From contig CAMAPT010000003.1 in the NCBI GenBank assembly GCA_945860225.1, positions 1 through 64,000 of the forward strand: DNA of 64,000 nt, read 5' to 3'. The position numbers and the translations under genes were made by a program. The DNA is from Chitinophaga pinensis (GTDB lineage: Bacteria; Bacteroidota; Bacteroidia; B-17B0; Aurantibacillaceae). Below are positions 1 to 64,000 of this stretch, piece by piece. Numbering within the stretch: the first letter of the stretch is position 1; every line of letters starts with the position of its first letter. Under the pieces are notes generated by a model, which was not told the DNA's origin, searched no databases, and saw only the letters and a list, made by a program, of their open reading frames with translations.

Positions 1-1
1 T

Positions 2-1246
2 GAAAATGATGAATTAAAAATCATGTTATCGAAGGCGGTCAACTATTGTGATTTAAGAATAGAGGAAGAATTTAAAAATATCAAAAAGCAATTTCCTAAA
101 TTTAAAACAGAACAGCACTTAAGTCACTTAGCTATACATTATTTATATATGCGAAGTCATTTAAAAGAAGTTCCTATTAATGTAAATTTAAAGGTTTGTT
201 TGGATTACTACAAAAAACAAGAACAGACCTATTGGTTAAAACAAAACCGATATATGCAAGCGATGATAGCTATGAGCCTTCATCAATTTAATGATATTAA
301 AACCCCTAAAAACATTTTGAAATCATTAAAAGAAAATAGTATCCAGGACGATGAGATGGGAATGTATTGGAAAGAAAATTATGGTTTTTCGTGGCACGAA
401 GCTCCCGTTGAAATGCAAGCAATGATGATAGAAGCTTTTTATGAAATTAATCAAGACACTAAAGTCGTTGACAATTTAAAAACATGGCTCATTAAAAATA
501 AACAAACTCAACATTGGGGAACGACCAAAGCAACCACTGATGCCATTTATGCCCTTTTGCTAAGAGGAAACGATTGGTTAACTTCAGAACCAAAAATTGA
601 ATTGACTGTTGGAAACAAGACGTTGGATTTAAAAGATAATCAATTTCTTAAAACAGAATCAGGTATAGGTTATATTAAACAAACATGGCATGAATCAAGC
701 ATTCTTCCATCTAGCATGGGAAAAATAACTGTTAGTAAACGCGATACAGGCATCAGTTATGGAGCTGTTTATTGGCAATATTTTGAACAAATGGATAAAA
801 TTACATCACACCAAACACCATTAAAAATATTAAAACAACTATACGTTCAAAAAAACACGGTAAACGGTCCAGTATTAGAACAGATATCTGATTCTACCAA
901 ACTAAAAATAGGTGATAAACTAAAGGTACGCATCGAACTTCGAGTTGATAGGCCAATGGATTATATTCATCTAAAAGATATGCGTGCTTCTGGACTAGAA
1001 CCTATTAATATAATTAGCCATTATAACTATCAAGATGGATTAGGCTATTATGAAAGTACAAGAGATGCTGCGTCTCATTTCTTTTTTACACAATTACTAA
1101 AAGGAACCTATGTCTTTGAATATCCTTTAATTGTTAATCATTATGGAGATTTTAGTACAGGTATAACTACCATTCAATGTATGTATGCGCCTGAATATTC
1201 AAGTCATAGCGAAGGGACTCGAATTAAGGTCATAAAAGAAAAATAA
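2..1246 (+). CDS. Alpha-2-macroglobulin family protein, C-terminal part (truncated by window edge)
   Basis: The reading frame is open to the left edge, so this is the last ~414 residues of a much longer protein. The segment HWGTTKATTDAIYALLL is typical of the end of the alpha/alpha-barrel (thioester-domain region) of bacterial alpha-2-macroglobulins. The end of the protein (FEYPLIVNHYGDFS followed by IQCMYAPEYSSHSEGTR) matches the conserved tail of the large Bacteroidota members. Family members trap proteases in the periplasm or at the cell surface, often beside penicillin-binding protein 1C, which would lie outside the window. The thioester motif is not in the visible part, so whether this is a thioester-containing type cannot be judged. 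Confidence 0.85.
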   Translation, partial: ENDELKIMLSKAVNYCDLRIEEEFKNIKKQFPKFKTEQHLSHLAIHYLYMRSHLKEVPINVNLKVCLDYYKKQEQTYWLKQNRYMQAMIAMSLHQFNDIKTPKNILKSLKENSIQDDEMGMYWKENYGFSWHEAPVEMQAMMIEAFYEINQDTKVVDNLKTWLIKNKQTQHWGTTKATTDAIYALLLRGNDWLTSEPKIELTVGNKTLDLKDNQFLKTESGIGYIKQTWHESSILPSSMGKITVSKRDTGISYGAVYWQYFEQMDKITSHQTPLKILKQLYVQKNTVNGPVLEQISDSTKLKIGDKLKVRIELRVDRPMDYIHLKDMRASGLEPINIISHYNYQDGLGYYESTRDAASHFFFTQLLKGTYVFEYPLIVNHYGDFSTGITTIQCMYAPEYSSHSEGTRIKVIKEK

Positions 1247-1430
1247 TAACATAAAATAGGAATAACATTAAAAATATAATTCGCTAGATCTAATGAATCT
1301 ATTGTTTATTGTTATATAAATTTCAAAAAAGATATTCCGTAAAGTAATTTACCACTTTTAAGCGTTGCATATATAATTAGCGACAAATAACAATGTATTC
1401 TTCAGATGAATTCAAGTTATATTACTAAAA
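1247..1430. other. AT-rich intergenic stretch, no gene seen
   Basis: Between the alpha-2-macroglobulin-like gene and the transposase relic no open frame of useful size is present in either direction. On the minus strand a short stretch around 1360-1410 (reading YIVICR, stop, LYMQR) faintly resembles the QRC...H..QR region of the same transposase class. It may be the eroded continuation of the relic, but this is too weak to annotate. Confidence 0.4.
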
Positions 1431-1886
1431 AAAGCTGATTTGAAACAGATTATCCAAATCTTCTTTTATCTCCGAATAATGCTCACCATCTGAAAATCTT
1501 ATTAATTGAGTGTAGCCGTCGGAATGGTCTTGATAACAGAGCAAACAGAATTACTCAAAGTATGTTGCATCAATCCTAAGATATACCTGGCTTCTTTTTA
1601 TTATTTTAACTTGAGGTGATTGCTTTAGAAAATAATAAAATATTCTTTGCAAAGTATCTTTCGATAAACCGCTATCTCTTGATAGGGTAGCAAAAGTTTG
1701 TCTCTCTAGGACCCACTTTTTAAACCATATAAATCGATTTTCTAGCTTTTAATTTGGATCATTTCTAGTGAATAAAATATCACAGTTTTTACAATTAAAT
1801 CTCTGTTTATTTTGCCTTTTACCCCCTTTAATAACATCCAAACTACCACACGCCCAACAGCACTTTTTTTTAACTTTTTCATATAC
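1431..1886 (-). pseudogene. Decayed IS256-like (zinc-ribbon variant) transposase fragment
   Basis: On the minus strand one frame reads through a zinc ribbon (CWACGS ... CKNC), a helix-turn-helix-like stretch (ERQTFATLSRDSGLSKDT), then LRIDATYF and DGYTQLIRFSDGEHYSEI. These resemble the N-terminal half and the first catalytic Asp region of Bacteroidota transposases with an N-terminal Zn ribbon (IS256-like variants). The frame is broken by TAA at 1751-1749 and TAA at 1553-1551. The only plausible ATG (1882) is out of frame by one base across the A8 run complementary to 1864-1871, which suggests a lost A. Recognisable similarity fades below about 1430, so the C-terminal half is missing or unreadable. 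Assignment to the family is by remembered motif; the decay is directly visible. Confidence 0.72.
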
Positions 1887-1890
1887 AAAA

Positions 1891-1922
1891 AAAGTTTAGT
1901 GAAACGACTTTCACTAAACTTT
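1891..1922 (-). terminator. 14-bp perfect hairpin with T-run on the minus strand
   Basis: AAAGTTTAGTGAAA (1891-1904) and its exact complement (1909-1922) enclose a 4-nt loop. Read on the minus strand the stem is followed by a run of seven T. It could be a second terminator about 90 bp behind the operon terminator, or a structure belonging to the 5' end of the inserted element, since it lies just upstream of the transposase relic. The stem has few GC pairs, so termination strength is uncertain. Confidence 0.55.
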
Positions 1923-2012
1923 CTTCAATCCTCTTATATATAAGGATTACAAAGGTTTTTACCAACCATTTTTCAGTATTATGCCGTATTTTATAAATCA
2001 TCTTTATATAAC

Positions 2013-2038
2013 AAAAAACCCCGAATATTCGGGGTTTT
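2013..2038 (-). terminator. Intrinsic terminator of the ribosomal-protein operon
   Basis: A perfect 24-bp palindrome (2015-2038; arms AAAACCCCGAAT and its complement) lies 6 nt behind the rplQ stop codon and is followed on the minus strand by six T. It has four consecutive GC pairs and a T tail. It marks the 3' end of the rpsL-to-rplQ block. Confidence 0.93.
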
Positions 2039-2044
2039 AAATGA

Positions 2045-2521
2045 TTATTGTTCGTTGTTACTCTCCGAACTTTCAGGAGAAGTTGTTGTAGATTTCTTAG
2101 CTCTACTACGACGTGTAGTTTTTACTTTTTCTGCCTTAGCTACTTTACCATTTGAGTAAATTTCATTAAAATCTACTAGTTCAATTAATGCCATCTCAGC
2201 AGCATCACCTTGTCTATTTCCAGTTTTAATGATACGAGTGTACCCACCATTTCTTTCTGCTATTTTAACAGCAACATCTTTAAACAACATAGATACAACT
2301 TCTTTACTTCTTAAATAAGAGAATACTGTTCTACGACTGTGAGTAGTGTCATTTTTACTTTTATTAATGATAGGCTCTACATAAGTCCTTAAGGCCTTAG
2401 CTTTAGCTAAAGTAGTAAAGATACGTTTATGCTCAATTAATGAACAAGCCATATTGCTCATTAATGCATTACGGTGAGAATGTGTTCTACCAAGGTTGTT
2501 AATTTTATCTCCGTGTCTCAT
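2045..2521 (-). CDS. rplQ: 50S ribosomal protein L17
   Basis: Large-subunit protein L17, 158 residues. The N-terminus ([20 protein letters not shown]) is the family signature, and the core ends near residue 120 with [10 protein letters not shown]. After it comes a ~35-residue tail rich in Lys, Arg, Ser, Thr and Glu ([19 protein letters not shown]), longer than the ~127-residue E. coli protein, as is usual in Bacteroidota. It is the last gene of the operon, 73 bp behind rpoA and directly before the terminator. Confidence 0.98.
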
Positions 2522-2594
2522 TTTATTTTATAATTTTAGATTTCAGATTTCAGATTTTATGCTTCTAACTTCTTAAATCCTACTTCTTATTTAA

Positions 2595-3587
2595 TTAATC
2601 TTTATCTAATTTATATTTTACTACATTCATTCCAAATTGTAAACCTTTTGTAGAAACTAAATCCTCAAGCTCTGTCAAAGATTTTTTACCAAAATTACGG
2701 AATTTTAATAAATCGTTTTTATTAAACGAAACAAGTTCTCCTAATGTCTCAACGTCTGCAGCTTTTAAACAATTTAAAGCTCTAACAGATAAATCCATAT
2801 CAACCAATTTAGTTTTTAATAATTGGCGCATATGTAATGAAGTTTCATCAAATTCTTCTTCAGATTTTTTCTCTTCAGAATCAAGAGTAATTTTTTCATC
2901 TGAAAACAACATAAAATGATAAATCAAAATTTTAGCCGCTTCTTTAAGAGCCTCTTTTGGATGAATAGAACCATCAGAGACAATATCTAAAATTAATTTT
3001 TCATAATCTGTTTTCTGCTCTACACGATAGTTTTCTATTGTATACTTAACATTTTTAATTGGAGTATAGATAGAATCAATAAAAATAGTTCCTTGTGGGG
3101 CTGTATTAGTTTTATTTTCTTCAGCAGGAACATATCCTCTTCCTCTATCAACAGTAAGCTCAATTTTTAATTTAACATTAGTGTCACAATTAAAAATAAC
3201 TAACTCAGGGTTTAAAATTTGAAAACCATTAGCAAACTTTCCAATTTCACCTGCGGTAAATTTATCACTACCAGAAAAATGAATAACGATTTTTTCAACA
3301 TCGTGATTATCTAATTGTTTTTTAAAACGAACTTGTTTTAAGTTCAAGATAATCTCTGTAACATCTTCAACTACTCCTTTAATAGTAGAAAACTCATGAT
3401 CTACACCTTCAATTCTAACACTCGTAATAGCATGACCTTCTAAAGAAGACAATAAAATACGACGTAAAGAATTTCCTATTGTAATACCAAAACCAGGTTC
3501 TAGAGGACGAAACTCAAATTGCCCCTCTGTTTCGGTTGAATTAATCATAACAACCTTATCAGGTTTTACGAAATTTAATATTGCCAT
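2595..3587 (-). CDS. rpoA: DNA-directed RNA polymerase subunit alpha
   Basis: Alpha subunit, 330 residues. The N-terminal dimerisation/assembly domain (about 1-230) has [20 protein letters not shown] and the downstream [12 protein letters not shown]. An acidic linker ([11 protein letters not shown], about 240-250) leads to the C-terminal domain (about 255-320), with [17 protein letters not shown] and [14 protein letters not shown]. This domain contacts UP elements and activators. It sits between rpsD and rplQ, the standard alpha-operon position. Confidence 0.99.
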
Positions 3588-3628
3588 TTATTTAAAAAAT
3601 ATCTAGTTAAAAAAATACTTAACAAAAA

Positions 3629-4234
3629 CTATTTAGAGTATAACTCTACAATTAGTTGTTCTTTTATGTTTTCAGGTATTTGAGAACGCTCAGGAACTGA
3701 AATAAATTTACCTGTAAAAGATGATTTATCAAAATCTAACCATGAATATTTGTTAACAGATCCTGAAAGTGAATGAGTGATAGCCTCTAAACTTTGAGAT
3801 TTTTCACGAACAGCAACAACATCACCAGCTTTTAAAGTAAAAGAAGGAATATTAACAACCGATCCATTTACCGTAATGTGGGCATGAGAGACTAATTGAC
3901 GCGATGCTCTACGAGAAGGAGCTATTCCTAACCTATAAACAACATTATCTAATCTTGATTCTATTAATTGTAATAAAACCTCACCAGTTATACCATGTGC
4001 ACGAGAAGCTCTGTCAAACGTTTTCGCAAACTGTTTTTCTAAAATACCATAAGTATATTTAGCTTTTTGCTTTTCCATTAACTGGATAGCATATTCAGAC
4101 TGTTTTGCTCTCTTTTTTCCAGCACCATGCTGCCCTGGAGGATAATTTTTTTTCTCTAATGCTTTATCTGGACCAAAAATTGGTTCTCTGAATTTTCTTG
4201 CAATTTTAGATTTAGGACCTGTATATCTTGCCAT
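3629..4234 (-). CDS. rpsD: 30S ribosomal protein S4
   Basis: Small-subunit assembly protein, 201 residues. The N-terminus ([21 protein letters not shown]) contains no cysteine, so this is the zinc-free form. The S4 RNA-binding domain is at about 92-155 ([26 protein letters not shown]). In E. coli S4 represses the alpha operon; whether it does so here cannot be told. It lies 41 bp behind rpsK and 41 bp before rpoA. Confidence 0.99.
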
Positions 4235-4275
4235 TTCTATATATTAATTCTGTTATTTAAAAAAAAGTAAGCCTA

Positions 4276-4686
4276 TTAACAACGACGACGTTTAGGAGGA
4301 CGACATCCATTATGAGGCATAGGTGTAATATCAATAATTTCAGTAACTTCAATTCCTGATGTAGCTATAGTTCTAATAGCAGACTCTCTACCAGCACCAG
4401 GACCTTTAACGTAAACTTTAACTTTTCTTAAACCTAATTCAGCAGCAACTTTAGAACAATCTGAAGCAGCTAATTGAGCAGCGTAAGGAGTATTTTTTTT
4501 GGAACCACGAAAGCCCATTTTACCAGCACTAGACCAAGAAATAACCTGTCCAGCTGAATTAGTTAATGAAATAATAATATTATTAAAAGTAGCATTTAAG
4601 TGAGCTTCACCTACTGCTTCAACTTTTACTACTCTTTTTTTAGCATTAGCTTTGGCAGCTGCTACTGACGATTGTTGTTTAGCCAT
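4276..4686 (-). CDS. rpsK: 30S ribosomal protein S11
   Basis: Platform protein S11, 136 residues. The core has [36 protein letters not shown] and the C-terminal [14 protein letters not shown] signature. A slightly extended N-terminus rich in Ala and Lys ([15 protein letters not shown]) precedes the core. It sits 24 bp behind rpsM. Confidence 0.99.
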
Positions 4687-4710
4687 CTTATAAAAAACTT
4701 TATTATTTAA

Positions 4711-5088
4711 TTACTTAGTAACTTTTTTCTTATTTGCAACAGTTTTACGTTTTCCTTTGCGGATACGTGCATTTGTTTTAGTACGTTGACCACGAACAGG
4801 TAAACCATTACGATGACGAATACCACGATAAGAACCAATATCTGTAAGACGTTTAATATTAAGAGCTACTTCTGAACGAAGACCACCTTCAACTTTAAAA
4901 TTATCATTAACAATTTTACGAATAGCGTTTTGTTCATCATCTGACCATTCATTAACTTTTTTATTAAAGTCTATACCAGCCTCAGTTAATATACGTTGAG
5001 CTCTACTACGACCAATACCGAAGATATAAGTTAAACCTATCTCTCCTCTTTTATTTTTTGGTAAATCTATACCTGCAATACGTGCCAT
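4711..5088 (-). CDS. rpsM: 30S ribosomal protein S13
   Basis: Head protein S13, 125 residues, contacting 5S-L5 bridges and tRNA. It starts [20 protein letters not shown], has [14 protein letters not shown], and ends with the [19 protein letters not shown] signature and a basic tail. It is the first gene behind rpmJ (42-bp gap). Confidence 0.99.
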
Positions 5089-5130
5089 TATTTTTATATT
5101 GTTTTTAAACTTTTGCGAAAATACGAAAAA

Positions 5131-5247
5131 TTATTTTTGTCTTTGCTTGAATTTTGGATTTTTTTTATTTATTATATATAACTTACCCTTGCGACGAACG
5201 ATTTTACAATCTGCGCTTCTTTTTTTAATTGATGCTCTAACTTTCAT
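5131..5247 (-). CDS. rpmJ: 50S ribosomal protein L36
   Basis: A 38-residue protein beginning [20 protein letters not shown] and ending NPKFKQRQK, the L36 pattern. Of the zinc-binding C-x2-C-x12-C-x4-H set only Cys14 remains: the first Cys is Ser11, the third is an Asn and the His is a Phe. This is therefore the zinc-independent type. It lies between infA and rpsM as in other bacterial spc/alpha clusters. Confidence 0.95.
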
Positions 5248-5274
5248 ATCCTTAAATTATTTATATTTTCTTAA

Positions 5275-5493
5275 TTACTTGTATCTATATGTTATTCTAC
5301 CTTTCGACAAATCATAAGGACTCATTTCTAATTTAACCTTATCACCTGTTAAAATTTTAATGTAATGCATTCGCATCTTTCCTGAAATATGAGCAATGAC
5401 AATATGGCCATTTTCTAACTCAACTCTAAACATAGCATTACTCAATGATTCTATAATTGTTCCGTCTAATTCTATATTCGCTTGTTTTGCCAT
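5275..5493 (-). CDS. infA: Translation initiation factor IF-1
   Basis: A 72-residue OB-fold protein of standard IF-1 length ([55 protein letters not shown]). IF-1 blocks the A site during initiation. It starts one base after the secY stop codon, with no map or adk gene between them. Confidence 0.98.
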
Positions 5494-5494
5494 A

Positions 5495-6832
5495 TTAAGC
5501 TTGCTGTATTGACATTTGGTTACTAGTTCTACCTTTTATTCTTCCATTTTCCATTAATCCATCATATCGTCTATTTAACAAGTAAGTTTCTATTTGTTGC
5601 AAAGTATCTAAAACGACACCTACTAATATCAATAAAGATGTGCCTCCAAAGAAATCAGAAAAAGAACTGTTTATACCAAATTTAATTGATATAGAAGGCA
5701 AAATTGCAACAAAAGCTAAAAAAACAGAACCTGGTAATGTAATCCTAGACATAACTTGATCTATAAATTCAGCAGTACTTCTACCTGGTTTTACACCAGG
5801 AATAAAACCGCCATTACGTTTCATATCATCCGCTAGTTGATTTGGATTAATCATTATAGCTGTGTAAAAATAAGTAAAAGCAATAATCAAAGAAGAAAAA
5901 ATAAAATTATACCAAAAACCATACCTATCGGCAAACACACCTCCTGTACCGCCAGAAAATCCTGATATTGCAGCAGGTATAAACATAATTGCTTGAGCAA
6001 AAATAATTGGCATAACACCCGCAGCATTTACTTTTAATGGTAAATACTGCCTTACACCTCCAACTTGCTTATTACCTACTATTTTTTTAGCATATTGAAC
6101 TGGAACTCTCCTCGTACCTTGAACTAAAAGAATACAACTAATAATAACAAATAATAAGAAAACAATTTCTAACAGAAACATGATTAATCCACCACCGGCA
6201 CTTTGCAAACGAGATCCGAACTCAGAAGTTATAGCAAAAGGTAAACGTGATATAATTCCAACCATGATTAACAAAGAAATGCCATTTCCTATACCTTTAT
6301 CTGTTATCCTTTCACCTAACCACATTATAAACATTGTACCAGCAACGAGTATTATAGTGGATTGTATGCCAAACCATGTCGTATCTATACCGACTACGCC
6401 AGGCTTCGTATAAACTTGAGTGGCAAGATAGCCAGGTGCTTGAACAGCAGTGACTGCAACAGTCAAGAAACGAGTATATTGATTTATTTTTTTTCTACCA
6501 CTTTCACCCTCTTTCTGCATTTTTTGAAAATAAGGTACTGCCATGCCTAACAACTGAATAATAATTGAAGCTGTAATGTAAGGCATTATACCCAAACCAA
6601 AAATAGAAGCTCTTGAAAAAGCACCTCCAGCGAAAGCATTAATTAAAGCAATAATACCGCCATCATTAGATGAATTCTCATTTGCTAAAGCCAGTACTTC
6701 TGTATTAATACCCGGCAAAACAACATAAGAACCCAAACGATAGATGAGTATAAGGCCAAGAGTAGTTAATATTCTTTGCTTTAACTCTTCTATCTTCCAA
6801 ATATTTTGGAGGGTCTCTATAAAACGTTTCAT
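5495..6832 (-). CDS. secY: Preprotein translocase subunit SecY
   Basis: Channel-forming inner-membrane subunit of the Sec translocon, 445 residues with ten predicted membrane segments. Visible signatures are [20 protein letters not shown] near the plug, [11 protein letters not shown], and the cytoplasmic loops [14 protein letters not shown] and [18 protein letters not shown]. It follows rplO by 8 bp and is the only non-ribosomal membrane protein of the operon. Confidence 0.99.
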
Positions 6833-6840
6833 ATAACGAA

Positions 6841-7287
6841 CTATATTTCTTGTGCTACACCACCTTTTGATTCAATTGCCGCTTTGGCAGTTGCAGTAAA
6901 AGCGTGAACTGATATATTAACTTTAGATTTTAATTCCCCTCTTCCTAAAATTTTAATTAAATCATTTTTGGAAGCTACTCCATTTAGAATTAACACCTCA
7001 GGAGTAATGTCAAAAATATTTTTTGACTCAACGATTTTTTGTATAACATCTAAATTAACACCTTTAAATTCAGTTCGATTAATATTTTTGAATCCGAATT
7101 TAGGTACACGACGTTGTAAAGGCATTTGACCACCTTCAAAACCACGTTTTTTAGAGTGACCTGAACGAGATTGAGCACCTTTGTGACCACGTGTTGCAGT
7201 ACCACCACCGCCTGATCCTTGACCACGACCTCTTCTGTAATTATTTTTAACTGAGCCTTCTGAAGGGCTTAACGTATTTAATTTCAT
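6841..7287 (-). CDS. rplO: 50S ribosomal protein L15
   Basis: Assembly protein L15, 148 residues. The glycine-rich N-terminus (RRGRGQGSGGGGTATRGHKG, QSRSGHSKKRGFEGGQMPL) and the C-terminal VSVHAFTATAKAAIESKGG are typical. Its start is preceded by a 90-nt spacer that contains a long hairpin (7310-7362). Confidence 0.99.
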   Translation of the reverse strand: MKLNTLSPSEGSVKNNYRRGRGQGSGGGGTATRGHKGAQSRSGHSKKRGFEGGQMPLQRRVPKFGFKNINRTEFKGVNLDVIQKIVESKNIFDITPEVLILNGVASKNDLIKILGRGELKSKVNISVHAFTATAKAAIESKGGVAQEI

Positions 7288-7309
7288 CTTTATATACTTT
7301 TAAAATGTT

Positions 7310-7362
7310 TATGGTACATCTTTTTGTTTAAATCATTTCAGATGACAAAAAAATGCACCATA
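7310..7362 (-). promoter_or_regulatory. 18-bp intercistronic hairpin upstream of rplO
   Basis: Arm 7310-7327 pairs with arm 7345-7362 around a 17-nt loop. On the plus strand there are two mismatches (C-A and A-C). On the transcribed minus strand both become G-U wobbles, so the RNA stem is continuous over 18 bp. It starts 15 nt after the rpmD stop and ends 22 nt before the rplO start. There is no T-run directly behind it, so it is not a standard terminator. It could be an autoregulatory, processing or mRNA-stability element; no known r-protein target was recognised. Confidence 0.7.
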
Positions 7363-7377
7363 TAAAATTTATAATAA

Positions 7378-7557
7378 CTAAATATTCTCAACTTTCACTA
7401 AATGAGCTACTGCATTAATCATACCTAAAATTTGAGGTGTAGCTTCCTTATTTACTGAATGATTTAATTTTCTTAAACCGAGAGCCTGAACAGTAGCATT
7501 TTGTCTAGCGTTTCTTTTTATAGGACTTTTATATAATGTGATTTTAACTTGTGACAT
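7378..7557 (-). CDS. rpmD: 50S ribosomal protein L30
   Basis: A 59-residue protein beginning [20 protein letters not shown] and containing [14 protein letters not shown] and a hydrophobic C-terminal segment ([17 protein letters not shown]). This is the L30 pattern and length. It lies between rpsE (11 bp upstream) and rplO, the conserved spc-operon position. Confidence 0.96.
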
Positions 7558-7568
7558 ATCTAATTATT

Positions 7569-8087
7569 TTAACCGTTAAACACTTTTTCTAAAGTTATAC
7601 CTCTTTGTCTTGAAATCGCCAATGGATCACGCATCTTCGCTAAAGCATCAATAGTTGCCTTAACCACATTATGTGGATTTGAAGAACCTTTAGACTTAGC
7701 TAGTACATCAGTGATACCTACACTTTCTAAAACTGCACGCATTGCACCACCAGCAATTACACCAGTACCATGAGCCGCAGGTTTTAAAAACACACGTGAA
7801 CCACCAAATTTACCATTTTCAGGATGAGGAACAGTTCCTTTTAAAACAGATACTTTAACTAAATTCTTTTTCGCATCATCTATTCCTTTAGTGATAGCAT
7901 CAGTTACCTCATTAGCTTTTCCAAGACCATAACCAACAACTCCTTTTTCATCACCAACCACTACTATAGCAGCAAAACTAAAATGACGACCACCTTTAGT
8001 AACTTTTGTTACACGTTGTACAGCTACTAATTTATCTTTTAGTTCTATATCTGTTGACTTAACTTTTTTTACAACTTCTTTTGACAT
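7569..8087 (-). CDS. rpsE: 30S ribosomal protein S5
   Basis: S5, 172 residues, with the double-stranded-RNA-binding N-terminal domain ([33 protein letters not shown]) and the C-terminal S5 fold ([37 protein letters not shown]). It acts in decoding accuracy and sits between rplR and rpmD. Confidence 0.99.
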
Positions 8088-8114
8088 ATTATATCTATGT
8101 TCTATTTATACTAA

Positions 8115-8471
8115 TTAAAATTTTAAACCTGCTTCGCGAGCACCATCTGCAAGCGATTTAATTCTACCATGATATAAGTAACCACTTCTATCAAATACAA
8201 TACTATTAATACCAGCCGATGTTGCTTTTTCAGCTATCAATTTACCAACTAATTTAGCTTGCTCAACTTTATTTGCCTTAACTACTTTGATGGTTTTATC
8301 ATCAGTACCAGCCGAATGTAAAGTTTTACCAGCTAAATCATCTATTAATTGAGCATAAATACCTGTGTTACTTCTAAATACAGTTAATCGAGGTGTAGAT
8401 GAAGTACCGTTTACAGTTTTACGGATTTTAAGTTTAATTCTTTCTCTTCTTTGTTTTTTATTGAGTGCCAT
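8115..8471 (-). CDS. rplR: 50S ribosomal protein L18
   Basis: 5S rRNA-binding protein, 118 residues. Signatures: [36 protein letters not shown], and the C-terminal [26 protein letters not shown] region. Standard length; 42 bp behind rplF. Confidence 0.99.
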
Positions 8472-8513
8472 CTTTCCAGTTTTTTGAAGATGATTAATAC
8501 TAATTGAATAAAT

Positions 8514-9068
8514 TTATTTTTTACTAGCAGACTTACCAGCTTTACGACGTAAAATCTCACCAGTAAATTTAATACCTTTTCCTTTATAAGGTTCAGGTTT
8601 GCGTAACGAGCGAATTTTAGCAGCAACCATACCTATTAATTGCTTATCTGAGCTCTCCAATATTACCTTTGGATTTTGTCCTTTTTCAGAAGTAGTAGTT
8701 ATTTTAATTTCATTAGGTAATTCTAAAACAACATTATGAGAAAAACCTAATGCTAATTCCAACAATTGACCTTTGTTAGAAGCTCGATAACCTACACCTA
8801 CTAACTCTTGCTCTGTTTTATAACCTTCTGAAACACCTTTAACCATATTAGCTATTAAAGAACGATACAATCCATGTAAAGCCCTGTGACGCTTTTGATC
8901 TGTTGGACGTGATACATTAATTATACCATTCTCAACATTTACATTTATATCTGAATCAACAGTTTCTGTTAAAGATCCTAATTTCCCTTTAACTGAAACA
9001 GTTGTACCTGAAATACTAACTTCCACTCCTGCGGGAATAACGATTGGTAATTTTCCTATACGTGACAT
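8514..9068 (-). CDS. rplF: 50S ribosomal protein L6
   Basis: L6, 184 residues, two repeated L6 folds (about 1-80 and 85-170), ending with the signature PEPYKGKGIKFTGEILRRKA GKSASKK. It begins MSRIGKLPIVIPAGV. Its start is preceded by a GGGAGGA Shine-Dalgarno-like stretch 8 nt from the ATG, unlike its neighbours. Confidence 0.99.
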   Translation of the reverse strand: MSRIGKLPIVIPAGVEVSISGTTVSVKGKLGSLTETVDSDINVNVENGIINVSRPTDQKRHRALHGLYRSLIANMVKGVSEGYKTEQELVGVGYRASNKGQLLELALGFSHNVVLELPNEIKITTTSEKGQNPKVILESSDKQLIGMVAAKIRSLRKPEPYKGKGIKFTGEILRRKAGKSASKK

Positions 9069-9076
9069 ATTATTTT

Positions 9077-9083
9077 CCTCCCT
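9077..9083 (-). promoter_or_regulatory. Shine-Dalgarno-like site before rplF
   Basis: The minus strand reads GGGAGGA followed by eight A/T bases and the rplF ATG, an ideal Shine-Dalgarno arrangement. Other starts in this operon have only A-rich leaders, as expected for Bacteroidota, where ribosomes mostly ignore such sites. It may be coincidental, or a site recognised under special conditions. Confidence 0.55.
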
Positions 9084-9088
9084 CTAAA

Positions 9089-9487
9089 TTATGAAATGTA
9101 ACACAAAACTTCACCACCAACATTTAATTTCTTAGCTTCTTTATCAGTCATTACACCTTTAGAAGTTGATATAATAGCTATACCTAGACCATTTAATACT
9201 TTAGGCATATTCTCAACACCAGCATATTTACGTAAACCTGGTTTAGAAACTCTATCTAAAGTACGAATAGCAGATAGTTTATTTGTTGGATTATATTTCA
9301 AGGCTATTTTAATGGTTCCTTGTTTTTTTTCATTTTCCTCAAACTTATAATTTAAAATATAACCTTTTTCAAAAAGTATTTTTGTTATCTCTTTTTTAAG
9401 ATTTGAAGCTGGAATCTCTACGATTCGATGATTTGATCTAATCGCGTTTCTAACACGAGTTAAGTAATCTGAAATTGTATCTGTCAT
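9089..9487 (-). CDS. rpsH: 30S ribosomal protein S8
   Basis: S8, 132 residues, 16S rRNA-binding protein of the platform. It starts [20 protein letters not shown] and ends with the signature [27 protein letters not shown]. In E. coli S8 represses the spc operon through a target at rplE; no equivalent structure was recognised here. A small hairpin precedes its start. Confidence 0.99.
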
Positions 9488-9505
9488 TTTATTTGATTTA
9501 ATATG

Positions 9506-9526
9506 TTATCCCGAAAACCAGGATAA
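9506..9526 (-). promoter_or_regulatory. Small intercistronic hairpin upstream of rpsH
   Basis: TTATCC (9506-9511) and GGATAA (9521-9526) form a 6-bp stem with a 9-nt loop in the 58-nt rpsN-rpsH gap. In the transcript the stem ends 18 nt before the rpsH start. There is no T-run, so it is not a terminator. The role is unknown; a 6-bp stem can arise by chance. Confidence 0.4.
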
Positions 9527-9545
9527 TTATACATTTATACTATAT

Positions 9546-9815
9546 TTAGAAGCTAGACTTGGTAACACCTGGTATTAAACCAAATAAAACCATTTCACGG
9601 AAAGTTACACGACTAATACCGAAATCTCTCATATAACCACGAGGACGACCTGTCAATTTACAACGATTACGCATTCTTACCTTACAAGAATTTTTAGGTA
9701 ATTTTTGTAAAGCTGTGTAATCACCCGCTTTTTTTAATTCAGCACGTTTAGCAGCGTAATTATCTACTAACTTTTTTCTCTTAGCATCACGTGCTATCAT
9801 TGATTCTTTTGCCAT
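9546..9815 (-). CDS. rpsN: 30S ribosomal protein S14 (zinc-free type)
   Basis: S14, 89 residues, the long form without CxxC zinc knuckles, like the E. coli protein. Signatures: [36 protein letters not shown] and the end [27 protein letters not shown]. It lies between rplE and rpsH. Confidence 0.99.
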
Positions 9816-9844
9816 ATTATCTTTTTTTCAGGACTGTAAATATA

Positions 9845-10402
9845 CTATTTCTTTTTAAATGGAATACCAAATTCACTTAATAATGCATAAGCTTCCTTAT
9901 CAGTTGGAGCAGATGTAACAAAAGTAATATCCATACCTTGAATTTTACTTACCTTATCGATGTCAATTTCAGGAAAAATGATTTGCTCAGTAATACCTAA
10001 AGTGTAGTTACCTCTTCCATCAAAACCTTTGTCATTAACTCCTTTAAAATCTCTAATACGAGGTAAAGAAGATGCAATTAAACGATCTAAAAATTCATAC
10101 ATATTGTCACCTCTTAATGTCACACGAACACCAATGGCAACTCCTTTACGTAATTTAAAATTAGAAATATCTTTTGTTGAGTATGTAGCTACAGCTTTTT
10201 GACCAGTTATTGTAGTCATTTCTTTTACAGCTGATTCAATTAATTTTTTATCTGAAACAGCATCACCAATACCTTGATTAATACAAATTTTTTCTAATTT
10301 AGGAACTTGCATTGATGAAGTATACTGAAATTGTTTCTTTAAATTTTCAACAATTTCTGTTTTATATTTGTCCTTTAATCTAGGAGAATAAGTTGCAACC
10401 AT
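9845..10402 (-). CDS. rplE: 50S ribosomal protein L5
   Basis: 5S rRNA-binding protein of the central protuberance, 185 residues. Signatures: [56 protein letters not shown] and the [12 protein letters not shown] motif. The start codon shares one base with the rplX stop (TAATG), indicating translational coupling. Confidence 0.99.
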
Positions 10403-10719
10403 TATTTAATAACTTCTTTAGTTTTTTTAGAAATACGTTCAATTTTATTAGTGGTAGTATTAACCTTACGGCCAATTCTTACAGTTTTACCACCTTCAAC
10501 AAACATTAAATTAGAGATATGAATAGAGCCTTCTTGTTTAACAATTCCTCCATTAGCATTTTTAGCACTAGGTTTAGTATGTTTGCTAACTAAATTAACA
10601 CCCTCTACAATAACACGATCATTTTTAGTGTCAATAGACACAATTTTACCTTCTTGGCCTCTGGATTCGCCAGATATAACTTTTACAGTATCGCCTTTTT
10701 TTAATTTTAATTTTGACAT
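10402..10719 (-). CDS. rplX: 50S ribosomal protein L24
   Basis: L24, 105 residues, an assembly-initiating protein. The KOW motif lies at about 5-32 ([20 protein letters not shown]), followed by [17 protein letters not shown]. One-base overlap with rplE. Confidence 0.99.
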
Positions 10720-10737
10720 TGTTAATTTTATTAATAA

Positions 10738-11106
10738 TTACAACACTTCTGGTGCCAATGAAATGATTTTCATAAATTGCTTATCACGTAATTCGCGAGC
10801 AACCGGTCCAAATATACGAGTACCACGTATTTCATCACTTTGATTTAATAAAACACATGCATTATCATCAAATCTAATGTAAGAACCATCAGGACGACGA
10901 ATTTCCTTTTTTACTCGAACCACAACTGCTTTATGTACAGTTCCTTTTTTGACATTACCTGAAGGCAATGCATTTTTAATTGTAACTACAATTTTATCTC
11001 CAACAGAAGCATAACGCTTTCTAGTGCCTCCTAGAACACGGATAACTAAAACCTCTTTTGCCCCACTGTTATCTGCAACAGCTAATCTTGACTCGTTTTG
11101 TACCAT
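10738..11106 (-). CDS. rplN: 50S ribosomal protein L14
   Basis: L14, 122 residues, exactly the family length. Signatures: [40 protein letters not shown], and the C-terminal [20 protein letters not shown]. It sits at the subunit interface. Located between rpsQ and rplX. Confidence 0.99.
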
Positions 11107-11125
11107 TTCTTAAATATATTAAGTA

Positions 11126-11383
11126 TTATTTTACTTTTTCTAAAATTTCTACCAAACGCCAATTTTTAGTTTTACTTAAAGGGCGGGTTTCACTTATTTT
11201 TACAGTATCTCCTATACTGCATTCATTATTTTCATCATGAGCGACAAATGTAGAAGTTTTATTAACAAACTTACCATATTTAGGATGTTTAACTTTACGC
11301 ATAACAGAAACAACTATAGATTTTTCCATCTTGTTACTTTTTACGACTCCTACTTTTTCTTTTCTTAAATTTCTTTCTTCCAT
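11126..11383 (-). CDS. rpsQ: 30S ribosomal protein S17
   Basis: S17, 85 residues, OB fold. Signatures: [59 protein letters not shown]. Standard length and position between rpmC and rplN. Confidence 0.99.
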
Positions 11384-11391
11384 TGTATATA

Positions 11392-11589
11392 TTATTTAGA
11401 AGCTTTATTTCTTTTAGTTAATTCAGTAGCTAAACGAGCAACTGTTTTTCGAGTATCACGAATTTTAATTGGATTCTCTAAAGGAGAAATAGAATGATTC
11501 AATTTCAATTTATTAAGACTCGATTTTTCTTCGACTATTTTATCTAACAATTCTGATGTAGATAAAGCAACTATATCTGTATTTTTCAT
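11392..11589 (-). CDS. rpmC: 50S ribosomal protein L29
   Basis: L29, 65 residues, two-helix protein near the exit tunnel. The pattern [20 protein letters not shown] followed by [20 protein letters not shown] is typical. It lies between rplP and rpsQ. Confidence 0.98.
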
Positions 11590-11607
11590 TTTATATAAAT
11601 TCTATTT

Positions 11608-12039
11608 TTAAACTGTTGCTTCTATTACGTAATCCCTACGTATAACAAATTTAGTAACAATAGGTAACTTTTGTGCAGCTAACCTTAACGCCTCTTTTGC
11701 AACATCCAAAGGTACTCCTTCCGCTTCAAACAATACACGACCCCTTTTTACAGGAGCAACCCAATATTCGGGAGCACCTTTACCTTTACCCATACGTACT
11801 TCAGCTGGCTTTTTAGTAATAGGTTTGTCAGGAAAAATACGAATCCAAACCTGACCTTCACGTTTCATAAAACGTGTAATAGCAATACGAGCTGCTTCAA
11901 TCTGACGAGAAGTTACCCAACTTTCATCTAATGCTTTAATACCAAATGAACCAAAGGCTAATTGATCACCACGTTTAGTGTCGCCTTTCATTTTCATTTT
12001 ATGCATTTTTCTATATTTAGTTCTTTTAGGCTGTATCAT
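11608..12039 (-). CDS. rplP: 50S ribosomal protein L16
   Basis: L16, 143 residues, near the A and P sites. Signatures: [60 protein letters not shown] and [17 protein letters not shown]. It lies 39 bp behind rpsC. Confidence 0.99.
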
Positions 12040-12078
12040 GATTATATCTACTTACAATAGTAATTCACTAATTAATAA

Positions 12079-12822
12079 TTATTTATCGTTTCTTTTAGAA
12101 TCCCTTTTAGGACCGCGACCAGAAAACTTAGGTGCGGAAGCTGAATTTGCAACTTTTTTATCTTTATCTAAACCAAAATTTGGTGATAAATCTCTTTTAC
12201 CATAAATCTCACCTTTGCATATCCAAACTTTGATTCCAATACGTCCGTAAGTTGTATGAGCTTCAGCAATAGCATAGTCTATATCAGCACGAAGAGTTTG
12301 TAAAGGAGTACGTCCTTCTTTATAACCTTCACTTCTAGCCATTTCAGCTCCACCTAAACGTCCTGATACTAAAATTTTAATACCCTCTGCACCCATACGC
12401 ATAGTCGAAGCGATAGACATCTTAGCAGCCCTACGAAAAGAAATACGACCTTCAATTTGACGAGCTATACTATCCGCTACCAAACGAGCATCTAATTCAG
12501 GTCTTTTAATTTCAAAAATATTAATTTGAATTTCTTTTTTAGTAACTTTTTTTAATTCTTCTCTTAATTTATCAACTTCTTTTCCACCCTTACCTATAAT
12601 GATACCAGGCCTAGCTGTATTAATTGTAACAGTAATTAATTTTAAAGTTCTTTCAATAACAATTTTAGATATACTACCTTTTGGTAAACGTACTTTTAAA
12701 TAATTACGTATTTGAGTATCTTCAACCAATTTATCGGCGTAATCTCTACCACCAAACCAGTTTGAATCCCAACCTTTAATTACACCTAAACGTAAACCTA
12801 TTGGATTTGCTTTTTGTCCCAT
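12079..12822 (-). CDS. rpsC: 30S ribosomal protein S3
   Basis: S3, 247 residues. The KH type-2 domain lies at about 40-110 with [20 protein letters not shown], and the C-terminal S3 fold has [20 protein letters not shown] and [21 protein letters not shown] basic, low-complexity tail ([14 protein letters not shown]) ends the protein. It acts at the mRNA entry channel. Confidence 0.99.
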
Positions 12823-12833
12823 TTCCCTATATA

Positions 12834-13283
12834 TTATTGATTTTCTACTTTATTTAATGAAGCTGTATTTCTATTTTTTTTCTCTGAATTTGGTACGGTA
12901 GTACCCACTTCTAAAGTTACATGATTAGAACGCTTTCTTATTCTATAACCTCTACCTTGTGGTGCTGTACGAAGACGTTTAGCCATCATAGCACTATCAA
13001 CCATTACAGAGGTAACAAATAAAGTGTTCTCCTCTGGACGAGTACCAGTTTTAGCTTCATAATTAGCTATGGCAGATTTTAATAATTTCTCTAAACGTGT
13101 AGAAGCCTCTCGTGTGTTGAATTTCAACACATTCAAAGCCTTGTAAGCTTCCATACCTCTCACTAAATCTGCTACTTGACGCATTTTACGAGGTGAAGTT
13201 GGACAACTGTTTAATTTAGCAAAATAAACACCTTTATTTGCTTCTTTACGAGCCTCGGCTGCTAATCTTTTTCTTTTACCCAT
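12834..13283 (-). CDS. rplV: 50S ribosomal protein L22
   Basis: L22, 149 residues, lining the exit tunnel. Signatures: [20 protein letters not shown], the beta-hairpin [17 protein letters not shown], and a C-terminal extension of about 20 polar residues. It lies between rpsS and rpsC. Confidence 0.99.
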
Positions 13284-13305
13284 GACTAAATATCTTTATC
13301 GACAA

Positions 13306-13575
13306 TTATTTCTTGTTATTACCTGAATGACCTTTAAATGAACGTGTTGCTGAGAATTCACCTAGTTTATGTCCTACCATATTTTCGGTAACATAAACAG
13401 GTATAAATTTGTTCCCATTATGAACAGCGAAAGTGTGACCAACCATTTCAGGATAAATAACAGAACGTCTTGCCCAAGTTTTTAGTACTACTTTTTTGTT
13501 ACTCTCATTCATTTGAGTAACTTTTTTTTCTAAATTGTGGTCTATAAAAGGACCTTTTTTTAATGATCTTGCCAT
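13306..13575 (-). CDS. rpsS: 30S ribosomal protein S19
   Basis: S19, 89 residues. Signatures: [63 protein letters not shown]-loop hairpin lies 23 nt upstream of its start in the rplB-rpsS gap. Confidence 0.99.
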
Positions 13576-13598
13576 TTTTTTGTTTTTTAGTTTTGAAA

Positions 13599-13614
13599 CT
13601 CGTCTCGCGACGAG
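13599..13614 (-). promoter_or_regulatory. GNRA-tetraloop hairpin between rplB and rpsS
   Basis: In the minus-strand transcript CTCGTC-GCGA-GACGAG forms a 6-bp stem with four GC pairs, closed by a GCGA (GNRA-class) tetraloop. Two further G-U pairs (13615/13598, 13616/13597) can extend it to 8 bp. It starts 17 nt behind the rplB stop and ends 23 nt before the rpsS ATG, in otherwise very AT-rich sequence. No T-run follows directly, so termination is unlikely; processing, stability or protein binding are the options. Confidence 0.65.
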
Positions 13615-13631
13615 CCATTAAACATTAATTA

Positions 13632-14456
13632 TTATTTACTTCTTTTTTTAATGATATGTTGGTTAGAAGACTTCGCTTTATAACGAGTTTTATACCCTTT
13701 AGCAGGAATACCATTTCTCGAACGAGGTTGTCCACCTGATGCACGACCTTCTCCACCACCCATTGGATGATCAACTGGATTCATGGCTACTGCACGAGTA
13801 CGAGAACGACGACCTAACCAACGAGAACGACCAGCTTTACCAGAAATTTCTAAGCTATGATCAGGATTTGAAGTAGCACCGATTGTAGCTTTACAGGTAA
13901 TTAAAATCATACGAACTTCACCTGAAGGCATACGCAAAATTGCGTATTTACCATCACGAGCAGTTAATTGAGCATATGTTCCAGCACTACGTGCCATTGC
14001 TCCGCCTTGACCTGGACGTAATTCAATATTATGAATAATTGTACCTAAAGGAATATCTGATAAAAACATACAATTACCTACTTCAGGAGTAGCTGTTGAA
14101 CCAGACATAATTTTTTTCCCAACTTCTAAACCTTGAGGAGCAATAATATAACGTTTTTCACCATCTTTATATACTACTAAAGCAATACGAGAAGTACGAT
14201 TAGGATCGTACTCAATTGATGCTACCGTTCCTTCGATACCATCTTTATTACGTTTGAAATCAATGATACGATATTGTTTTTTGTGACCACCACCAATGTT
14301 GCGAATAGTCATTTTACCAGTATTATCACGACCACCACTATTTTTAACCGAAGTTAACAAACTTTTTTCAGGGACATTGGTAGTAATATCTGAGTTATCA
14401 GTAGCTATTTTGAAACGTTGACTTGGTGTTAACGGTCTGAATTTTTTTAATGCCAT
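13632..14456 (-). CDS. rplB: 50S ribosomal protein L2
   Basis: L2, 274 residues, required for subunit joining and peptidyl transfer. It has the universally conserved [18 protein letters not shown] loop with the functional His, plus [20 protein letters not shown] and the basic C-terminus ([19 protein letters not shown]). It lies between rplW and rpsS. Confidence 0.99.
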
Positions 14457-14476
14457 TTCTTTTACTTTTTATCAAA

Positions 14477-14767
14477 TTAAATATTAGCGTAAAAATCAAT
14501 AACTTCGCCATTCTTTAAAGTGACAAAAGCTCTTTTTGAACGGTTTACGCGGCCTATTGCAATACCACGAGTAGTATTACGAGTTTTTACTTTACCTACG
14601 TATTGTTGAGTGTTAACAGATTCAACTTTCACACCGTACATTTTTTCAACAGCTTGTCTAATTTGTACTTTGTTGGCGTTTCTATCAACCACAAAACCAT
14701 AGCGATTCAACTTCTCTGCCAAAGAAGTCATCTTTTCGGTGATGATTGGTTTAATTAATATTTCCAT
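14477..14767 (-). CDS. rplW: 50S ribosomal protein L23
   Basis: L23, 96 residues, docking site for trigger factor and SRP at the exit tunnel. Signatures: IKPIITEKMTSLAEKLNRYG, FVVDRNANKVQIRQAVEKMY and VKVESVNTQQYVGKVKTR. One base separates it from rplD. Confidence 0.99.
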   Translation of the reverse strand: MEILIKPIITEKMTSLAEKLNRYGFVVDRNANKVQIRQAVEKMYGVKVESVNTQQYVGKVKTRNTTRGIAIGRVNRSKRAFVTLKNGEVIDFYANI

Positions 14768-14768
14768 T

Positions 14769-15398
14769 TTATTTATTTAATAATGATTCTAATACTTTTA
14801 CCGAACTTTCTAATAAAATTAATGACTGGGCATTAACAATATCATAAGTGTTTAAATCAGAAGCTTTGACAACTTTCGCTCCTTCCAAATTTCGGGACGA
14901 CAAATATACGTTATTATTTGTATCACCCAACACCAATATTGTTTTTTTATCAGATAAGTTTAAATTTTTCATTAAGTCAACATAATTTTTAGTTTTTGGT
15001 GCTTCAAACGTGAAGTCTTCTAAAACAGTAATTGCGTTTTCTTTTGCTTTATATGTCAAAGCGGAAGCACGAGCTAAAACTTTAACCTTTTTGTTTAATT
15101 TAAATGAATAATCTCTTGGCTTAGGTCCAAATGCACGGCCACCACCAACAAAAACAGGAGATTTCATAGAACCAGCACGAGCGCCACCAGTACCTTTTTG
15201 TTTTTTTAATTTTTTAGTAGTTCTTGAAATCTCAGCACGTTCTTTTGATTTGTGCGTACCTTGACGTTGTGCAGCTAAATAATGCTTAACATCTAAATAA
15301 ATACTATGATCATTTGGTTCTAAACCATAAATCACATCTGCTAATTCTACTTTCTTAGCAGTCTTTTTTCCGCTTATGTTTAATACTTCTACTTGCAT
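14769..15398 (-). CDS. rplD: 50S ribosomal protein L4
   Basis: L4, 209 residues. The tunnel-lining loop is visible ([40 protein letters not shown]). In E. coli L4 represses the S10 operon through its leader; no such leader hairpin was recognised here. Two bases separate it from rplC. Confidence 0.99.
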
Positions 15399-15400
15399 GA

Positions 15401-16018
15401 TTACTTCTCGATTATAACGTAAGACCCTTTAGCACCCGGAACTGAACCTTTAATTAAAAGAACGTTCTTTTCTGCCATTATTTTTACAACAACTAGGTTT
15501 TGGATTTTCTTTCTATCTCCACCTGTTCTACCAGCCATACGCATACCTTTAAATACACGAGAAGGATCAGAAGACGCACCTAATGAACCGGGAGCTCTAG
15601 AACGATCATGTTGACCGTGAGTTGAACCACCAACACCACCAAAACCATGACGTTTAACAACACCTTGAAAACCTTTTCCTTTAGAAGTTCCAACGATATC
15701 CACGAAGTCTCCTTCAGAGAAGATGTCAAGAGTTACAACATCACCTAAATTTTTTGTTTCCTCAAAAGAACGGAACTCAACAATTTTACGTTTTGGGGTT
15801 GTTTTTGCTAATTCAAAATGACCTTTCATAGCAGACGATGTGTGTTTTTCTTTCTTCTCATCGTAAGCTAACTGTAAAGCTGTGTAACCGTCTACTTCAT
15901 TGGTTTTTACTTGCGTAACCACGCAAGGACCTGCTTCTATAACTGTGCATGGCACATACTTGCCATTGGCATCGAAGAAGCTAGTCATTCCTATTTTTTT
16001 ACCAATAATTCCAGACAT
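15401..16018 (-). CDS. rplC: 50S ribosomal protein L3
   Basis: L3, 205 residues, early assembly protein. Signatures: [20 protein letters not shown], the central loop [20 protein letters not shown] with the Gln methylated in many bacteria (GQHDRSR context), and [18 protein letters not shown]. Its start lies 40 nt behind the end of the small lipoprotein relic that separates it from rpsJ. Confidence 0.99.
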
Positions 16019-16058
16019 TTTTACTTTTTATTTTTTGTTATTTATTTTTTTATTTTTA

Positions 16059-16250
16059 TTAATTTATTATCCTGCATTCTTCACACGTTGAAGTTTTTGC
16101 TTTAGCTTTACAAGCTGTAATAGCGTCTTCTCTATTCCGTTATTTATATGTAACTGAATCTGATTGGCTACAGTCACATTGGAAAGATTTTCTACAAGAA
16201 CTAGTTATTACAATTAATGCTGTTACAGTTAGCAGGACAACTTTATTCAT
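16059..16250 (-). pseudogene. Small Cys-rich lipoprotein interrupted by an in-frame stop
   Basis: A 64-codon frame starts with ATG 13 nt after the rpsJ stop. It begins MNKVVLLTVTALIVITSSC, a lipoprotein signal with candidate lipidated Cys19, then RKSFQCDCSQSDSVTYK and a TAA (16142-16140). The same frame continues without shift for 26 codons, including EDAITACKAKAKTSTCEEC, to a second TAA. The Cys-rich pattern resembles short secreted lipoproteins common in Bacteroidota. It is either a recent nonsense pseudogene, a truncated 36-residue protein, or an assembly error. Its position inside the ribosomal operon is unusual. Confidence 0.68.
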
Positions 16251-16263
16251 TTTATAACAATAG

Positions 16264-16569
16264 TTAAACTTTGATTTCTACTTCTACTCCAGAAGGCAAT
16301 TCTAATTTCATTAAAGCATCAACTGTTTTTGAAGAAGAACTGTAGATATCTAATAAACGTTTGTATGCACAAACTTGAAATTGCTCACGCGCTTTTTTGT
16401 TAACGTGTGGTGAACGTAAAACAGTGAAGATTCTTTTATTTGTAGGTAATGGAATTGGACCATTAACTATAGCTCCTGTCATTTTTACTGTTTTAACAAT
16501 TTTCTCAGCGGATTTATCAACTAAGTTGTAATCATAAGATTTTAATTTTATTCTAATTCTTTGGCTCAT
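16264..16569 (-). CDS. rpsJ: 30S ribosomal protein S10
   Basis: S10, 101 residues, also known as the NusE antitermination factor. Signatures: [59 protein letters not shown]. It lies 18 bp behind fusA; no tuf gene separates them. Confidence 0.99.
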
Positions 16570-16587
16570 GTTATATTTATAATATGT

Positions 16588-18708
16588 TTATGCGTTTTCT
16601 TTTTTACCTTTTGCTTTTGCTATGACGTCAGCTGCAACGTTAGCAGGAGCATCAGCATAATGAGAAAATTCCATTGTTGATGTTGCGCGACCAGAAGTTA
16701 AAGTACGTAATTGAGTTACATAACCAAACATTTCTGATAAAGGAACTTTTGCTTTAATAACTTGAGAGTTATTTTTAGAGTCCATTCCTTCAATTTGTCC
16801 ACGACGACGGTTTAAGTCACCTACAACATCACCCATGTTTTGTTCTGGAGTTAACACTTCCACTTTCATGATAGGCTCCATTAAAACTGGTTTACATTTC
16901 CCTAATGCTTCACGGTAAGCCGAACGAGCACAAATTTCAAAAGATAATGAATCTGAATCGACTGCGTGGAATGAACCATCAATTAAACGTACTTTTAAGT
17001 TATCTAAAGGATATCCAGCTAATACACCATTTAACATAGATGCTTTGAATCCTTTTTCAACTGAAGGGATAAATTCACGTGGTATAGATCCGCCAGTAAT
17101 TTCATTAACAAATTGTAAATCTGATTTTGCTTTTTCTCTATCGAAGTCTGTATCAACAGGACCTAATACTACTTTAATATCAGCAAATTTACCACGACCA
17201 CCAGTTTGTTTTTTGTATACTTCACGGTGTTCATATGTTCCAGAGATAGACTCTTTGTAAGATACTTGAGGCTCACCTTGATTTACTTCAACTTTAAACT
17301 CACGTTTTAAACGATCGATAATGATTTCTAAGTGTAACTCACCCATACCTGAGATAATAGTTTGACCAGAATCTTCATCAGTATGTACACGGAAAGTTGG
17401 ATCTTCTTCAGCTAATTTATTTAAACCTACACCTAAACGATCTAAGTCACCTTGAGTTTTAGGCTCAATGGCTAAACCAATAACTGGCTCAGGGAAATTC
17501 ATTGCTTCTAATACAATTGGATGTTTTTCATCACATAATGTATCTCCAGTACGAATATCTTTAAATCCTACAGCAGCACCAATATCTCCAGCCTCTAAAA
17601 ATTCAACTGGATTTTGTTTGTTTGCATGCATTTGGAAGATACGAGAGATACGTTCTTTATTTCCTGAACGAGTGTTCAATACATAAGAACCAGCATCTAA
17701 ACGACCAGAATAAGCACGGAAGAAACACAAACGACCAACGAATGGATCAGTTGCGATTTTAAATGCTAATGCTGTAAATGGATCTTTAACATCTGGTCTA
17801 CGAGTTACCTCTTCTCCAGTGTCAGGATTTGTACCTTTAGTTTCTGGTTTGTCCATCGGAGATGGCATTAATTCCATAACTAAATCCAACATAGTTTGTA
17901 CACCTTTGTTTTTGAAAGATGAACCACAAACCATAGGTACGATTTTGTTTGCAACGCAAGCCTTACGCAATGCGTCTAACACTTCTCTTTCAGTGATTGT
18001 TTCTGGAGCGTCAAAAAACTTCTCCATAATTTTATCATCAAATTCAGAAACTGCTTCTAACATTTTCTCTCTCCACTCAGTGGCTTCTTCTAATAAATCA
18101 GCAGGAATTGGAACTTCTTGGAAAGTCATTCCTTTATCGTGCTCATTCCAAACAATACCACGGAAGTTAATTAAATCAACTACCCCAATAAAGTTTTCTT
18201 CAGCTCCGATAGGAATTTGAAGAGGAACTGCATTACCACCTAAAATCTCGCGAGTTTGTTTAACTACTTTTAAGAAGTCAGCTCCTTGACGATCCATTTT
18301 ATTAACGAATCCTAAACGAGTAACATTGTAGTTATCAGCTAAACGCCAGTTAGTTTCAGATTGAGGCTCAACACCATCAACTGCTGAAAATAAAAACACT
18401 AAACCATCTAATACACGTAATGAACGGTTCACTTCAACTGTAAAGTCAACGTGACCTGGTGTATCAATGATATTAATTTTATATTGGTTATCACGGTATT
18501 TCCAAAAACAAGTAGTTGCAGCAGAAGTAATTGTAATACCACGCTCTTGTTCTTGTGCCATCCAATCCATAGTAGCTGCACCTTCGTGAACTTCTCCAAT
18601 TTTGTGATTAACACCTGTGTAGTAAAGAATACGCTCAGTTGTTGTTGTTTTACCAGCATCAATATGCGCAGCGATACCTATATTCCTTGTATATCTTAAG
18701 TCAGCCAT
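16588..18708 (-). CDS. fusA: Elongation factor G
   Basis: Translocase GTPase, 706 residues. GTPase motifs: G1 [15 protein letters not shown] (about 13-27), switch region [12 protein letters not shown]3 [13 protein letters not shown]4 [10 protein letters not shown]. Domain IV has [16 protein letters not shown] and the C-terminal domain has [19 protein letters not shown]. It lies 6 bp behind rpsG in str-operon order. Confidence 0.99.
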
Positions 18709-18714
18709 TTCTAA

Positions 18715-19182
18715 TTAGAATCTAAAGTGTGAAAATGCTTTGTTAGCCTCTGCCATTTTGTGAACGTCTTCTTTCTTTTTGAAAGCAGCACCCTCTTCTT
18801 TAGAAGCAGAAACGATTTCACCAGCTAATTTTTGAGCCATTGACTTTTCGTTACGTTTACGAGCATAAGTAATTAACCATTTAATAGCTAAAGCTAATTT
18901 TCTTTCTGGACGAACTTCAGAAGGAATTTGGAAAGTTGCCCCACCTACACGACGAGAACGAACCTCAACTTGAGGAGTAACGTTACCTAATCCTTTTTTG
19001 AAAACTTCTAATCCATCTTCATTAGTACGTTTTGCAACGATCTCTAAACACTCATGAAATATTTTTGAAGCGGTATTTTTTTTACCATCATACATTAAAC
19101 TGTTTAAAAAACGAGTTACCAATATATCATTATATATTGGATCAGGTAACAAGATTCTTTTTTTAGCGGTTGATTTTCTCAT
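18715..19182 (-). CDS. rpsG: 30S ribosomal protein S7
   Basis: S7, 155 residues, head assembly initiator. Signatures: [59 protein letters not shown] and the C-terminal [14 protein letters not shown]. It lies 29 bp behind rpsL. Confidence 0.99.
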
Positions 19183-19211
19183 TCTTGAAATCTACTTAAT
19201 TTTTCTATAAA

Positions 19212-19625
19212 TTATTTTTTCTTAGCACCTTTTGCCGGGGCTGCTACAACACCTGCCTTAGGGCGTTTAGTTCCGTATTTTGAACGTTGTTGTTTTCTAC
19301 CTTCAACACCAGCTGTATCTAAAGATCCACGAACAATGTGATAACGCACACCCGGTAAATCTTTAACACGACCACCACGTACTAATACGATACTGTGCTC
19401 TTGCAAATTATGACCTTCACCAGGAATATAAGCAATAATTTCTTGCTTATTAGTTAATCTCACCTTCGCCACTTTACGCATAGCGGAGTTAGGTTTCTTA
19501 GGGGTTGTAGTGTACACACGAGTACAAACACCACGGCGTTGTGGACACGAATCCAAAGCGGCCGATTTACTTCTGTTAGGAGCTTTAAAGCGTCCTTTTC
19601 TTACTAATTGTTGTATAGTTGGCAT
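19212..19625 (-). CDS. rpsL: 30S ribosomal protein S12
   Basis: S12, 137 residues, decoding-centre protein. Signatures: [40 protein letters not shown] with the Lys at the streptomycin-determining position in wild-type form, and [21 protein letters not shown]-terminal Ala/Lys extension ([12 protein letters not shown]) is present. It is the first gene of the block, preceded by a good promoter. Confidence 0.99.
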
Positions 19626-19686
19626 GTTAACCTTATTGAATTGCTTGTTTTAACTTATTTTAGTAATCTCTCTATATTGAGAAAGG

Positions 19687-19716
19687 CAAAGATAGAATTA
19701 TTTTTTCATCAACAAA
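19687..19716 (-). promoter_or_regulatory. Bacteroidota-type promoter of the str-S10-spc-alpha block
   Basis: On the minus strand TTTG (19716-19713), an 18-nt spacer and TATCTTTG (19694-19687) match the -33 / TAnnTTTG -7 consensus of Bacteroidota sigma-A promoters. The expected transcription start near 19680 gives a leader of about 55 nt before the rpsL ATG. No other good match was seen in this gap. Confidence 0.8.
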
Positions 19717-19860
19717 AAAATATTTAAAAATTATTTGGATTTATATTATATAAATTATTATGAATAGTATACATTTTGATTTATATCGTTTTTTTTGATG
19801 TATTTTTGACATAATATTAGAAATACTTACTTCATAAATTATAGGTATAACATGATTTTT

Positions 19861-20277
19861 TTATAGTTTTGTTCTGCCTATTTTAATGTTATAGCGAACA
19901 CAATCCCAATATTCTTTTGAATAGCTTACGAATATTTCTGAACCGGGCGAAATATCTTTTTTAGCGACTATAAAACACTTATTATCTTCTATTTCATAAA
20001 CACAATTATTGGTTAAACCTTTTACCCTTCTTAATCCACCTGCATCATTTGCATATCTAGCTAAATACTCTGGAGTATTATACGCATCTATACACTTTTT
20101 TTCGCTAATAAAAAACAAATAACCATCTTCATCTTTTTCAACTCTATTTAAATATTCTTTCCAATCAATAATTTCACCAAGATATTCAATTACCTTTTCT
20201 CCTTTTTTAATTTTAATAGTTGTGTATAACCCCTTACCTGAATTTGGTAATTGTGATTTTTTAATTTTAAATGCCAT
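19861..20277 (-). CDS. SET-domain protein-lysine methyltransferase-like
   Basis: About 138 residues, consisting only of a SET domain. SET motifs: SGKGLYTTIKIKKGE (SAM-binding start), ARYANDAGGLRR in place of the usual RxxNHxC, NNCVYEI, and GSEIFVSYSKEYW (the GEELxxxY region with the catalytic Tyr). Such stand-alone SET proteins methylate lysines; the substrate is unknown. ATG 20277 is chosen over an upstream TTG (20286) because a TAnnTTTG promoter element covers the TTG. The gene stands alone, divergent from the IMPase-like gene. Confidence 0.8.
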   Translation of the reverse strand: MAFKIKKSQLPNSGKGLYTTIKIKKGEKVIEYLGEIIDWKEYLNRVEKDEDGYLFFISEKKCIDAYNTPEYLARYANDAGGLRRVKGLTNNCVYEIEDNKCFIVAKKDISPGSEIFVSYSKEYWDCVRYNIKIGRTKL

Positions 20278-20283
20278 ATATTG

Positions 20284-20291
20284 CAAAGATA
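20284..20291 (-). promoter_or_regulatory. -7 promoter element of the SET-domain gene
   Basis: TATCTTTG on the minus strand lies only 6 nt upstream of the ATG at 20277, which would make the mRNA leaderless or nearly so. No clear TTTG -33 box is found 17-23 nt upstream, so the call rests on the perfect -7 element alone. Confidence 0.5.
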
Positions 20292-20414
20292 TGATTTTAT
20301 TTTTTCAGCCCCATTTAATTTAAAAGGCACAAATAAAAAACAATATCTTACAGCTATTATAATTTAAAAACAAATTTGATTAAGAATTCATCAACAGCAT
20401 TCGTAAATAAAATT

Positions 20415-20422
20415 TAATTTTG
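20415..20422 (+). promoter_or_regulatory. -7 promoter element of the IMPase-like gene
   Basis: TAATTTTG ends 8 nt before the ATG at 20431, again predicting a leaderless or nearly leaderless transcript. No TTTG is found at the right -33 distance; the nearest, 20375-20378, is 36 nt away. Confidence 0.45.
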
Positions 20423-20430
20423 TCTGAAAT

Positions 20431-21219
20431 ATGAATTTAAAAACCACCACACAATTATTAATTGATTGTATTATTGAAGTTGGAGAATATATTAACGATG
20501 AGAGAATACAATTTTCATACAAAGACGTTGAAATAAAAGGGTTAAACGACCTAGTTAGTTACGTTGATAAAGAAGCAGAACTAATCCTTGTTCAAAATTT
20601 ATCGAATATTTTACCCCAAGCAGGTTTTGTGACCGAAGAAAATACTAAAAATGAACCTAAAGATTATAACTGGATTATTGATCCTTTAGATGGGACAACA
20701 AATTTCATACATGGTATACCACATTTTGCAATTAGTGTTGCACTAGAATTTAAAGGTGAAATAATTATTGGAGTTGTATACGAAATAAGTAGAAAAGAAT
20801 GTTTTTCTGCATTCTTAAAAGGTGGGGCATTTTTAAATGGAACGAAAATTTCAGTTTCAAATAGAGAAAATTTATCAGAATCAATTATTGCGACAGGTTT
20901 CCCTATCTGTAATTTTTCTAAAATTGATAGTTATATACAAACTTTAATTTATCTGATGAAAAACACCCACGGTCTGCGAAGAATGGGAGCTGCTTCATTA
21001 GATTTATGTTATGTTGCTTGTGGAAGAGTGGATGCTTTTTTTGAATATAATTTAAAACCATGGGACGTAGCCGCAGGAGCTCTGATCATACAAGAGTCTG
21101 GTGGTGAAGTTTTTGATTTTAAAGGTGAAAATAATTGGTTACACGGATTTGAAATAGTAGCAACTAATTCAAAAATAAAAAATGAATTTGAAAATGTAAT
21201 TAAACTAAATTTTAAATAA
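20431..21219 (+). CDS. Inositol monophosphatase family protein
   Basis: A 262-residue Mg-dependent phosphatase of the SuhB/CysQ/IMPase class, cytosolic. Metal-binding motifs: the Glu of TEENT (about 72), DPLDGTTNFIHG (about 89-100) and WDVAAGALIIQESGG near residue 209. The SuhB-like sequence suggests inositol-1-phosphate or a related sugar phosphate as substrate, but histidinol-phosphatase or PAP-phosphatase activity cannot be excluded. It is convergent with the DUF6089-like gene, with one base between the stop codons. Confidence 0.9.
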   Translation: MNLKTTTQLLIDCIIEVGEYINDERIQFSYKDVEIKGLNDLVSYVDKEAELILVQNLSNILPQAGFVTEENTKNEPKDYNWIIDPLDGTTNFIHGIPHFAISVALEFKGEIIIGVVYEISRKECFSAFLKGGAFLNGTKISVSNRENLSESIIATGFPICNFSKIDSYIQTLIYLMKNTHGLRRMGAASLDLCYVACGRVDAFFEYNLKPWDVAAGALIIQESGGEVFDFKGENNWLHGFEIVATNSKIKNEFENVIKLNFK

Positions 21220-21220
21220 T

Positions 21221-22171
21221 CTAAAATTTAGATCTCAATCTTGTTTTCCTTCTTTTCGGAGGGAAAAATTTACCGAGGGTAACTTGCATAGACATAAAAA
21301 CATCTTTTTGTTTGTCTCCTCTTTGAGCACCAGTCCCATCTGCATTTGGAACAGTCGCCGAAGGAATTAATCCTAAACTAGGGTCCGAAAAAATAACAGA
21401 ATTAGATCCATATGCCTCGGCTAATTCTATTTTATTATAATAAGTCGTACTCACATCGTCAATATAATCGGTGAATGTCTTTCTATAATTAAATTCAATA
21501 CCCAAACTCCAATATTTTTTAAATCTTGTCTTGATTGCAAAACCAACAGGAATACTTAGCTGAATTCTTTTATACTGTTCTGGGCCATTTTTCAAACCTT
21601 GCCCCTCTGTATGCAAATCATAAAGATTCATAGATTCTCCAGTTAATGGATGTTTACCTTTGGGATTAAAATAAAAACATCCCACACCAATAAAAGCTAT
21701 AAATTCTTTTGCTTTACCTCTCTTACGACGTAAGAGAGTCTTCTTAATACTATATCGATGACCTGGTCTTGATGCGTAAAATGAATATTCAAATCTTGTT
21801 GAGAATTCAAATATATTGGATTTAAAATTTAGGTTACGATTGTTTCTATATGGCTCAGAAGTTAATTTATCATCACCAGTAACTAGCATATAATTAAAAG
21901 AAGTGAAAACATTATACGTTTTATTTAACTTATACCTATATCCAATACTTAATGCTGGACGCGCTAATGCATACTCTAAATCTGCCGGAGAATAATCCTT
22001 ACCAATATTATCGGTACCACCTAAATCACCCAAAAATCCAGAGGCACCACCCTGAACGACTAATTCTTTACGATATTTTTTCCAATCATTAGGCCTTGTG
22101 AAATTTTGTGCATTTAGAATGCCGCAAAAAAACACAATTACAAGAAAGGAAAATATTTTTTTTATATCCAC
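21221..22171 (-). CDS. DUF6089-like outer-membrane beta-barrel protein
   Basis: About 316 residues with an N-terminal signal peptide (IFSFLVIVFFCGILNAQ, cleavage after AQ). The body shows alternating aromatic beta strands and the pattern VQGGASGFLGDLGGTDNIG, ALSIGYRYKLNKTYNVF and FSTRFEYSFYASRPGHRYS that I associate with the DUF6089 family. Function is unknown; probably a small outer-membrane barrel. The start is GTG at 22171; no ATG precedes the signal peptide. It lies upstream of, and may be unlinked to, the M23 peptidase on the same strand. Confidence 0.75.
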   Translation of the reverse strand: MDIKKIFSFLVIVFFCGILNAQNFTRPNDWKKYRKELVVQGGASGFLGDLGGTDNIGKDYSPADLEYALARPALSIGYRYKLNKTYNVFTSFNYMLVTGDDKLTSEPYRNNRNLNFKSNIFEFSTRFEYSFYASRPGHRYSIKKTLLRRKRGKAKEFIAFIGVGCFYFNPKGKHPLTGESMNLYDLHTEGQGLKNGPEQYKRIQLSIPVGFAIKTRFKKYWSLGIEFNYRKTFTDYIDDVSTTYYNKIELAEAYGSNSVIFSDPSLGLIPSATVPNADGTGAQRGDKQKDVFMSMQVTLGKFFPPKRRKTRLRSKF

Positions 22172-22188
22172 TACTGATTCAATTTATG

Positions 22189-22196
22189 CAAAAATA
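22189..22196 (-). promoter_or_regulatory. Candidate -7 promoter element of the DUF6089-like gene
   Basis: TATTTTTG on the minus strand, 17 nt upstream of the GTG at 22171, fits TAnnTTTG. No -33 TTTG at a proper distance was found. AT-rich context makes chance matches likely. Confidence 0.35.
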
Positions 22197-22283
22197 ATAA
22201 ATAAACCAAATATTAAAATTTAAACTATCAAAAAAGAAACCAAAAGAATAAAAAATTAGAGTATAAAACGATGATTAATGATA

Positions 22284-23312
22284 TTATACTTTAATTTTTT
22301 GTCCTAAACGTAATTTTTTAGATTGTTTAATGCCATTTTTTCTGCAAATCGCTTTGACTGTTGTGTGATTTCTTCGTGCTATTTTACCTAATGTGTCGCC
22401 TTTTTTAACAATATAAAGTTTGCTAAACTTAGATTTATTATGAGAATCACGACCGTAATTCAAATCCCTCCTGTGCCTCGAATGAAGAGCCCTTAAATCA
22501 TACTTAGTTTCAACATCTGATTTTGTAATCAAAATATTATTATTCTTCAGAATAGCTTCTTCAAAATTAATAAAATCTTCAGGGTCAATTGCTTGCCCTA
22601 AATAACGCATTTCAAAATGCAAATGAGAGCCAAAAGAATGACCAGTGTTCCCGCCTAATCCTAAAATTTGCCCCGCTTGAATGGACTGTCCTGGCTCCAC
22701 CAAAATTTTTGAAAGATGAGCATAAACAGTTTCTAATCCATTGTTATGTCTAATTATCACTACATTCCCATAACTCCTATTGAGTTTAGCAATTCTAACC
22801 ATACCATCAAAAGCAGAAAGAACGGTATCACCTGTTTCTAAATCAATATCTGTACCATAATGAGGTCTACCTTTTCTCCAACCAAATGAAGATGTTACAT
22901 TTCCATCAAACGGCAATACGAAACCACAATCCGTAGAGGTGGTTAGCATAATATTTGCTGAATCTCTTTTAAATGAATTGAAAAAAGAATACGGATGAAT
23001 AGTAGCGGTATCCCAAGATGTATACAAATCTCCAGAAGGGAATGCCAACAATGAATCAACCTCAACATCTTCGTGATTATGTTCATCCGTCAAGGCAAAG
23101 ATTAAAGGATTAACATTTAATCTAGTTGTATCATCTTTTTTTACTATTTTTCTTTTTCCGTCATCTTTAACTGGCTTTTCATCTGGATTAGATAAAATAG
23201 ATACAAAAGAAATTTCATATTTTTCAGAAGACGCTTTTACTGTAAAAGAACTTGAAATAATGAACAAAGTCAATATGACCGATAATTTAATGATATTTTT
23301 TTTAAAATCCAA
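22284..23312 (-). CDS. M23 family peptidase with C-terminal LysM domain
   Basis: A 342-residue exported peptidoglycan hydrolase-like protein. Signal peptide at the N-terminus (NIIKLSVILTLFIISSSFTV). The M23 (LytM) domain is at about 125-235, with the zinc ligands in HYGTDID (H-x3-D) and HLHFE, and GSHLHFEMRYLGQAIDPEDF completing the motif, so it looks catalytically complete. A LysM repeat at about 299-342 (YIVKKGDTLGKIARRN ... LRLGQKIKV) binds peptidoglycan. The apparent start is TTG at 23312. A role in cell separation or wall remodelling is inferred. Confidence 0.92.
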   Translation of the reverse strand: MDFKKNIIKLSVILTLFIISSSFTVKASSEKYEISFVSILSNPDEKPVKDDGKRKIVKKDDTTRLNVNPLIFALTDEHNHEDVEVDSLLAFPSGDLYTSWDTATIHPYSFFNSFKRDSANIMLTTSTDCGFVLPFDGNVTSSFGWRKGRPHYGTDIDLETGDTVLSAFDGMVRIAKLNRSYGNVVIIRHNNGLETVYAHLSKILVEPGQSIQAGQILGLGGNTGHSFGSHLHFEMRYLGQAIDPEDFINFEEAILKNNNILITKSDVETKYDLRALHSRHRRDLNYGRDSHNKSKFSKLYIVKKGDTLGKIARRNHTTVKAICRKNGIKQSKKLRLGQKIKV

Positions 23313-23423
23313 TTTTTTCGAATTTATTTTTAAGATTTACAAATATGTTCTTTTTTTTCATAAATCCAAATGTTAATTCCTGCTAATACAAGTAAAGTTA
23401 TTAACACAAGCGTATTTGTAAAC

Positions 23424-23885
23424 TTAAAAATTGGTCAATTGTTCGAATTCTGGAAATTTTGCCAAAACTTCTAAGTGATTATTTGTTAACTTTAGAAAAA
23501 CATGTTTACACCCATTCGTTATAAATACGGCAGGTACATTCAACGACAAATTATAACGTTGAACTTGATCAACCACCGCTTGAGATATTTCAATTTCAGG
23601 AGCTTTACATTCAACTATAAGCAGAGGTCTTAAATTACTGTCATAAACTAGAATATCTGTTCTACGTTTAGTTTTATTTAAAATAAGCTGCTTTTCGATT
23701 GCAATCAAAGAGGCTGGAATTTTTTTATTTGTAATTAAAAAATGAATAGTATGTTGTCTCACCCACTCTTCGGGAGTTAATACGACAAATTTTTTTCGAA
23801 TCACATCAAATATTTCCCAATTTTCTTTTTTTCTCACGCGAAAATCAAACTTTGGAAAATTCAATATTTTATATTCTAGCAACAT
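23424..23885 (-). CDS. Stand-alone HsdR_N-type (type I restriction R-subunit N-terminal domain) protein
   Basis: A 153-residue protein matching the HSDR_N_2 domain: FPKFDFRVRKKENWEIFDVI, then the PD-(D/E)xK-like core RTDILVYDS ... LLIVECKAPEIEI and VPAVFITNGCKHVF. Asp, Glu and Lys of the nuclease-like core are all present. No helicase, HsdM or HsdS genes are near, so this is not a restriction system. Such single-domain proteins are widespread in Bacteroidota with unknown function. It is divergent from the AMP nucleosidase gene. Confidence 0.82.
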   Translation of the reverse strand: MLLEYKILNFPKFDFRVRKKENWEIFDVIRKKFVVLTPEEWVRQHTIHFLITNKKIPASLIAIEKQLILNKTKRRTDILVYDSNLRPLLIVECKAPEIEISQAVVDQVQRYNLSLNVPAVFITNGCKHVFLKLTNNHLEVLAKFPEFEQLTNF

Positions 23886-23971
23886 ACTTTAGAAAGTAAA
23901 TATATATCAATTTTTAAAGTATTGTGCTGAGTAAATACTTTGTAAATTAGCTACACTTTAAATATGAATGT

Positions 23972-24742
23972 ATGAAAACAAAAGAAGATATTGTAACCAA
24001 CTGGTTACCAAGATACACGGGTCTAAAATTAGAGGAATTTGGTCAATTTATTTTATTAACAAATTTTGTTGGTTACGTAAATATGTTTGCTGAATGGAAT
24101 AATGTTAGTGTAAAAGGATATGATAAACCTATGCAAACGGCCACATTTGAAGGGATAACAATTATTAATTTTAGTATGGGTAGCCCTATGGCTGCAACTA
24201 TTATGGATTTACTTACTGCTGTCAACCCAAAAGCTGTTTTGTTTTTAGGTAAATGCGGTGGGCTAAAAAAGAAAAATGAAATTGGCGATTTAATATTACC
24301 TATAGCTGCAATAAGAGGTGAAGGAACTTCTAATGATTATTTTCCGAGTGAAGTGCCTGCATTACCTTCATTTAATCTTCAAAAAGCCATTTCATATACC
24401 ATTCGTTTAAAAGGAAGAGATTATTGGACTGGAACTGTTTATACAACTAACCGCCGAGTTTGGGAACACGATCAAGTTTTTAAAGATTACTTACGTTCAA
24501 TACGAGTTATGGCAATAGATATGGAAACTGCGACAATTTTCAGTGTTGGTTTTCATAATGAAATTCCGGTAGGCGCACTTTTACTAGTAAGTGATCAACC
24601 TATGATTCCGGAGGGCATTAAAACTGAAGAAAGTGACAAAAAAGTAACAACCGATTTTGTTACAGATCATTTAAAAATTGGTATTGACTCGTTAAAAGAA
24701 TTACAAAAAGCTGGTATTTCAGTCAAACACTTGAGATTTTAG
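23972..24742 (+). CDS. amn: AMP nucleosidase
   Basis: A 256-residue phosphorylase-fold protein that hydrolyses AMP to adenine and ribose-5-phosphate. The short Bacteroidota type lacks the N-terminal domain of E. coli Amn. Signatures: NFSMGSPMAATIMDLL, VLFLGKCGGLKKKNEIGDLI, RGEGTSNDYF, the ribose/base-binding VMAIDMETATIFSVGFHNEI, and LLVSDQPMIPEGIKT. Convergent with the VWA gene (3-bp gap). Confidence 0.92.
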   Translation: MKTKEDIVTNWLPRYTGLKLEEFGQFILLTNFVGYVNMFAEWNNVSVKGYDKPMQTATFEGITIINFSMGSPMAATIMDLLTAVNPKAVLFLGKCGGLKKKNEIGDLILPIAAIRGEGTSNDYFPSEVPALPSFNLQKAISYTIRLKGRDYWTGTVYTTNRRVWEHDQVFKDYLRSIRVMAIDMETATIFSVGFHNEIPVGALLLVSDQPMIPEGIKTEESDKKVTTDFVTDHLKIGIDSLKELQKAGISVKHLRF

Positions 24743-24745
24743 AAT

Positions 24746-26128
24746 TTATTTATACAACTCTACTTTTGTTTCTAAATCGGATGTAATTGTAAATCTTTTT
24801 TCTACTGTATAAATAGACCCCTTAAGGCTTTTTGCGCGCCATTCAATGCGATAATTACCAGGTTGAAGATAATATACTTGTGAGGTCGTATTATTTAAAT
24901 TACATACCCAATCTAATTTTTTATTGTCTTTAAGTATACAACCATCACCATTATCTAATGCTCTAACAACTAACATTCCTGCATTTGGTATTTCTAATAA
25001 TTTTGTTTGAGACTGAACGACTTTAACACTACTAATATAAGTTCTTGGTAACGTTAATATTTCTAAATCATATGAGCCTGTAATATACTTTTCTATGGTA
25101 TTCATTTGTTGAACATGCAATGTTTTCATATCGCTAATCGTTTTTCTAACAATACACTTTACCTTTTCGTTAAAATTATATATTCCTACTGGCCTTCGTA
25201 ATTCAATATATCCTTGAGGTGCATCAATTGCTATGATATTATGTTTTCCTTGCGTTAAGTTGGCATTTTTACTTTCGGTAGGAGGAATGGTATGAGCGAC
25301 CACTTTATAACAAGGATATTCATCAATGCATAAAGTATCGGGGTGATTAACAACATTTAAAGTGTGTAAATAATTATAGATATAACTATGTTTGTTTGAA
25401 TCATAAAAGGTCATTGATACATTAGTTTCTGTGGGCAGGGATTTAGTATCTAATAGATTTACCTGAACAGTTGTTTTATTTTTCTTTTGATTGGATATGA
25501 TAGAGCTTATGTTCGACAAAGTTTGTGTATTATCAAAATCATAGTAATCGCCTACGCACTCAAACGTTTTAATTTGCTCAAGTGTTAATCCTATTCCTAT
25601 AATAAAGGGTTTAAATACAATACCTTTTTCCATCAATTTTTGTCTTGCTTTACAAGGATCTCCATCACATTCTTCTATTCCATCTGTAATTAATATAATC
25701 ATATTAATCGATTTTGTATCTGAAAAATCATTTGCTGCTTCTGTTAACGAATGTTCTATTGGTGTAATTCCGGTTGGATTAGCCTCCGCCACTTTATTTT
25801 TTATTAATCCGATATTATTTGGGCCAAAAGGAACTATTAATTTGGAATCTTTACAATCGCCTGGCGGATATGCAACGGTACTTCCATACATTCTCAGAGC
25901 AAATTGAATATTTTTTTGCTTATTAAGACTGTCTATAAAATCATAAAATAATTCTTTCGCGCCTTGAATACGGGTTTTTGCGCCATGTTTGGTTTTCATA
26001 CTTTTACTTGCATCAAAAACAAATAAAACTCTCTTTAAAGTTACTTCTGCTTTTTTAACCTGAGATAATAGATTTATAGTACCAAAACATACAAAAACAT
26101 AAAAAATAATAAATAGAAGTTTTCTCAT
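24746..26128 (-). CDS. Exported von Willebrand factor A domain protein
   Basis: About 460 residues from ATG 26128, chosen because it begins directly with a signal peptide (MRKLLFIIFYVFVCFG ... LSQ); the frame extends 19 codons further upstream. The VWA domain spans about 30-200 with a full MIDAS metal site: FDASKSMK (DxSxS), TGITPIEHSL and ITDGIEECDGDPC. The C-terminal half (about 220-460) is beta-rich and not recognised. Probably a periplasmic or surface protein for ligand binding. It lies 88 nt behind the T9SS cargo gene and could be co-transcribed with it. Confidence 0.85.
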   Translation of the reverse strand: MRKLLFIIFYVFVCFGTINLLSQVKKAEVTLKRVLFVFDASKSMKTKHGAKTRIQGAKELFYDFIDSLNKQKNIQFALRMYGSTVAYPPGDCKDSKLIVPFGPNNIGLIKNKVAEANPTGITPIEHSLTEAANDFSDTKSINMIILITDGIEECDGDPCKARQKLMEKGIVFKPFIIGIGLTLEQIKTFECVGDYYDFDNTQTLSNISSIISNQKKNKTTVQVNLLDTKSLPTETNVSMTFYDSNKHSYIYNYLHTLNVVNHPDTLCIDEYPCYKVVAHTIPPTESKNANLTQGKHNIIAIDAPQGYIELRRPVGIYNFNEKVKCIVRKTISDMKTLHVQQMNTIEKYITGSYDLEILTLPRTYISSVKVVQSQTKLLEIPNAGMLVVRALDNGDGCILKDNKKLDWVCNLNNTTSQVYYLQPGNYRIEWRAKSLKGSIYTVEKRFTITSDLETKVELYK

Positions 26129-26215
26129 GAAATTTGAAAATGCTAAGATGTCTTGATTTTTAATGTTGTTGTAAAATGAAATCAAAACTTATTAATAAAG
26201 AAGTGCTAAGAAAAT

Positions 26216-28246
26216 TTATTTTACCAGTGTTAAATACCCTTTTTTCTGAACAAATTCTCCTCTTGAATTTTTAAATTCTATTAGATAAGTATAAACCATA
26301 TCTTGCGCATTTTCTCCAGTCCAACCTTCCTGATAATTTTGAGTTTCAAAAACCACATTACCCCACCGATTAAAAACCTTAACATGATAATCTGTTTTAT
26401 CTATAAATTGAAGAATGGGTTTCCACACGTTATTTATTCCATTTGGAGCAAATGCATTTGGAATAAAAATCTGTCCATCGACATAAGCATTAGCAAAATT
26501 TGACATAGATTTATTCTTGAATCCGTAAATATTCCCTACACCTTCTACAGCTTCTATATAATATGAAAAAGTACCTTCTTCCAAGCTAAATTCCTGAATG
26601 TTATCGACATATGTATTAATTGGTGCAGAAAGATTGATAATTGGGATGGTATCAATTTTCCCATTAACTCCCCGATAGATATTATAAGATTTCACCCCCC
26701 CACTCCATCCTAAATAATCATCCCAAACCAATTGGTTCAGAAATAAATTATCATCATTCTTATTGACTTTTAATATTATATTTTTCGAAATATTACTTTC
26801 AACTCCGAGATTATTGCAATTATCGATAATTTGAACTTTATAAAAATATGTCTTTACTTCTGTATTTACATCGTAGTCAACGTATAATAAAGTTCTGCTT
26901 GAAGAAAAAGGAATAAAAGATTTTTGAAGAAATGTAAGACCGTCTATACTTCGGTATATGTTACATCCTTTATACGAGTAGGTAGAATCTATTGTAAAAG
27001 TAAGTTCAATATTATGATTATCCGGGGCTACACTTACCGAATTTATAAAAACAAAAGCAGGAGCTAAAACAGCTTTAGAGATAAAACAAACTGAATTAGA
27101 ACTTGCACTTATCGATTTATCTGAATTACTAACCCTTATTAAATAACACCATGTCCCAACTTTATGAACTTGTTTATATGTAAAAGTAGTTAAAGTTGTG
27201 GTTCCAACTGACGTATAAGGAGCCCCATTTAAAGACGAAAAGATCTCGTAATACAAAATACCTTTTTTTAAATTATTGTAAGGAGTCCAGGTTAAACTAA
27301 CACCATTTGAGCAAGAATCATAATTTGCAGGACTTAAAAACATGGAATTATGGGTTAAACTAGGAATACTATAATTTCCACAACTATCTATAGCAGAAAT
27401 ACAAAATCCTTCGGGAGCATTGTTTGCTTTTGACAATAAATAAATATATGATGAATTATTCCTACCAAGAATAGTATCTATAGGAATTAAAATGCCTCCG
27501 TTAGATTTAAAAATCACATATCTATCAACATCTGTAGCAGCTGATTTCGACCAACCGATAACCGATTGACTATTCTGATTTACAGTGACCGAATCCAGTT
27601 CCAAAATAACTGGTGGTTGAAGATTTTTACAAGTATCTCCTTTTATGTTGGATTGGGATACACAACCAGTGCTAGCAGAGATTTCTACTTTGTAGTTATA
27701 AAATACTTTACACCTGTCAGTGGTATCCTTATAATTTAATTTATTACCAAAATAAACCTTCGTCCATAAATTTCTTGGGAATTCTCTTGAAACAGTATAG
27801 GATAATATTGAACTAGGTGTTTTATCGATTGAATTCCAATTAAGATTAACAATTCCATTTCCTGGATTACTTAAGTTTAAAAACAATGACCGCAATGTAT
27901 CTGAGGCAACTGATGTATTAGTTCCGTTTATAGTTGTAGTCAAAAAATAATATTGAGATTGTGAACCCACACTTGTTGGCGAATGAGTAAAACTTGTTTG
28001 AGTTGGTATATTAGCTCTTCCTACTAATGAAAAGGGACCAATTTGAGTTGCTGATGTCCAAATTTGATATTCTGTTAATACACCTGCCGGAATCGGCGGA
28101 GTTTCCCATGATAAAACTGCACTTGTAGAAGTAAGTACAGATACGCATCTTAGTTTAGGCGGACTAAGCTGTGCATATATATCATAAAAGGAAAAAATAT
28201 GCCAAATGAACCAAAAATATATACTTCCTTTATTCAAAAAACACAC
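26216..28246 (-). CDS. Large secreted protein with fibronectin III-like repeats and T9SS type-B sorting domain
   Basis: A 676-residue protein with a signal peptide ending SFYDIYAQ. Several Fn3-like repeats follow (SAVLSWETPPIPAGVLTEYQ near the N-terminus, GVSLTWTPYNNLKKG in the middle). The last ~90 residues form a gliding-motility/CHU_C type-B C-terminal domain: IFIPNAFAPNGINNVWKP, DYHVKVFNRWGNVVFE, WTGENAQDMVYTYLIEF, ending KKGYLTLVK. This directs export by the type IX secretion system. The start is GTG (28246) directly after a TAA, or TTG three codons later. Adhesive function is inferred. Confidence 0.88.
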   Translation of the reverse strand: MCFLNKGSIYFWFIWHIFSFYDIYAQLSPPKLRCVSVLTSTSAVLSWETPPIPAGVLTEYQIWTSATQIGPFSLVGRANIPTQTSFTHSPTSVGSQSQYYFLTTTINGTNTSVASDTLRSLFLNLSNPGNGIVNLNWNSIDKTPSSILSYTVSREFPRNLWTKVYFGNKLNYKDTTDRCKVFYNYKVEISASTGCVSQSNIKGDTCKNLQPPVILELDSVTVNQNSQSVIGWSKSAATDVDRYVIFKSNGGILIPIDTILGRNNSSYIYLLSKANNAPEGFCISAIDSCGNYSIPSLTHNSMFLSPANYDSCSNGVSLTWTPYNNLKKGILYYEIFSSLNGAPYTSVGTTTLTTFTYKQVHKVGTWCYLIRVSNSDKSISASSNSVCFISKAVLAPAFVFINSVSVAPDNHNIELTFTIDSTYSYKGCNIYRSIDGLTFLQKSFIPFSSSRTLLYVDYDVNTEVKTYFYKVQIIDNCNNLGVESNISKNIILKVNKNDDNLFLNQLVWDDYLGWSGGVKSYNIYRGVNGKIDTIPIINLSAPINTYVDNIQEFSLEEGTFSYYIEAVEGVGNIYGFKNKSMSNFANAYVDGQIFIPNAFAPNGINNVWKPILQFIDKTDYHVKVFNRWGNVVFETQNYQEGWTGENAQDMVYTYLIEFKNSRGEFVQKKGYLTLVK

Positions 28247-28358
28247 TTAAATAATTGCACTTCAGATACAAAGAAACGAATTTAAGTGCATTTTAGTGTA
28301 AATGAAGGTAAAAACAATTAAAAACTATATTTTACTAAGCAACTTTTAACAAAAACAA

Positions 28359-28366
28359 TATTTTTG
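28359..28366 (+). promoter_or_regulatory. Candidate -7 promoter element of the thiolase gene
   Basis: TATTTTTG lies 26 nt before the ATG of the thiolase gene and fits TAnnTTTG. No TTTG at the -33 position. Confidence 0.4.
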
Positions 28367-28392
28367 CACAACACAATATAAATAATAACAAC

Positions 28393-29598
28393 ATGCAACA
28401 AGCATATATCATCAACGGCGTAAGAACAGCCATCGGCAACTTTGGAGGTACACTATCAACTGTAAGAACAGACGATTTAGCGACATTAGTTCTAAAAGAA
28501 CTTATACTAAAAAATCCTTCTGTTGATTTTTCAAAGATAACGGATGTGATAATGGGCTGCGCCAATCAAGCAGGTGAAGATAACCGAAATGTAGCTCGTA
28601 TGGCATCATTAATGGCTGGATTACCTATTTCGGTTCCCGGTCAAACTATTAATCGTTTATGCGCATCTGGATTAAGTGCAACTATTGATGCATCAAGATA
28701 TATTCAATTAGGTGAAGCTGATTTAATGATTTCCTCAGGTGTTGAAAATATGACTAGAGGGCCTTTAATTATGGGTAAAGCCTCTTCGGCATTTGGTAGA
28801 GATCAACAATTATTTGACAGTAGTTTTGGTTGGAGATTTATTAATCCAAAATTAAAAGAAAAATTTGGTGTAGATGCAATGGGTGAAACAGCTGAAAATG
28901 TAGCAGAAATGTACAAAATTAGCAGAGATGATCAAGATGATTTTGCCTTATGGAGTCAACAAAAAGCATCTAAAGCAAACGAATCCGGAAGATTTGAAAA
29001 AGAAATTATTCCAGTTGAAATTTTGCAAAAAAAAGGGGATTCATTAATTTTCAAAAAAGATGAATTTATTAAATCTAACACTACGTTAGAGGGGTTACAA
29101 AAACTAAAACCATCATTTAGAAAAGATGGAACAGTAACCGCAGGTAATGCTTCAGGGTTAAATGACGGTGCTGCCGCCATTTTATTAGCAAGCGAATCCG
29201 CTATTAAAACATATAATCTTACCCCTCTGGCACGAATTGTATCCAGCGCTGTGGTAGGTGTTGAACCTCGTATTATGGGATTAGGTCCTGTTGAAGCGTC
29301 AAATCTCGCATTAAAAAAAGCAGGATTGTCATGGAAGGATATTGACATTATTGAATTAAATGAAGCTTTCGCTGCACAAGCATTAGGATGCACCAGACTT
29401 TGGAAACTTGAAGATAAAGACCCTCGAATTAACCCTAATGGTGGAGCAATTGCTTTAGGCCACCCCTTAGGAATGAGTGGAGCCCGTATCATTAATTCGG
29501 CAGCCATTGAATTACACCTTCAAAATAAAACATATGCTTTAGTAACAATGTGTATCGGTGTTGGGCAAGGATATGCTGCTATTATCGAAAAGGCATAA
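28393..29598 (+). CDS. Acetyl-CoA acyltransferase (thiolase)
   Basis: A 401-residue type-II thiolase that cleaves 3-ketoacyl-CoA (or condenses acetyl-CoA). The catalytic set is complete: acylated Cys90 in QTINRLCASGL, His in IALGHPLGMSGARI, and the second Cys in TMCIGVGQGYAA. The N-terminal pattern (AYIINGVRTAIGNFGG, GCANQAGEDNRNVARM) is closest to 3-oxoadipyl-CoA/beta-ketoadipyl thiolases (PcaF/PaaJ), but no aromatic-degradation genes are near, so general fatty-acid beta-oxidation is equally possible. Confidence 0.92.
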   Translation: MQQAYIINGVRTAIGNFGGTLSTVRTDDLATLVLKELILKNPSVDFSKITDVIMGCANQAGEDNRNVARMASLMAGLPISVPGQTINRLCASGLSATIDASRYIQLGEADLMISSGVENMTRGPLIMGKASSAFGRDQQLFDSSFGWRFINPKLKEKFGVDAMGETAENVAEMYKISRDDQDDFALWSQQKASKANESGRFEKEIIPVEILQKKGDSLIFKKDEFIKSNTTLEGLQKLKPSFRKDGTVTAGNASGLNDGAAAILLASESAIKTYNLTPLARIVSSAVVGVEPRIMGLGPVEASNLALKKAGLSWKDIDIIELNEAFAAQALGCTRLWKLEDKDPRINPNGGAIALGHPLGMSGARIINSAAIELHLQNKTYALVTMCIGVGQGYAAIIEKA

Positions 29599-29673
29599 TT
29601 TACATTTCAACTTAAAATATCTAACAAGAGTTTGATTAATTGCTAAATATCTTTTAATTAAACAAAAATCAAT

Positions 29674-30735
29674 ATGGTTAACTTAAATTTCAATAAAGCA
29701 TCTACCATTGACGAAAGAATACTTGCTGAAATGCATGCTTTAAAAAATAGCGATGCTCAGTTACTCTCAGAAAATAGTAAAAAGCAAATTGCAGGTTTAA
29801 TAGGAGCATCAACAAGCGATATCATTTTTACTTCCAGTGTTTCAGAAGCTATACATCTAGGATTTGATGCAATATTTGAGACTAATTCTCATAAAGGAAA
29901 TCATATTATTGTATCTAAAACAGAGCATCAAGATGTACAATCCGCGTGTGAGTTTTTACAAAAAAAGGGGGCTAAAATTACATTTTTAGATGTGGATCGC
30001 GAAGGACGAATTGATTTACAAAACCTAAATGAAAGTTTTACCAAAGAAACTATCTTGGTTTCTGTTGTAGCTGCTAACCATGATACTGGCGTTCTGCAAG
30101 ATTTAGAAAAAATAGCTGAAATTACTCGCCAAAATGGTGCAGTTTTTTTTAGTGATACGTCACAACTTATTGGAAAATTGCCAATAGATGTTGCCGAAAT
30201 AGGATTAGATTTTGGGTGTATTTCTTCCCATAATTTATTTGGACCTCCTTTAATTGGCGCATTGTATATCAAGAATAATCCTTCGAATTATGAAATTTAC
30301 AATTTTATAAAACAATACCTCAATGAAACGGATTTCCAACATTTGAACTTAAATAATATCATTGGTTTTGGAAAAGCATGCGAAATTGCTCAATATGAAT
30401 TTTGGGACAATAATACCCATACTTCAAAACTTAGAGGATATTTGGAACATCAATTACTAGAAATAACTGATTTGAGAATTAATGGTTCTACAAAATACAG
30501 ACTTTATAACACCTCCAATATCTGTTTCCCCGCTTTAAAAAATGGCGATTCTGTTAGTAGTCATATAAATAAAAAATGGCCTATAAGCACTAGTAGTTTT
30601 CCTTCTGTTTTAAACGCTATGGGACTTGATGAAAAAGAAATTAATAACAGTATTAAATTTTCGTTCGGACATCAAACCAAACATGAAGATGTAGAACAAT
30701 TAACTCATTTTATTTTATCATTGTATGACATTTAA
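29674..30735 (+). CDS. Class-V aminotransferase / NifS-IscS-like protein lacking catalytic residues
   Basis: A 353-residue fold-type-I protein clearly of the cysteine-desulfurase family: TEHQDVQSACEF, VVAANHDTGV (NNETG-like), SDTSQLIGKLPIDV, ISSHNLFGPPLIGALYIK and IKFSFGHQTKHEDVEQLTHF align with NifS motifs. The PLP-anchoring Lys of SxHK is Asn187 (AAT at 30232-30234). The active-site Cys loop (SSGSAC in NifS) is replaced by PISTSSFPS with no Cys. It therefore should not work as a desulfurase. It may be a structural or regulatory homologue, or a decaying gene, although the frame is intact. It lies 75 bp behind the thiolase. Confidence 0.82.
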   Translation: MVNLNFNKASTIDERILAEMHALKNSDAQLLSENSKKQIAGLIGASTSDIIFTSSVSEAIHLGFDAIFETNSHKGNHIIVSKTEHQDVQSACEFLQKKGAKITFLDVDREGRIDLQNLNESFTKETILVSVVAANHDTGVLQDLEKIAEITRQNGAVFFSDTSQLIGKLPIDVAEIGLDFGCISSHNLFGPPLIGALYIKNNPSNYEIYNFIKQYLNETDFQHLNLNNIIGFGKACEIAQYEFWDNNTHTSKLRGYLEHQLLEITDLRINGSTKYRLYNTSNICFPALKNGDSVSSHINKKWPISTSSFPSVLNAMGLDEKEINNSIKFSFGHQTKHEDVEQLTHFILSLYDI

Positions 30736-30811
30736 ACAATAGTTCTATTTGAGTGTTTAGAAGGTTATTATCAGACTCAAAAACTTGTTTATTATTAATA
30801 AATCGATAAAA

Positions 30812-30842
30812 TTGAATTTTGTTTTTTAATAGCCTATATTTG
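30812..30842 (+). promoter_or_regulatory. Promoter of the desaturase gene
   Basis: TTG (30812-30814), a 20-nt spacer and TATATTTG (30835-30842) fit the Bacteroidota promoter pattern. A TTTG at 30818-30821 is too close to act as -33. The expected start leaves a leader of roughly 20 nt. Confidence 0.6.
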
Positions 30843-30868
30843 CCACGCAATAAAAAATCACTTTACAA

Positions 30869-31966
30869 ATGAGTACTCAATCTATAAGATTCAACACAAA
30901 CCGTTCATTTTATCTAACTGCTAAAAAACGAGTTGATGAATATTTCAAAACCAATAATATCTCTCGATATGGAAATAGCTCAATGGTTATAAAATCCATT
31001 ATCATGTTTGCATTATATTTTACGCCATTTTTTTTATTGATAACTAATACTTTTGATAATCTCTTTGTGCAATCTCTCCTTTGTGCATTCATGGGACTTG
31101 GAATGAGTGGTATCGGATTATCAATTATGCATGATGCGAATCATGGTTCGTACTCCCGAAATGCTAAAATTAATGCTTTGATGTGCAGAAGTATGAATTT
31201 TATTGGTGGAAGTTCATTAAACTGGCAATTACAGCACAATAATTTACACCACACTTATACCAATATCGAAGGACACGATGAAGATATTGCCCCTCCGGGA
31301 TTTTTAAGATTTTCCCCACATTCAGAATACAAAAAAATTCACAAATACCAATTTTTATACGCTTGGTTTTTTTATGGACTAATGACTATTATGTGGGCAA
31401 CAACAAAAGATTTTAAACAACTAAGCCGATATAACAGAATGGGATTATTAGCTGTTAGAAAAACAACTTATAAAAAGGAACTATTTTTATTAATCCTCAA
31501 TAAATTATTTTATCTAGGATACAGTTTAGGCCTTCCTATTTTGTTAATGAATAACTATTGGTATCAAATCATCGTTGGTTGGAGTATTATGCATTTTACT
31601 TGTGGGATGATTTTAGCACTTATTTTCCAACCAGCACATGTTGTAGATTTAACAGAATTCCCATTGCCAGATGAAAAAGGTAACATGCAAGATGATTGGG
31701 CAACACATCAACTAAAAACCACAACTAACTTTGCACAAAAAAGCTGGCTTTTTTCATGGTTTGTAGGAGGTTTAAATTTTCAAGTAGAGCACCATTTATT
31801 CCCTAATATTTGTCATGTTCACTATAAAAAAATAGCCCCAATTATTAAGCAAACAGCTCTAGAATTTAATCTTCCATACTATTCTAAAAAAACATTTTTA
31901 GGTGCAATAGTTGCGCATGCTAAATTGCTTTATCAATTAGGTCAGCCTACCCATAAACTCGCCTAA
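30869..31966 (+). CDS. Membrane fatty-acid / acyl-CoA desaturase
   Basis: A 365-residue integral membrane di-iron desaturase. The three His boxes are intact: HDANHG (about 90), QHNNLHH (about 127) and QVEHHLFPNICH (about 308). Hydrophobic segments at about 45-90 and 200-260 fit four membrane helices. The pattern matches the front-end / linoleoyl-CoA desaturase-like group common in Bacteroidota; regiospecificity cannot be read. It introduces double bases into membrane acyl chains (double bonds), probably for fluidity control. It is monocistronic, with its own promoter and terminator. Confidence 0.92.
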   Translation: MSTQSIRFNTNRSFYLTAKKRVDEYFKTNNISRYGNSSMVIKSIIMFALYFTPFFLLITNTFDNLFVQSLLCAFMGLGMSGIGLSIMHDANHGSYSRNAKINALMCRSMNFIGGSSLNWQLQHNNLHHTYTNIEGHDEDIAPPGFLRFSPHSEYKKIHKYQFLYAWFFYGLMTIMWATTKDFKQLSRYNRMGLLAVRKTTYKKELFLLILNKLFYLGYSLGLPILLMNNYWYQIIVGWSIMHFTCGMILALIFQPAHVVDLTEFPLPDEKGNMQDDWATHQLKTTTNFAQKSWLFSWFVGGLNFQVEHHLFPNICHVHYKKIAPIIKQTALEFNLPYYSKKTFLGAIVAHAKLLYQLGQPTHKLA

Positions 31967-31993
31967 CATATTACACTTAACACAACATTGTTT

Positions 31994-32024
31994 AAAATGC
32001 AGCTAGTTTTAGTCTGCATTTTTT
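31994..32024 (+). terminator. Intrinsic terminator behind the desaturase gene
   Basis: AAAATGCAG (31994-32002) and CTGCATTTT (32014-32022) form a 9-bp stem with an 11-nt loop, merging into a run of six T ending at 32024. It separates the desaturase from the envelope operon. Confidence 0.8.
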
Positions 32025-32067
32025 ATAAAAAAAAGCTTACTTCGTGTAAATTATTTTACAAGAAAAT

Positions 32068-33435
32068 ATGAGAGTTCATTTAATTGCAATAGGAGGAAGC
32101 GCAATGCATAATATGGCATTGGCGTTAAATGAAAAAGGTTTTAATGTCACTGGAAGTGACGATGAAATAAATGAACCTTCAAGATCTCGTTTAAAGACTG
32201 CCGGTATTTTACCAGAAAATATAGGTTGGTTTCCTGAAAAAATAACTTCAGATATTGATGCTGTTATTCTTGGAATGCATGCAAGGGAGGATAATCCTGA
32301 ATTAATCAAAGCTAAAGAACTTGGATTAAAAGTTTATTCATATCCAGAATATATTTTTGAAGCCACTAAAGATAAAACACGCGTTGTAGTAGGTGGTAGT
32401 CATGGAAAAACGACGATTACAGCCATGATATTGCATGTACTACATTACCACAAAATAGATACAGATTTTATGGTTGGAGCTCAGTTAGAAGGCTTTAATA
32501 CAATGGTAAAATTAACCCATGATGCTCCAATAGCAATTATTGAGGGTGACGAATATTTAGCTTCACCCATTGATCGTCGTCCTAAATTTCACCTATACAA
32601 ACCCAATATTGCAATCTTAAGCGGTATAGCATGGGATCATATTAATGTGTTTCCTACTTTCGATATTTACATCAATCAATTTGAAAAATTTGTTGATTTA
32701 ATAGAACCTAATGGTTGTTTAATTTATTGTAATGATGATAATGAATTAAAAAAAGTAGCTATTAATTCAGGAAAATTAAACCAAATTAGTAAAATACCTT
32801 ATTCGATACCAAAGCATACTATCAAAAAAGGAGTCTCCATTTTAGAAGATGATGGCCATGATATTCCTTTACAAATTTTCGGAAATCATAATCTAATGAA
32901 TTTAAATGGAGCACGATTAGTCTGTAATCAACTGGGGTTAACAGATAAAGATTTTTATGAGGCAATTCAGTCATTTAAAGGTGCTGCCAAACGTCTTGAA
33001 TTAGTAAAAAAAACTGACAATTTTGCTTTTTATAAAGATTTCGCGCATTCTCCATCCAAATTAAAAGCAACTACACAAGCCACTAAACAACAATTTACCG
33101 ATCGTTCATTATTGGCATGTATGGAATTGCATACTTTTAGTAGCTTAAATGAAACTTTTTTAGCAGAATACAATGGATCGATGAATGACGCAAACGAAGC
33201 CATTGTTTATTTTAACCCACACACAATTGCTCATAAAAAGCTAAAACCAATTACCGAGCAGCAAGTTTTTAATTATTTCAATCGAGCCGATTTAAAAATT
33301 TTCACAGATAGTAATGCATTAATTGCTTATCTCAAATCAAAATCATTAAAAAATCATGTACTTTTAATGATGAGTTCTGGAAATTTTGATGGTATTGATT
33401 TTAACCAATTATCAACCGAACTTAATTTAAATTAA
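32068..33435 (+). CDS. mpl: Mur ligase, Mpl-like (murein peptide ligase)
   Basis: A 455-residue cytosolic Mur ligase. N-terminal Rossmann domain begins MRVHLIAIGGSAMHNMALAL; the ATP-binding P-loop is VVVGGSHGKTTITAM (about 111-125); the central domain has EGDEYLASPIDRRPKF and WDHINVFPTF. The overall pattern matches Mpl, which re-attaches recycled L-Ala-gamma-D-Glu-meso-Dap tripeptide to UDP-MurNAc, better than MurC. It is the first gene of an envelope operon, 4 bp before the GT4 gene. Confidence 0.85.
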   Translation: MRVHLIAIGGSAMHNMALALNEKGFNVTGSDDEINEPSRSRLKTAGILPENIGWFPEKITSDIDAVILGMHAREDNPELIKAKELGLKVYSYPEYIFEATKDKTRVVVGGSHGKTTITAMILHVLHYHKIDTDFMVGAQLEGFNTMVKLTHDAPIAIIEGDEYLASPIDRRPKFHLYKPNIAILSGIAWDHINVFPTFDIYINQFEKFVDLIEPNGCLIYCNDDNELKKVAINSGKLNQISKIPYSIPKHTIKKGVSILEDDGHDIPLQIFGNHNLMNLNGARLVCNQLGLTDKDFYEAIQSFKGAAKRLELVKKTDNFAFYKDFAHSPSKLKATTQATKQQFTDRSLLACMELHTFSSLNETFLAEYNGSMNDANEAIVYFNPHTIAHKKLKPITEQQVFNYFNRADLKIFTDSNALIAYLKSKSLKNHVLLMMSSGNFDGIDFNQLSTELNLN

Positions 33436-33439
33436 TACG

Positions 33440-34627
33440 TTGCCAAAAGTTTTAAGAATAATTAATCGATTTAATATTGGCGGTATAACTTACAATGTAA
33501 GCTATTTATCCAAATATTTAGATCAATCCTATGAAACTTTATTAGTAGGTGGTCCACAAGAAGAAGGAGAAGACAGTTCACTCTATATTTCTGAAAGTTT
33601 AGGATTAAAACCAAAAGTTTTATCTGAATTTCAAAGAGAAATTAATTTAATAGCGGATTACAAAGCTTATAAAGAAATTAAAAAAATCATCAGGGAATTT
33701 AATCCTGACATTGTTCATACACATGCATCAAAAGCCGGTGCCATTGGCCGTTTAGCTGCTATTCATTGCAAAGTACCTATTATTATTCATACATTTCATG
33801 GTCATGTCTTTCATTCATACTTCGGTAAATTAAAAACAGCCTTTTATAAATCGATAGAGCGATATTTAGCAAAAAAAACCACTGCTATTATTGCTATTAG
33901 TAATAAACAGAAATTAGAACTATCTGAAACTTTTAACATAGCTCCTAAAGAACAAATTCATGTCATTCCTCTTGGATTTGATTTGACTAAATTCACTATC
34001 AATAAGGAACAAAATCGTTATGAGTTTAGAAAAAAATATAATCTAAAAGATAATCAACTAGCTATTGGAATTATCGGGCGCTTAGCTCCAATTAAAAATC
34101 ATCAATTATTTATCGAGGCGATAGCTCATATTAAAAAAAATGGTATAAGTAATTTTAAAGCCTTTATTATTGGAGATGGTGAAACCCGAAATACAATTAT
34201 TGAAGCATGTAAACACATGAATATTAGCTGGTCAGACAAATCCGATGCAGATGTAGATGTGATTTTTACTTCATGGATTACGAATATTGATTGGGCATTA
34301 CATGGTTTAGATATTGTTGCATTAACCTCACTGAATGAAGGTACTCCTGTAAGTATTATAGAAGCACAAGCGGCTGGCAAATTTGTAGTAGCTACAAATG
34401 TTGGAGGGATAGAGGACGTCTTGCATCCTCAATGTGGATTATTATCTGAAATTAATGACTCCAATCTTTTTTTTGATAATTTAAAAACATGTTGTCTTAA
34501 TCAAAAAAATCTTCATAATTCTGCTCAAATCAGTCAAAATTGGGCTATTTCAAAATTTAGCTATAAACGTCTCGTTGATGACATGCAAAATCTATACTCT
34601 GTGTTACTAAAAAAGCATAATTTTTGA
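33440..34627 (+). CDS. Family-4 glycosyltransferase
   Basis: A 395-residue GT-B glycosyltransferase. N-terminal domain: PKVLRIINRFNIGGITYNVS and HTHASKAGAIGRLAA; C-terminal nucleotide-sugar domain: IGIIGRLAPIKNHQLFIEA and the EGTPVSIIEAQAAG retaining-GT motif. The start is TTG (33440), supported by the conserved N-terminus PKVLRI. Donor and acceptor are unknown; the following export genes suggest exopolysaccharide assembly. No membrane segment, so probably cytosolic or peripheral. Confidence 0.9.
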   Translation: MPKVLRIINRFNIGGITYNVSYLSKYLDQSYETLLVGGPQEEGEDSSLYISESLGLKPKVLSEFQREINLIADYKAYKEIKKIIREFNPDIVHTHASKAGAIGRLAAIHCKVPIIIHTFHGHVFHSYFGKLKTAFYKSIERYLAKKTTAIIAISNKQKLELSETFNIAPKEQIHVIPLGFDLTKFTINKEQNRYEFRKKYNLKDNQLAIGIIGRLAPIKNHQLFIEAIAHIKKNGISNFKAFIIGDGETRNTIIEACKHMNISWSDKSDADVDVIFTSWITNIDWALHGLDIVALTSLNEGTPVSIIEAQAAGKFVVATNVGGIEDVLHPQCGLLSEINDSNLFFDNLKTCCLNQKNLHNSAQISQNWAISKFSYKRLVDDMQNLYSVLLKKHNF

Positions 34628-34654
34628 TATTATTGGGTATAAATCTTAAATTTG
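34623..34654 (+). promoter_or_regulatory. Internal promoter before the Wza-like gene
   Basis: TTTG (34623-34626), a 20-nt spacer and TAAATTTG (34647-34654) form one of the best promoter matches of the window. It overlaps the stop codon of the glycosyltransferase and lies 17 nt before the ATG at 34672. It would let the export genes be transcribed independently of mpl. Confidence 0.72.
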
Positions 34655-34671
34655 TGTACAATACAGTTTCT

Positions 34672-35430
34672 ATGCGTTTTTTTAAATTTTTTCTTTTTTT
34701 GTCGATTGTTGGTTGGTTTTCTTCTTGTAAGGTGTTTCGATCAAACTTAATGCTTAATACAAACAAAGAATATACTTACGATAAAATAGTAGATTCTCTA
34801 TCAAAACAAGATTATAAAATTGATGAAAATGATATCTTGAATGTTCAAATATTTTCAAACGATGGGTTTAAAATTGTAGACTTAGCTGGAACAAATCAAT
34901 TGCAACGTTTTTTTGAGCTAGATTATGTTGTAGGCAGAGATGATTCTTGTAAGTTGCCCTTGGTTGGTAAAGTAAAATTAGCTGGGCTCAATATTAAAGA
35001 AGCAACCAAACATTTAGAACAACTTTATTCTATTTATTATGTTAAACCTTTTGTTTATTTAACTATTAAAAACAAACGGGTTATTGTCTTTCCTGGCAAT
35101 GGAGGGGCTGCAAGAGTATTAAACCTAACAAATAATAATACCACTGTTATTGAAGTTTTAGCATTATCCGGTGGAATAGCAGAAGATGGGAAAGCTTATA
35201 AAGTTAAACTGATACGAAATCAGGATAATGAAAAACCTAAAGTTTACCTAATGGATTTATCAAAAATAGAAGGTATTGCAGTTGGAAATACGGTCGTTAT
35301 GGCGAATGACATTATTTATGTAGAACCTAGATACAGACTTGCTAAAACTTTAGTTTCAGAACTAACCCCAATTATATCATTAATCAGTTCTACTGTTTTG
35401 TTATACACTTTAGTTTCTAGAGCCAAATGA
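34672..35430 (+). CDS. Wza-like polysaccharide export lipoprotein
   Basis: About 252 residues from ATG 34672. This start places a lipoprotein signal (FFKFFLFLSIVGWFSSC, lipidated Cys19) at the very N-terminus; a frame upstream to 34624 would give an odd 16-residue extension. The poly-export domain follows (IDENDILNVQIFSNDGFKIV, VVGRDDSCKLPLVGKVKLAG) with a SLBB-like segment (EVLALSGGIAEDGKAYKVKL). A C-terminal hydrophobic helix (TPIISLISSTVLLYTLVS) could cross the outer membrane as in Wza. It overlaps the next gene by 4 bp (ATGA). Confidence 0.9.
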   Translation: MRFFKFFLFLSIVGWFSSCKVFRSNLMLNTNKEYTYDKIVDSLSKQDYKIDENDILNVQIFSNDGFKIVDLAGTNQLQRFFELDYVVGRDDSCKLPLVGKVKLAGLNIKEATKHLEQLYSIYYVKPFVYLTIKNKRVIVFPGNGGAARVLNLTNNNTTVIEVLALSGGIAEDGKAYKVKLIRNQDNEKPKVYLMDLSKIEGIAVGNTVVMANDIIYVEPRYRLAKTLVSELTPIISLISSTVLLYTLVSRAK

Positions 35431-37868
35431 TCCAACCGCAAGATGGTAATTCAATAGATAATTATAGGGAACGAGTTTCCAGATTCAGTGGCGAATTGGA
35501 TTGGGGTCTCATTATATTTATTATAAAAAAAAGTCTTTGGTTTGTTCTTGTTTTTTTTGCACTAAGTTTAAGTATAGCGCTCATATACCTCCGATACAGT
35601 CAACCGGAATATCAGTCTTCTACTGTTATACAAATTAATGAAAGCAATCAAGCGTCTCAAGTGCTTCAAATGTCAAAATTTGAAGGCACTGATAATAAAA
35701 TTGCGGAAGCTATGGAGCAAATTCGTTCCAGAAATTTTTTAAAACGAGTTGTAGAACAATCAAACATACAAGTCAGTTATTTAAATGAGGGGACATTCAA
35801 AAACAATGAACTGTATACTTCATCACCTTATACGGTGAAATTTAACATCAAACGATCTTCCATCTATGGTGTAAAAATTTATATAAAATTTAATCAAACG
35901 AATTCCGGAACTCTTTCGTTTGCCGTTGAAGGAAAGAATTACAATTTACCATTTACAACCTTCAATGTCATTAATTCTCCTTTTTTTGATTTGAGTATTT
36001 CTCCCAATAATGCTATCAATCAGGACCTGCGTTCATCACAACTAATAGGAGAAAATAAATCTTATTTTGTAATCAATAACCTAGATCATTTAACCGCGAA
36101 CTTACAATCTAAAATTGACATTAAATTAATTAATGACGCAGCTAAAACTATTCAAATAAAAGTAACGGATGTCAATCCTCAAAAATCAAAAGATTTAGTA
36201 AATTTAATATCTAGAGAATACCTTAAATTTGATGTTGAAAGAAAAAGTGAAAGTTCTAAAAGTATCTTAGATTTTATTGACGGACAACTCGATTTGGTTT
36301 ATAGTGATTTAAAATCATCCGAAAACAATCTTCAGGAATTTAGAAAAGCGCACAATTACACTTCAAAAAATGGAGATTTAGATGCTACTCTGGTAAGACT
36401 TTCAAAAATAGAAGATGATATCTTGAAAGTTGAGCTAGAAGAAAAAATTCTTTCCGAATTGCAACAAAATATTATTAAAAATAAAAGTATTGATATTTAT
36501 CAATTAATCTCCCTCATTTCAGGAACCGAATATGAAAGTGCCATTAAAGAATACACTCAAAGTATTCAAAAATTACTTTTAGAAAAAGAAGATTTACTAT
36601 ATATGGTAACTCCCAATAGTGAAAATATCAAACAGATTAATTTCAACATCGAAACACAAAAAAAATTATTAATAGAAACAATTAATGCCGTTAAATTAAA
36701 ATACAAATCTAAATATTCAAGTCTTACGCAAAAATATTCCGAATATCAAAATAAAAATTCAGGTCATCCTGATGAAGATCTTGAGCATTCTCGATTAATG
36801 CGAATGTTCAGTATCAGTGAAAAATATTACACGATGCTCTTAGAGAAAAAAACTGAATTTTCAATCTCAAAAGCTGGTTTTGTATCTCAAAATGTTATTT
36901 TAGAAGAGGCTATAAACGATGGAGCATTAGTTTCTCCTAATAAAAAAGGGGCTATCATCATCTCCTTTTTAGTTGCTCTATTGCTTTCTATGTTACTTAT
37001 ATTTATACGTTACTTTCTGCATGATAAAATTACATCCATCAATGATGTAGTAAATAATATAGATGCCTCAGTTGCTGTTTTAGGTATTATTCCGAATTAT
37101 GAAAGCGATGTTCCCGTATCACAATTGGTAGTTGATAAAAATCCTAAATCTCAAATTGCTGAGGCTTTTAGAAGTATTCGTTCTAATCTAAACTTTATTA
37201 ATAATTCTGAAAAGCCTAAAATAATTGCTGTTACATCTTCCATATCAGGAGAAGGTAAAACTTTTGTATGCTTAAATATTGCAGGGATTTTGGCTTATAC
37301 CGGTAAAAAAGTGATTTTGCTCGACTTGGATATGAGAAAACCTAAAATTCACAAAGGATTTGGTGTAACAAATTATACAGGTATGAGTACGATTTTAACA
37401 AATCAAACCTCAACTAATGAATGTATTAACAAAAGTCACTTCTTGAATTTAGATTACATTACAGCTGGGCCGATACCCCCTAATCCATCCGAATTGATTA
37501 TCAGCGAGCGATTAAATACACTTATAGAAGAATTAAAACAATCGTATGATTATATCGTTTTTGATAATCCTCCTATCGGATTAGTGACAGATGGTATTAC
37601 CACTATTCAAAAAGCAGATTATCCAATTTATGTTTTCAGAGCTGATTATTCTAAAAAAGCCTTTGTTCAAATTTTAGATAAATTAATCAATGAAGGTAAT
37701 ATTAAAAATCTATCTATGATTTTAAATGGAGTAGATACCAAACGTTCTTCATATGGTTACCGATATGGGTACGGATACGGTTATGGATATGGTTATGGAA
37801 CCAATTCCGGTTATTATTCTGACGATAAAATTGAAGGTAAAAAAAAGGGATTTAAACTATGGAAATAA
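35427..37868 (+). CDS. Wzc-like chain-length regulator / bacterial tyrosine kinase
   Basis: An 813-residue inner-membrane polysaccharide co-polymerase fused to a BY-kinase. Wzz domain between two membrane helices (about 27-52 and 510-535), with long coiled-coil helices between. The kinase has Walker A SISGEGKTFV (about 604-613), Walker A' LLDLDMRKPK (about 631-640) and Walker B YIVFDNPP (about 708). The C-terminal Tyr cluster is an alternating Tyr-Gly run (776-791) followed by GYYS; these are the expected autophosphorylation sites. It overlaps the Wza-like gene by 4 bp and rfbC by 10 bp. Confidence 0.93.
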   Translation: MIQPQDGNSIDNYRERVSRFSGELDWGLIIFIIKKSLWFVLVFFALSLSIALIYLRYSQPEYQSSTVIQINESNQASQVLQMSKFEGTDNKIAEAMEQIRSRNFLKRVVEQSNIQVSYLNEGTFKNNELYTSSPYTVKFNIKRSSIYGVKIYIKFNQTNSGTLSFAVEGKNYNLPFTTFNVINSPFFDLSISPNNAINQDLRSSQLIGENKSYFVINNLDHLTANLQSKIDIKLINDAAKTIQIKVTDVNPQKSKDLVNLISREYLKFDVERKSESSKSILDFIDGQLDLVYSDLKSSENNLQEFRKAHNYTSKNGDLDATLVRLSKIEDDILKVELEEKILSELQQNIIKNKSIDIYQLISLISGTEYESAIKEYTQSIQKLLLEKEDLLYMVTPNSENIKQINFNIETQKKLLIETINAVKLKYKSKYSSLTQKYSEYQNKNSGHPDEDLEHSRLMRMFSISEKYYTMLLEKKTEFSISKAGFVSQNVILEEAINDGALVSPNKKGAIIISFLVALLLSMLLIFIRYFLHDKITSINDVVNNIDASVAVLGIIPNYESDVPVSQLVVDKNPKSQIAEAFRSIRSNLNFINNSEKPKIIAVTSSISGEGKTFVCLNIAGILAYTGKKVILLDLDMRKPKIHKGFGVTNYTGMSTILTNQTSTNECINKSHFLNLDYITAGPIPPNPSELIISERLNTLIEELKQSYDYIVFDNPPIGLVTDGITTIQKADYPIYVFRADYSKKAFVQILDKLINEGNIKNLSMILNGVDTKRSSYGYRYGYGYGYGYGYGTNSGYYSDDKIEGKKKGFKLWK
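37752..37799 (+). repeat. Hexanucleotide repeat encoding the Tyr-Gly tail of the Wzc-like kinase
   Basis: Eight consecutive 6-bp units of the form TAYGGN (one has CGA instead of GGN), coding Tyr-Gly or Tyr-Arg. The units use mixed synonymous codons, so perfect repeats are short. Gain or loss of units would stay in frame and change the number of phosphorylatable tyrosines. Confidence 0.8.
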
Positions 37869-38404
37869 TTGAAACAAGCATCAAAGGTTTATTAATTATT
37901 AAACCTAAGGTATTTGCAGATGATCGAGGATATTTTTTTGAAAGCTATAATGAAACCGTTTTTAGAGACAAGGGCATTAATGTTTCTTTTTTACAAGACA
38001 ATCAATCACTTTCTAATTCAGGAGTTCTAAGAGGTTTACATTTTCAAGCACCTCCTTTCGATCAAGGCAAATTAGTAAGAGTTATAACAGGAGCTGTTTT
38101 AGATATTGCTGTAGATATTCGTAAAAATTCGCCAACCTATGGAGAATATATAGCAATTGAATTAACTGAAGAAAATAAAACGATGTTTTATATACCTTCT
38201 GGTTTTGCTCATGGTTTTGTAACACTAAGAGATAATACTATATTTTCCTATAAATGTACCAACGTATATGATAAATCTTCTGAAGGAACTATTTTATGGA
38301 ATGATTCAGATTTAAATATCAATTGGAATATTGAAAATCCTATTCTTTCAGAAAAAGATAAACTCGGAACGCCTTTTAAACATTTCACGACTCCATTTGA
38401 ATGA
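37859..38404 (+). CDS. rfbC: dTDP-4-dehydrorhamnose 3,5-epimerase
   Basis: A 181-residue cupin-type epimerase of the dTDP-L-rhamnose pathway. Signatures: FADDRGYFFESYN, QDNQSLSNSGVLRGLHFQ with the catalytic-base His of GLHFQ, VDIRKNSPTYGEY, and IPSGFAHGFVTL. No rfbA, rfbB or rfbD is in the window, so it depends on genes elsewhere or acts on another dTDP-sugar. It overlaps the kinase gene by 10 bp. Confidence 0.94.
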   Translation: MEIIETSIKGLLIIKPKVFADDRGYFFESYNETVFRDKGINVSFLQDNQSLSNSGVLRGLHFQAPPFDQGKLVRVITGAVLDIAVDIRKNSPTYGEYIAIELTEENKTMFYIPSGFAHGFVTLRDNTIFSYKCTNVYDKSSEGTILWNDSDLNINWNIENPILSEKDKLGTPFKHFTTPFE

Positions 38405-39483
38405 TATATTTTCAAAATAATATTTCATTATTCATTGTTTTATCAATTGGTTTGACATTTATTCTTTCAATTGTTATCAATTCTATTTTATTAAAATTTT
38501 CACAAAACTTGGGAGTTAGACAACAAACTTCCCAAAAAGAAATAAGATGGAACATGACAGTAAAACCATCTGTGGGGGGTATTTCTTTTTTTGTGACGTT
38601 TTTAATCAACTTTATCATTTTAAACTTCATTGATCACTTTTCGCCATTATCTTACAATAATCTTAAAATTGTTGGTGTATTTGTTGTTTGTACAATTGCT
38701 TTTTTGATGGGATTAGCGGATGATGCATATAATACTAAACCTCTATTAAAGTTTATTACACAGTTAATTTGCGGACTAATTTTGTATTATACCGATACAA
38801 AAATCAGCATCTTTCCCTTCGAAGTTTTCAATTTTGCATTGACGATTTTTTGGGTAGTAGGTTTAATGAATTCGATAAATATGCTTGATAATATGGATGC
38901 CATTACAACTATTGTTTCAATAGTAATATTGATGTTTGTTATTATTTTAAACATGTACTTAAGAATGATTATCTCACCATTGCCTATACTAAGCTTAGGT
39001 TTTTTAGGGACATTACTTGGTTTTTTGGTTTACAATTGGCACCCATCCAAAATGTTTATGGGCGACACTGGAAGTCAACTCTTAGGGTCATTTTTAGCTG
39101 TTTTGGGAATCGATTACTGTTGGAACGCTTATTCATTAATGGAACAATCAACGGATATTAATCCTATTTTAACTGGATTTCTATCGATTGCTTTAGTATT
39201 TATTTTACCTATTTCTGATACAATAACTGTAAGTATTAATCGATTAAAAAAAGGTCAGTCTCCCTTTATTGGAGGAAAAGACCATACAACTCATCATTTA
39301 TTTTTTAGAGGCATAACAGAAAAAAGAATTGCCGTTCTGTTTTTTGTTATTGGATTAATTGGATTATCATTAGCAATCAATGATTTTTTTAATCATCATT
39401 TGTTTTGGATTATCGTATCTTTTTCATTTTGTAGTATCACTTTTATATCTTTATATCTAAACACTATAATTAAAAAAAAGTGA
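38401..39483 (+). CDS. WecA/MraY-family undecaprenyl-phosphate sugar-1-phosphate transferase
   Basis: A 360-residue polytopic membrane enzyme that starts glycan synthesis by linking a sugar-1-phosphate (often GlcNAc-1-P) to undecaprenyl phosphate. Catalytic motifs: LMGLADDAYNTKP (the DD motif), NSINMLDNMDAI, and KMFMGDTGSQLLGSFLA; the HTTHHLFFRG cytoplasmic loop is the WecA-type His motif (HxxHH-like). About ten hydrophobic segments. Together with the Wza- and Wzc-like genes it points to a lipid-linked surface polysaccharide. It overlaps rfbC and the next gene by 4 bp each. Confidence 0.92.
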   Translation: MIYFQNNISLFIVLSIGLTFILSIVINSILLKFSQNLGVRQQTSQKEIRWNMTVKPSVGGISFFVTFLINFIILNFIDHFSPLSYNNLKIVGVFVVCTIAFLMGLADDAYNTKPLLKFITQLICGLILYYTDTKISIFPFEVFNFALTIFWVVGLMNSINMLDNMDAITTIVSIVILMFVIILNMYLRMIISPLPILSLGFLGTLLGFLVYNWHPSKMFMGDTGSQLLGSFLAVLGIDYCWNAYSLMEQSTDINPILTGFLSIALVFILPISDTITVSINRLKKGQSPFIGGKDHTTHHLFFRGITEKRIAVLFFVIGLIGLSLAINDFFNHHLFWIIVSFSFCSITFISLYLNTIIKKK

Positions 39484-40526
39484 ATCCTTCTTTTTGGATA
39501 TCGAACGTATTACTCAAAAAAACGAGTTTACAAATAAAAACATATATCTGCTTTTTAGGATGGATAAGTATTATCATTTTAATCAAAATATCTTCTCCCC
39601 TAAATACTCGTTCATTTGTAGATTATACAGATTCAAATTTTAAAGTTTTAGGACTAAATATGCCTGTAAACTTAGAATTTGCCGGAGAAAAAGTTCCGCA
39701 AAATGATTATGAAATTAAAGAAAGTTTAGAAAAAGAATTTTTCACAGATAAAGTATGGCAAAGCTCTTCTTTATTATTATTAAAAAAAGCCCAAAAATGG
39801 TTTCCTTTAATTGAACCTATATTAAAAAAAGAAGGAATTCCTGACGACTTTAAATATGTAGCAATTATTGAAAGTCATTTATCAAATGTTGTTTCGCCTA
39901 TGGGAGCGGCGGGTTTTTGGCAACTAATGCCTAATACAGCCCAACATTATGGTTTAATTGTAAATAATGAGATTGACGAACGTTTAGATGTTGAAAAATC
40001 TACTAACGTAGCATGTAAACATTTTAAAGAAGCTTATAGCTATTTTAAAAACTGGACATTATCCGCTGCTGCCTATAATATAGGGATTGGAGGTATTCAA
40101 CGAGCATTAAAAAAACAACAAACCAATAATTATTACGATTTGCTTTTAAATAAAGAAACGGGTAGCTTTATATATAGAATTTTGGCTTTTAAAACCTTAT
40201 TGGCGAATCCTCACCATTTTGGTTTAAATAAAAAGCTTATCAATTCAAATAATTTTCCATCGTTTAAAATAATTCAAGTCGATTCTTCAATAACAGATTT
40301 GAAAAAGTTTGCCTCGCATTTCGAAACAGATATCACTATCCTGAAAACTTTTAATCCATGGTTAATAGCTGATTATCTTACAAATCCTGAAAAAAAAACA
40401 TACCGATTTAAAATTCCCAAAAACAAAAACATCGATTTGAATGTTTATTATAATGATGTTTTTCCGAATATATCACGAAGTGATTCAATTGAAAAAACAA
40501 TAATTGACACCACACAAAATCTGTAA
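39480..40526 (+). CDS. MltD-like lytic transglycosylase
   Basis: A 348-residue exported or membrane-anchored enzyme with one N-terminal hydrophobic helix (ICFLGWISIIILIKISS, about 24-40). SLT domain at about 110-250: catalytic Glu in YVAIIESHLSN, then SPMGAAGFWQLMPNTAQHYG and SAAAYNIGIGGIQRAL, the family-1 lytic transglycosylase signatures. The C-terminal ~80 residues may carry a LysM-like fold without a clear motif. It starts with GTG overlapping the upstream stop (GTGA), so translational coupling is likely. It cleaves peptidoglycan, possibly making room for the export complex. Confidence 0.9.
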   Translation: MNPSFWISNVLLKKTSLQIKTYICFLGWISIIILIKISSPLNTRSFVDYTDSNFKVLGLNMPVNLEFAGEKVPQNDYEIKESLEKEFFTDKVWQSSSLLLLKKAQKWFPLIEPILKKEGIPDDFKYVAIIESHLSNVVSPMGAAGFWQLMPNTAQHYGLIVNNEIDERLDVEKSTNVACKHFKEAYSYFKNWTLSAAAYNIGIGGIQRALKKQQTNNYYDLLLNKETGSFIYRILAFKTLLANPHHFGLNKKLINSNNFPSFKIIQVDSSITDLKKFASHFETDITILKTFNPWLIADYLTNPEKKTYRFKIPKNKNIDLNVYYNDVFPNISRSDSIEKTIIDTTQNL

Positions 40527-40628
40527 TTAACTGATACGTTTTATAATGGATAAAGAAGAACAAGACGTGAGTAAATTATATGCGCATTTCTGTCCACTAA
40601 AGTCCTGAATACTTACTCAAAACAAACG

Positions 40629-43487
40629 ATGGAAGAAGAACAATTAGAAATTATTGGCGCAAGAGCTCATAATCTCAAAAACATTTCACTCACAATTCCA
40701 AGAAACAAATTAGTTGTATTAACGGGATTGAGTGGCAGTGGCAAATCATCGTTGGCATTTGACACAATTTATGCTGAAGGACAACGTCGTTATATTGAAA
40801 GTTTTTCAAGTTATGCCAGGCAATTTTTAGGCAATATGGAAAGGCCGGATGTAGATAAAATATCAGGTCTGAGCCCCGTTATTTCAATAGAACAAAAAAC
40901 AGTTAACAAAAATCCACGTTCAACGGTTGGTACAATTACTGAAATTTACGATTTCTTACGTTTATTATATGCGCGCGCAGGCGAAGCTTATTCATATGTT
41001 ACTGGCGAGAAGATGGTTCGTTATAGTGACGAACAAATCATTAAACTGATTCTTGAAAAATATCTTAATCAAAAAATTAATCTTTTAGCACCAATAGTCA
41101 AAGGTAGAAAAGGGCATTACCGTGAATTATTTGAAGATATTCGAAAAAAAGGATTCAATAAAGTAAGAGTGGATGGAGCCATAGTCGATATCACTCCAAA
41201 AATGCAGGTAGACAGATATAAAATTCATGACATTGAAATTGTTATTGATCGATTAGAAATTACCAAAGATATTCAAACCAGATTATATCAATCACTACAA
41301 ATAGCCATGAAACAAGGTAAAGGGACTATTATGGTTATTGAACATGAGGAAGCAGAAATAAAAACAAAGAAGAAAACAACTCACTCATTTGGCTTTGGGA
41401 AAGTTCAATTTTTCAGTCGCTCATTAATGTGTCCCACATCAGGTATTTCGTATGATGAACCTGCACCAAATTTATTTTCATTTAATTCACCTTATGGTGC
41501 CTGCCCTAGTTGCAGTGGACTAGGAGTTGTTTCCGAGGTAGATATTCATAAAATTGTTCCCAATCCATCCATATCTATTCGTAAAGGTGCTATTGCTCCT
41601 ATAGGTATATCAAAGGGCAGTTGGATTTTTAAACAAATTGAAGCTATCGGACTTAAATACAATTTTACATTAGACACTCCTTTTGAAGAAATTCCTCAAG
41701 ACGGAGTGAATATTATATTACATGGTACAGAAGAATTATTTACAATCAAATCTGATACAAATGCTAGTGGCTACACAAGTGCTTTTGACGGCATAGCTAC
41801 CTATATTAGTCGACAAGCAGAGGAAGACCCTTCACCGGCAATGATGCGTTGGGTAGAAGGTTTTTCTAATAAAATTAATTGTTCAAACTGCCAAGGAACA
41901 AGATTAAAAAAAGAGGCGCTTTATTTTAAAATTCACAATAAAAATATTGCAGAATTGTCTGAAATGGATATCTCTATTTTAAGAGATTGGTTTAAAGACA
42001 TTGAAAAGCAATTAACGCCATCACAAAACATAATTGCTAAAGAAATTTTAAAGGAAATTAGAACTAGAATTGGTTTTTTACTAGAAGTTGGTTTAGATTA
42101 TGTGACCTTAAATCGTTCTTCAAAAACACTGAGTGGTGGCGAAGCTCAGCGAATTAGGCTTGCAAGCCAAATAGGTTCGCAATTAGTTGGCGTATTATAT
42201 ATTCTGGACGAACCTAGTATTGGGTTACACCAGCGTGATAACATGAAATTAATCGAAGCTCTTAAAAACTTACGCGATGTGGGCAATAGCGTATTGGTGG
42301 TAGAACACGACAAGGATATGATTATTGAATCGGACTTTGTGATTGATATTGGACCTGGAGCCGGAGTTCACGGCGGACAAGTTGTTGCAGCCTCAGAACC
42401 TCAAAGCATGCTAAAATTTAACACTCTAACTTCTGATTATATTTCAGGAAAAAAATCAATAGAAATTCCGAAACAAAGGCGAAAAGGAAATGGTAAAAAA
42501 CTGATTTTAAAGGGATGTACAGGCCATAATCTTAAAAATGTTGCCGTCGAAATTCCTTTGGGTAAATTTATTTGCGTAACAGGTGTAAGTGGTAGTGGTA
42601 AATCAAGTTTAATTAATGAAACATTATATCCTATCTTAAGCAATCATTTTTATAATTCCGAAAAACGTCCTCTACCTCATAAATCATTTACTGGAATAGA
42701 ACATATTGATAAGGTTATTGATATTGACCAATCGCCCATCGGACGGACACCACGCAGTAATCCGGCAACATACACCAATGTTTTTTCTGATATCAGAACA
42801 TTATTTTCAGAATTACCTGAATCAAAAATAAGAGGCTACAAACCAGGTAGATTTTCATTTAATGTAAAAGGTGGGCGTTGCGAAACTTGCGGGGGTGCAG
42901 GAGTAAAAACAATAGAAATGAATTTCTTACCTGATGTATATATTAATTGTGATCAATGCAATGGGAAACGCTATAACCGTGAAACTCTAGAAGTACGTTA
43001 TAAAGGTAAATCGATTAGTGATGTGCTGAACATGACCATTGATCAGGCCTGTGATTATTTTGAACATCTTCCTAATATTTATCGTCATATTAAAACTTTA
43101 CAAGAGGTAGGATTAGGATATATTACTTTAGGTCAACAAGCCACTACATTAAGCGGAGGCGAAGCGCAACGGGTAAAACTCTCCACAGAATTGAGTAAAC
43201 GAGATACAGGAAATACATTATATATATTAGATGAACCTACAACAGGTTTGCATTTTGAGGATATCAGAATTCTTTTAGGGGTATTAAATCGGTTAGTTGA
43301 AAATGGAAATACCGTTTTAGTAATTGAACACAATATGGATATTATAAAAGTTGCCGACCATATTATTGATGTAGGAATGGAAGGAGGAAAAGGAGGTGGA
43401 GAAATTTTATTTACAGGTACACCTGAGGAACTTGTCAAATTCAAAAAAGGATATACCGCTCCTTTTCTAAAAAAAGAATTGGGATAA
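40629..43487 (+). CDS. uvrA: Excinuclease ABC subunit UvrA
   Basis: A 952-residue DNA-damage sensor of nucleotide excision repair. Two ABC ATPase modules: Walker [13 protein letters not shown] (about 33-44) and [14 protein letters not shown] (about 655), signature [16 protein letters not shown] and [16 protein letters not shown]. Zinc modules: CPSCSGLG region, [14 protein letters not shown], and [14 protein letters not shown] ... [10 protein letters not shown]. Full length. It follows the transglycosylase by 102 bp on the same strand and no terminator is seen between them. Confidence 0.99.
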
Positions 43488-43541
43488 AGCGTCATAATGA
43501 TTAATAACTTTTGTATTTTCAACTCACTAAACTAAATTTAT

Positions 43542-44255
43542 ATGACCCCCGAAAAAGAAGATAAAATCAGAAAAGCATTTGCTAGTAGAGAAACCAAAGA
43601 CGTGATGGCGTCTGATAGTTGGAAAATTTTTAAAATTATGGGGGAGTTTGTGAATGGGTTCGAGCGCATGCAACAAATAGGTCCTTGTGTTTCCATATTT
43701 GGTTCAGCAAGAACAAAACCTGAAAATCCATACTACATTTTAGCCGAAGAGATTGCTTTTAAACTAACTCAAGAGGGTTACGGAATAATTACAGGTGGCG
43801 GTCCTGGTATTATGGAAGCTGCAAATAAAGGTGCAAAAAGAGGTAAAGGTAATTCTGTAGGATTAAATATTAACCTCCCTTTTGAACAAAAACCAAATGA
43901 TTTTATTGACAGAGATAAAAGCATCGACTTTAACTATTTCTTTGTTCGCAAAACCGTGTTTTTAAAATATTCGCAAGGATTCATTGCCATGCCTGGCGGA
44001 TTTGGCACCATTGATGAATTATTTGAAGCATTAACTCTTGTTCAAACCAATAAAATTGCAGAGTTTCCGGTTGTATTAGTTGGTAAAACTTATTGGAGTG
44101 GCCTCATGGAATGGATAAAAGAAACAATGTTACTTGAAGAACACAACATCAATGAAATTGATTTAGAATTATTTAAAATTGTTGACACAGCCGATGAAGC
44201 CGTGAAACACATTGTTGACTTTTACAGTAAATATTTACTCAAACCTAATTTTTAG
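43542..44255 (+). CDS. LOG-family (TIGR00730-type) protein
   Basis: A 237-residue Rossmann-fold protein with VSIFGSARTKPENPYYILAE, GGGPGIMEAANKGAKRGKGN and the PGGFGTIDELFEALTLVQT motif of the lysine-decarboxylase-like / LOG family. Members act as nucleotide 5'-monophosphate phosphoribohydrolases, including cytokinin-activating enzymes in plants and some bacteria. The true bacterial substrate here is unknown. It lies 54 bp behind uvrA and 27 bp before the dehydrogenase gene. Confidence 0.9.
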   Translation: MTPEKEDKIRKAFASRETKDVMASDSWKIFKIMGEFVNGFERMQQIGPCVSIFGSARTKPENPYYILAEEIAFKLTQEGYGIITGGGPGIMEAANKGAKRGKGNSVGLNINLPFEQKPNDFIDRDKSIDFNYFFVRKTVFLKYSQGFIAMPGGFGTIDELFEALTLVQTNKIAEFPVVLVGKTYWSGLMEWIKETMLLEEHNINEIDLELFKIVDTADEAVKHIVDFYSKYLLKPNF

Positions 44256-44282
44256 AATTACACAAATTTTAAAAACACGAAA

Positions 44283-45053
44283 ATGAAAACAGTCTTAATT
44301 ACAGGAAGTACAAGTGGTATTGGCTTAGGTATTGCTCAAGAATTTGCCAAAACAAAACAATATAACATCGTATTTAATGGTTTAGAAACAAATGGTAAAG
44401 AAATAGCTGATGCTATAGGTCAACAATACGATATTGATGTTATGTATAGCAATGCTAACATGTTAAAACCAGAAGAGTTACAAAAAATGGTTGATGATGC
44501 CATTTTAAAATTTGGTAAAATAGATGTATTGATAAATAATGCAGGCATACAACATGTTTCTCCGATAGAGGATTTTCCTGAAGATAAATGGAATGCCATT
44601 ATTGGGATCAACCTAACATCTGCCTTTTATTTAACCAAAGCCGTATGGAAAGGAATGAAAGAGCGTAAATTTGGACGTATTATCAATATAGCTTCTGCTC
44701 ATGGGTTAGTAGCCTCAGAATTCAAAAGTGCTTATGTAGCTAGTAAACACGGAATAGTAGGATTTACTAAAACAATTGCCTTAGAAGGTGCGCCATTCAA
44801 CATTACAGCCAATGCTATATGCCCAGGTTACGTAAAAACCCCATTAGTTGAGAAACAAATTGCCGACCAAGCCAAAGCTCATCAAATGAGTGAAACTGAC
44901 GTTGTAAATAAAGTAATGCTACTCAAACAAGCCGTTAAAGAATTTGTACCTGTTGAAGTTTTAGGGCAAATGGCTGTATTTATGGCATCTGAAAGTGCTT
45001 CTACATTAACAGGAACCGCTTTGCCAATAGATGGTGGATGGAATGCACAATAA
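44283..45053 (+). CDS. 3-hydroxybutyrate dehydrogenase (SDR family)
   Basis: A 256-residue short-chain dehydrogenase. NAD-binding motif TGSTSGIGLGIA (about 7-18), NNAG (about 85), catalytic set Ser (NIASAHG), Tyr and Lys (AYVASKHG). The segments ALEGAPFNITANAICPGYVK, TPLVEKQIADQAKAHQMSE and KEFVPVEVLGQMAVFMASES are characteristic of D-beta-hydroxybutyrate dehydrogenases. It oxidises D-3-hydroxybutyrate to acetoacetate. A terminator follows. Confidence 0.9.
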   Translation: MKTVLITGSTSGIGLGIAQEFAKTKQYNIVFNGLETNGKEIADAIGQQYDIDVMYSNANMLKPEELQKMVDDAILKFGKIDVLINNAGIQHVSPIEDFPEDKWNAIIGINLTSAFYLTKAVWKGMKERKFGRIINIASAHGLVASEFKSAYVASKHGIVGFTKTIALEGAPFNITANAICPGYVKTPLVEKQIADQAKAHQMSETDVVNKVMLLKQAVKEFVPVEVLGQMAVFMASESASTLTGTALPIDGGWNAQ

Positions 45054-45092
45054 CAAACTAAAAAATGCAATTAGTAGGATTACGGCATAAAT

Positions 45093-45115
45093 AAGGGGGC
45101 AAAGCCCCTTTTTTT
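45093..45115 (+). terminator. Intrinsic terminator behind the hydroxybutyrate dehydrogenase gene
   Basis: GGGGC (45096-45100), AAA loop and GCCCC (45104-45108), then a run of seven T (45109-45115). It reads on the plus strand and overlaps the stop codon of the convergent minus-strand gene by two bases. On the minus strand the T-run is poor, so it mainly serves the dehydrogenase transcript. Confidence 0.9.
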
Positions 45116-45413
45116 ATGCTGTTTTTCTATGAGCTCTATCTCTACCATGATGACCATGGTTGTTATTATTTAGTTTGTAATGATTACTCGTAGAACTAGC
45201 TTTTTCTTTTTTTCTGTCGTAAGCAGCAAAAATAAAATACCCCGCTGTTCCTGAACCTAAAATGACAACAATTATTAATATGCTTATGATGTCAGAATGC
45301 GATTGTTCTTCAACCGGCACAGGTTCAACAGCACTCAATACTGAGCACATAAACAAACTTAACACTGTAAGCAGCCATCTGCTTGCAACTGATTTTTTTT
45401 CGATAGTTTTCAT
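45114..45413 (-). CDS. Small uncharacterised membrane protein with His/Asn-rich tail
   Basis: About 99 residues from ATG 45413 (a TTG 33 bp upstream would extend it). It has a signal-like N-terminus (WLLTVLSLFMCSVLSA), a single membrane helix (IISILIIVVILGSGTAGYFIF, split as IISILIIVVI then LGSGTAGYFIF), and a polar tail with NHYKLNNNNHGHHGRDRAHR. The His cluster might bind metal. No family recognised. Confidence 0.6.
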   Translation of the reverse strand: MKTIEKKSVASRWLLTVLSLFMCSVLSAVEPVPVEEQSHSDIISILIIVVILGSGTAGYFIFAAYDRKKEKASSTSNHYKLNNNNHGHHGRDRAHRKTA

Positions 45414-45573
45414 GATTTCAAAAAATTGTGTTGAAAACAAATTCAACCGTTAAACATTATATATATTTAGAATAATCTATCAAATCAATATTTCTACTTA
45501 TTAAACGAGGCTTAAAAGAATAATGTTACAGTATTTCGTTTAATTTCAATTGTTTACAAAAAAATTATAAGAC

Positions 45574-45602
45574 AAAAAAAGACCGTTCTTTCGAAACGGT
45601 CT
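45574..45602 (-). terminator. Intrinsic terminator behind the uncharacterised lipoprotein gene
   Basis: AGACCGTT (45580-45587) pairs with AACGGTCT (45595-45602) around a 7-nt loop. On the minus strand the 8-bp stem runs into seven T (45580-45574). It lies 26 nt behind the stop codon at 45629. Confidence 0.9.
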
Positions 45603-45628
45603 CATACTGTAAAAAAATATAATTAAAA

Positions 45629-46480
45629 TTACTTAACCAAAAGAGATCTCAAATTATATATTTTTGAAGAAATAGATTTAAAATTAGCCTCTTTTAATTC
45701 TTTAGGGTCTTTAATGGCATCAATCTCAGCATGTATTTTTTTCAATTCATCATTCAAAGAAACACATTCTTTTTTGTCTCTATAATCTCCTAACAACTCA
45801 GTTAAGTTTTTTAAATAAAAACGTTGATCCCAAAGATGCTTGTAACCTTTTTCTGTAATCTTAGCATCAGTAGATAACTCTGTAAGCTTACATGTCAAAT
45901 ATAATCCTTCTACCCATGATCCAGCAAAAATAGCTGAAGCCGTATAAACTCGTTCATTCGTTCTTAAGTAAGAATCGCTTTTCACAAACATTTCATCCAA
46001 AATTTTCAATAATGAATCTTTGTTTGAAATATTTTTCTCTGCACGCTTACCAACCATTTGATCAACTGCACTTTTCAAGCCAAGTGCATCTGAAAGTTTC
46101 ATGACGGATTTCATATATTTTAACACGTCTTCGCCCTTATTATTGAGCATTGCATAAGACATATCAATATTGTAAATACCTAAAGCCAATGCTTTCGAAA
46201 ACTCATTATTAGCAGAGAAGGGTTTGGTTACATCCACTAAAAGTGAATTATTATAATCAACACCCCAACTTGAAATTTCATTAACACTTCCTACCGGCGA
46301 AGGAATATTTGCAATCGCAAAATCAAATTTAAATTTTGTTTCCTCATTGACCGTAATAGGTGTTGTATCTTTTTGTACTTCAGTGGTTTCGTTTTCTGTA
46401 ATATTATCCGCTGTTTTATCTCCACAAGATATAAACATAACAGACAAAGACATACTTGTCGCTAGAAATAGTTTATTCAT
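45629..46480 (-). CDS. Uncharacterised lipoprotein
   Basis: A 283-residue protein with a lipoprotein signal (LATSMSLSVMFISC, lipidated Cys19), a polar Thr/Glu-rich linker (about 22-45), and a helical body (SKALALGIYNIDMSYAML, VLKYMKSVMKLSDALGLKSA, GSWVEGLYLTCKLTELST). The helix-rich architecture and the SWVEGLYL motif recur in Bacteroidota lipoproteins of unknown role as far as I recall, but I cannot name the family. It has its own terminator and lies 104 bp behind the RND gene. Confidence 0.75.
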   Translation of the reverse strand: MNKLFLATSMSLSVMFISCGDKTADNITENETTEVQKDTTPITVNEETKFKFDFAIANIPSPVGSVNEISSWGVDYNNSLLVDVTKPFSANNEFSKALALGIYNIDMSYAMLNNKGEDVLKYMKSVMKLSDALGLKSAVDQMVGKRAEKNISNKDSLLKILDEMFVKSDSYLRTNERVYTASAIFAGSWVEGLYLTCKLTELSTDAKITEKGYKHLWDQRFYLKNLTELLGDYRDKKECVSLNDELKKIHAEIDAIKDPKELKEANFKSISSKIYNLRSLLVK

Positions 46481-46502
46481 AATAAAAATTGTTATAGTGA
46501 TA

Positions 46503-46510
46503 CAAAATTA
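46503..46510 (-). promoter_or_regulatory. Candidate -7 promoter element of the uncharacterised lipoprotein gene
   Basis: TAATTTTG on the minus strand, 22 nt upstream of the ATG at 46480. No -33 box was seen at a proper distance; single-element matches are common in AT-rich sequence. Confidence 0.35.
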
Positions 46511-46584
46511 AAAGAGTTCTTTTAATATATATGTTTTAAAAAACCTAGTTATTAACAACTACAATAAGCCTTATTTTTAAAGAA

Positions 46585-49500
46585 TTATCTGTCCAAATTG
46601 CCATAATCTAACTTTTTGCCTTGCAACCATAAAATGAGTTGGCACACTATTACAAAAAATGGCACATACATAATGATTTTAGGTAAATCAAAATGATTTA
46701 ATATGACTTCTGCTTTGCGTTTTAAACGTTCGGCTATTAAATACATGGCAGGTACCAACAACAAGGTTAAAAATGTAGCGAAGGCCAAACCAAAAATCAT
46801 TGTCCAACTTAATGGCCCCCAAAATACGACGTTATCCCCACCAAAATGAATATGAGGTGAGCCGTGTGCAAGTAATCCGTCAAAATCGATATTTAAACCA
46901 ACCGCTAAAGGAATCAATCCTAAAATTGCTGCAGTGGCTGTTAAAAATACAGGGGTCATTCTGGTTCTACCTGCATCAACAATCGATTCATATAAACTAA
47001 CACCTTTCGCTCTTTCTTCTTCGGCAAATTCAACCAATAAAATACCATTTCTTACTACAATTCCTGCCAAGGCTACAATTCCAATACCTGTCATCACAAT
47101 ACTCATATCCATTTTAAAAATGGCAGTACCTAACAATACCCCTATCACACTTAAAATAATTTCAGACAAGATAATAATTGGTTTACCAATAGAATTAAAC
47201 TGAATAACCAATACCAATAATATGATACCAATTGATATAATCATTGCTGTTCCTAAGAATGCCCCCGTTTCGGCTTGCTCTTCTTGTTGTCCTGTAAATT
47301 TGACTTCCACTGTTCCTGTTGGCTTATATCCTTTGGCTGCTTGTTGCACTTGCGCCACCACATTGTTTGGATTAAATCCTTCTAGAACATCGGATGATAA
47401 GGTAATAACACGTTTATTTTGCTTACGTTTTATCCCTCCATACGTATTTTCGTAACGAACATCACAAAAAGCTGATAATGGCACAGAACGCAACATTCCT
47501 CCCATATTCATATCACGGAATGTAATTTTAATATTTTTAATTTCTTCGATGTTCGTTCTTTGATTATAGTCGTATCTTAATTGAATAGGATATTCGTCAT
47601 TAGCATCCCTAAATTTAGTTGGATTATCTATCCCAAAAACAGCCTTACGAATCTCCATAGCTAACTGAGCTGATGAGATACCTTCTCTATTTGCACGCTC
47701 TCTGTCCACGTCAAATACAATTTCAGGTTTATTGTCTACAAAATCAGTTTTTAACTCTGCTACCCCAGGCACATCTGCTTCTTGCAAAAAGCGTTTGAGT
47801 TTTTGTGCATTGTCAACCAACTCTTCAAATTTATCTCCTCTAATTTCAATGTTGATGGGTTTTGAAACAGGGGGACCTGCTTGCTCTTTATTAGCAGTAA
47901 TTTCAGCACCCGCTATATTCCATTTTGTAGCCTGCAACTCTTTCAGGTATTTCATGGTGCTTTCACCATTTCTCTCGCTGAATTCAACAAAATTAATTGC
48001 TATTTTACCTCTATTAGGATAAGAACTTTGATCTTCATCCTGAGGATCGGTAACACCTATGGTCACATTAGTGATGATGGAAGAAACTATAGGATTATTT
48101 TCTCCAACTATGGCGTTCACTTTTTGTTCAACCAAATTCATAACGGCATTTGTTTTAGCCGGATCCGTTCCTTCTGGTAATTTAACGTACACAAATACAT
48201 TGTTAGGATCGCCCTGAGGAAAAAATACCACATTTGGTTTTCTGACATACATTAAAAATATAGAAAAAATAAATAAAACAACTGTCATCAATAATAACTG
48301 ATAAGGACGTTTTAACCCCCAAATCAATAAATTAGTATAACCTCTTTGAAATGAAGGCCAAGCTTTTGTTTGAAAATTTTCAATAACCTTGTACAAGAAT
48401 AAACGGTGAATAACCATAAATAAAGCAAAGAAAATCATCAAATTCCCTAATGCAGGATTTCCTATAGCATGAAAAATCACAGATACAATTACATACAATA
48501 ACAACCTCAACCAGGCTTTTCGTGTCAATTTTCCATATTCCTTAAATTCTTCATGATGTGGTTTCATAAAATCAACCGCAAATACGGGATTAATGATATA
48601 AGCCACAAATAAAGAAGCTAGTAGAGTAATAATTAATGTTACTGGCAAAAAGAACATGAATTTACCGATGATCCCCGGCCAAAATGCTAATGGAATGAAT
48701 GGAGCCAAAGTCGTAATAGTTCCGCTTAATACAGGCAAAAAAACCTCCCCGGCTGCCTTTTTAGCTGCTATTTTAATATTCAGTTTTCCATTATCAAAAA
48801 TTCGATGTGTATTTTCGATAACCACAATCGCATCATCAACAACAATACCCAAGGCCAATAAAAAGGCAAAAAGTACAATCATATTTAAACTAAAACCGAT
48901 ACTAGGCATAAACAAAAATGCGATAAACATGGAGAGTGGCACAGATAAAGCAACGAATAAGGCATTGGTTACTCCCATGAAGAACATTAATATTAAACTC
49001 ACTAAAATGAATCCGATAATAATTGTATTAATTAAATCATGAAGGGTTACCCGAGTTTTATCAGATTGATCAGCCGTAATTTTAATATCAATATTTGAAG
49101 GAAATTCTGTTTTCTTTAATTCCTCAACGATCTCTTTAATTTTATCTGAAGCATCTATTAAATTTTCTCCAGCTCTTTTGATAACATTTAATGTAATTAC
49201 ATTTTTACCGCCTAAACGAGCATAACTTTGAGTTTCGGCAACAGTATCTACCACCTGAGCAAAATCTTTTAGATACAACCTTGCTCCTGATTGCGAAGAA
49301 ATAATAAGATTTTTTAATTCTTCAACCGTTTTAAATTCATTTTTTATACTAATGGTTCGCTTTGTACCGTCCATCGGAATTTGTCCACCACTTATCGTTA
49401 CATTCTCACTTCCAATGGCACGCTCCAAATCCATCATACCCAATTGTAGGGCTTGCATTTTATACATATCTAGATTTACCTGAATTTCTCTATCAGGAGC

Positions 49501-50046
49501 CCCAACCATCTTTACTTCTGTAATTTCTTTTAGCGCTTCTATCTTATCTTTTAAATCATCGGCATATTCCTTTAATTTTTGTAAATCCATATCGCCTGCT
49601 ATATTGACGTACATGATGGGTAATTCGGAAAAAGCTAACTCTTTCACAAATGGCTGACGGGTTAGTCCTACCGGCAAATCTGATTTGGCTTCATCGACTT
49701 TATCTTTGATCGATTGACGAGCTTTATCAATTGGAATACTTGTATTAAATTCAACAGTAATTAAGGACACATCCTGCATTGAATTACTGGTGAGTTTTTT
49801 AACACCCGGTATCGATTTCAATTTTTTTTCTAAAGGTTTAGTAATCGTATTTTCGATATTACTAGGTGAGTTTCCTGCATAAACTGTACTAATAAAAAAT
49901 TTCGGTACTACAATGTCAGGAAAACTTTCTTTTGGTAGTTTGTTGTAGGCCATGATACCAGCAATAGAAAGTATTATGGTAAGAATATATATAGCTGTTT
50001 TATTATCTATAGACCAGCTACTAGGTTTAAATTCTTTAAAGTTCAT
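46585..50046 (-). CDS. RND efflux transporter permease (AcrB/HAE1 family)
   Basis: A 1153-residue inner-membrane proton-driven pump, longer than the ~1040-residue AcrB, with extra C-terminal membrane sequence (PFFVIVCQLILWLQG). Helix 4 carries the proton-relay pair in LALGIVVDDAIVVIENTHR. Porter-domain pattern: KLPKESFPDIVVPKFF and GNSPSNIENTITKPLEKKL near the N-terminus; GTAIFKMDMSIVMTGIGIVA and GIVVRNGILLVEFAEEER in the second half. Third gene after the regulator in the TetR-TolC-MFP-RND operon. The substrate is unknown. Confidence 0.96.
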   Translation of the reverse strand: MNFKEFKPSSWSIDNKTAIYILTIILSIAGIMAYNKLPKESFPDIVVPKFFISTVYAGNSPSNIENTITKPLEKKLKSIPGVKKLTSNSMQDVSLITVEFNTSIPIDKARQSIKDKVDEAKSDLPVGLTRQPFVKELAFSELPIMYVNIAGDMDLQKLKEYADDLKDKIEALKEITEVKMVGAPDREIQVNLDMYKMQALQLGMMDLERAIGSENVTISGGQIPMDGTKRTISIKNEFKTVEELKNLIISSQSGARLYLKDFAQVVDTVAETQSYARLGGKNVITLNVIKRAGENLIDASDKIKEIVEELKKTEFPSNIDIKITADQSDKTRVTLHDLINTIIIGFILVSLILMFFMGVTNALFVALSVPLSMFIAFLFMPSIGFSLNMIVLFAFLLALGIVVDDAIVVIENTHRIFDNGKLNIKIAAKKAAGEVFLPVLSGTITTLAPFIPLAFWPGIIGKFMFFLPVTLIITLLASLFVAYIINPVFAVDFMKPHHEEFKEYGKLTRKAWLRLLLYVIVSVIFHAIGNPALGNLMIFFALFMVIHRLFLYKVIENFQTKAWPSFQRGYTNLLIWGLKRPYQLLLMTVVLFIFSIFLMYVRKPNVVFFPQGDPNNVFVYVKLPEGTDPAKTNAVMNLVEQKVNAIVGENNPIVSSIITNVTIGVTDPQDEDQSSYPNRGKIAINFVEFSERNGESTMKYLKELQATKWNIAGAEITANKEQAGPPVSKPINIEIRGDKFEELVDNAQKLKRFLQEADVPGVAELKTDFVDNKPEIVFDVDRERANREGISSAQLAMEIRKAVFGIDNPTKFRDANDEYPIQLRYDYNQRTNIEEIKNIKITFRDMNMGGMLRSVPLSAFCDVRYENTYGGIKRKQNKRVITLSSDVLEGFNPNNVVAQVQQAAKGYKPTGTVEVKFTGQQEEQAETGAFLGTAMIISIGIILLVLVIQFNSIGKPIIILSEIILSVIGVLLGTAIFKMDMSIVMTGIGIVALAGIVVRNGILLVEFAEEERAKGVSLYESIVDAGRTRMTPVFLTATAAILGLIPLAVGLNIDFDGLLAHGSPHIHFGGDNVVFWGPLSWTMIFGLAFATFLTLLLVPAMYLIAERLKRKAEVILNHFDLPKIIMYVPFFVIVCQLILWLQGKKLDYGNLDR

Positions 50047-50140
50047 ATCTTTTAGATTAGATCATTAGTCGATGAATAGATTCGACAATCGTGTGTATGT
50101 TATTTAATTCCTGTTGTTTAACTGACAATTAATAAAGGCT

Positions 50141-51271
50141 TTATTGTTTAATTTTAATAGCATCTCCATCATTTAAACCATCAAACCCTACTGTAATTAC
50201 TAAATCTTTTTCGGTTAGTCCATCGGTAATTTCGACAACGCCATTATATTCTTTTCCTAGCATAATGTTTCTTTTTACAGACTTGTTACCTTCTGCAACA
50301 AAAACAAAATGAGCTCCTTTCAAATCTTTCTGAATATAACTCATAGAAATTGCTAATACGGGTTTAGCAGATTTATAGTCGTTGATATTTAAAATCACAA
50401 TTTGGTTTGGATGATATTCTTTTTTATTATCCAATAAAATTTCTACACCAAAAGTTCTGTTCATCGGATTAATGGCTCGCGACGAATAATTGATTCGTGC
50501 CGTCAATGTATCATTTAAATCAGGAAATCGGAGCATCACTTCATCTCCTCTGTGTACTTTAGAGGCATAACTTTCAGCCAAATCAGCCTTCACTTTGAGG
50601 TTATTAAAATTAACGACGCGTATGGCAGGCATTCCAGGAGCAGTCAATTGACCCAATTTAATATCTACGGCATCAATGGTTCCATTAATAGGCGAAACAA
50701 TTTTCGTCATTCGAACTTGTTCCAAAAGAGTTGCCAGCTTTTTTTCCATACTTTCTTTTTGAGTTTTTGCTTGCAAAAACTGAACTTCTGTTCCTATTTT
50801 TTGGTCCCAAAGTGCTTTTTGTTTCTCATATAATTGATTCACTAACTCTGTATTAGTTTGCAAATCAGAAATACTTTGCTGAAGCGCACGTGCATCCGTC
50901 TCAGCCAATACTTGTCCTTTTGATACTTCATCTCCGGCCTTCACATTTATTTTAGTTATTGTTCCAGGTATTTCTGAAGATAAAGACACACTTTCCTCTG
51001 CATCAATTCTACCTTGAACGTTAATAAATGTTTTAAAAATGGAAGGTTTGATTCCATGAGCTTCTACCAAAACAAATTTTTTGGCAGAGTCACCTTCTAG
51101 TTTAGCAATTTTAGAGGTAATGTCTGCTAATTGAGTTTTTAACTCTGCTTGTTTTGATTTTAATTCGACCAATCCTTCCGGATTACCTCCTCCACAGGAT
51201 GTTAAGATAATGCAAGATGCAAAAGCAGGAATTATAAAATTTTTGATTTTTTGATATTGAGTTGTGTACAT
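50141..51271 (-). CDS. RND efflux periplasmic adaptor (membrane fusion protein)
   Basis: A 376-residue lipoprotein adaptor. The signal ends in IILTSC (lipidated Cys about 26) followed by a coiled coil (LKSKQAELKTQLADITSKIA). The barrel-sandwich half motifs are VNVQGRIDAEE-like GTITKINVKAGDEVSKGQVL and MTKIVSPINGTIDAVDIKLG; an alpha-hairpin lies between. It links the inner-membrane pump with the TolC-like channel. Gene order and spacing (95 bp to the pump gene, 31 bp from the TolC gene) support one operon. Confidence 0.95.
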   Translation of the reverse strand: MYTTQYQKIKNFIIPAFASCIILTSCGGGNPEGLVELKSKQAELKTQLADITSKIAKLEGDSAKKFVLVEAHGIKPSIFKTFINVQGRIDAEESVSLSSEIPGTITKINVKAGDEVSKGQVLAETDARALQQSISDLQTNTELVNQLYEKQKALWDQKIGTEVQFLQAKTQKESMEKKLATLLEQVRMTKIVSPINGTIDAVDIKLGQLTAPGMPAIRVVNFNNLKVKADLAESYASKVHRGDEVMLRFPDLNDTLTARINYSSRAINPMNRTFGVEILLDNKKEYHPNQIVILNINDYKSAKPVLAISMSYIQKDLKGAHFVFVAEGNKSVKRNIMLGKEYNGVVEITDGLTEKDLVITVGFDGLNDGDAIKIKQ

Positions 51272-51302
51272 AGTCTGATTTAACTGTTATAATTTTTTGG
51301 TG

Positions 51303-52646
51303 TTATTTAACTAAATTGCCGGTTGCTTTTAAATAATCTGTTTTATAAATCAACAAATCATACATCGCATTAAAATAATTGGTTTCTGATTCTTTAAGAG
51401 AAGCTTGTGCATTTATAATCTCTAAATTAGAACCGACTCCTTGCTCATATTTTTTTTGAGACACATTATAAATATTTTTGGCAAGGTCTAAATTTCGTTT
51501 TTGAATTTGCAAAGAGGATGCCGCATTATTATAATTAACGATAGCCGATGCTCCTTCTAATTCCATAGCCAATTGTAAATTTTTCAAGTTATGCTCTCCT
51601 TTTGTTACTTCTAATTTAGCTTGCTGAATTTTATAATGTCGCTGAAATCCATCGAATAAATTAAATGATAAAGTAGCTCCAACCAATGCTGTTGGATACC
51701 AAGTATGCTCTTTTTTAAAATAACTTAAATCGTTTCGCATACCCATGTATGAAAAATTACCATAGGCTACTAACGTAGGCATATATCCAAATTTCAATCG
51801 TTTAATATTAATGCCATATAATTTTTGTTGCGACTCGAGTAATTGATACTCCGGTCTTTTTGACACATCTATTTTTGAGGCGTTAATTTCGCCAATATCG
51901 GATATGTTCAATGAGTCGGTTAATACTAAATTATCTTGCCCCTGATATCCCATTTGAAATTTTAATACGTGTTCACTAAGTCCAATTAATCGATCAATTT
52001 TTTGTTTTTCTGTTAATAGGTTATTGAAAGCAACTTCCAATCTATCTACATCTATCTGTTCTGCAAAACCTTGTTTATGAAAAGCTTTCGTGTCATTTAA
52101 TATTTTTTCGAGTTTAGCCACATTAGCATCTAATAATTTAATGCGCTCCTTATTAACTAAAACACCATAATATGCTTTTGATACTTGACTTACCAACTCT
52201 GTTTTGCTACGTGTCACATTAATATTCATCAAACTGATGTATTCTTTGGTAGCTTGTAAAGCAATTAAATAATCGGCACTAAAAACAAGTAATGAAGCTG
52301 ATGCACCACCTTGTGCCTGGAAGGTAGTTCCAAACTGTACCGGAATAAATGTTCCAGGAGGCAAACCTTGAAAAGCACCGGGTAAAAGGGTTGTAGGAAT
52401 TTCGAGAAAATTTTTAATATCAACACTTGTACTCACTTGTGGCATTGACATACCTAGCACTTCCTTACGCTTATATTTTGCCATCAATACATCATTTTCA
52501 GCGTTTAAGTAATTTGGGCTGTTTTTATAAGCGTAGTCGATAGCTTGTTGAAGACTAAATACATTGGAGGGCGTTTCTTGTGCTTTAGTTTGGATGCACA
52601 GCCAGGAAAGGGCTAATAATAATGTGCATGTTTTTAATTTAATCAT
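51303..52646 (-). CDS. TolC-family outer-membrane efflux protein
   Basis: A 447-residue outer-membrane channel with a signal peptide (LLLALSWLCIQTKAQ). Two repeated OEP halves: SLQQAIDYAYKNSPNYLNAE and the coiled coil at residues 130-230, then GATLSFNLFDGFQRHYKIQQ and KKYEQGVGSNLEIINAQASL at the second repeat, the typical TolC repeat motif. It lies 23 bp behind the TetR gene. Confidence 0.95.
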   Translation of the reverse strand: MIKLKTCTLLLALSWLCIQTKAQETPSNVFSLQQAIDYAYKNSPNYLNAENDVLMAKYKRKEVLGMSMPQVSTSVDIKNFLEIPTTLLPGAFQGLPPGTFIPVQFGTTFQAQGGASASLLVFSADYLIALQATKEYISLMNINVTRSKTELVSQVSKAYYGVLVNKERIKLLDANVAKLEKILNDTKAFHKQGFAEQIDVDRLEVAFNNLLTEKQKIDRLIGLSEHVLKFQMGYQGQDNLVLTDSLNISDIGEINASKIDVSKRPEYQLLESQQKLYGINIKRLKFGYMPTLVAYGNFSYMGMRNDLSYFKKEHTWYPTALVGATLSFNLFDGFQRHYKIQQAKLEVTKGEHNLKNLQLAMELEGASAIVNYNNAASSLQIQKRNLDLAKNIYNVSQKKYEQGVGSNLEIINAQASLKESETNYFNAMYDLLIYKTDYLKATGNLVK

Positions 52647-52669
52647 ATTTCTGTTTTAATAATTTAGTC

Positions 52670-53278
52670 TTAATGATTCATTTTTTTATACTCGTTAATC
52701 AATTGGTAACCCTTAGAAGTACAGATACCGTAAACAAACATATCTAACAATAGTTGATGAGATTGAGAAAAACTGATTTTTTCGTAAGTAAAATAATTAC
52801 CAAACATCAGCATGTCTATTTGTGCTAAACGGTATTTAGCGGCAAATTCTTCATCTACATCAGCTCTGTACACGCCCAATTCTTTTCCTGATTTTATATT
52901 TCTCTGCAAATCTTTCAAAGCAAAATTGTCTTTCAATGTTTTAAATTCCTGAAAAGCGATAGGATGAAATTTTTGAAGATCCAAGAAAAATATAGGATTT
53001 ATGTGTTGCATCATTTCGCTCATCGTATTCGATATCAATACAATTTCATGAATCGGATCATTAGATTGTTTTTCAATATTTTTGAAAGTACACTGATGCT
53101 TTTGCATTTCAACCACGCACAACTGATAAACCAAATCATCTTTTTCTTTATGATACTGATAAATGGTTTTTTTTGACATTCCTAACTCTTTAGCAATATC
53201 ATCCATAGTTACACGCTTGATTCCATACTTAAAAAAAAGTTCCAACGATTTTTTCAATATTTTTTCTTGTGGTTCCAT
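52670..53278 (-). CDS. TetR/AcrR-family regulator of the efflux operon
   Basis: A 202-residue repressor-type regulator. The N-terminal helix-turn-helix is at about 5-50 (ILKKSLELFFKYGIKRVTMD, DIAKELGMSKKTIYQYHKEK), the classic TetR signature. The C-terminal ligand-binding helices are divergent, as usual. It is the first gene of the operon it probably controls, and a promoter with an adjoining 14-bp palindrome lies directly upstream. Confidence 0.94.
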   Translation of the reverse strand: MEPQEKILKKSLELFFKYGIKRVTMDDIAKELGMSKKTIYQYHKEKDDLVYQLCVVEMQKHQCTFKNIEKQSNDPIHEIVLISNTMSEMMQHINPIFFLDLQKFHPIAFQEFKTLKDNFALKDLQRNIKSGKELGVYRADVDEEFAAKYRLAQIDMLMFGNYFTYEKISFSQSHQLLLDMFVYGICTSKGYQLINEYKKMNH

Positions 53279-53293
53279 GTATTAAATCGCCGC

Positions 53294-53325
53294 CAAAACT
53301 AAAGAAACTATTTTTGTTCTACAAG
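53294..53325 (-). promoter_or_regulatory. Promoter of the TetR-TolC-MFP-RND operon
   Basis: On the minus strand CTTG (53325-53322; one mismatch to TTTG), a 20-nt spacer and TAGTTTTG (53301-53294) fit the Bacteroidota pattern. The start would lie roughly 10 nt before the tetR-like ATG. Confidence 0.6.
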
Positions 53326-53339
53326 TTTCCTTTAGGAAA
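53326..53339. promoter_or_regulatory. Candidate TetR operator (14-bp palindrome)
   Basis: TTTCCT-TT-AGGAAA is a palindrome with perfect 6-bp arms, directly abutting the upstream edge of the -33 box. TetR-family operators are palindromes at such positions. The assignment is inferred from position and symmetry only. Confidence 0.4.
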
Positions 53340-53404
53340 TATTTTTTAATGATGGCTTGTCTTAAAAAATCAAAACTGAAATTTTAGATTTAGAAAAAGG
53401 TAAA

Positions 53405-54340
53405 TTACTTAATTTCCCATGGTTTCCATTCCATCTCTTCACCATTTAAAATGCCCAAATAACTCTGATAACGCTCTGGTGAAATATCGCCTTGTTCTGT
53501 GCCTTTTATGATGGCACAACCAGGCTCATTAACATGAATACAGTTGTTAAATTTACAATCATTCATTTTTAAAGCCATTTCAGGAAAATAATGAGCCACT
53601 TCTTCTTTCTTCATTTCTACCAATCCTAACTCTTTAATTCCTGGCGAATCAATAATATTACCACCAAACGATAAAGGAAACAATTCAGCGAATGTAGTTG
53701 TGTGAGTACCTTTTAGGTGGGCAGACGAAATATCGCCGGTCTTTAATTCTAAGTTAGGCTCTATGGCATTGACTAAAGTCGATTTTCCAACACCACTATG
53801 CCCGGAAATTAAACTTGTTTTATCTTTTAAAAGGCTTTTTAAAGACTCAATATCCTGTGTATCAAAAGCACTTACCTCATAACAATCATAACCAATGTGA
53901 CGATATAGCTGCACCACTTCCTCCTGTAATGTCAACATCTCTTCATCTAAAATATCTTTTTTATTAAATATAATTTTAGCAGGAATTTGATATGCCTCTG
54001 CCGTTACTAAAAAACGGTCAATAAATCCTAAAGAAGTTCGTGGGGCCACTATGGTAGCTACCAAAATAGCTTGATCAATATTACTGGCAATAATATGTGC
54101 CTGCTTAGAAAGATTGATAGATTTTCGAATAATATAATTTTTTCGCGGATGAATTCTTGAAATTTGATTACTTCCATCCTTATCCCGTTCCAAATCTACA
54201 ATATCCCCTACTGCTACCGGATTGGTTGTTTTACGATCGTCCAAACGAATTTTTCCTTTTAAACGACATTCAATTACTTCACTGTCTTCTATACGAACAC
54301 TGTACCAACTTCCGGTAGATTTAACCACTAAACCTGTCAT
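53405..54340 (-). CDS. rsgA: Ribosome small-subunit-dependent GTPase A
   Basis: A 311-residue circularly permuted GTPase that acts in late 30S maturation. N-terminal OB fold (MTGLVVKSTGSWYSV, VGDIVDLERD), G4 FNKKDILD before G1 SGHSGVGKSTLVNAIEP, G3 DSPGIKELGL, and a C-terminal zinc knuckle (CKFNNCIHVNEPGCAI). Full length. Confidence 0.97.
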   Translation of the reverse strand: MTGLVVKSTGSWYSVRIEDSEVIECRLKGKIRLDDRKTTNPVAVGDIVDLERDKDGSNQISRIHPRKNYIIRKSINLSKQAHIIASNIDQAILVATIVAPRTSLGFIDRFLVTAEAYQIPAKIIFNKKDILDEEMLTLQEEVVQLYRHIGYDCYEVSAFDTQDIESLKSLLKDKTSLISGHSGVGKSTLVNAIEPNLELKTGDISSAHLKGTHTTTFAELFPLSFGGNIIDSPGIKELGLVEMKKEEVAHYFPEMALKMNDCKFNNCIHVNEPGCAIIKGTEQGDISPERYQSYLGILNGEEMEWKPWEIK

Positions 54341-54498
54341 GGGTTCTAAATTAGCTATTTTAATTTAATTATGCCGTACAGCAATTTATTGATTTCAAAA
54401 AACATTCATTGATAGTTGTATAGTACCATTAAAAATGATTAAAAATAGAATCTTAAAGCTTAAATAAGTGATATGAACTATATAAAATGAAAAATCAG

Positions 54499-54506
54499 TA
54501 CTTTTG
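54499..54506 (+). promoter_or_regulatory. -7 promoter element before gldA
   Basis: TACTTTTG, 17 nt upstream of the gldA ATG, is a perfect TAnnTTTG match. No TTTG is seen at -33. Confidence 0.45.
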
Positions 54507-54523
54507 AATTACATTATATTGTT

Positions 54524-55429
54524 ATGTCCATTAAAGTTAATCACATTACCAAATTATATGGTACCCAAAAAGCCCTCAACGACGTTTCGTTTGAAATAGG
54601 TACCAATGAAATTGTTGGATTTTTAGGCCCTAATGGAGCCGGAAAAAGTACCATGATGAAAATTTTAACATGCTACATTCCTCCTTCCGAAGGCTCAGCT
54701 ACAGTATGTGGTTTCAATACCAATGAACAAAGTATTGAAGTTCGAAAACAAATTGGTTATTTACCCGAGCATAATCCATTGTATCTGGACATGTACGTTA
54801 AAGAATTTTTAGAGTTTATTGGAGGACTGTATAACATAAAAAAAGCTAAAGAAAGAGTAAAAGAAATGATTGAAGCCACTGGTCTTCAAATTGAACAAAA
54901 CAAAAAAATTGGAGCATTATCGAAAGGTTACCGCCAACGTGTTGGACTGGCACAAGCCATGATACACGATCCGAAGGTATTAATTATGGATGAGCCTACT
55001 ACTGGTTTAGATCCTAATCAACTAGAAGAAATACGAGGCTTAATCAAAAAATTGGGTAAACAAAAAACCGTGATGCTAAGCACTCATATTATGCAAGAAG
55101 TAGAAGCAGTGTGCGACAGAGTTATTATTATCAATAAAGGAGAAATTGTAGCCAACGATACCACACAAACACTTCAACAAAATACCTCCAAGCAAGTGAT
55201 AACAGTTGAATTTGACCAATCTATTTCTGTTCATTCACTCAAATCTCTACCTTCCGTAGAAGACGCTATTTTGATAGGTGGAAATACTTGGAAAATCATT
55301 TCTGATTTAGATAAAGATATACGGAAAGAGCTATTTAACTTTGCCGTCACTAAACAAATAGGCATACTCACACTCAATAAAGAAGAGCAAAAACTGGAAG
55401 ACGTTTTTAAAGCATTAACCAAAAAATAA
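54524..55429 (+). CDS. gldA: GldA-type ABC transporter ATP-binding protein
   Basis: A 301-residue ABC ATPase: Walker A GFLGPNGAGKSTMMK, Q-loop region IGYLPEHNPLYLDMYVKEFL, signature ALSKGYRQRVGLAQAM and Walker B VLIMDEPTTGLD, then a C-terminal extension (about 225-301). YLPEHNPLYLDMYVKEFL is typical of gliding-motility protein GldA. Partners GldF and GldG (permease and substrate-binding parts) are not in the window. GldA is needed for gliding in some Flavobacteria; a gliding phenotype here is only inferred. The next gene begins directly at its stop. Confidence 0.87.
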   Translation: MSIKVNHITKLYGTQKALNDVSFEIGTNEIVGFLGPNGAGKSTMMKILTCYIPPSEGSATVCGFNTNEQSIEVRKQIGYLPEHNPLYLDMYVKEFLEFIGGLYNIKKAKERVKEMIEATGLQIEQNKKIGALSKGYRQRVGLAQAMIHDPKVLIMDEPTTGLDPNQLEEIRGLIKKLGKQKTVMLSTHIMQEVEAVCDRVIIINKGEIVANDTTQTLQQNTSKQVITVEFDQSISVHSLKSLPSVEDAILIGGNTWKIISDLDKDIRKELFNFAVTKQIGILTLNKEEQKLEDVFKALTKK

Positions 55430-56848
55430 ATGCAACACCCACTCTATCCCATTTATTCGGCGGGGCAATTCATTAGCACTTCGCAAACGCTCGAGGTTAA
55501 AAATCCTTTTGATAATTCATTAGTTGGCACTACCTATTTAGCCAACGCAACTGATTTAGAGGAAGCGATAATTAAAGCCCTTAGTGTAAAAGATGAATTA
55601 TCAAAAATGCCTTCTTTTAAAAAAGATGAAATTTTAAGGCAAATTTCAAATGCCATCATTGCTCAAAAAAATGAACTTGCAACCTTACTGTGTTTAGAAA
55701 GTGCCAAACCTATGAAATACGCTTTGGCAGAAATTGAACGTTCAGCACAAACATTTTTAATAGCCGCCGAAGAAAGTAAACGTATCCCTAAAGAATATAT
55801 TTCTCTCGACTGGACTTCAAACGGTGACGGTAAAATAGGCATGGTTCACTATTTTCCAATTGGTTTAGTGGCAGGTATTGCGCCTTTTAATTTTCCTATG
55901 AATTTAGCCGTTCACAAAATTGCGCCGGCCATTGCCAGTGGGTGTCCCATTATTTTAAAACCTGCCAGTCGCACTCCCCTATCTTGTTTGGCCTTGGCTA
56001 AAATTATAGACCAAACAGCTTTACCCAAAGGCGCAATTTCAATTTTGCCTATGGATAGAAAAACCGGACAATTATTGGTGACTGATGAGCGGTTTAAACT
56101 ATTGAGCTTTACAGGTTCACCCGAAATTGGATGGAATATGAAAAACCAATGTGGTAAGAAAAAAGTAGTTTTAGAACTGGGAGGAAACGCAGCCACCATC
56201 ATTACACCAAATGCGGATATAAAAGATGCCATACAGAAATCATTGATGGGAGCTTTTGCTTATAGTGGACAAATATGTATCCATGCCCAACGATTCATTG
56301 TACACAAATCTATCTATCAATATTTTATTGATGAATTAAAACAATTGACCTTGCAATTAAATTACGGGAATCCTATTGAAGTTTCTACCGACATTTCTCA
56401 TTTAATTGATGAAGAAAATGCGATTCGCATTGAAAATTGGGTAAATGAAGCCATTGAACAAGGTGCGCAACTCATTTGCGGTGGTAAACGAACAGGGAGC
56501 TACATGACACCAACTATATTAATAAACTGCAACCGAACGATGAAGGTTTATACTGAGGAAGTTTTTGGTCCTGTTATTTGTATCAATCATTACGAAACTA
56601 TTGAAGAGGCTATTCATCAAGCAAACGATACTAAATTCGGTTTACAATGCGGCGTGTTCACAAATCATATCGATGAATTACATCAATTTTTTCATCAACT
56701 AGAAGTTGGAGGGGTGATTCATAATCATGTTCCTACCCTACGTTACGACCACATGCCATACGGAGGCATTAAAGATAGCGGACTCGGACGAGAGGGGGTT
56801 AAATACGCCATGATGGATATGCTAGAGCCAAAAATAATGGTGCAATAA
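55430..56848 (+). CDS. Aldehyde dehydrogenase family protein
   Basis: A 472-residue NAD(P)-dependent aldehyde dehydrogenase. Signatures: GIAPFNFPMNLAVHKIAPAI and KPASRTPLSCLALA in the cofactor domain, SFTGSPEIGW, catalytic-base Glu in VLELGGNAA, and the catalytic Cys in YSGQICIHAQR, then EEVFGPVICINHY. The substrate cannot be told; succinate-semialdehyde- and lactaldehyde-type enzymes share these features. The start codon follows the gldA stop without a gap, so the two are co-transcribed. Confidence 0.92.
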   Translation: MQHPLYPIYSAGQFISTSQTLEVKNPFDNSLVGTTYLANATDLEEAIIKALSVKDELSKMPSFKKDEILRQISNAIIAQKNELATLLCLESAKPMKYALAEIERSAQTFLIAAEESKRIPKEYISLDWTSNGDGKIGMVHYFPIGLVAGIAPFNFPMNLAVHKIAPAIASGCPIILKPASRTPLSCLALAKIIDQTALPKGAISILPMDRKTGQLLVTDERFKLLSFTGSPEIGWNMKNQCGKKKVVLELGGNAATIITPNADIKDAIQKSLMGAFAYSGQICIHAQRFIVHKSIYQYFIDELKQLTLQLNYGNPIEVSTDISHLIDEENAIRIENWVNEAIEQGAQLICGGKRTGSYMTPTILINCNRTMKVYTEEVFGPVICINHYETIEEAIHQANDTKFGLQCGVFTNHIDELHQFFHQLEVGGVIHNHVPTLRYDHMPYGGIKDSGLGREGVKYAMMDMLEPKIMVQ

Positions 56849-56861
56849 ATGCTTTACAAAG

Positions 56862-57257
56862 CTATTTATCTAGTAAAGGCAAAATCACATTTTTGATGTC
56901 AACGAAATCCCAAGGTTTCGTAAAAAGACCATCTAGCCCATAATGGGTTTTAAAATCTTCAATTTGCTCTGTATCAGCCTGACCCGTCAAAATAACTTTT
57001 TGAACATCGGGAAATTTACTAATGGCATGTTTTAAAATATCCGTTCCTTTTGCGTCGTCCAAATGGTAATCCGAAATGACTAAGGCTAAGTCTTGTCCGT
57101 TCTCGTAAAACTCATCGATCAACTGAATAGATTCATCTCCTGAAGAGGCGGCCTCCAGTAAAACAGATTCTGGAAGAAGCCTACTAATTTGGATACGAAG
57201 CGATTCTAAAATGATGAACTCATCATCAATGATGAGTATAGCTTTATTGCTCGGCAT
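56862..57257 (-). CDS. Receiver-only response regulator
   Basis: A 131-residue protein that is only a receiver domain. Acidic pair in LIIDDEFIIL (Asp11, Asp12), phosphoacceptor Asp63 in LVISDYHLDDAKG, the switch Thr in ILTGQ, and the conserved Lys in FTKPW. There is no output domain, so it must signal by binding another protein. It overlaps the preceding paralogue by 14 bp. The two share VISDY, LTGQ and KPW, pointing to tandem duplication. Confidence 0.92.
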   Translation of the reverse strand: MPSNKAILIIDDEFIILESLRIQISRLLPESVLLEAASSGDESIQLIDEFYENGQDLALVISDYHLDDAKGTDILKHAISKFPDVQKVILTGQADTEQIEDFKTHYGLDGLFTKPWDFVDIKNVILPLLDK

Positions 57258-57651
57258 TTGCTAAAAGATTATTAATAACATCCAATAAATCTTTTTCTTT
57301 CCAAGGTTTTTGCAACACTTTTAAAACAATATTTCTATTTACCAAATCAAAGGATTTCTGTTCAGTAATTTGACCGGTAAGTAAAATAATATTTAAATGC
57401 GGCAATTTGGTTTTAATGGTAGCTGCAAACTCATCGCCTTTCATTCCAGGCATTTGGTAATCAGAAATGACCAGTAATAATTCAATACCTTCGCCTACCA
57501 AATCATCTATGACTTCGAGCGCCTCTTCGGCACTCTCTGCCAATTCAAACAAATATTCCTGTTTAAACGTTTTTTCTATTTGAATTCTTAATGAATCTAA
57601 AATGATGCGTTCATCATCAACAGCTAGTATGGCTAATTTTTTTAAATTCAT
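57244..57651 (-). CDS. Receiver-only response regulator (paralogue of the next gene)
   Basis: A 135-residue receiver domain: [12 protein letters not shown] (Asp12, Asp13), phosphoacceptor Asp64 in [21 protein letters not shown] and LQKPW. The KPW ending is typical of receivers that follow GAF/PAS kinases. Its ATG overlaps the stop of the kinase gene by 4 bp (ATGA), so kinase and regulator are translationally coupled and very probably cognate. Confidence 0.92.
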
Positions 57652-60557
57652 AATTTTGGTAGTATAACAGTAAATGTAGTATTTTGTTCAGTGCTTTCGC
57701 AAGTTATTTTCCCATCGTGTTTTTCAATGATATTTTTCACGATGTTTAAGCCTAGTCCGGTACCATCGCCTCTTTTTTTGGTGGAATAAAATGCCTCAAA
57801 AATTTTAGGTAAAATATGAGCTGGTATTTCAGGTCCATTGTTGGAAAAGGAGATGATATGGTTGTTTTCGTCTTCGGCATAATCTATCCAAATGGTGCAC
57901 TCGTAATTAGCGGCTTGTAAAGCGTTATTAATGATGTTCGTCCATACCTGAGATAATTGTTCAGCGTTACCGGTTATGAGGACTTGCTTGTTTATAGAAT
58001 TAATTAATGACGTTCTGTATTTTATTTTATTCCAAAATAGCGTCACAACCGAATCTACATTTTCAAAGAGGTTAAATTGTGAAATTTCATTCTCTATATT
58101 ACCATGCGAAAAAGTATTCAGCGCCCTTACTACTTTCCCAGCCTTATCTACGGCCAAACCAATGGTTTGGGTGGACGATTTTAACTTATATAAATCGCCT
58201 GCTAAATCAACAATTATTTGATACTGAGGATGTATTAAAAAAGGCGTTAAAGCCGGTTCAAGTTTTGAAAAGCCCAATTCTACTAACTTTCGCGCCAATG
58301 AATTTTTATTCGCAATGTTTGTATTTTTTTCATTTAGCTCTTCTTCTATGGTTTTAATGAATTGTCTTTCCTCCCTGGTAGTGTGGTTTTTTGAGTAGTG
58401 TTTCAACAACGAGAATAAATCCAAACTTTGTGTAATTAATTCCTGAGGTGTTGTTTTTAATTTTTCTATCAACCCATTCATTAAACCTTGTTCCAAATTT
58501 TCATTCGATGCCTTAATAGCTCCTAGAGGCGTATTGATTTCATGAGCAATACCGGCAATTAGCATTCCTAAAGTCGCCAATTTTTCTTGTTGCACAACAT
58601 CTTCTTGCAATCCTATTAAGTCTTTTATGGCTTGATTTAAAGAATTGTTTTTTTCTTTTAATTCTTCTTGCGACCATTTTAACTGTTCTGTTTCATAGGC
58701 CAATACAATAAAATCAGCCACCGAACGGGCAAACGAAATTTCGTTATCCGAAAATGTCTTTGGTTCTCCAATGTATTCGTTACAAATGACACCTATTGAT
58801 TTTTCAGACTGTAATAACGGTACATCTAGCCTCGATTTAATTTGAAGCGGCTTCAAATAGCTTTCTTTAAATTCGAATGTTGCAGGATGATGTTCCGCAT
58901 CCGTAGCCTCAATTACTTTTTTATCCCCTAAGGCTTTAAAATAAGCAGGCACATCCTTGGCCCAAATAGTTATTCCTTCAATAAATGTTTGATTAATTTG
59001 ATTGTAAATATAATTGGCGCTAATATTTGAATGATCATCACTATATAACCAAACTGAGGTGCGGCTACAATGGAGATTCTCAGCCATTTTTTGATGAATA
59101 ATTTTTAATTTATCATCCAAAGGCATATTTTGTGGCAAACTTCGCATTTCTAAAAGCGCTTGTTGCTGCCTTATAAATGCGTCATTTTTTTCCTTCTCTT
59201 GTTTTTCTATTTGTTTAATCTCAGTAATATCATGCAAATACAGTCGAAATATTTGCTTTTCTTCTAAAAAGAAAATATTGCGTTCATAAAATTTACCGTT
59301 TAAATCAAATGTTATTTTAGATGTATCTTTTATGGAGATAGTTTCTTCGCTGATGTGCAATTTTTGAATTAATTCGTCGTAAGAAAAAGATTCGCATTGA
59401 CTGATTTTCTGTTTGGCAGCCGGATTTATGTATGCAATTTCTTTTTTACCATAGTTAATTTCAAATACAGGATTAGGATTTTGTTCCGGAAAAAGCGCCA
59501 AACTTTTAATTTCTTTGGTTCGCTCATTAATACGATCCTCCAATACGGCATTCAAATTCACAAGCGTATTTTTAGAGTCTTCTAACTGTTTGTTTTTATC
59601 GCGCAATAAATCATTCAATTTTTTTGAATCTTCCAATCCTTTAGTTGAAGCCTGCTGTAAAAACAGGTATTCGGCTATGTAGTCTTGTTTAGGAAAATCA
59701 GTCACATTTACCACATAGTTAGCTAAAGGCAATTGGGTATTAATAATCGGTGTTGCAAATATAAAATAGGTATTTTCATCGTTTCTTTTTACCGAACATT
59801 TGTATTTCTGTTTTTCATCATACGAGGTAAAAAACAACATGCGATGATGCAAATCGCTATCATCCAATAATTTTTGCGCATCAAAGCGCGAATTCCAATA
59901 AAAAAATTGACTAAATAACCTTCCTTTATCAATCGCTGAATTGGCTTTTTTAAAATTTTGTCCAAACTCTACGATTTCATTGTTGCTATTAATTAAAAAA
60001 TAATAGGGTGTTGAAAAATTGATGCAGTCAAACAAAAATTGCCTAGATTGTTCTAAAAGACTGTTCTTTTTCTTAATGCTCAATGAAGCGATGACTTTTT
60101 TGGCAAGAATTTTCAGTGCCTTAATTTGCTGCTGGCTCAATGCTCTTGGCCTACTATCAATAGTACAAATGGTACCTAATGCAAAACCATTTTCATCAAC
60201 AAGTGGCACCCCAGCATAAAAAACAATATCCGGGTTACCCGTTACCAAAGGATTATCATGAAAACGCTCATCTTTTCGAGCATCCTCCACAATCATCACA
60301 TCGGTTGGGTTTAAAATGGCATGGCCGCAAAACGAGATTTCGCGGCTTGTTTCGCTAGCTTCAAGCCCTACTTTTGATTTAAACCATTGTCGATGTGCAT
60401 CAATTAAACTGATAACGCAAATAGGTGTTTGGCAAATTTCGGAAGCCACAGTTGTAATGTCGTCGTACTCTTGCTCGTCCAATGTATCTAATATGCCATA
60501 ACTTTTGAGGGCATTTAAGCGTTCGGCTTCATTTATAGGTAATGTAGGTGCAATCAT
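57648..60557 (-). CDS. Cytosolic GAF-PAS-GAF sensor histidine kinase
   Basis: A 969-residue kinase without membrane helices. GAF at about 25-160 ([40 protein letters not shown]), a PAS-like region at about 175-290, coiled coil at about 300-350, PAS at about 355-450, second GAF at about 475-625, coiled coil, then the phosphoacceptor His672 in [18 protein letters not shown]. About 110 extra residues (about 695-800) separate this helix from the rest of the dimerisation domain. HATPase_c at about 860-969 ([24 protein letters not shown]). It lies 4 bp behind the H-NOX gene, which suggests it receives the haem-sensor signal. Confidence 0.93.
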
Positions 60558-60561
60558 CTTT

Positions 60562-61110
60562 TTAATTCCATTCTATTTTAAACACTTCACATTCCTTGTT
60601 TTCAAGTTTTGTTTCGATGAGCTGAACGCGGTAATTGTTCATGTTAAATCGTTTGCCCAAACCTTTCAGTAAGCCAACAACCATTGGGCTCATGCCTTCG
60701 CGATGCGACCGGTATTCGAGTTCAATAGAGGTCGAAGTTTCATTACGAGTTGAAAATTGAGGGGCAACCATATTAGGCATAATATTGTTCAAGCGATGAT
60801 GCAACATATCCAAATTATTTAAAAAATCTGATAAATTATCTCCCGCCAATTCCATCATATCACCATAACCTTCGTTTACGGTATACAAAACCCAATATTC
60901 GCCAAATGCCTCCAAAACAAATGAAGAATCGGCCCCTAATACTTTAGAAGAATTTTTGACTAGTGTGTAGGTTAATGAATCGGGATAAGATTGTAAACCG
61001 ATAAAAAAATCGTCTTCAAAACCACTCATTTTTTTTATTTCGCTCCATTTGTCTTCTCCAAACTTTTCACACACTAAATCCTGAATGGCTTTATTTACTA
61101 ATCCGTACAT
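60562..61110 (-). CDS. H-NOX (haem NO/O2-binding) sensor protein
   Basis: A 182-residue stand-alone H-NOX domain. The proximal haem ligand is His104 in [10 protein letters not shown]; Pro117 (MVAPQF) and the haem-propionate triad Tyr133-Ser135-Arg137 (EYRSHREG) have the same spacing as His102, Pro115, Tyr131-Ser133-Arg135 of the Thermoanaerobacter protein. The position of its O2-stabilising distal Tyr140 is Pro142 here, so NO rather than O2 is the expected ligand. Stand-alone H-NOX proteins usually regulate a neighbouring kinase or diguanylate cyclase; the next gene is the 969-residue kinase, 4 bp away. Confidence 0.93.
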
Positions 61111-61158
61111 CGTATTTTTTAATTATAATGGTTATTAATTTATTCTTTTATACCCAAG

Positions 61159-63282
61159 TTATGCGATAAATTCAAATTCGAAAAGAAAATGTTTGTCTTC
61201 CGGAAAAACAGCCGTTCCTTTTAATTGTTTTATGAAATTCTCTATTAATCGGAAACCAAAGCCGCCATTTTTCAATTGTTTCAATGGTTCCGGCAAGCCA
61301 TTTCCTGTATCGGTATAAGTCATTTTGTAGGTTGTTTGCTCTTTTTCAATGGCGACTCCTATTTTCACTTCATCATTGGCTACACCGTACTTACAACTAT
61401 TTGATATAAGCTCACTAAGCAATAATCCGAATGAAATAGATTTTGAAAGCGACAAAGAAACCTCAGGCTGAATGTCTATATCAAAATGAATGAGTTTAAC
61501 GTTTTTGTTATCAAATAATTTTTTATAATAGTTAGCCAATTCATAGGTATAATCATGTAAATTAACTTCTGAAAAAATACCACTTTGATACAATTTTTGA
61601 TGAACCAATGCTATCGTTTTGATGCGCATTTGAATATCGGTTAAATTTTCAACTAACTGTTCATCGGTTGTTTTACTTTTTTTCAGTTCAATAATACCAT
61701 CGATAATGGCTAAATTGTTTTTGACACGGTGATGCACCTCTCCTATTAAAACATCGTTCTCTTTGAGTTTAAATTCAAGTTGCTCAATCAACTGTTTTTC
61801 TTCGGTAATATCTATAATATAAACAATGATTTTAAGTTCATTGTCTGATGTTTTGATTACTGAAAAACGCAATGAAAAAACCTTTTCCAAACCTGTATCA
61901 GGCATTCGAGATTTCCAATCGCACGTCACTAAAAAACTTTCTTGTTTCTTTATTTGTTCCAAACTTAATTTTTGTTGTGTCGTCTCATCTAAAAAGTCAA
62001 AAATAGCTTTAAACTCCTTTTTACCTTCCCTTAAATGCAATACCTTTTCTGCAAATTCATTGGCATATTCGCAAAGAAAATTTTTGTTATCATTATTAAA
62101 CTTAAACAGTATGAACCCTCCTCGGGTACTATTGATGATGGAATGCAACAGTTTTTCATTTTCTTCGATTTTTGCCGCACTGTTTTTTAAATCAGTAATA
62201 TCAACCGAAAAACCAAAAAGATTATAATTTCCTTTTTCTTGATTAAAAATGGCTTTTTTACCACATAAAAAATGTTTGGTTTGATACCCAAAATCCACAT
62301 CCATCTCAAACTTTATCAAAGATTCGGGTTGCTGTATGGCCAAAGAATCGGTATCTTTTAATTGCAAGACACAATTTTTTGGAAAAAGATTGGTATCTGA
62401 TTGAGAAAGTACATCAGAACCTAATGTTTTTTGCATAATCTCATTGGCATGCAGGTAATTACCATTTTCATCTTTAATGTATAAGCAGATGGGTACTGAA
62501 TTAAAAACTGTTTGTAATAATTTTTCCTGCTCAATAATTTTATCGATAGCCTGTTTTTTTTCGGTCACATCTCTAAAAAAGGCATGTGTAGCTACCATTT
62601 GCCCATTTTGCAACAATGGCACCACATTCCCTTCTAATAAATAACGTTTTCCACTTTTAGAAACAAATTCTACACCAACATCTTTTAAAGCTTTTCCTGA
62701 TAAAACCTCTTGAAACATGAGCGAACAGTGGGGTTTATATTCATCTGCAATAATGTCAAATAGGTTCATATTAGCCGCTTCCTCTTCTGTATATTCCAAT
62801 TTTTGATGCCAAATAGCATTACAAAACAATAACTTACCTTCTGAGTTAAAACTTTGAATAATTTCGGGACTATTATCTATGAAATCTTTGTATTTTTTTT
62901 CGCTTTCCGCCAACTTTCCTTTTGATAGAATAAGCTCAGTGATATCAACCACCGAACCAACAATCAACATATCTTGATTTGTTTCCTGATACAAATCTGA
63001 ATTAACTGATACTGTAATCAAATTACCCGATTTGCTTTTGGCTTTCAAGTGGTAATTCTTCAAATACTTTTTACCATCTAACTCTTTCAGAAAACGAGTT
63101 CTTTCATCTGAATCAAGGTATAATACAGAAGTGTTGAGCTGAAGTAATTCATCTTTGGATTGGTAGCCAAAAATATTAGCAAAAGAATCGTTACAGTCTT
63201 TTAATTGACCACCAATGGTACTGATATAAAAACCTGTTTGACTATTCTTAATCAGAATGTTTTCTAGTTGACTGTACTGCAT
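61159..63282 (-). CDS. Multi-PAS sensor histidine kinase, HisKA_2/HWE type
   Basis: A 707-residue cytosolic kinase with four PAS domains at about 1-120, 130-245, 255-365 and 375-495 (for example YISTIGGQLKDCNDSFANIF, QSFNSEGKLLFCNAIWHQK). The phosphoacceptor region is of HisKA_2 type: GEVHHRVKNNLAIIDGI (His517/518), followed by an ATPase with LLLSELISNSCKYGV, TDTGNGLPE and GGFGFRLIENF. No membrane helix. It is 48 bp upstream of the H-NOX gene on the same strand, so it probably shares the transcript. Its cognate regulator may be one of the two receivers downstream. Confidence 0.93.
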   Translation of the reverse strand: MQYSQLENILIKNSQTGFYISTIGGQLKDCNDSFANIFGYQSKDELLQLNTSVLYLDSDERTRFLKELDGKKYLKNYHLKAKSKSGNLITVSVNSDLYQETNQDMLIVGSVVDITELILSKGKLAESEKKYKDFIDNSPEIIQSFNSEGKLLFCNAIWHQKLEYTEEEAANMNLFDIIADEYKPHCSLMFQEVLSGKALKDVGVEFVSKSGKRYLLEGNVVPLLQNGQMVATHAFFRDVTEKKQAIDKIIEQEKLLQTVFNSVPICLYIKDENGNYLHANEIMQKTLGSDVLSQSDTNLFPKNCVLQLKDTDSLAIQQPESLIKFEMDVDFGYQTKHFLCGKKAIFNQEKGNYNLFGFSVDITDLKNSAAKIEENEKLLHSIINSTRGGFILFKFNNDNKNFLCEYANEFAEKVLHLREGKKEFKAIFDFLDETTQQKLSLEQIKKQESFLVTCDWKSRMPDTGLEKVFSLRFSVIKTSDNELKIIVYIIDITEEKQLIEQLEFKLKENDVLIGEVHHRVKNNLAIIDGIIELKKSKTTDEQLVENLTDIQMRIKTIALVHQKLYQSGIFSEVNLHDYTYELANYYKKLFDNKNVKLIHFDIDIQPEVSLSLSKSISFGLLLSELISNSCKYGVANDEVKIGVAIEKEQTTYKMTYTDTGNGLPEPLKQLKNGGFGFRLIENFIKQLKGTAVFPEDKHFLFEFEFIA

Positions 63283-63377
63283 AAGAAAGTGAAGTTAAGA
63301 ATAAATAAAACATACTGACTTTTTAAGAACTATATTAATTGTAAGAATTTACTTAAATATTAACCATCATTTTTCAT

Positions 63378-63385
63378 TAACTTTG
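63378..63385 (+). promoter_or_regulatory. Candidate -7 promoter element of the CLC gene
   Basis: TAACTTTG fits TAnnTTTG and lies 58 nt upstream of the ATG. No TTTG at the -33 distance. Confidence 0.35.
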
Positions 63386-63443
63386 AATTAACACATCCTG
63401 TAAATTAAATACTATTATTTAGTGCAGGTTAGATTTTTTTTGA

Positions 63444-64000
63444 ATGAAATTACCATTTTACAAAAAAATAAACGATAGCATCGAATGGACTCAAACCAAA
63501 CTGTCCAAAAACCAATTTATTATTTTTTCGAGCATCCTTGTAGGATTATCAGTAGGATTAGCGGCCATTCTTTTGAAAATGTTTGTTCACTATATTTTTA
63601 TAATAGCTACTTATAAAGGATTTGGAAATTTACATTACTCGTTTCTTGTTTTGCCTATTATCGGGATCTTACTAACCGTTATAACAGTTCAAAAGGTTCT
63701 AAAAGGAAAGCTGGAAAAAGGCTTATCTCACATCCATTTTGCATTGGCAAAAAAATCCAGTATTGTCCCTCGAGAACAAATGTATGCTCAAATCATAACG
63801 AGTTCACTGACTGTTGGCATGGGTGGATCGGCCGGTTTAGAAGCTCCCATCGTTATTACGGGGGCCGCATTTGGATCTAATTATTCACGAACTTACCGGT
63901 TAAACCATCAAGACAGAACCTTATTACTTGCCTGTGGTATAGCATCCGGTATAGGGTCTGCGTTTAATGCCCCGATTGCCGGTGTATTATTTGCCTTAGA
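63444..64000 (+). CDS. CLC-family chloride channel / transporter, N-terminal part (truncated by window edge)
   Basis: The frame from ATG 63444 is open to the right edge (185 complete codons seen). It begins MKLPFYKKINDSIEWTQTKL. Hydrophobic helices include IIFSSILVGLSVGLAAILL and FLVLPIIGILLTVITV. The selectivity motifs are GMGGSAGLEAPIVITGAAFG, with the gating Glu of the GxEAP motif retained, and GIGSAFNAPIAGVLFAL. CLC proteins move chloride or exchange Cl-/H+. Any C-terminal CBS domains would lie outside the window. Divergent from the PAS kinase. Confidence 0.93.
   Translation, partial: MKLPFYKKINDSIEWTQTKLSKNQFIIFSSILVGLSVGLAAILLKMFVHYIFIIATYKGFGNLHYSFLVLPIIGILLTVITVQKVLKGKLEKGLSHIHFALAKKSSIVPREQMYAQIITSSLTVGMGGSAGLEAPIVITGAAFGSNYSRTYRLNHQDRTLLLACGIASGIGSAFNAPIAGVLFAL

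Follow-up and report, generated by a model that had tools for sequence, protein, structure and literature searches.

A Bacteroidota H-NOX, kinase and two-receiver module beside an HWE kinase, with a probable output near a receiver-PP2C phosphatase encoded elsewhere

H-NOX proteins have been described as signalling to c-di-GMP enzymes, to chemotaxis receptors, to a DNA-binding regulator and into quorum sensing. In known H-NOX/kinase systems the NO-bound H-NOX inhibits the kinase (PMC8738867), and Shewanella offers a precedent for the integration of two kinases, only HnoK being NO-responsive (PMC6335343). A distal Tyr marks the O2-binding H-NOX proteins, NO sensors having a hydrophobic residue at that position (PMC12329717). 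A search of the open literature for work linking H-NOX to SpoIIE gave nothing relevant. Receiver-PP2C regulators include HsbR. Proteins joining a receiver through a linker to a PPM domain are also known, for example P. aeruginosa RssB (PMC12143880).

The window (the whole stretch of 64,000 nucleotides that was analysed) carries on its minus strand, at 56862-63282, a PAS/HWE kinase, an H-NOX, a GAF kinase and two receiver-only proteins, and all five ORFs were confirmed at the positions first assigned to them:

61159..63282, minus strand: HWE/HisKA_2 sensor kinase with several PAS domains (707 aa; Pfam HisKA_2 74.8 bits, HWE_HK 30.3 bits, PAS)
60562..61110, minus strand: H-NOX heme protein, putative NO sensor (182 aa; Pfam HNOB 164.5 bits; Nostoc H-NOX 1.5e-50)
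57648..60557, minus strand: H-NOX partner kinase, the GAF kinase (969 aa; Pfam GAF, HisKA, HATPase; HNOBA by family and fold evidence)
59565..60089, minus strand: HNOBA region of the partner kinase (family and fold evidence; own score 17.0 bits)
57244..57651, minus strand: RR1, receiver-only regulator, Asp64 (135 aa; Response_reg 54.3 bits; same-position orthologues in relatives)
56862..57257, minus strand: RR2, receiver-only regulator, Asp63 (131 aa; Response_reg 38.5 bits; an orthologue behind RR1 in 9 of the close relatives)

The spacing given in the initial annotation was exact (a 4-bp gap between H-NOX and GAF kinase, overlaps of 4 bp between kinase and RR1 and of 14 bp between RR1 and RR2), and 48 bp separate the HWE kinase from H-NOX. 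Pfam bore out the domain calls (HNOB; HisKA_2/HWE with PAS; GAF with HisKA and HATPase; Response_reg twice). The kinase described as "GAF/PAS" also has an HNOBA domain that had been overlooked. The observation is sound and its core is ordinary: an H-NOX, an HNOBA kinase and receivers. The five genes fall into two units, the H-NOX/GAF kinase/RR1/RR2 module on the one hand and, on the other, the HWE kinase with a receiver-SpoIIE phosphatase; four of them are kept together in relatives, whereas the exact five-gene layout was found only in this genome.

We compared 80 named genome loci, with a close group of 12 loci at >=68% H-NOX identity. In the close group the kinase follows H-NOX in 12/12, then RR1 in 10/12 and then RR2 in 9/12, the exceptions including two loci that meet contig ends (L092 and L099). 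Among the 32 loci at 55-68% identity, the kinase comes next in 30 and one receiver then in 22, and a second receiver, RR2, was found in none; at 45-55%, cyanobacteria included, there is usually the kinase alone after H-NOX. The H-NOX-kinase pair is therefore the widest unit. Since the H-NOX-kinase-RR order was found again in dozens of Bacteroidota contigs, the cluster is not there by chance. H-NOX, GAF/HNOBA kinase, RR1 and RR2, in this order, form a conserved module, in which RR1 is the usual Bacteroidota receiver and RR2 an addition in the window's clade. In Crocinitomicaceae-type loci (L100, L101, L104, L106, L107, L120, L125-L127), H-NOX-kinase-RR is followed by three more genes in constant order, encoding a ~445-aa saccharopine-dehydrogenase-like protein, a 101-aa protein and a ~300-aa protein (glycosyltransferase-like in L100).

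The Asp that accepts phosphate and the T/K switch residues are retained in both RR1 and RR2, and neither receiver has the EAL, HD-GYP or GGDEF output of an Hno c-di-GMP network; an output through protein contact, as first proposed, is supported for these two receiver-only proteins. The simple recent duplication for which they had been taken is not supported: in a receiver tree, in which the placement of long rows is unsure, they form separate lineages across loci, RR1 lying nearest to the lone receivers at other H-NOX loci. At two loci, L031 and L141, the RR2 position is taken by receivers that are fused to SpoIIE. The possibility that RR2 is their direct orthologue was rejected, as position alone speaks for it and the tree lends it no support.

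The HWE kinase belongs to the HWE/HisKA_2 class, both Pfam scores being above cut-off. In six other genomes (G004, G005, G014, G151/L089, G106 and G150) such a kinase adjoins a receiver-SpoIIE gene, with one small receiver between the two in G150; the order at three loci (L094 of G005, L096 of G014, and L089) is HWE kinase, 384-aa receiver-SpoIIE, H-NOX. The window's HWE kinase is only 37-51% identical to these phosphatase-linked kinases, and its best matches in G004, G005 and G014 are the very genes that adjoin receiver-SpoIIE. G015 is without an adjacent HWE kinase. In the 455-aa HWE kinase upstream of receiver-SpoIIE in L096, the phospho-acceptor box reads NYNHLINNNL instead of EVHHRVKNNL, a change that suggests decay or altered activity.

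Receiver-SpoIIE lies <=6 kb from H-NOX in 8/12 close loci, and the adjacency recurs in two arrangements, upstream in L091, L094, L096 and L098 and convergent downstream in L090 and L097. Among 151 genomes, 7 have both this H-NOX type and receiver-SpoIIE, 1 has the H-NOX only, 1 the phosphatase only and 142 neither (Fisher 2e-10, kinship ignored), so that the phosphatase is found in 7/8 genomes with this H-NOX type. Receiver-SpoIIE cannot be a general H-NOX output, because it is absent nearby in nearly all H-NOX-kinase-RR systems below 68% H-NOX identity.

These data leave some room, though clearly the smaller share, for the HWE kinase being a chance neighbour, with H-NOX, HNOBA kinase, RR1 and RR2 acting on unlinked targets and receiver-SpoIIE serving the HWE kinase only. 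Such an arrangement would fit the lack of a SpoIIE or HWE gene near most of the loci below 68% identity, the HWE/receiver-SpoIIE pair that stands alone in G004, a genome without H-NOX, and the two genomes (G106 and G150) in which the phosphatase is not beside the module, though there the contigs end close upstream of H-NOX. Against it stand the near one-to-one co-occurrence (7/8), the adjacency in two arrangements, and the sister-species layout. We favour, as the likelier reading though with real reservation, an NO-sensing module of the Nostoc type adjoined by an HWE kinase, the two inputs probably converging on receiver-SpoIIE or its target. Counting against this are the low identity of the window's HWE kinase to the phosphatase-linked ones, the lack of such a neighbour in G015, the pair without H-NOX in G004 and the genome's many other SpoIIE phosphatases. 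The reading builds on gene order, domains, conservation, co-occurrence, an unlinked phosphatase gene and discordant trees.

The unlinked gene is the orthologue of receiver-SpoIIE in the window's own genome, which lies on another contig at C19:62894-64045 (77% to the G015 copy) and directly precedes an OmpA-like gene (G000 C19:64197-66014; L081:10698-12515). Relatives of the latter directly follow RR2 in G005, G014 and G015, where receiver-SpoIIE and the OmpA-like gene flank the module, and in the sister species receiver-SpoIIE is directly upstream of H-NOX. Thus, the module-flanking genes stand side by side here, while the module is elsewhere with the HWE kinase. The initial annotation had found no enzymatic output. 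Locally this holds, yet in relatives a receiver-PP2C gene forms part of the cluster, and the link escaped notice since that gene is located beyond the window. With an unlinked phosphatase gene, "no output encoded" can mean an output encoded elsewhere. The genome also encodes many other SpoIIE phosphatases. Contamination was ruled out for C19, which belongs to the genome because the only full GidB lies on it, and a tblastn search around the C19 receiver-SpoIIE for a remnant of the module gave nothing credible. Within the genus, the long N-terminal region of the OmpA-like protein occurs only in genomes with this H-NOX type, and the protein could be a candidate target of the pathway.

For each of the four module genes in the window (H-NOX, kinase, RR1 and RR2) the closest counterpart is that of L088/G150 (L089 ties for H-NOX). 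The partner kinase is 67% identical to that of L088/G150 versus 55% to that of same-genus species, and groups with L088 in the kinase tree (100/99), whereas the receiver-SpoIIE groups with its own genus in the phosphatase tree (94/92), the G150 copy being 46% identical. As the two trees disagree, the module has probably been exchanged horizontally. The simplest reading, drawn from gene order and two trees on fragmented metagenome assemblies, is that the module was replaced by horizontal transfer and that the native phosphatase may have been left behind.

The H-NOX is the sole copy found in a genome-wide search. Its HNOB score (164.5 bits) stands against a cut-off of 25.5, and the heme residues are present: proximal His104, and Tyr133, Ser135 and Arg137 of the YxSxR motif; the columns of these residues and of Trp73 are conserved in relatives. 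The closest solved H-NOX structure is that of Nostoc Alr2278 (1.5e-50), with which the distal pair, Trp73/Met143, is shared. Pro142, at first placed at the distal-Tyr position, was off by one: it corresponds to Ns Pro143, and at the Tt-Tyr140 position stands Met143, the counterpart of Ns Met144. The distal position is Met in 80/81 alignment rows, and the window's H-NOX has no distal Tyr. NO is a better reading of the ligand than O2, because a hydrophobic Met143 stands in place of the distal Tyr; the earlier proposal of NO sensing is kept despite the wrong residue. It is improbable that this H-NOX senses redox state or acts independently of heme, as is reported for Vibrio cholerae H-NOX (PMC7108781) and has been raised for Nostoc H-NOX, since the heme ligand, the YxSxR motif and the hydrophobic distal pocket are all conserved.

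The partner kinase contains, in order, a GAF domain, an HNOBA domain (a PAS domain of the soluble guanylate cyclase, sGC, type) with a signalling helix, a second GAF domain, HisKA and HATPase. HNOBA was not called by Pfam on the whole window kinase, so the domain was sought by scanning the family and by comparing folds. Pfam calls it in 33/35 members of the partner-kinase family, the window copy alone staying below the cut-off (17.0 against 23.4 bits); a profile built from this region matches the PAS domain of Nostoc punctiforme STHK (1.9e-5), and all 22 fold matches with E <=0.001 to an AlphaFold model of the segment (pLDDT 84.7) are Nostoc STHK PAS or sGC. By profile and predicted fold, the region is an H-NOX-associated PAS domain of the guanylate cyclase type. 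This domain and the adjacency of the genes make H-NOX and kinase a pair, the GAF kinase being therefore the dedicated partner. The kinase core was also modelled. In it (57651-58679), a helical insertion of ~75 residues separates the two dimerisation helices of HisKA; the insertion is common to the Bacteroidota H-NOX kinases aligned here, and cyanobacterial partner kinases are ~30 residues shorter from H-box to end.

It is thus the GAF kinase, rather than the HWE kinase, that HNOBA ties to H-NOX. The initial annotation had two kinases sharing one H-NOX by design, with H-NOX regulating both and both phosphorylating both receivers; despite the co-directional genes, the 48-bp gap and the HnoK and HnoS of Shewanella that feed one regulator set, this is very unlikely, as HNOBA is found only in the GAF kinase, the conserved neighbour of the HWE kinase is instead receiver-SpoIIE, and in Shewanella HnoK answers NO while HnoS does not (PMC6335343).

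A mechanism can be proposed for the Nostoc-type module with converging inputs, of which the ligand, the sign of regulation, the phosphotransfer, the convergence and the target are the parts that we infer. NO would bind H-NOX at the ferrous heme held by His104, and NO-H-NOX would dock on the HNOBA PAS of the kinase encoded by the neighbouring gene, altering, and most likely lowering, autophosphorylation of HisKA His672. Phosphate would pass to RR1, and perhaps to RR2 too, the receivers acting by protein contact; control of the kinase by NO-H-NOX and the flow to the receivers are proposed because of known H-NOX/kinase systems. The HWE kinase would be a second, NO-independent input with its own regulator, the receiver-SpoIIE PP2C encoded on C19, and both inputs would probably meet at this phosphatase or its target. 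That the pathway meets receiver-SpoIIE is suggested by the adjacency in 8/12 loci, the co-occurrence in 7/8 genomes and the SpoIIE-fused receivers at the RR2 position.

A candidate target is an RsbV/RsbW-like pair. The genome encodes one STAS protein (C21:40112-40417) and one small RsbW-like protein (C19), so that PP2C phosphatase, STAS antagonist and RsbW-like kinase, the gene set of an RsbU-type system, are all present; the three genes do not adjoin each other. A Bacteroidota NO pathway in which H-NOX, HNOBA kinase and two receivers are integrated with the HWE kinase, leading to receiver-PP2C and partner switching, is a tentative proposal, and we hold it to be rather less probable than its opposite. 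If true, this would give H-NOX a class of output distinct from c-di-GMP, from quorum sensing and from chemotaxis.

Compared with described systems, the locus belongs to a familiar kind of H-NOX/kinase system, but we found no description of its probable PP2C output. It resembles Nostoc H-NOX (Alr2278) in H-NOX subclass, best PDB match and Trp/Met distal pair, and Nostoc punctiforme STHK (PDB 2p04/2p08) in its HNOBA PAS, the cyanobacterial kinase gene also standing directly after H-NOX; unlike the window, the cyanobacterial loci are without receivers and their kinase core is shorter, while GAF domains are an addition of the window kinase. As in Shewanella oneidensis (HnoK/HnoS and HnoB/HnoC/HnoD; PMC6335343), an H-NOX and its kinase are accompanied by several regulators and by a second kinase, which there is not NO-responsive. 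The S. oneidensis regulators, however, bear EAL, DNA-binding or degenerate HD-GYP outputs, whereas those of the window are receiver-only and the nearby enzyme family is PP2C. Comparison with relatives suggests that the signal ends near a receiver-PP2C phosphatase encoded elsewhere and not in a c-di-GMP or DNA-binding protein. A Bacteroidota H-NOX module travelling with receiver-PP2C points to a different output and to a concrete, testable partner; this link is modestly novel. The phosphatase itself is like Pseudomonas aeruginosa RssB (PMC12143880) in its receiver, helical linker and PPM/SpoIIE phosphatase, with STAS and RsbW-like kinase in the genome, but its association here is with a module for NO sensing and with an HWE kinase.
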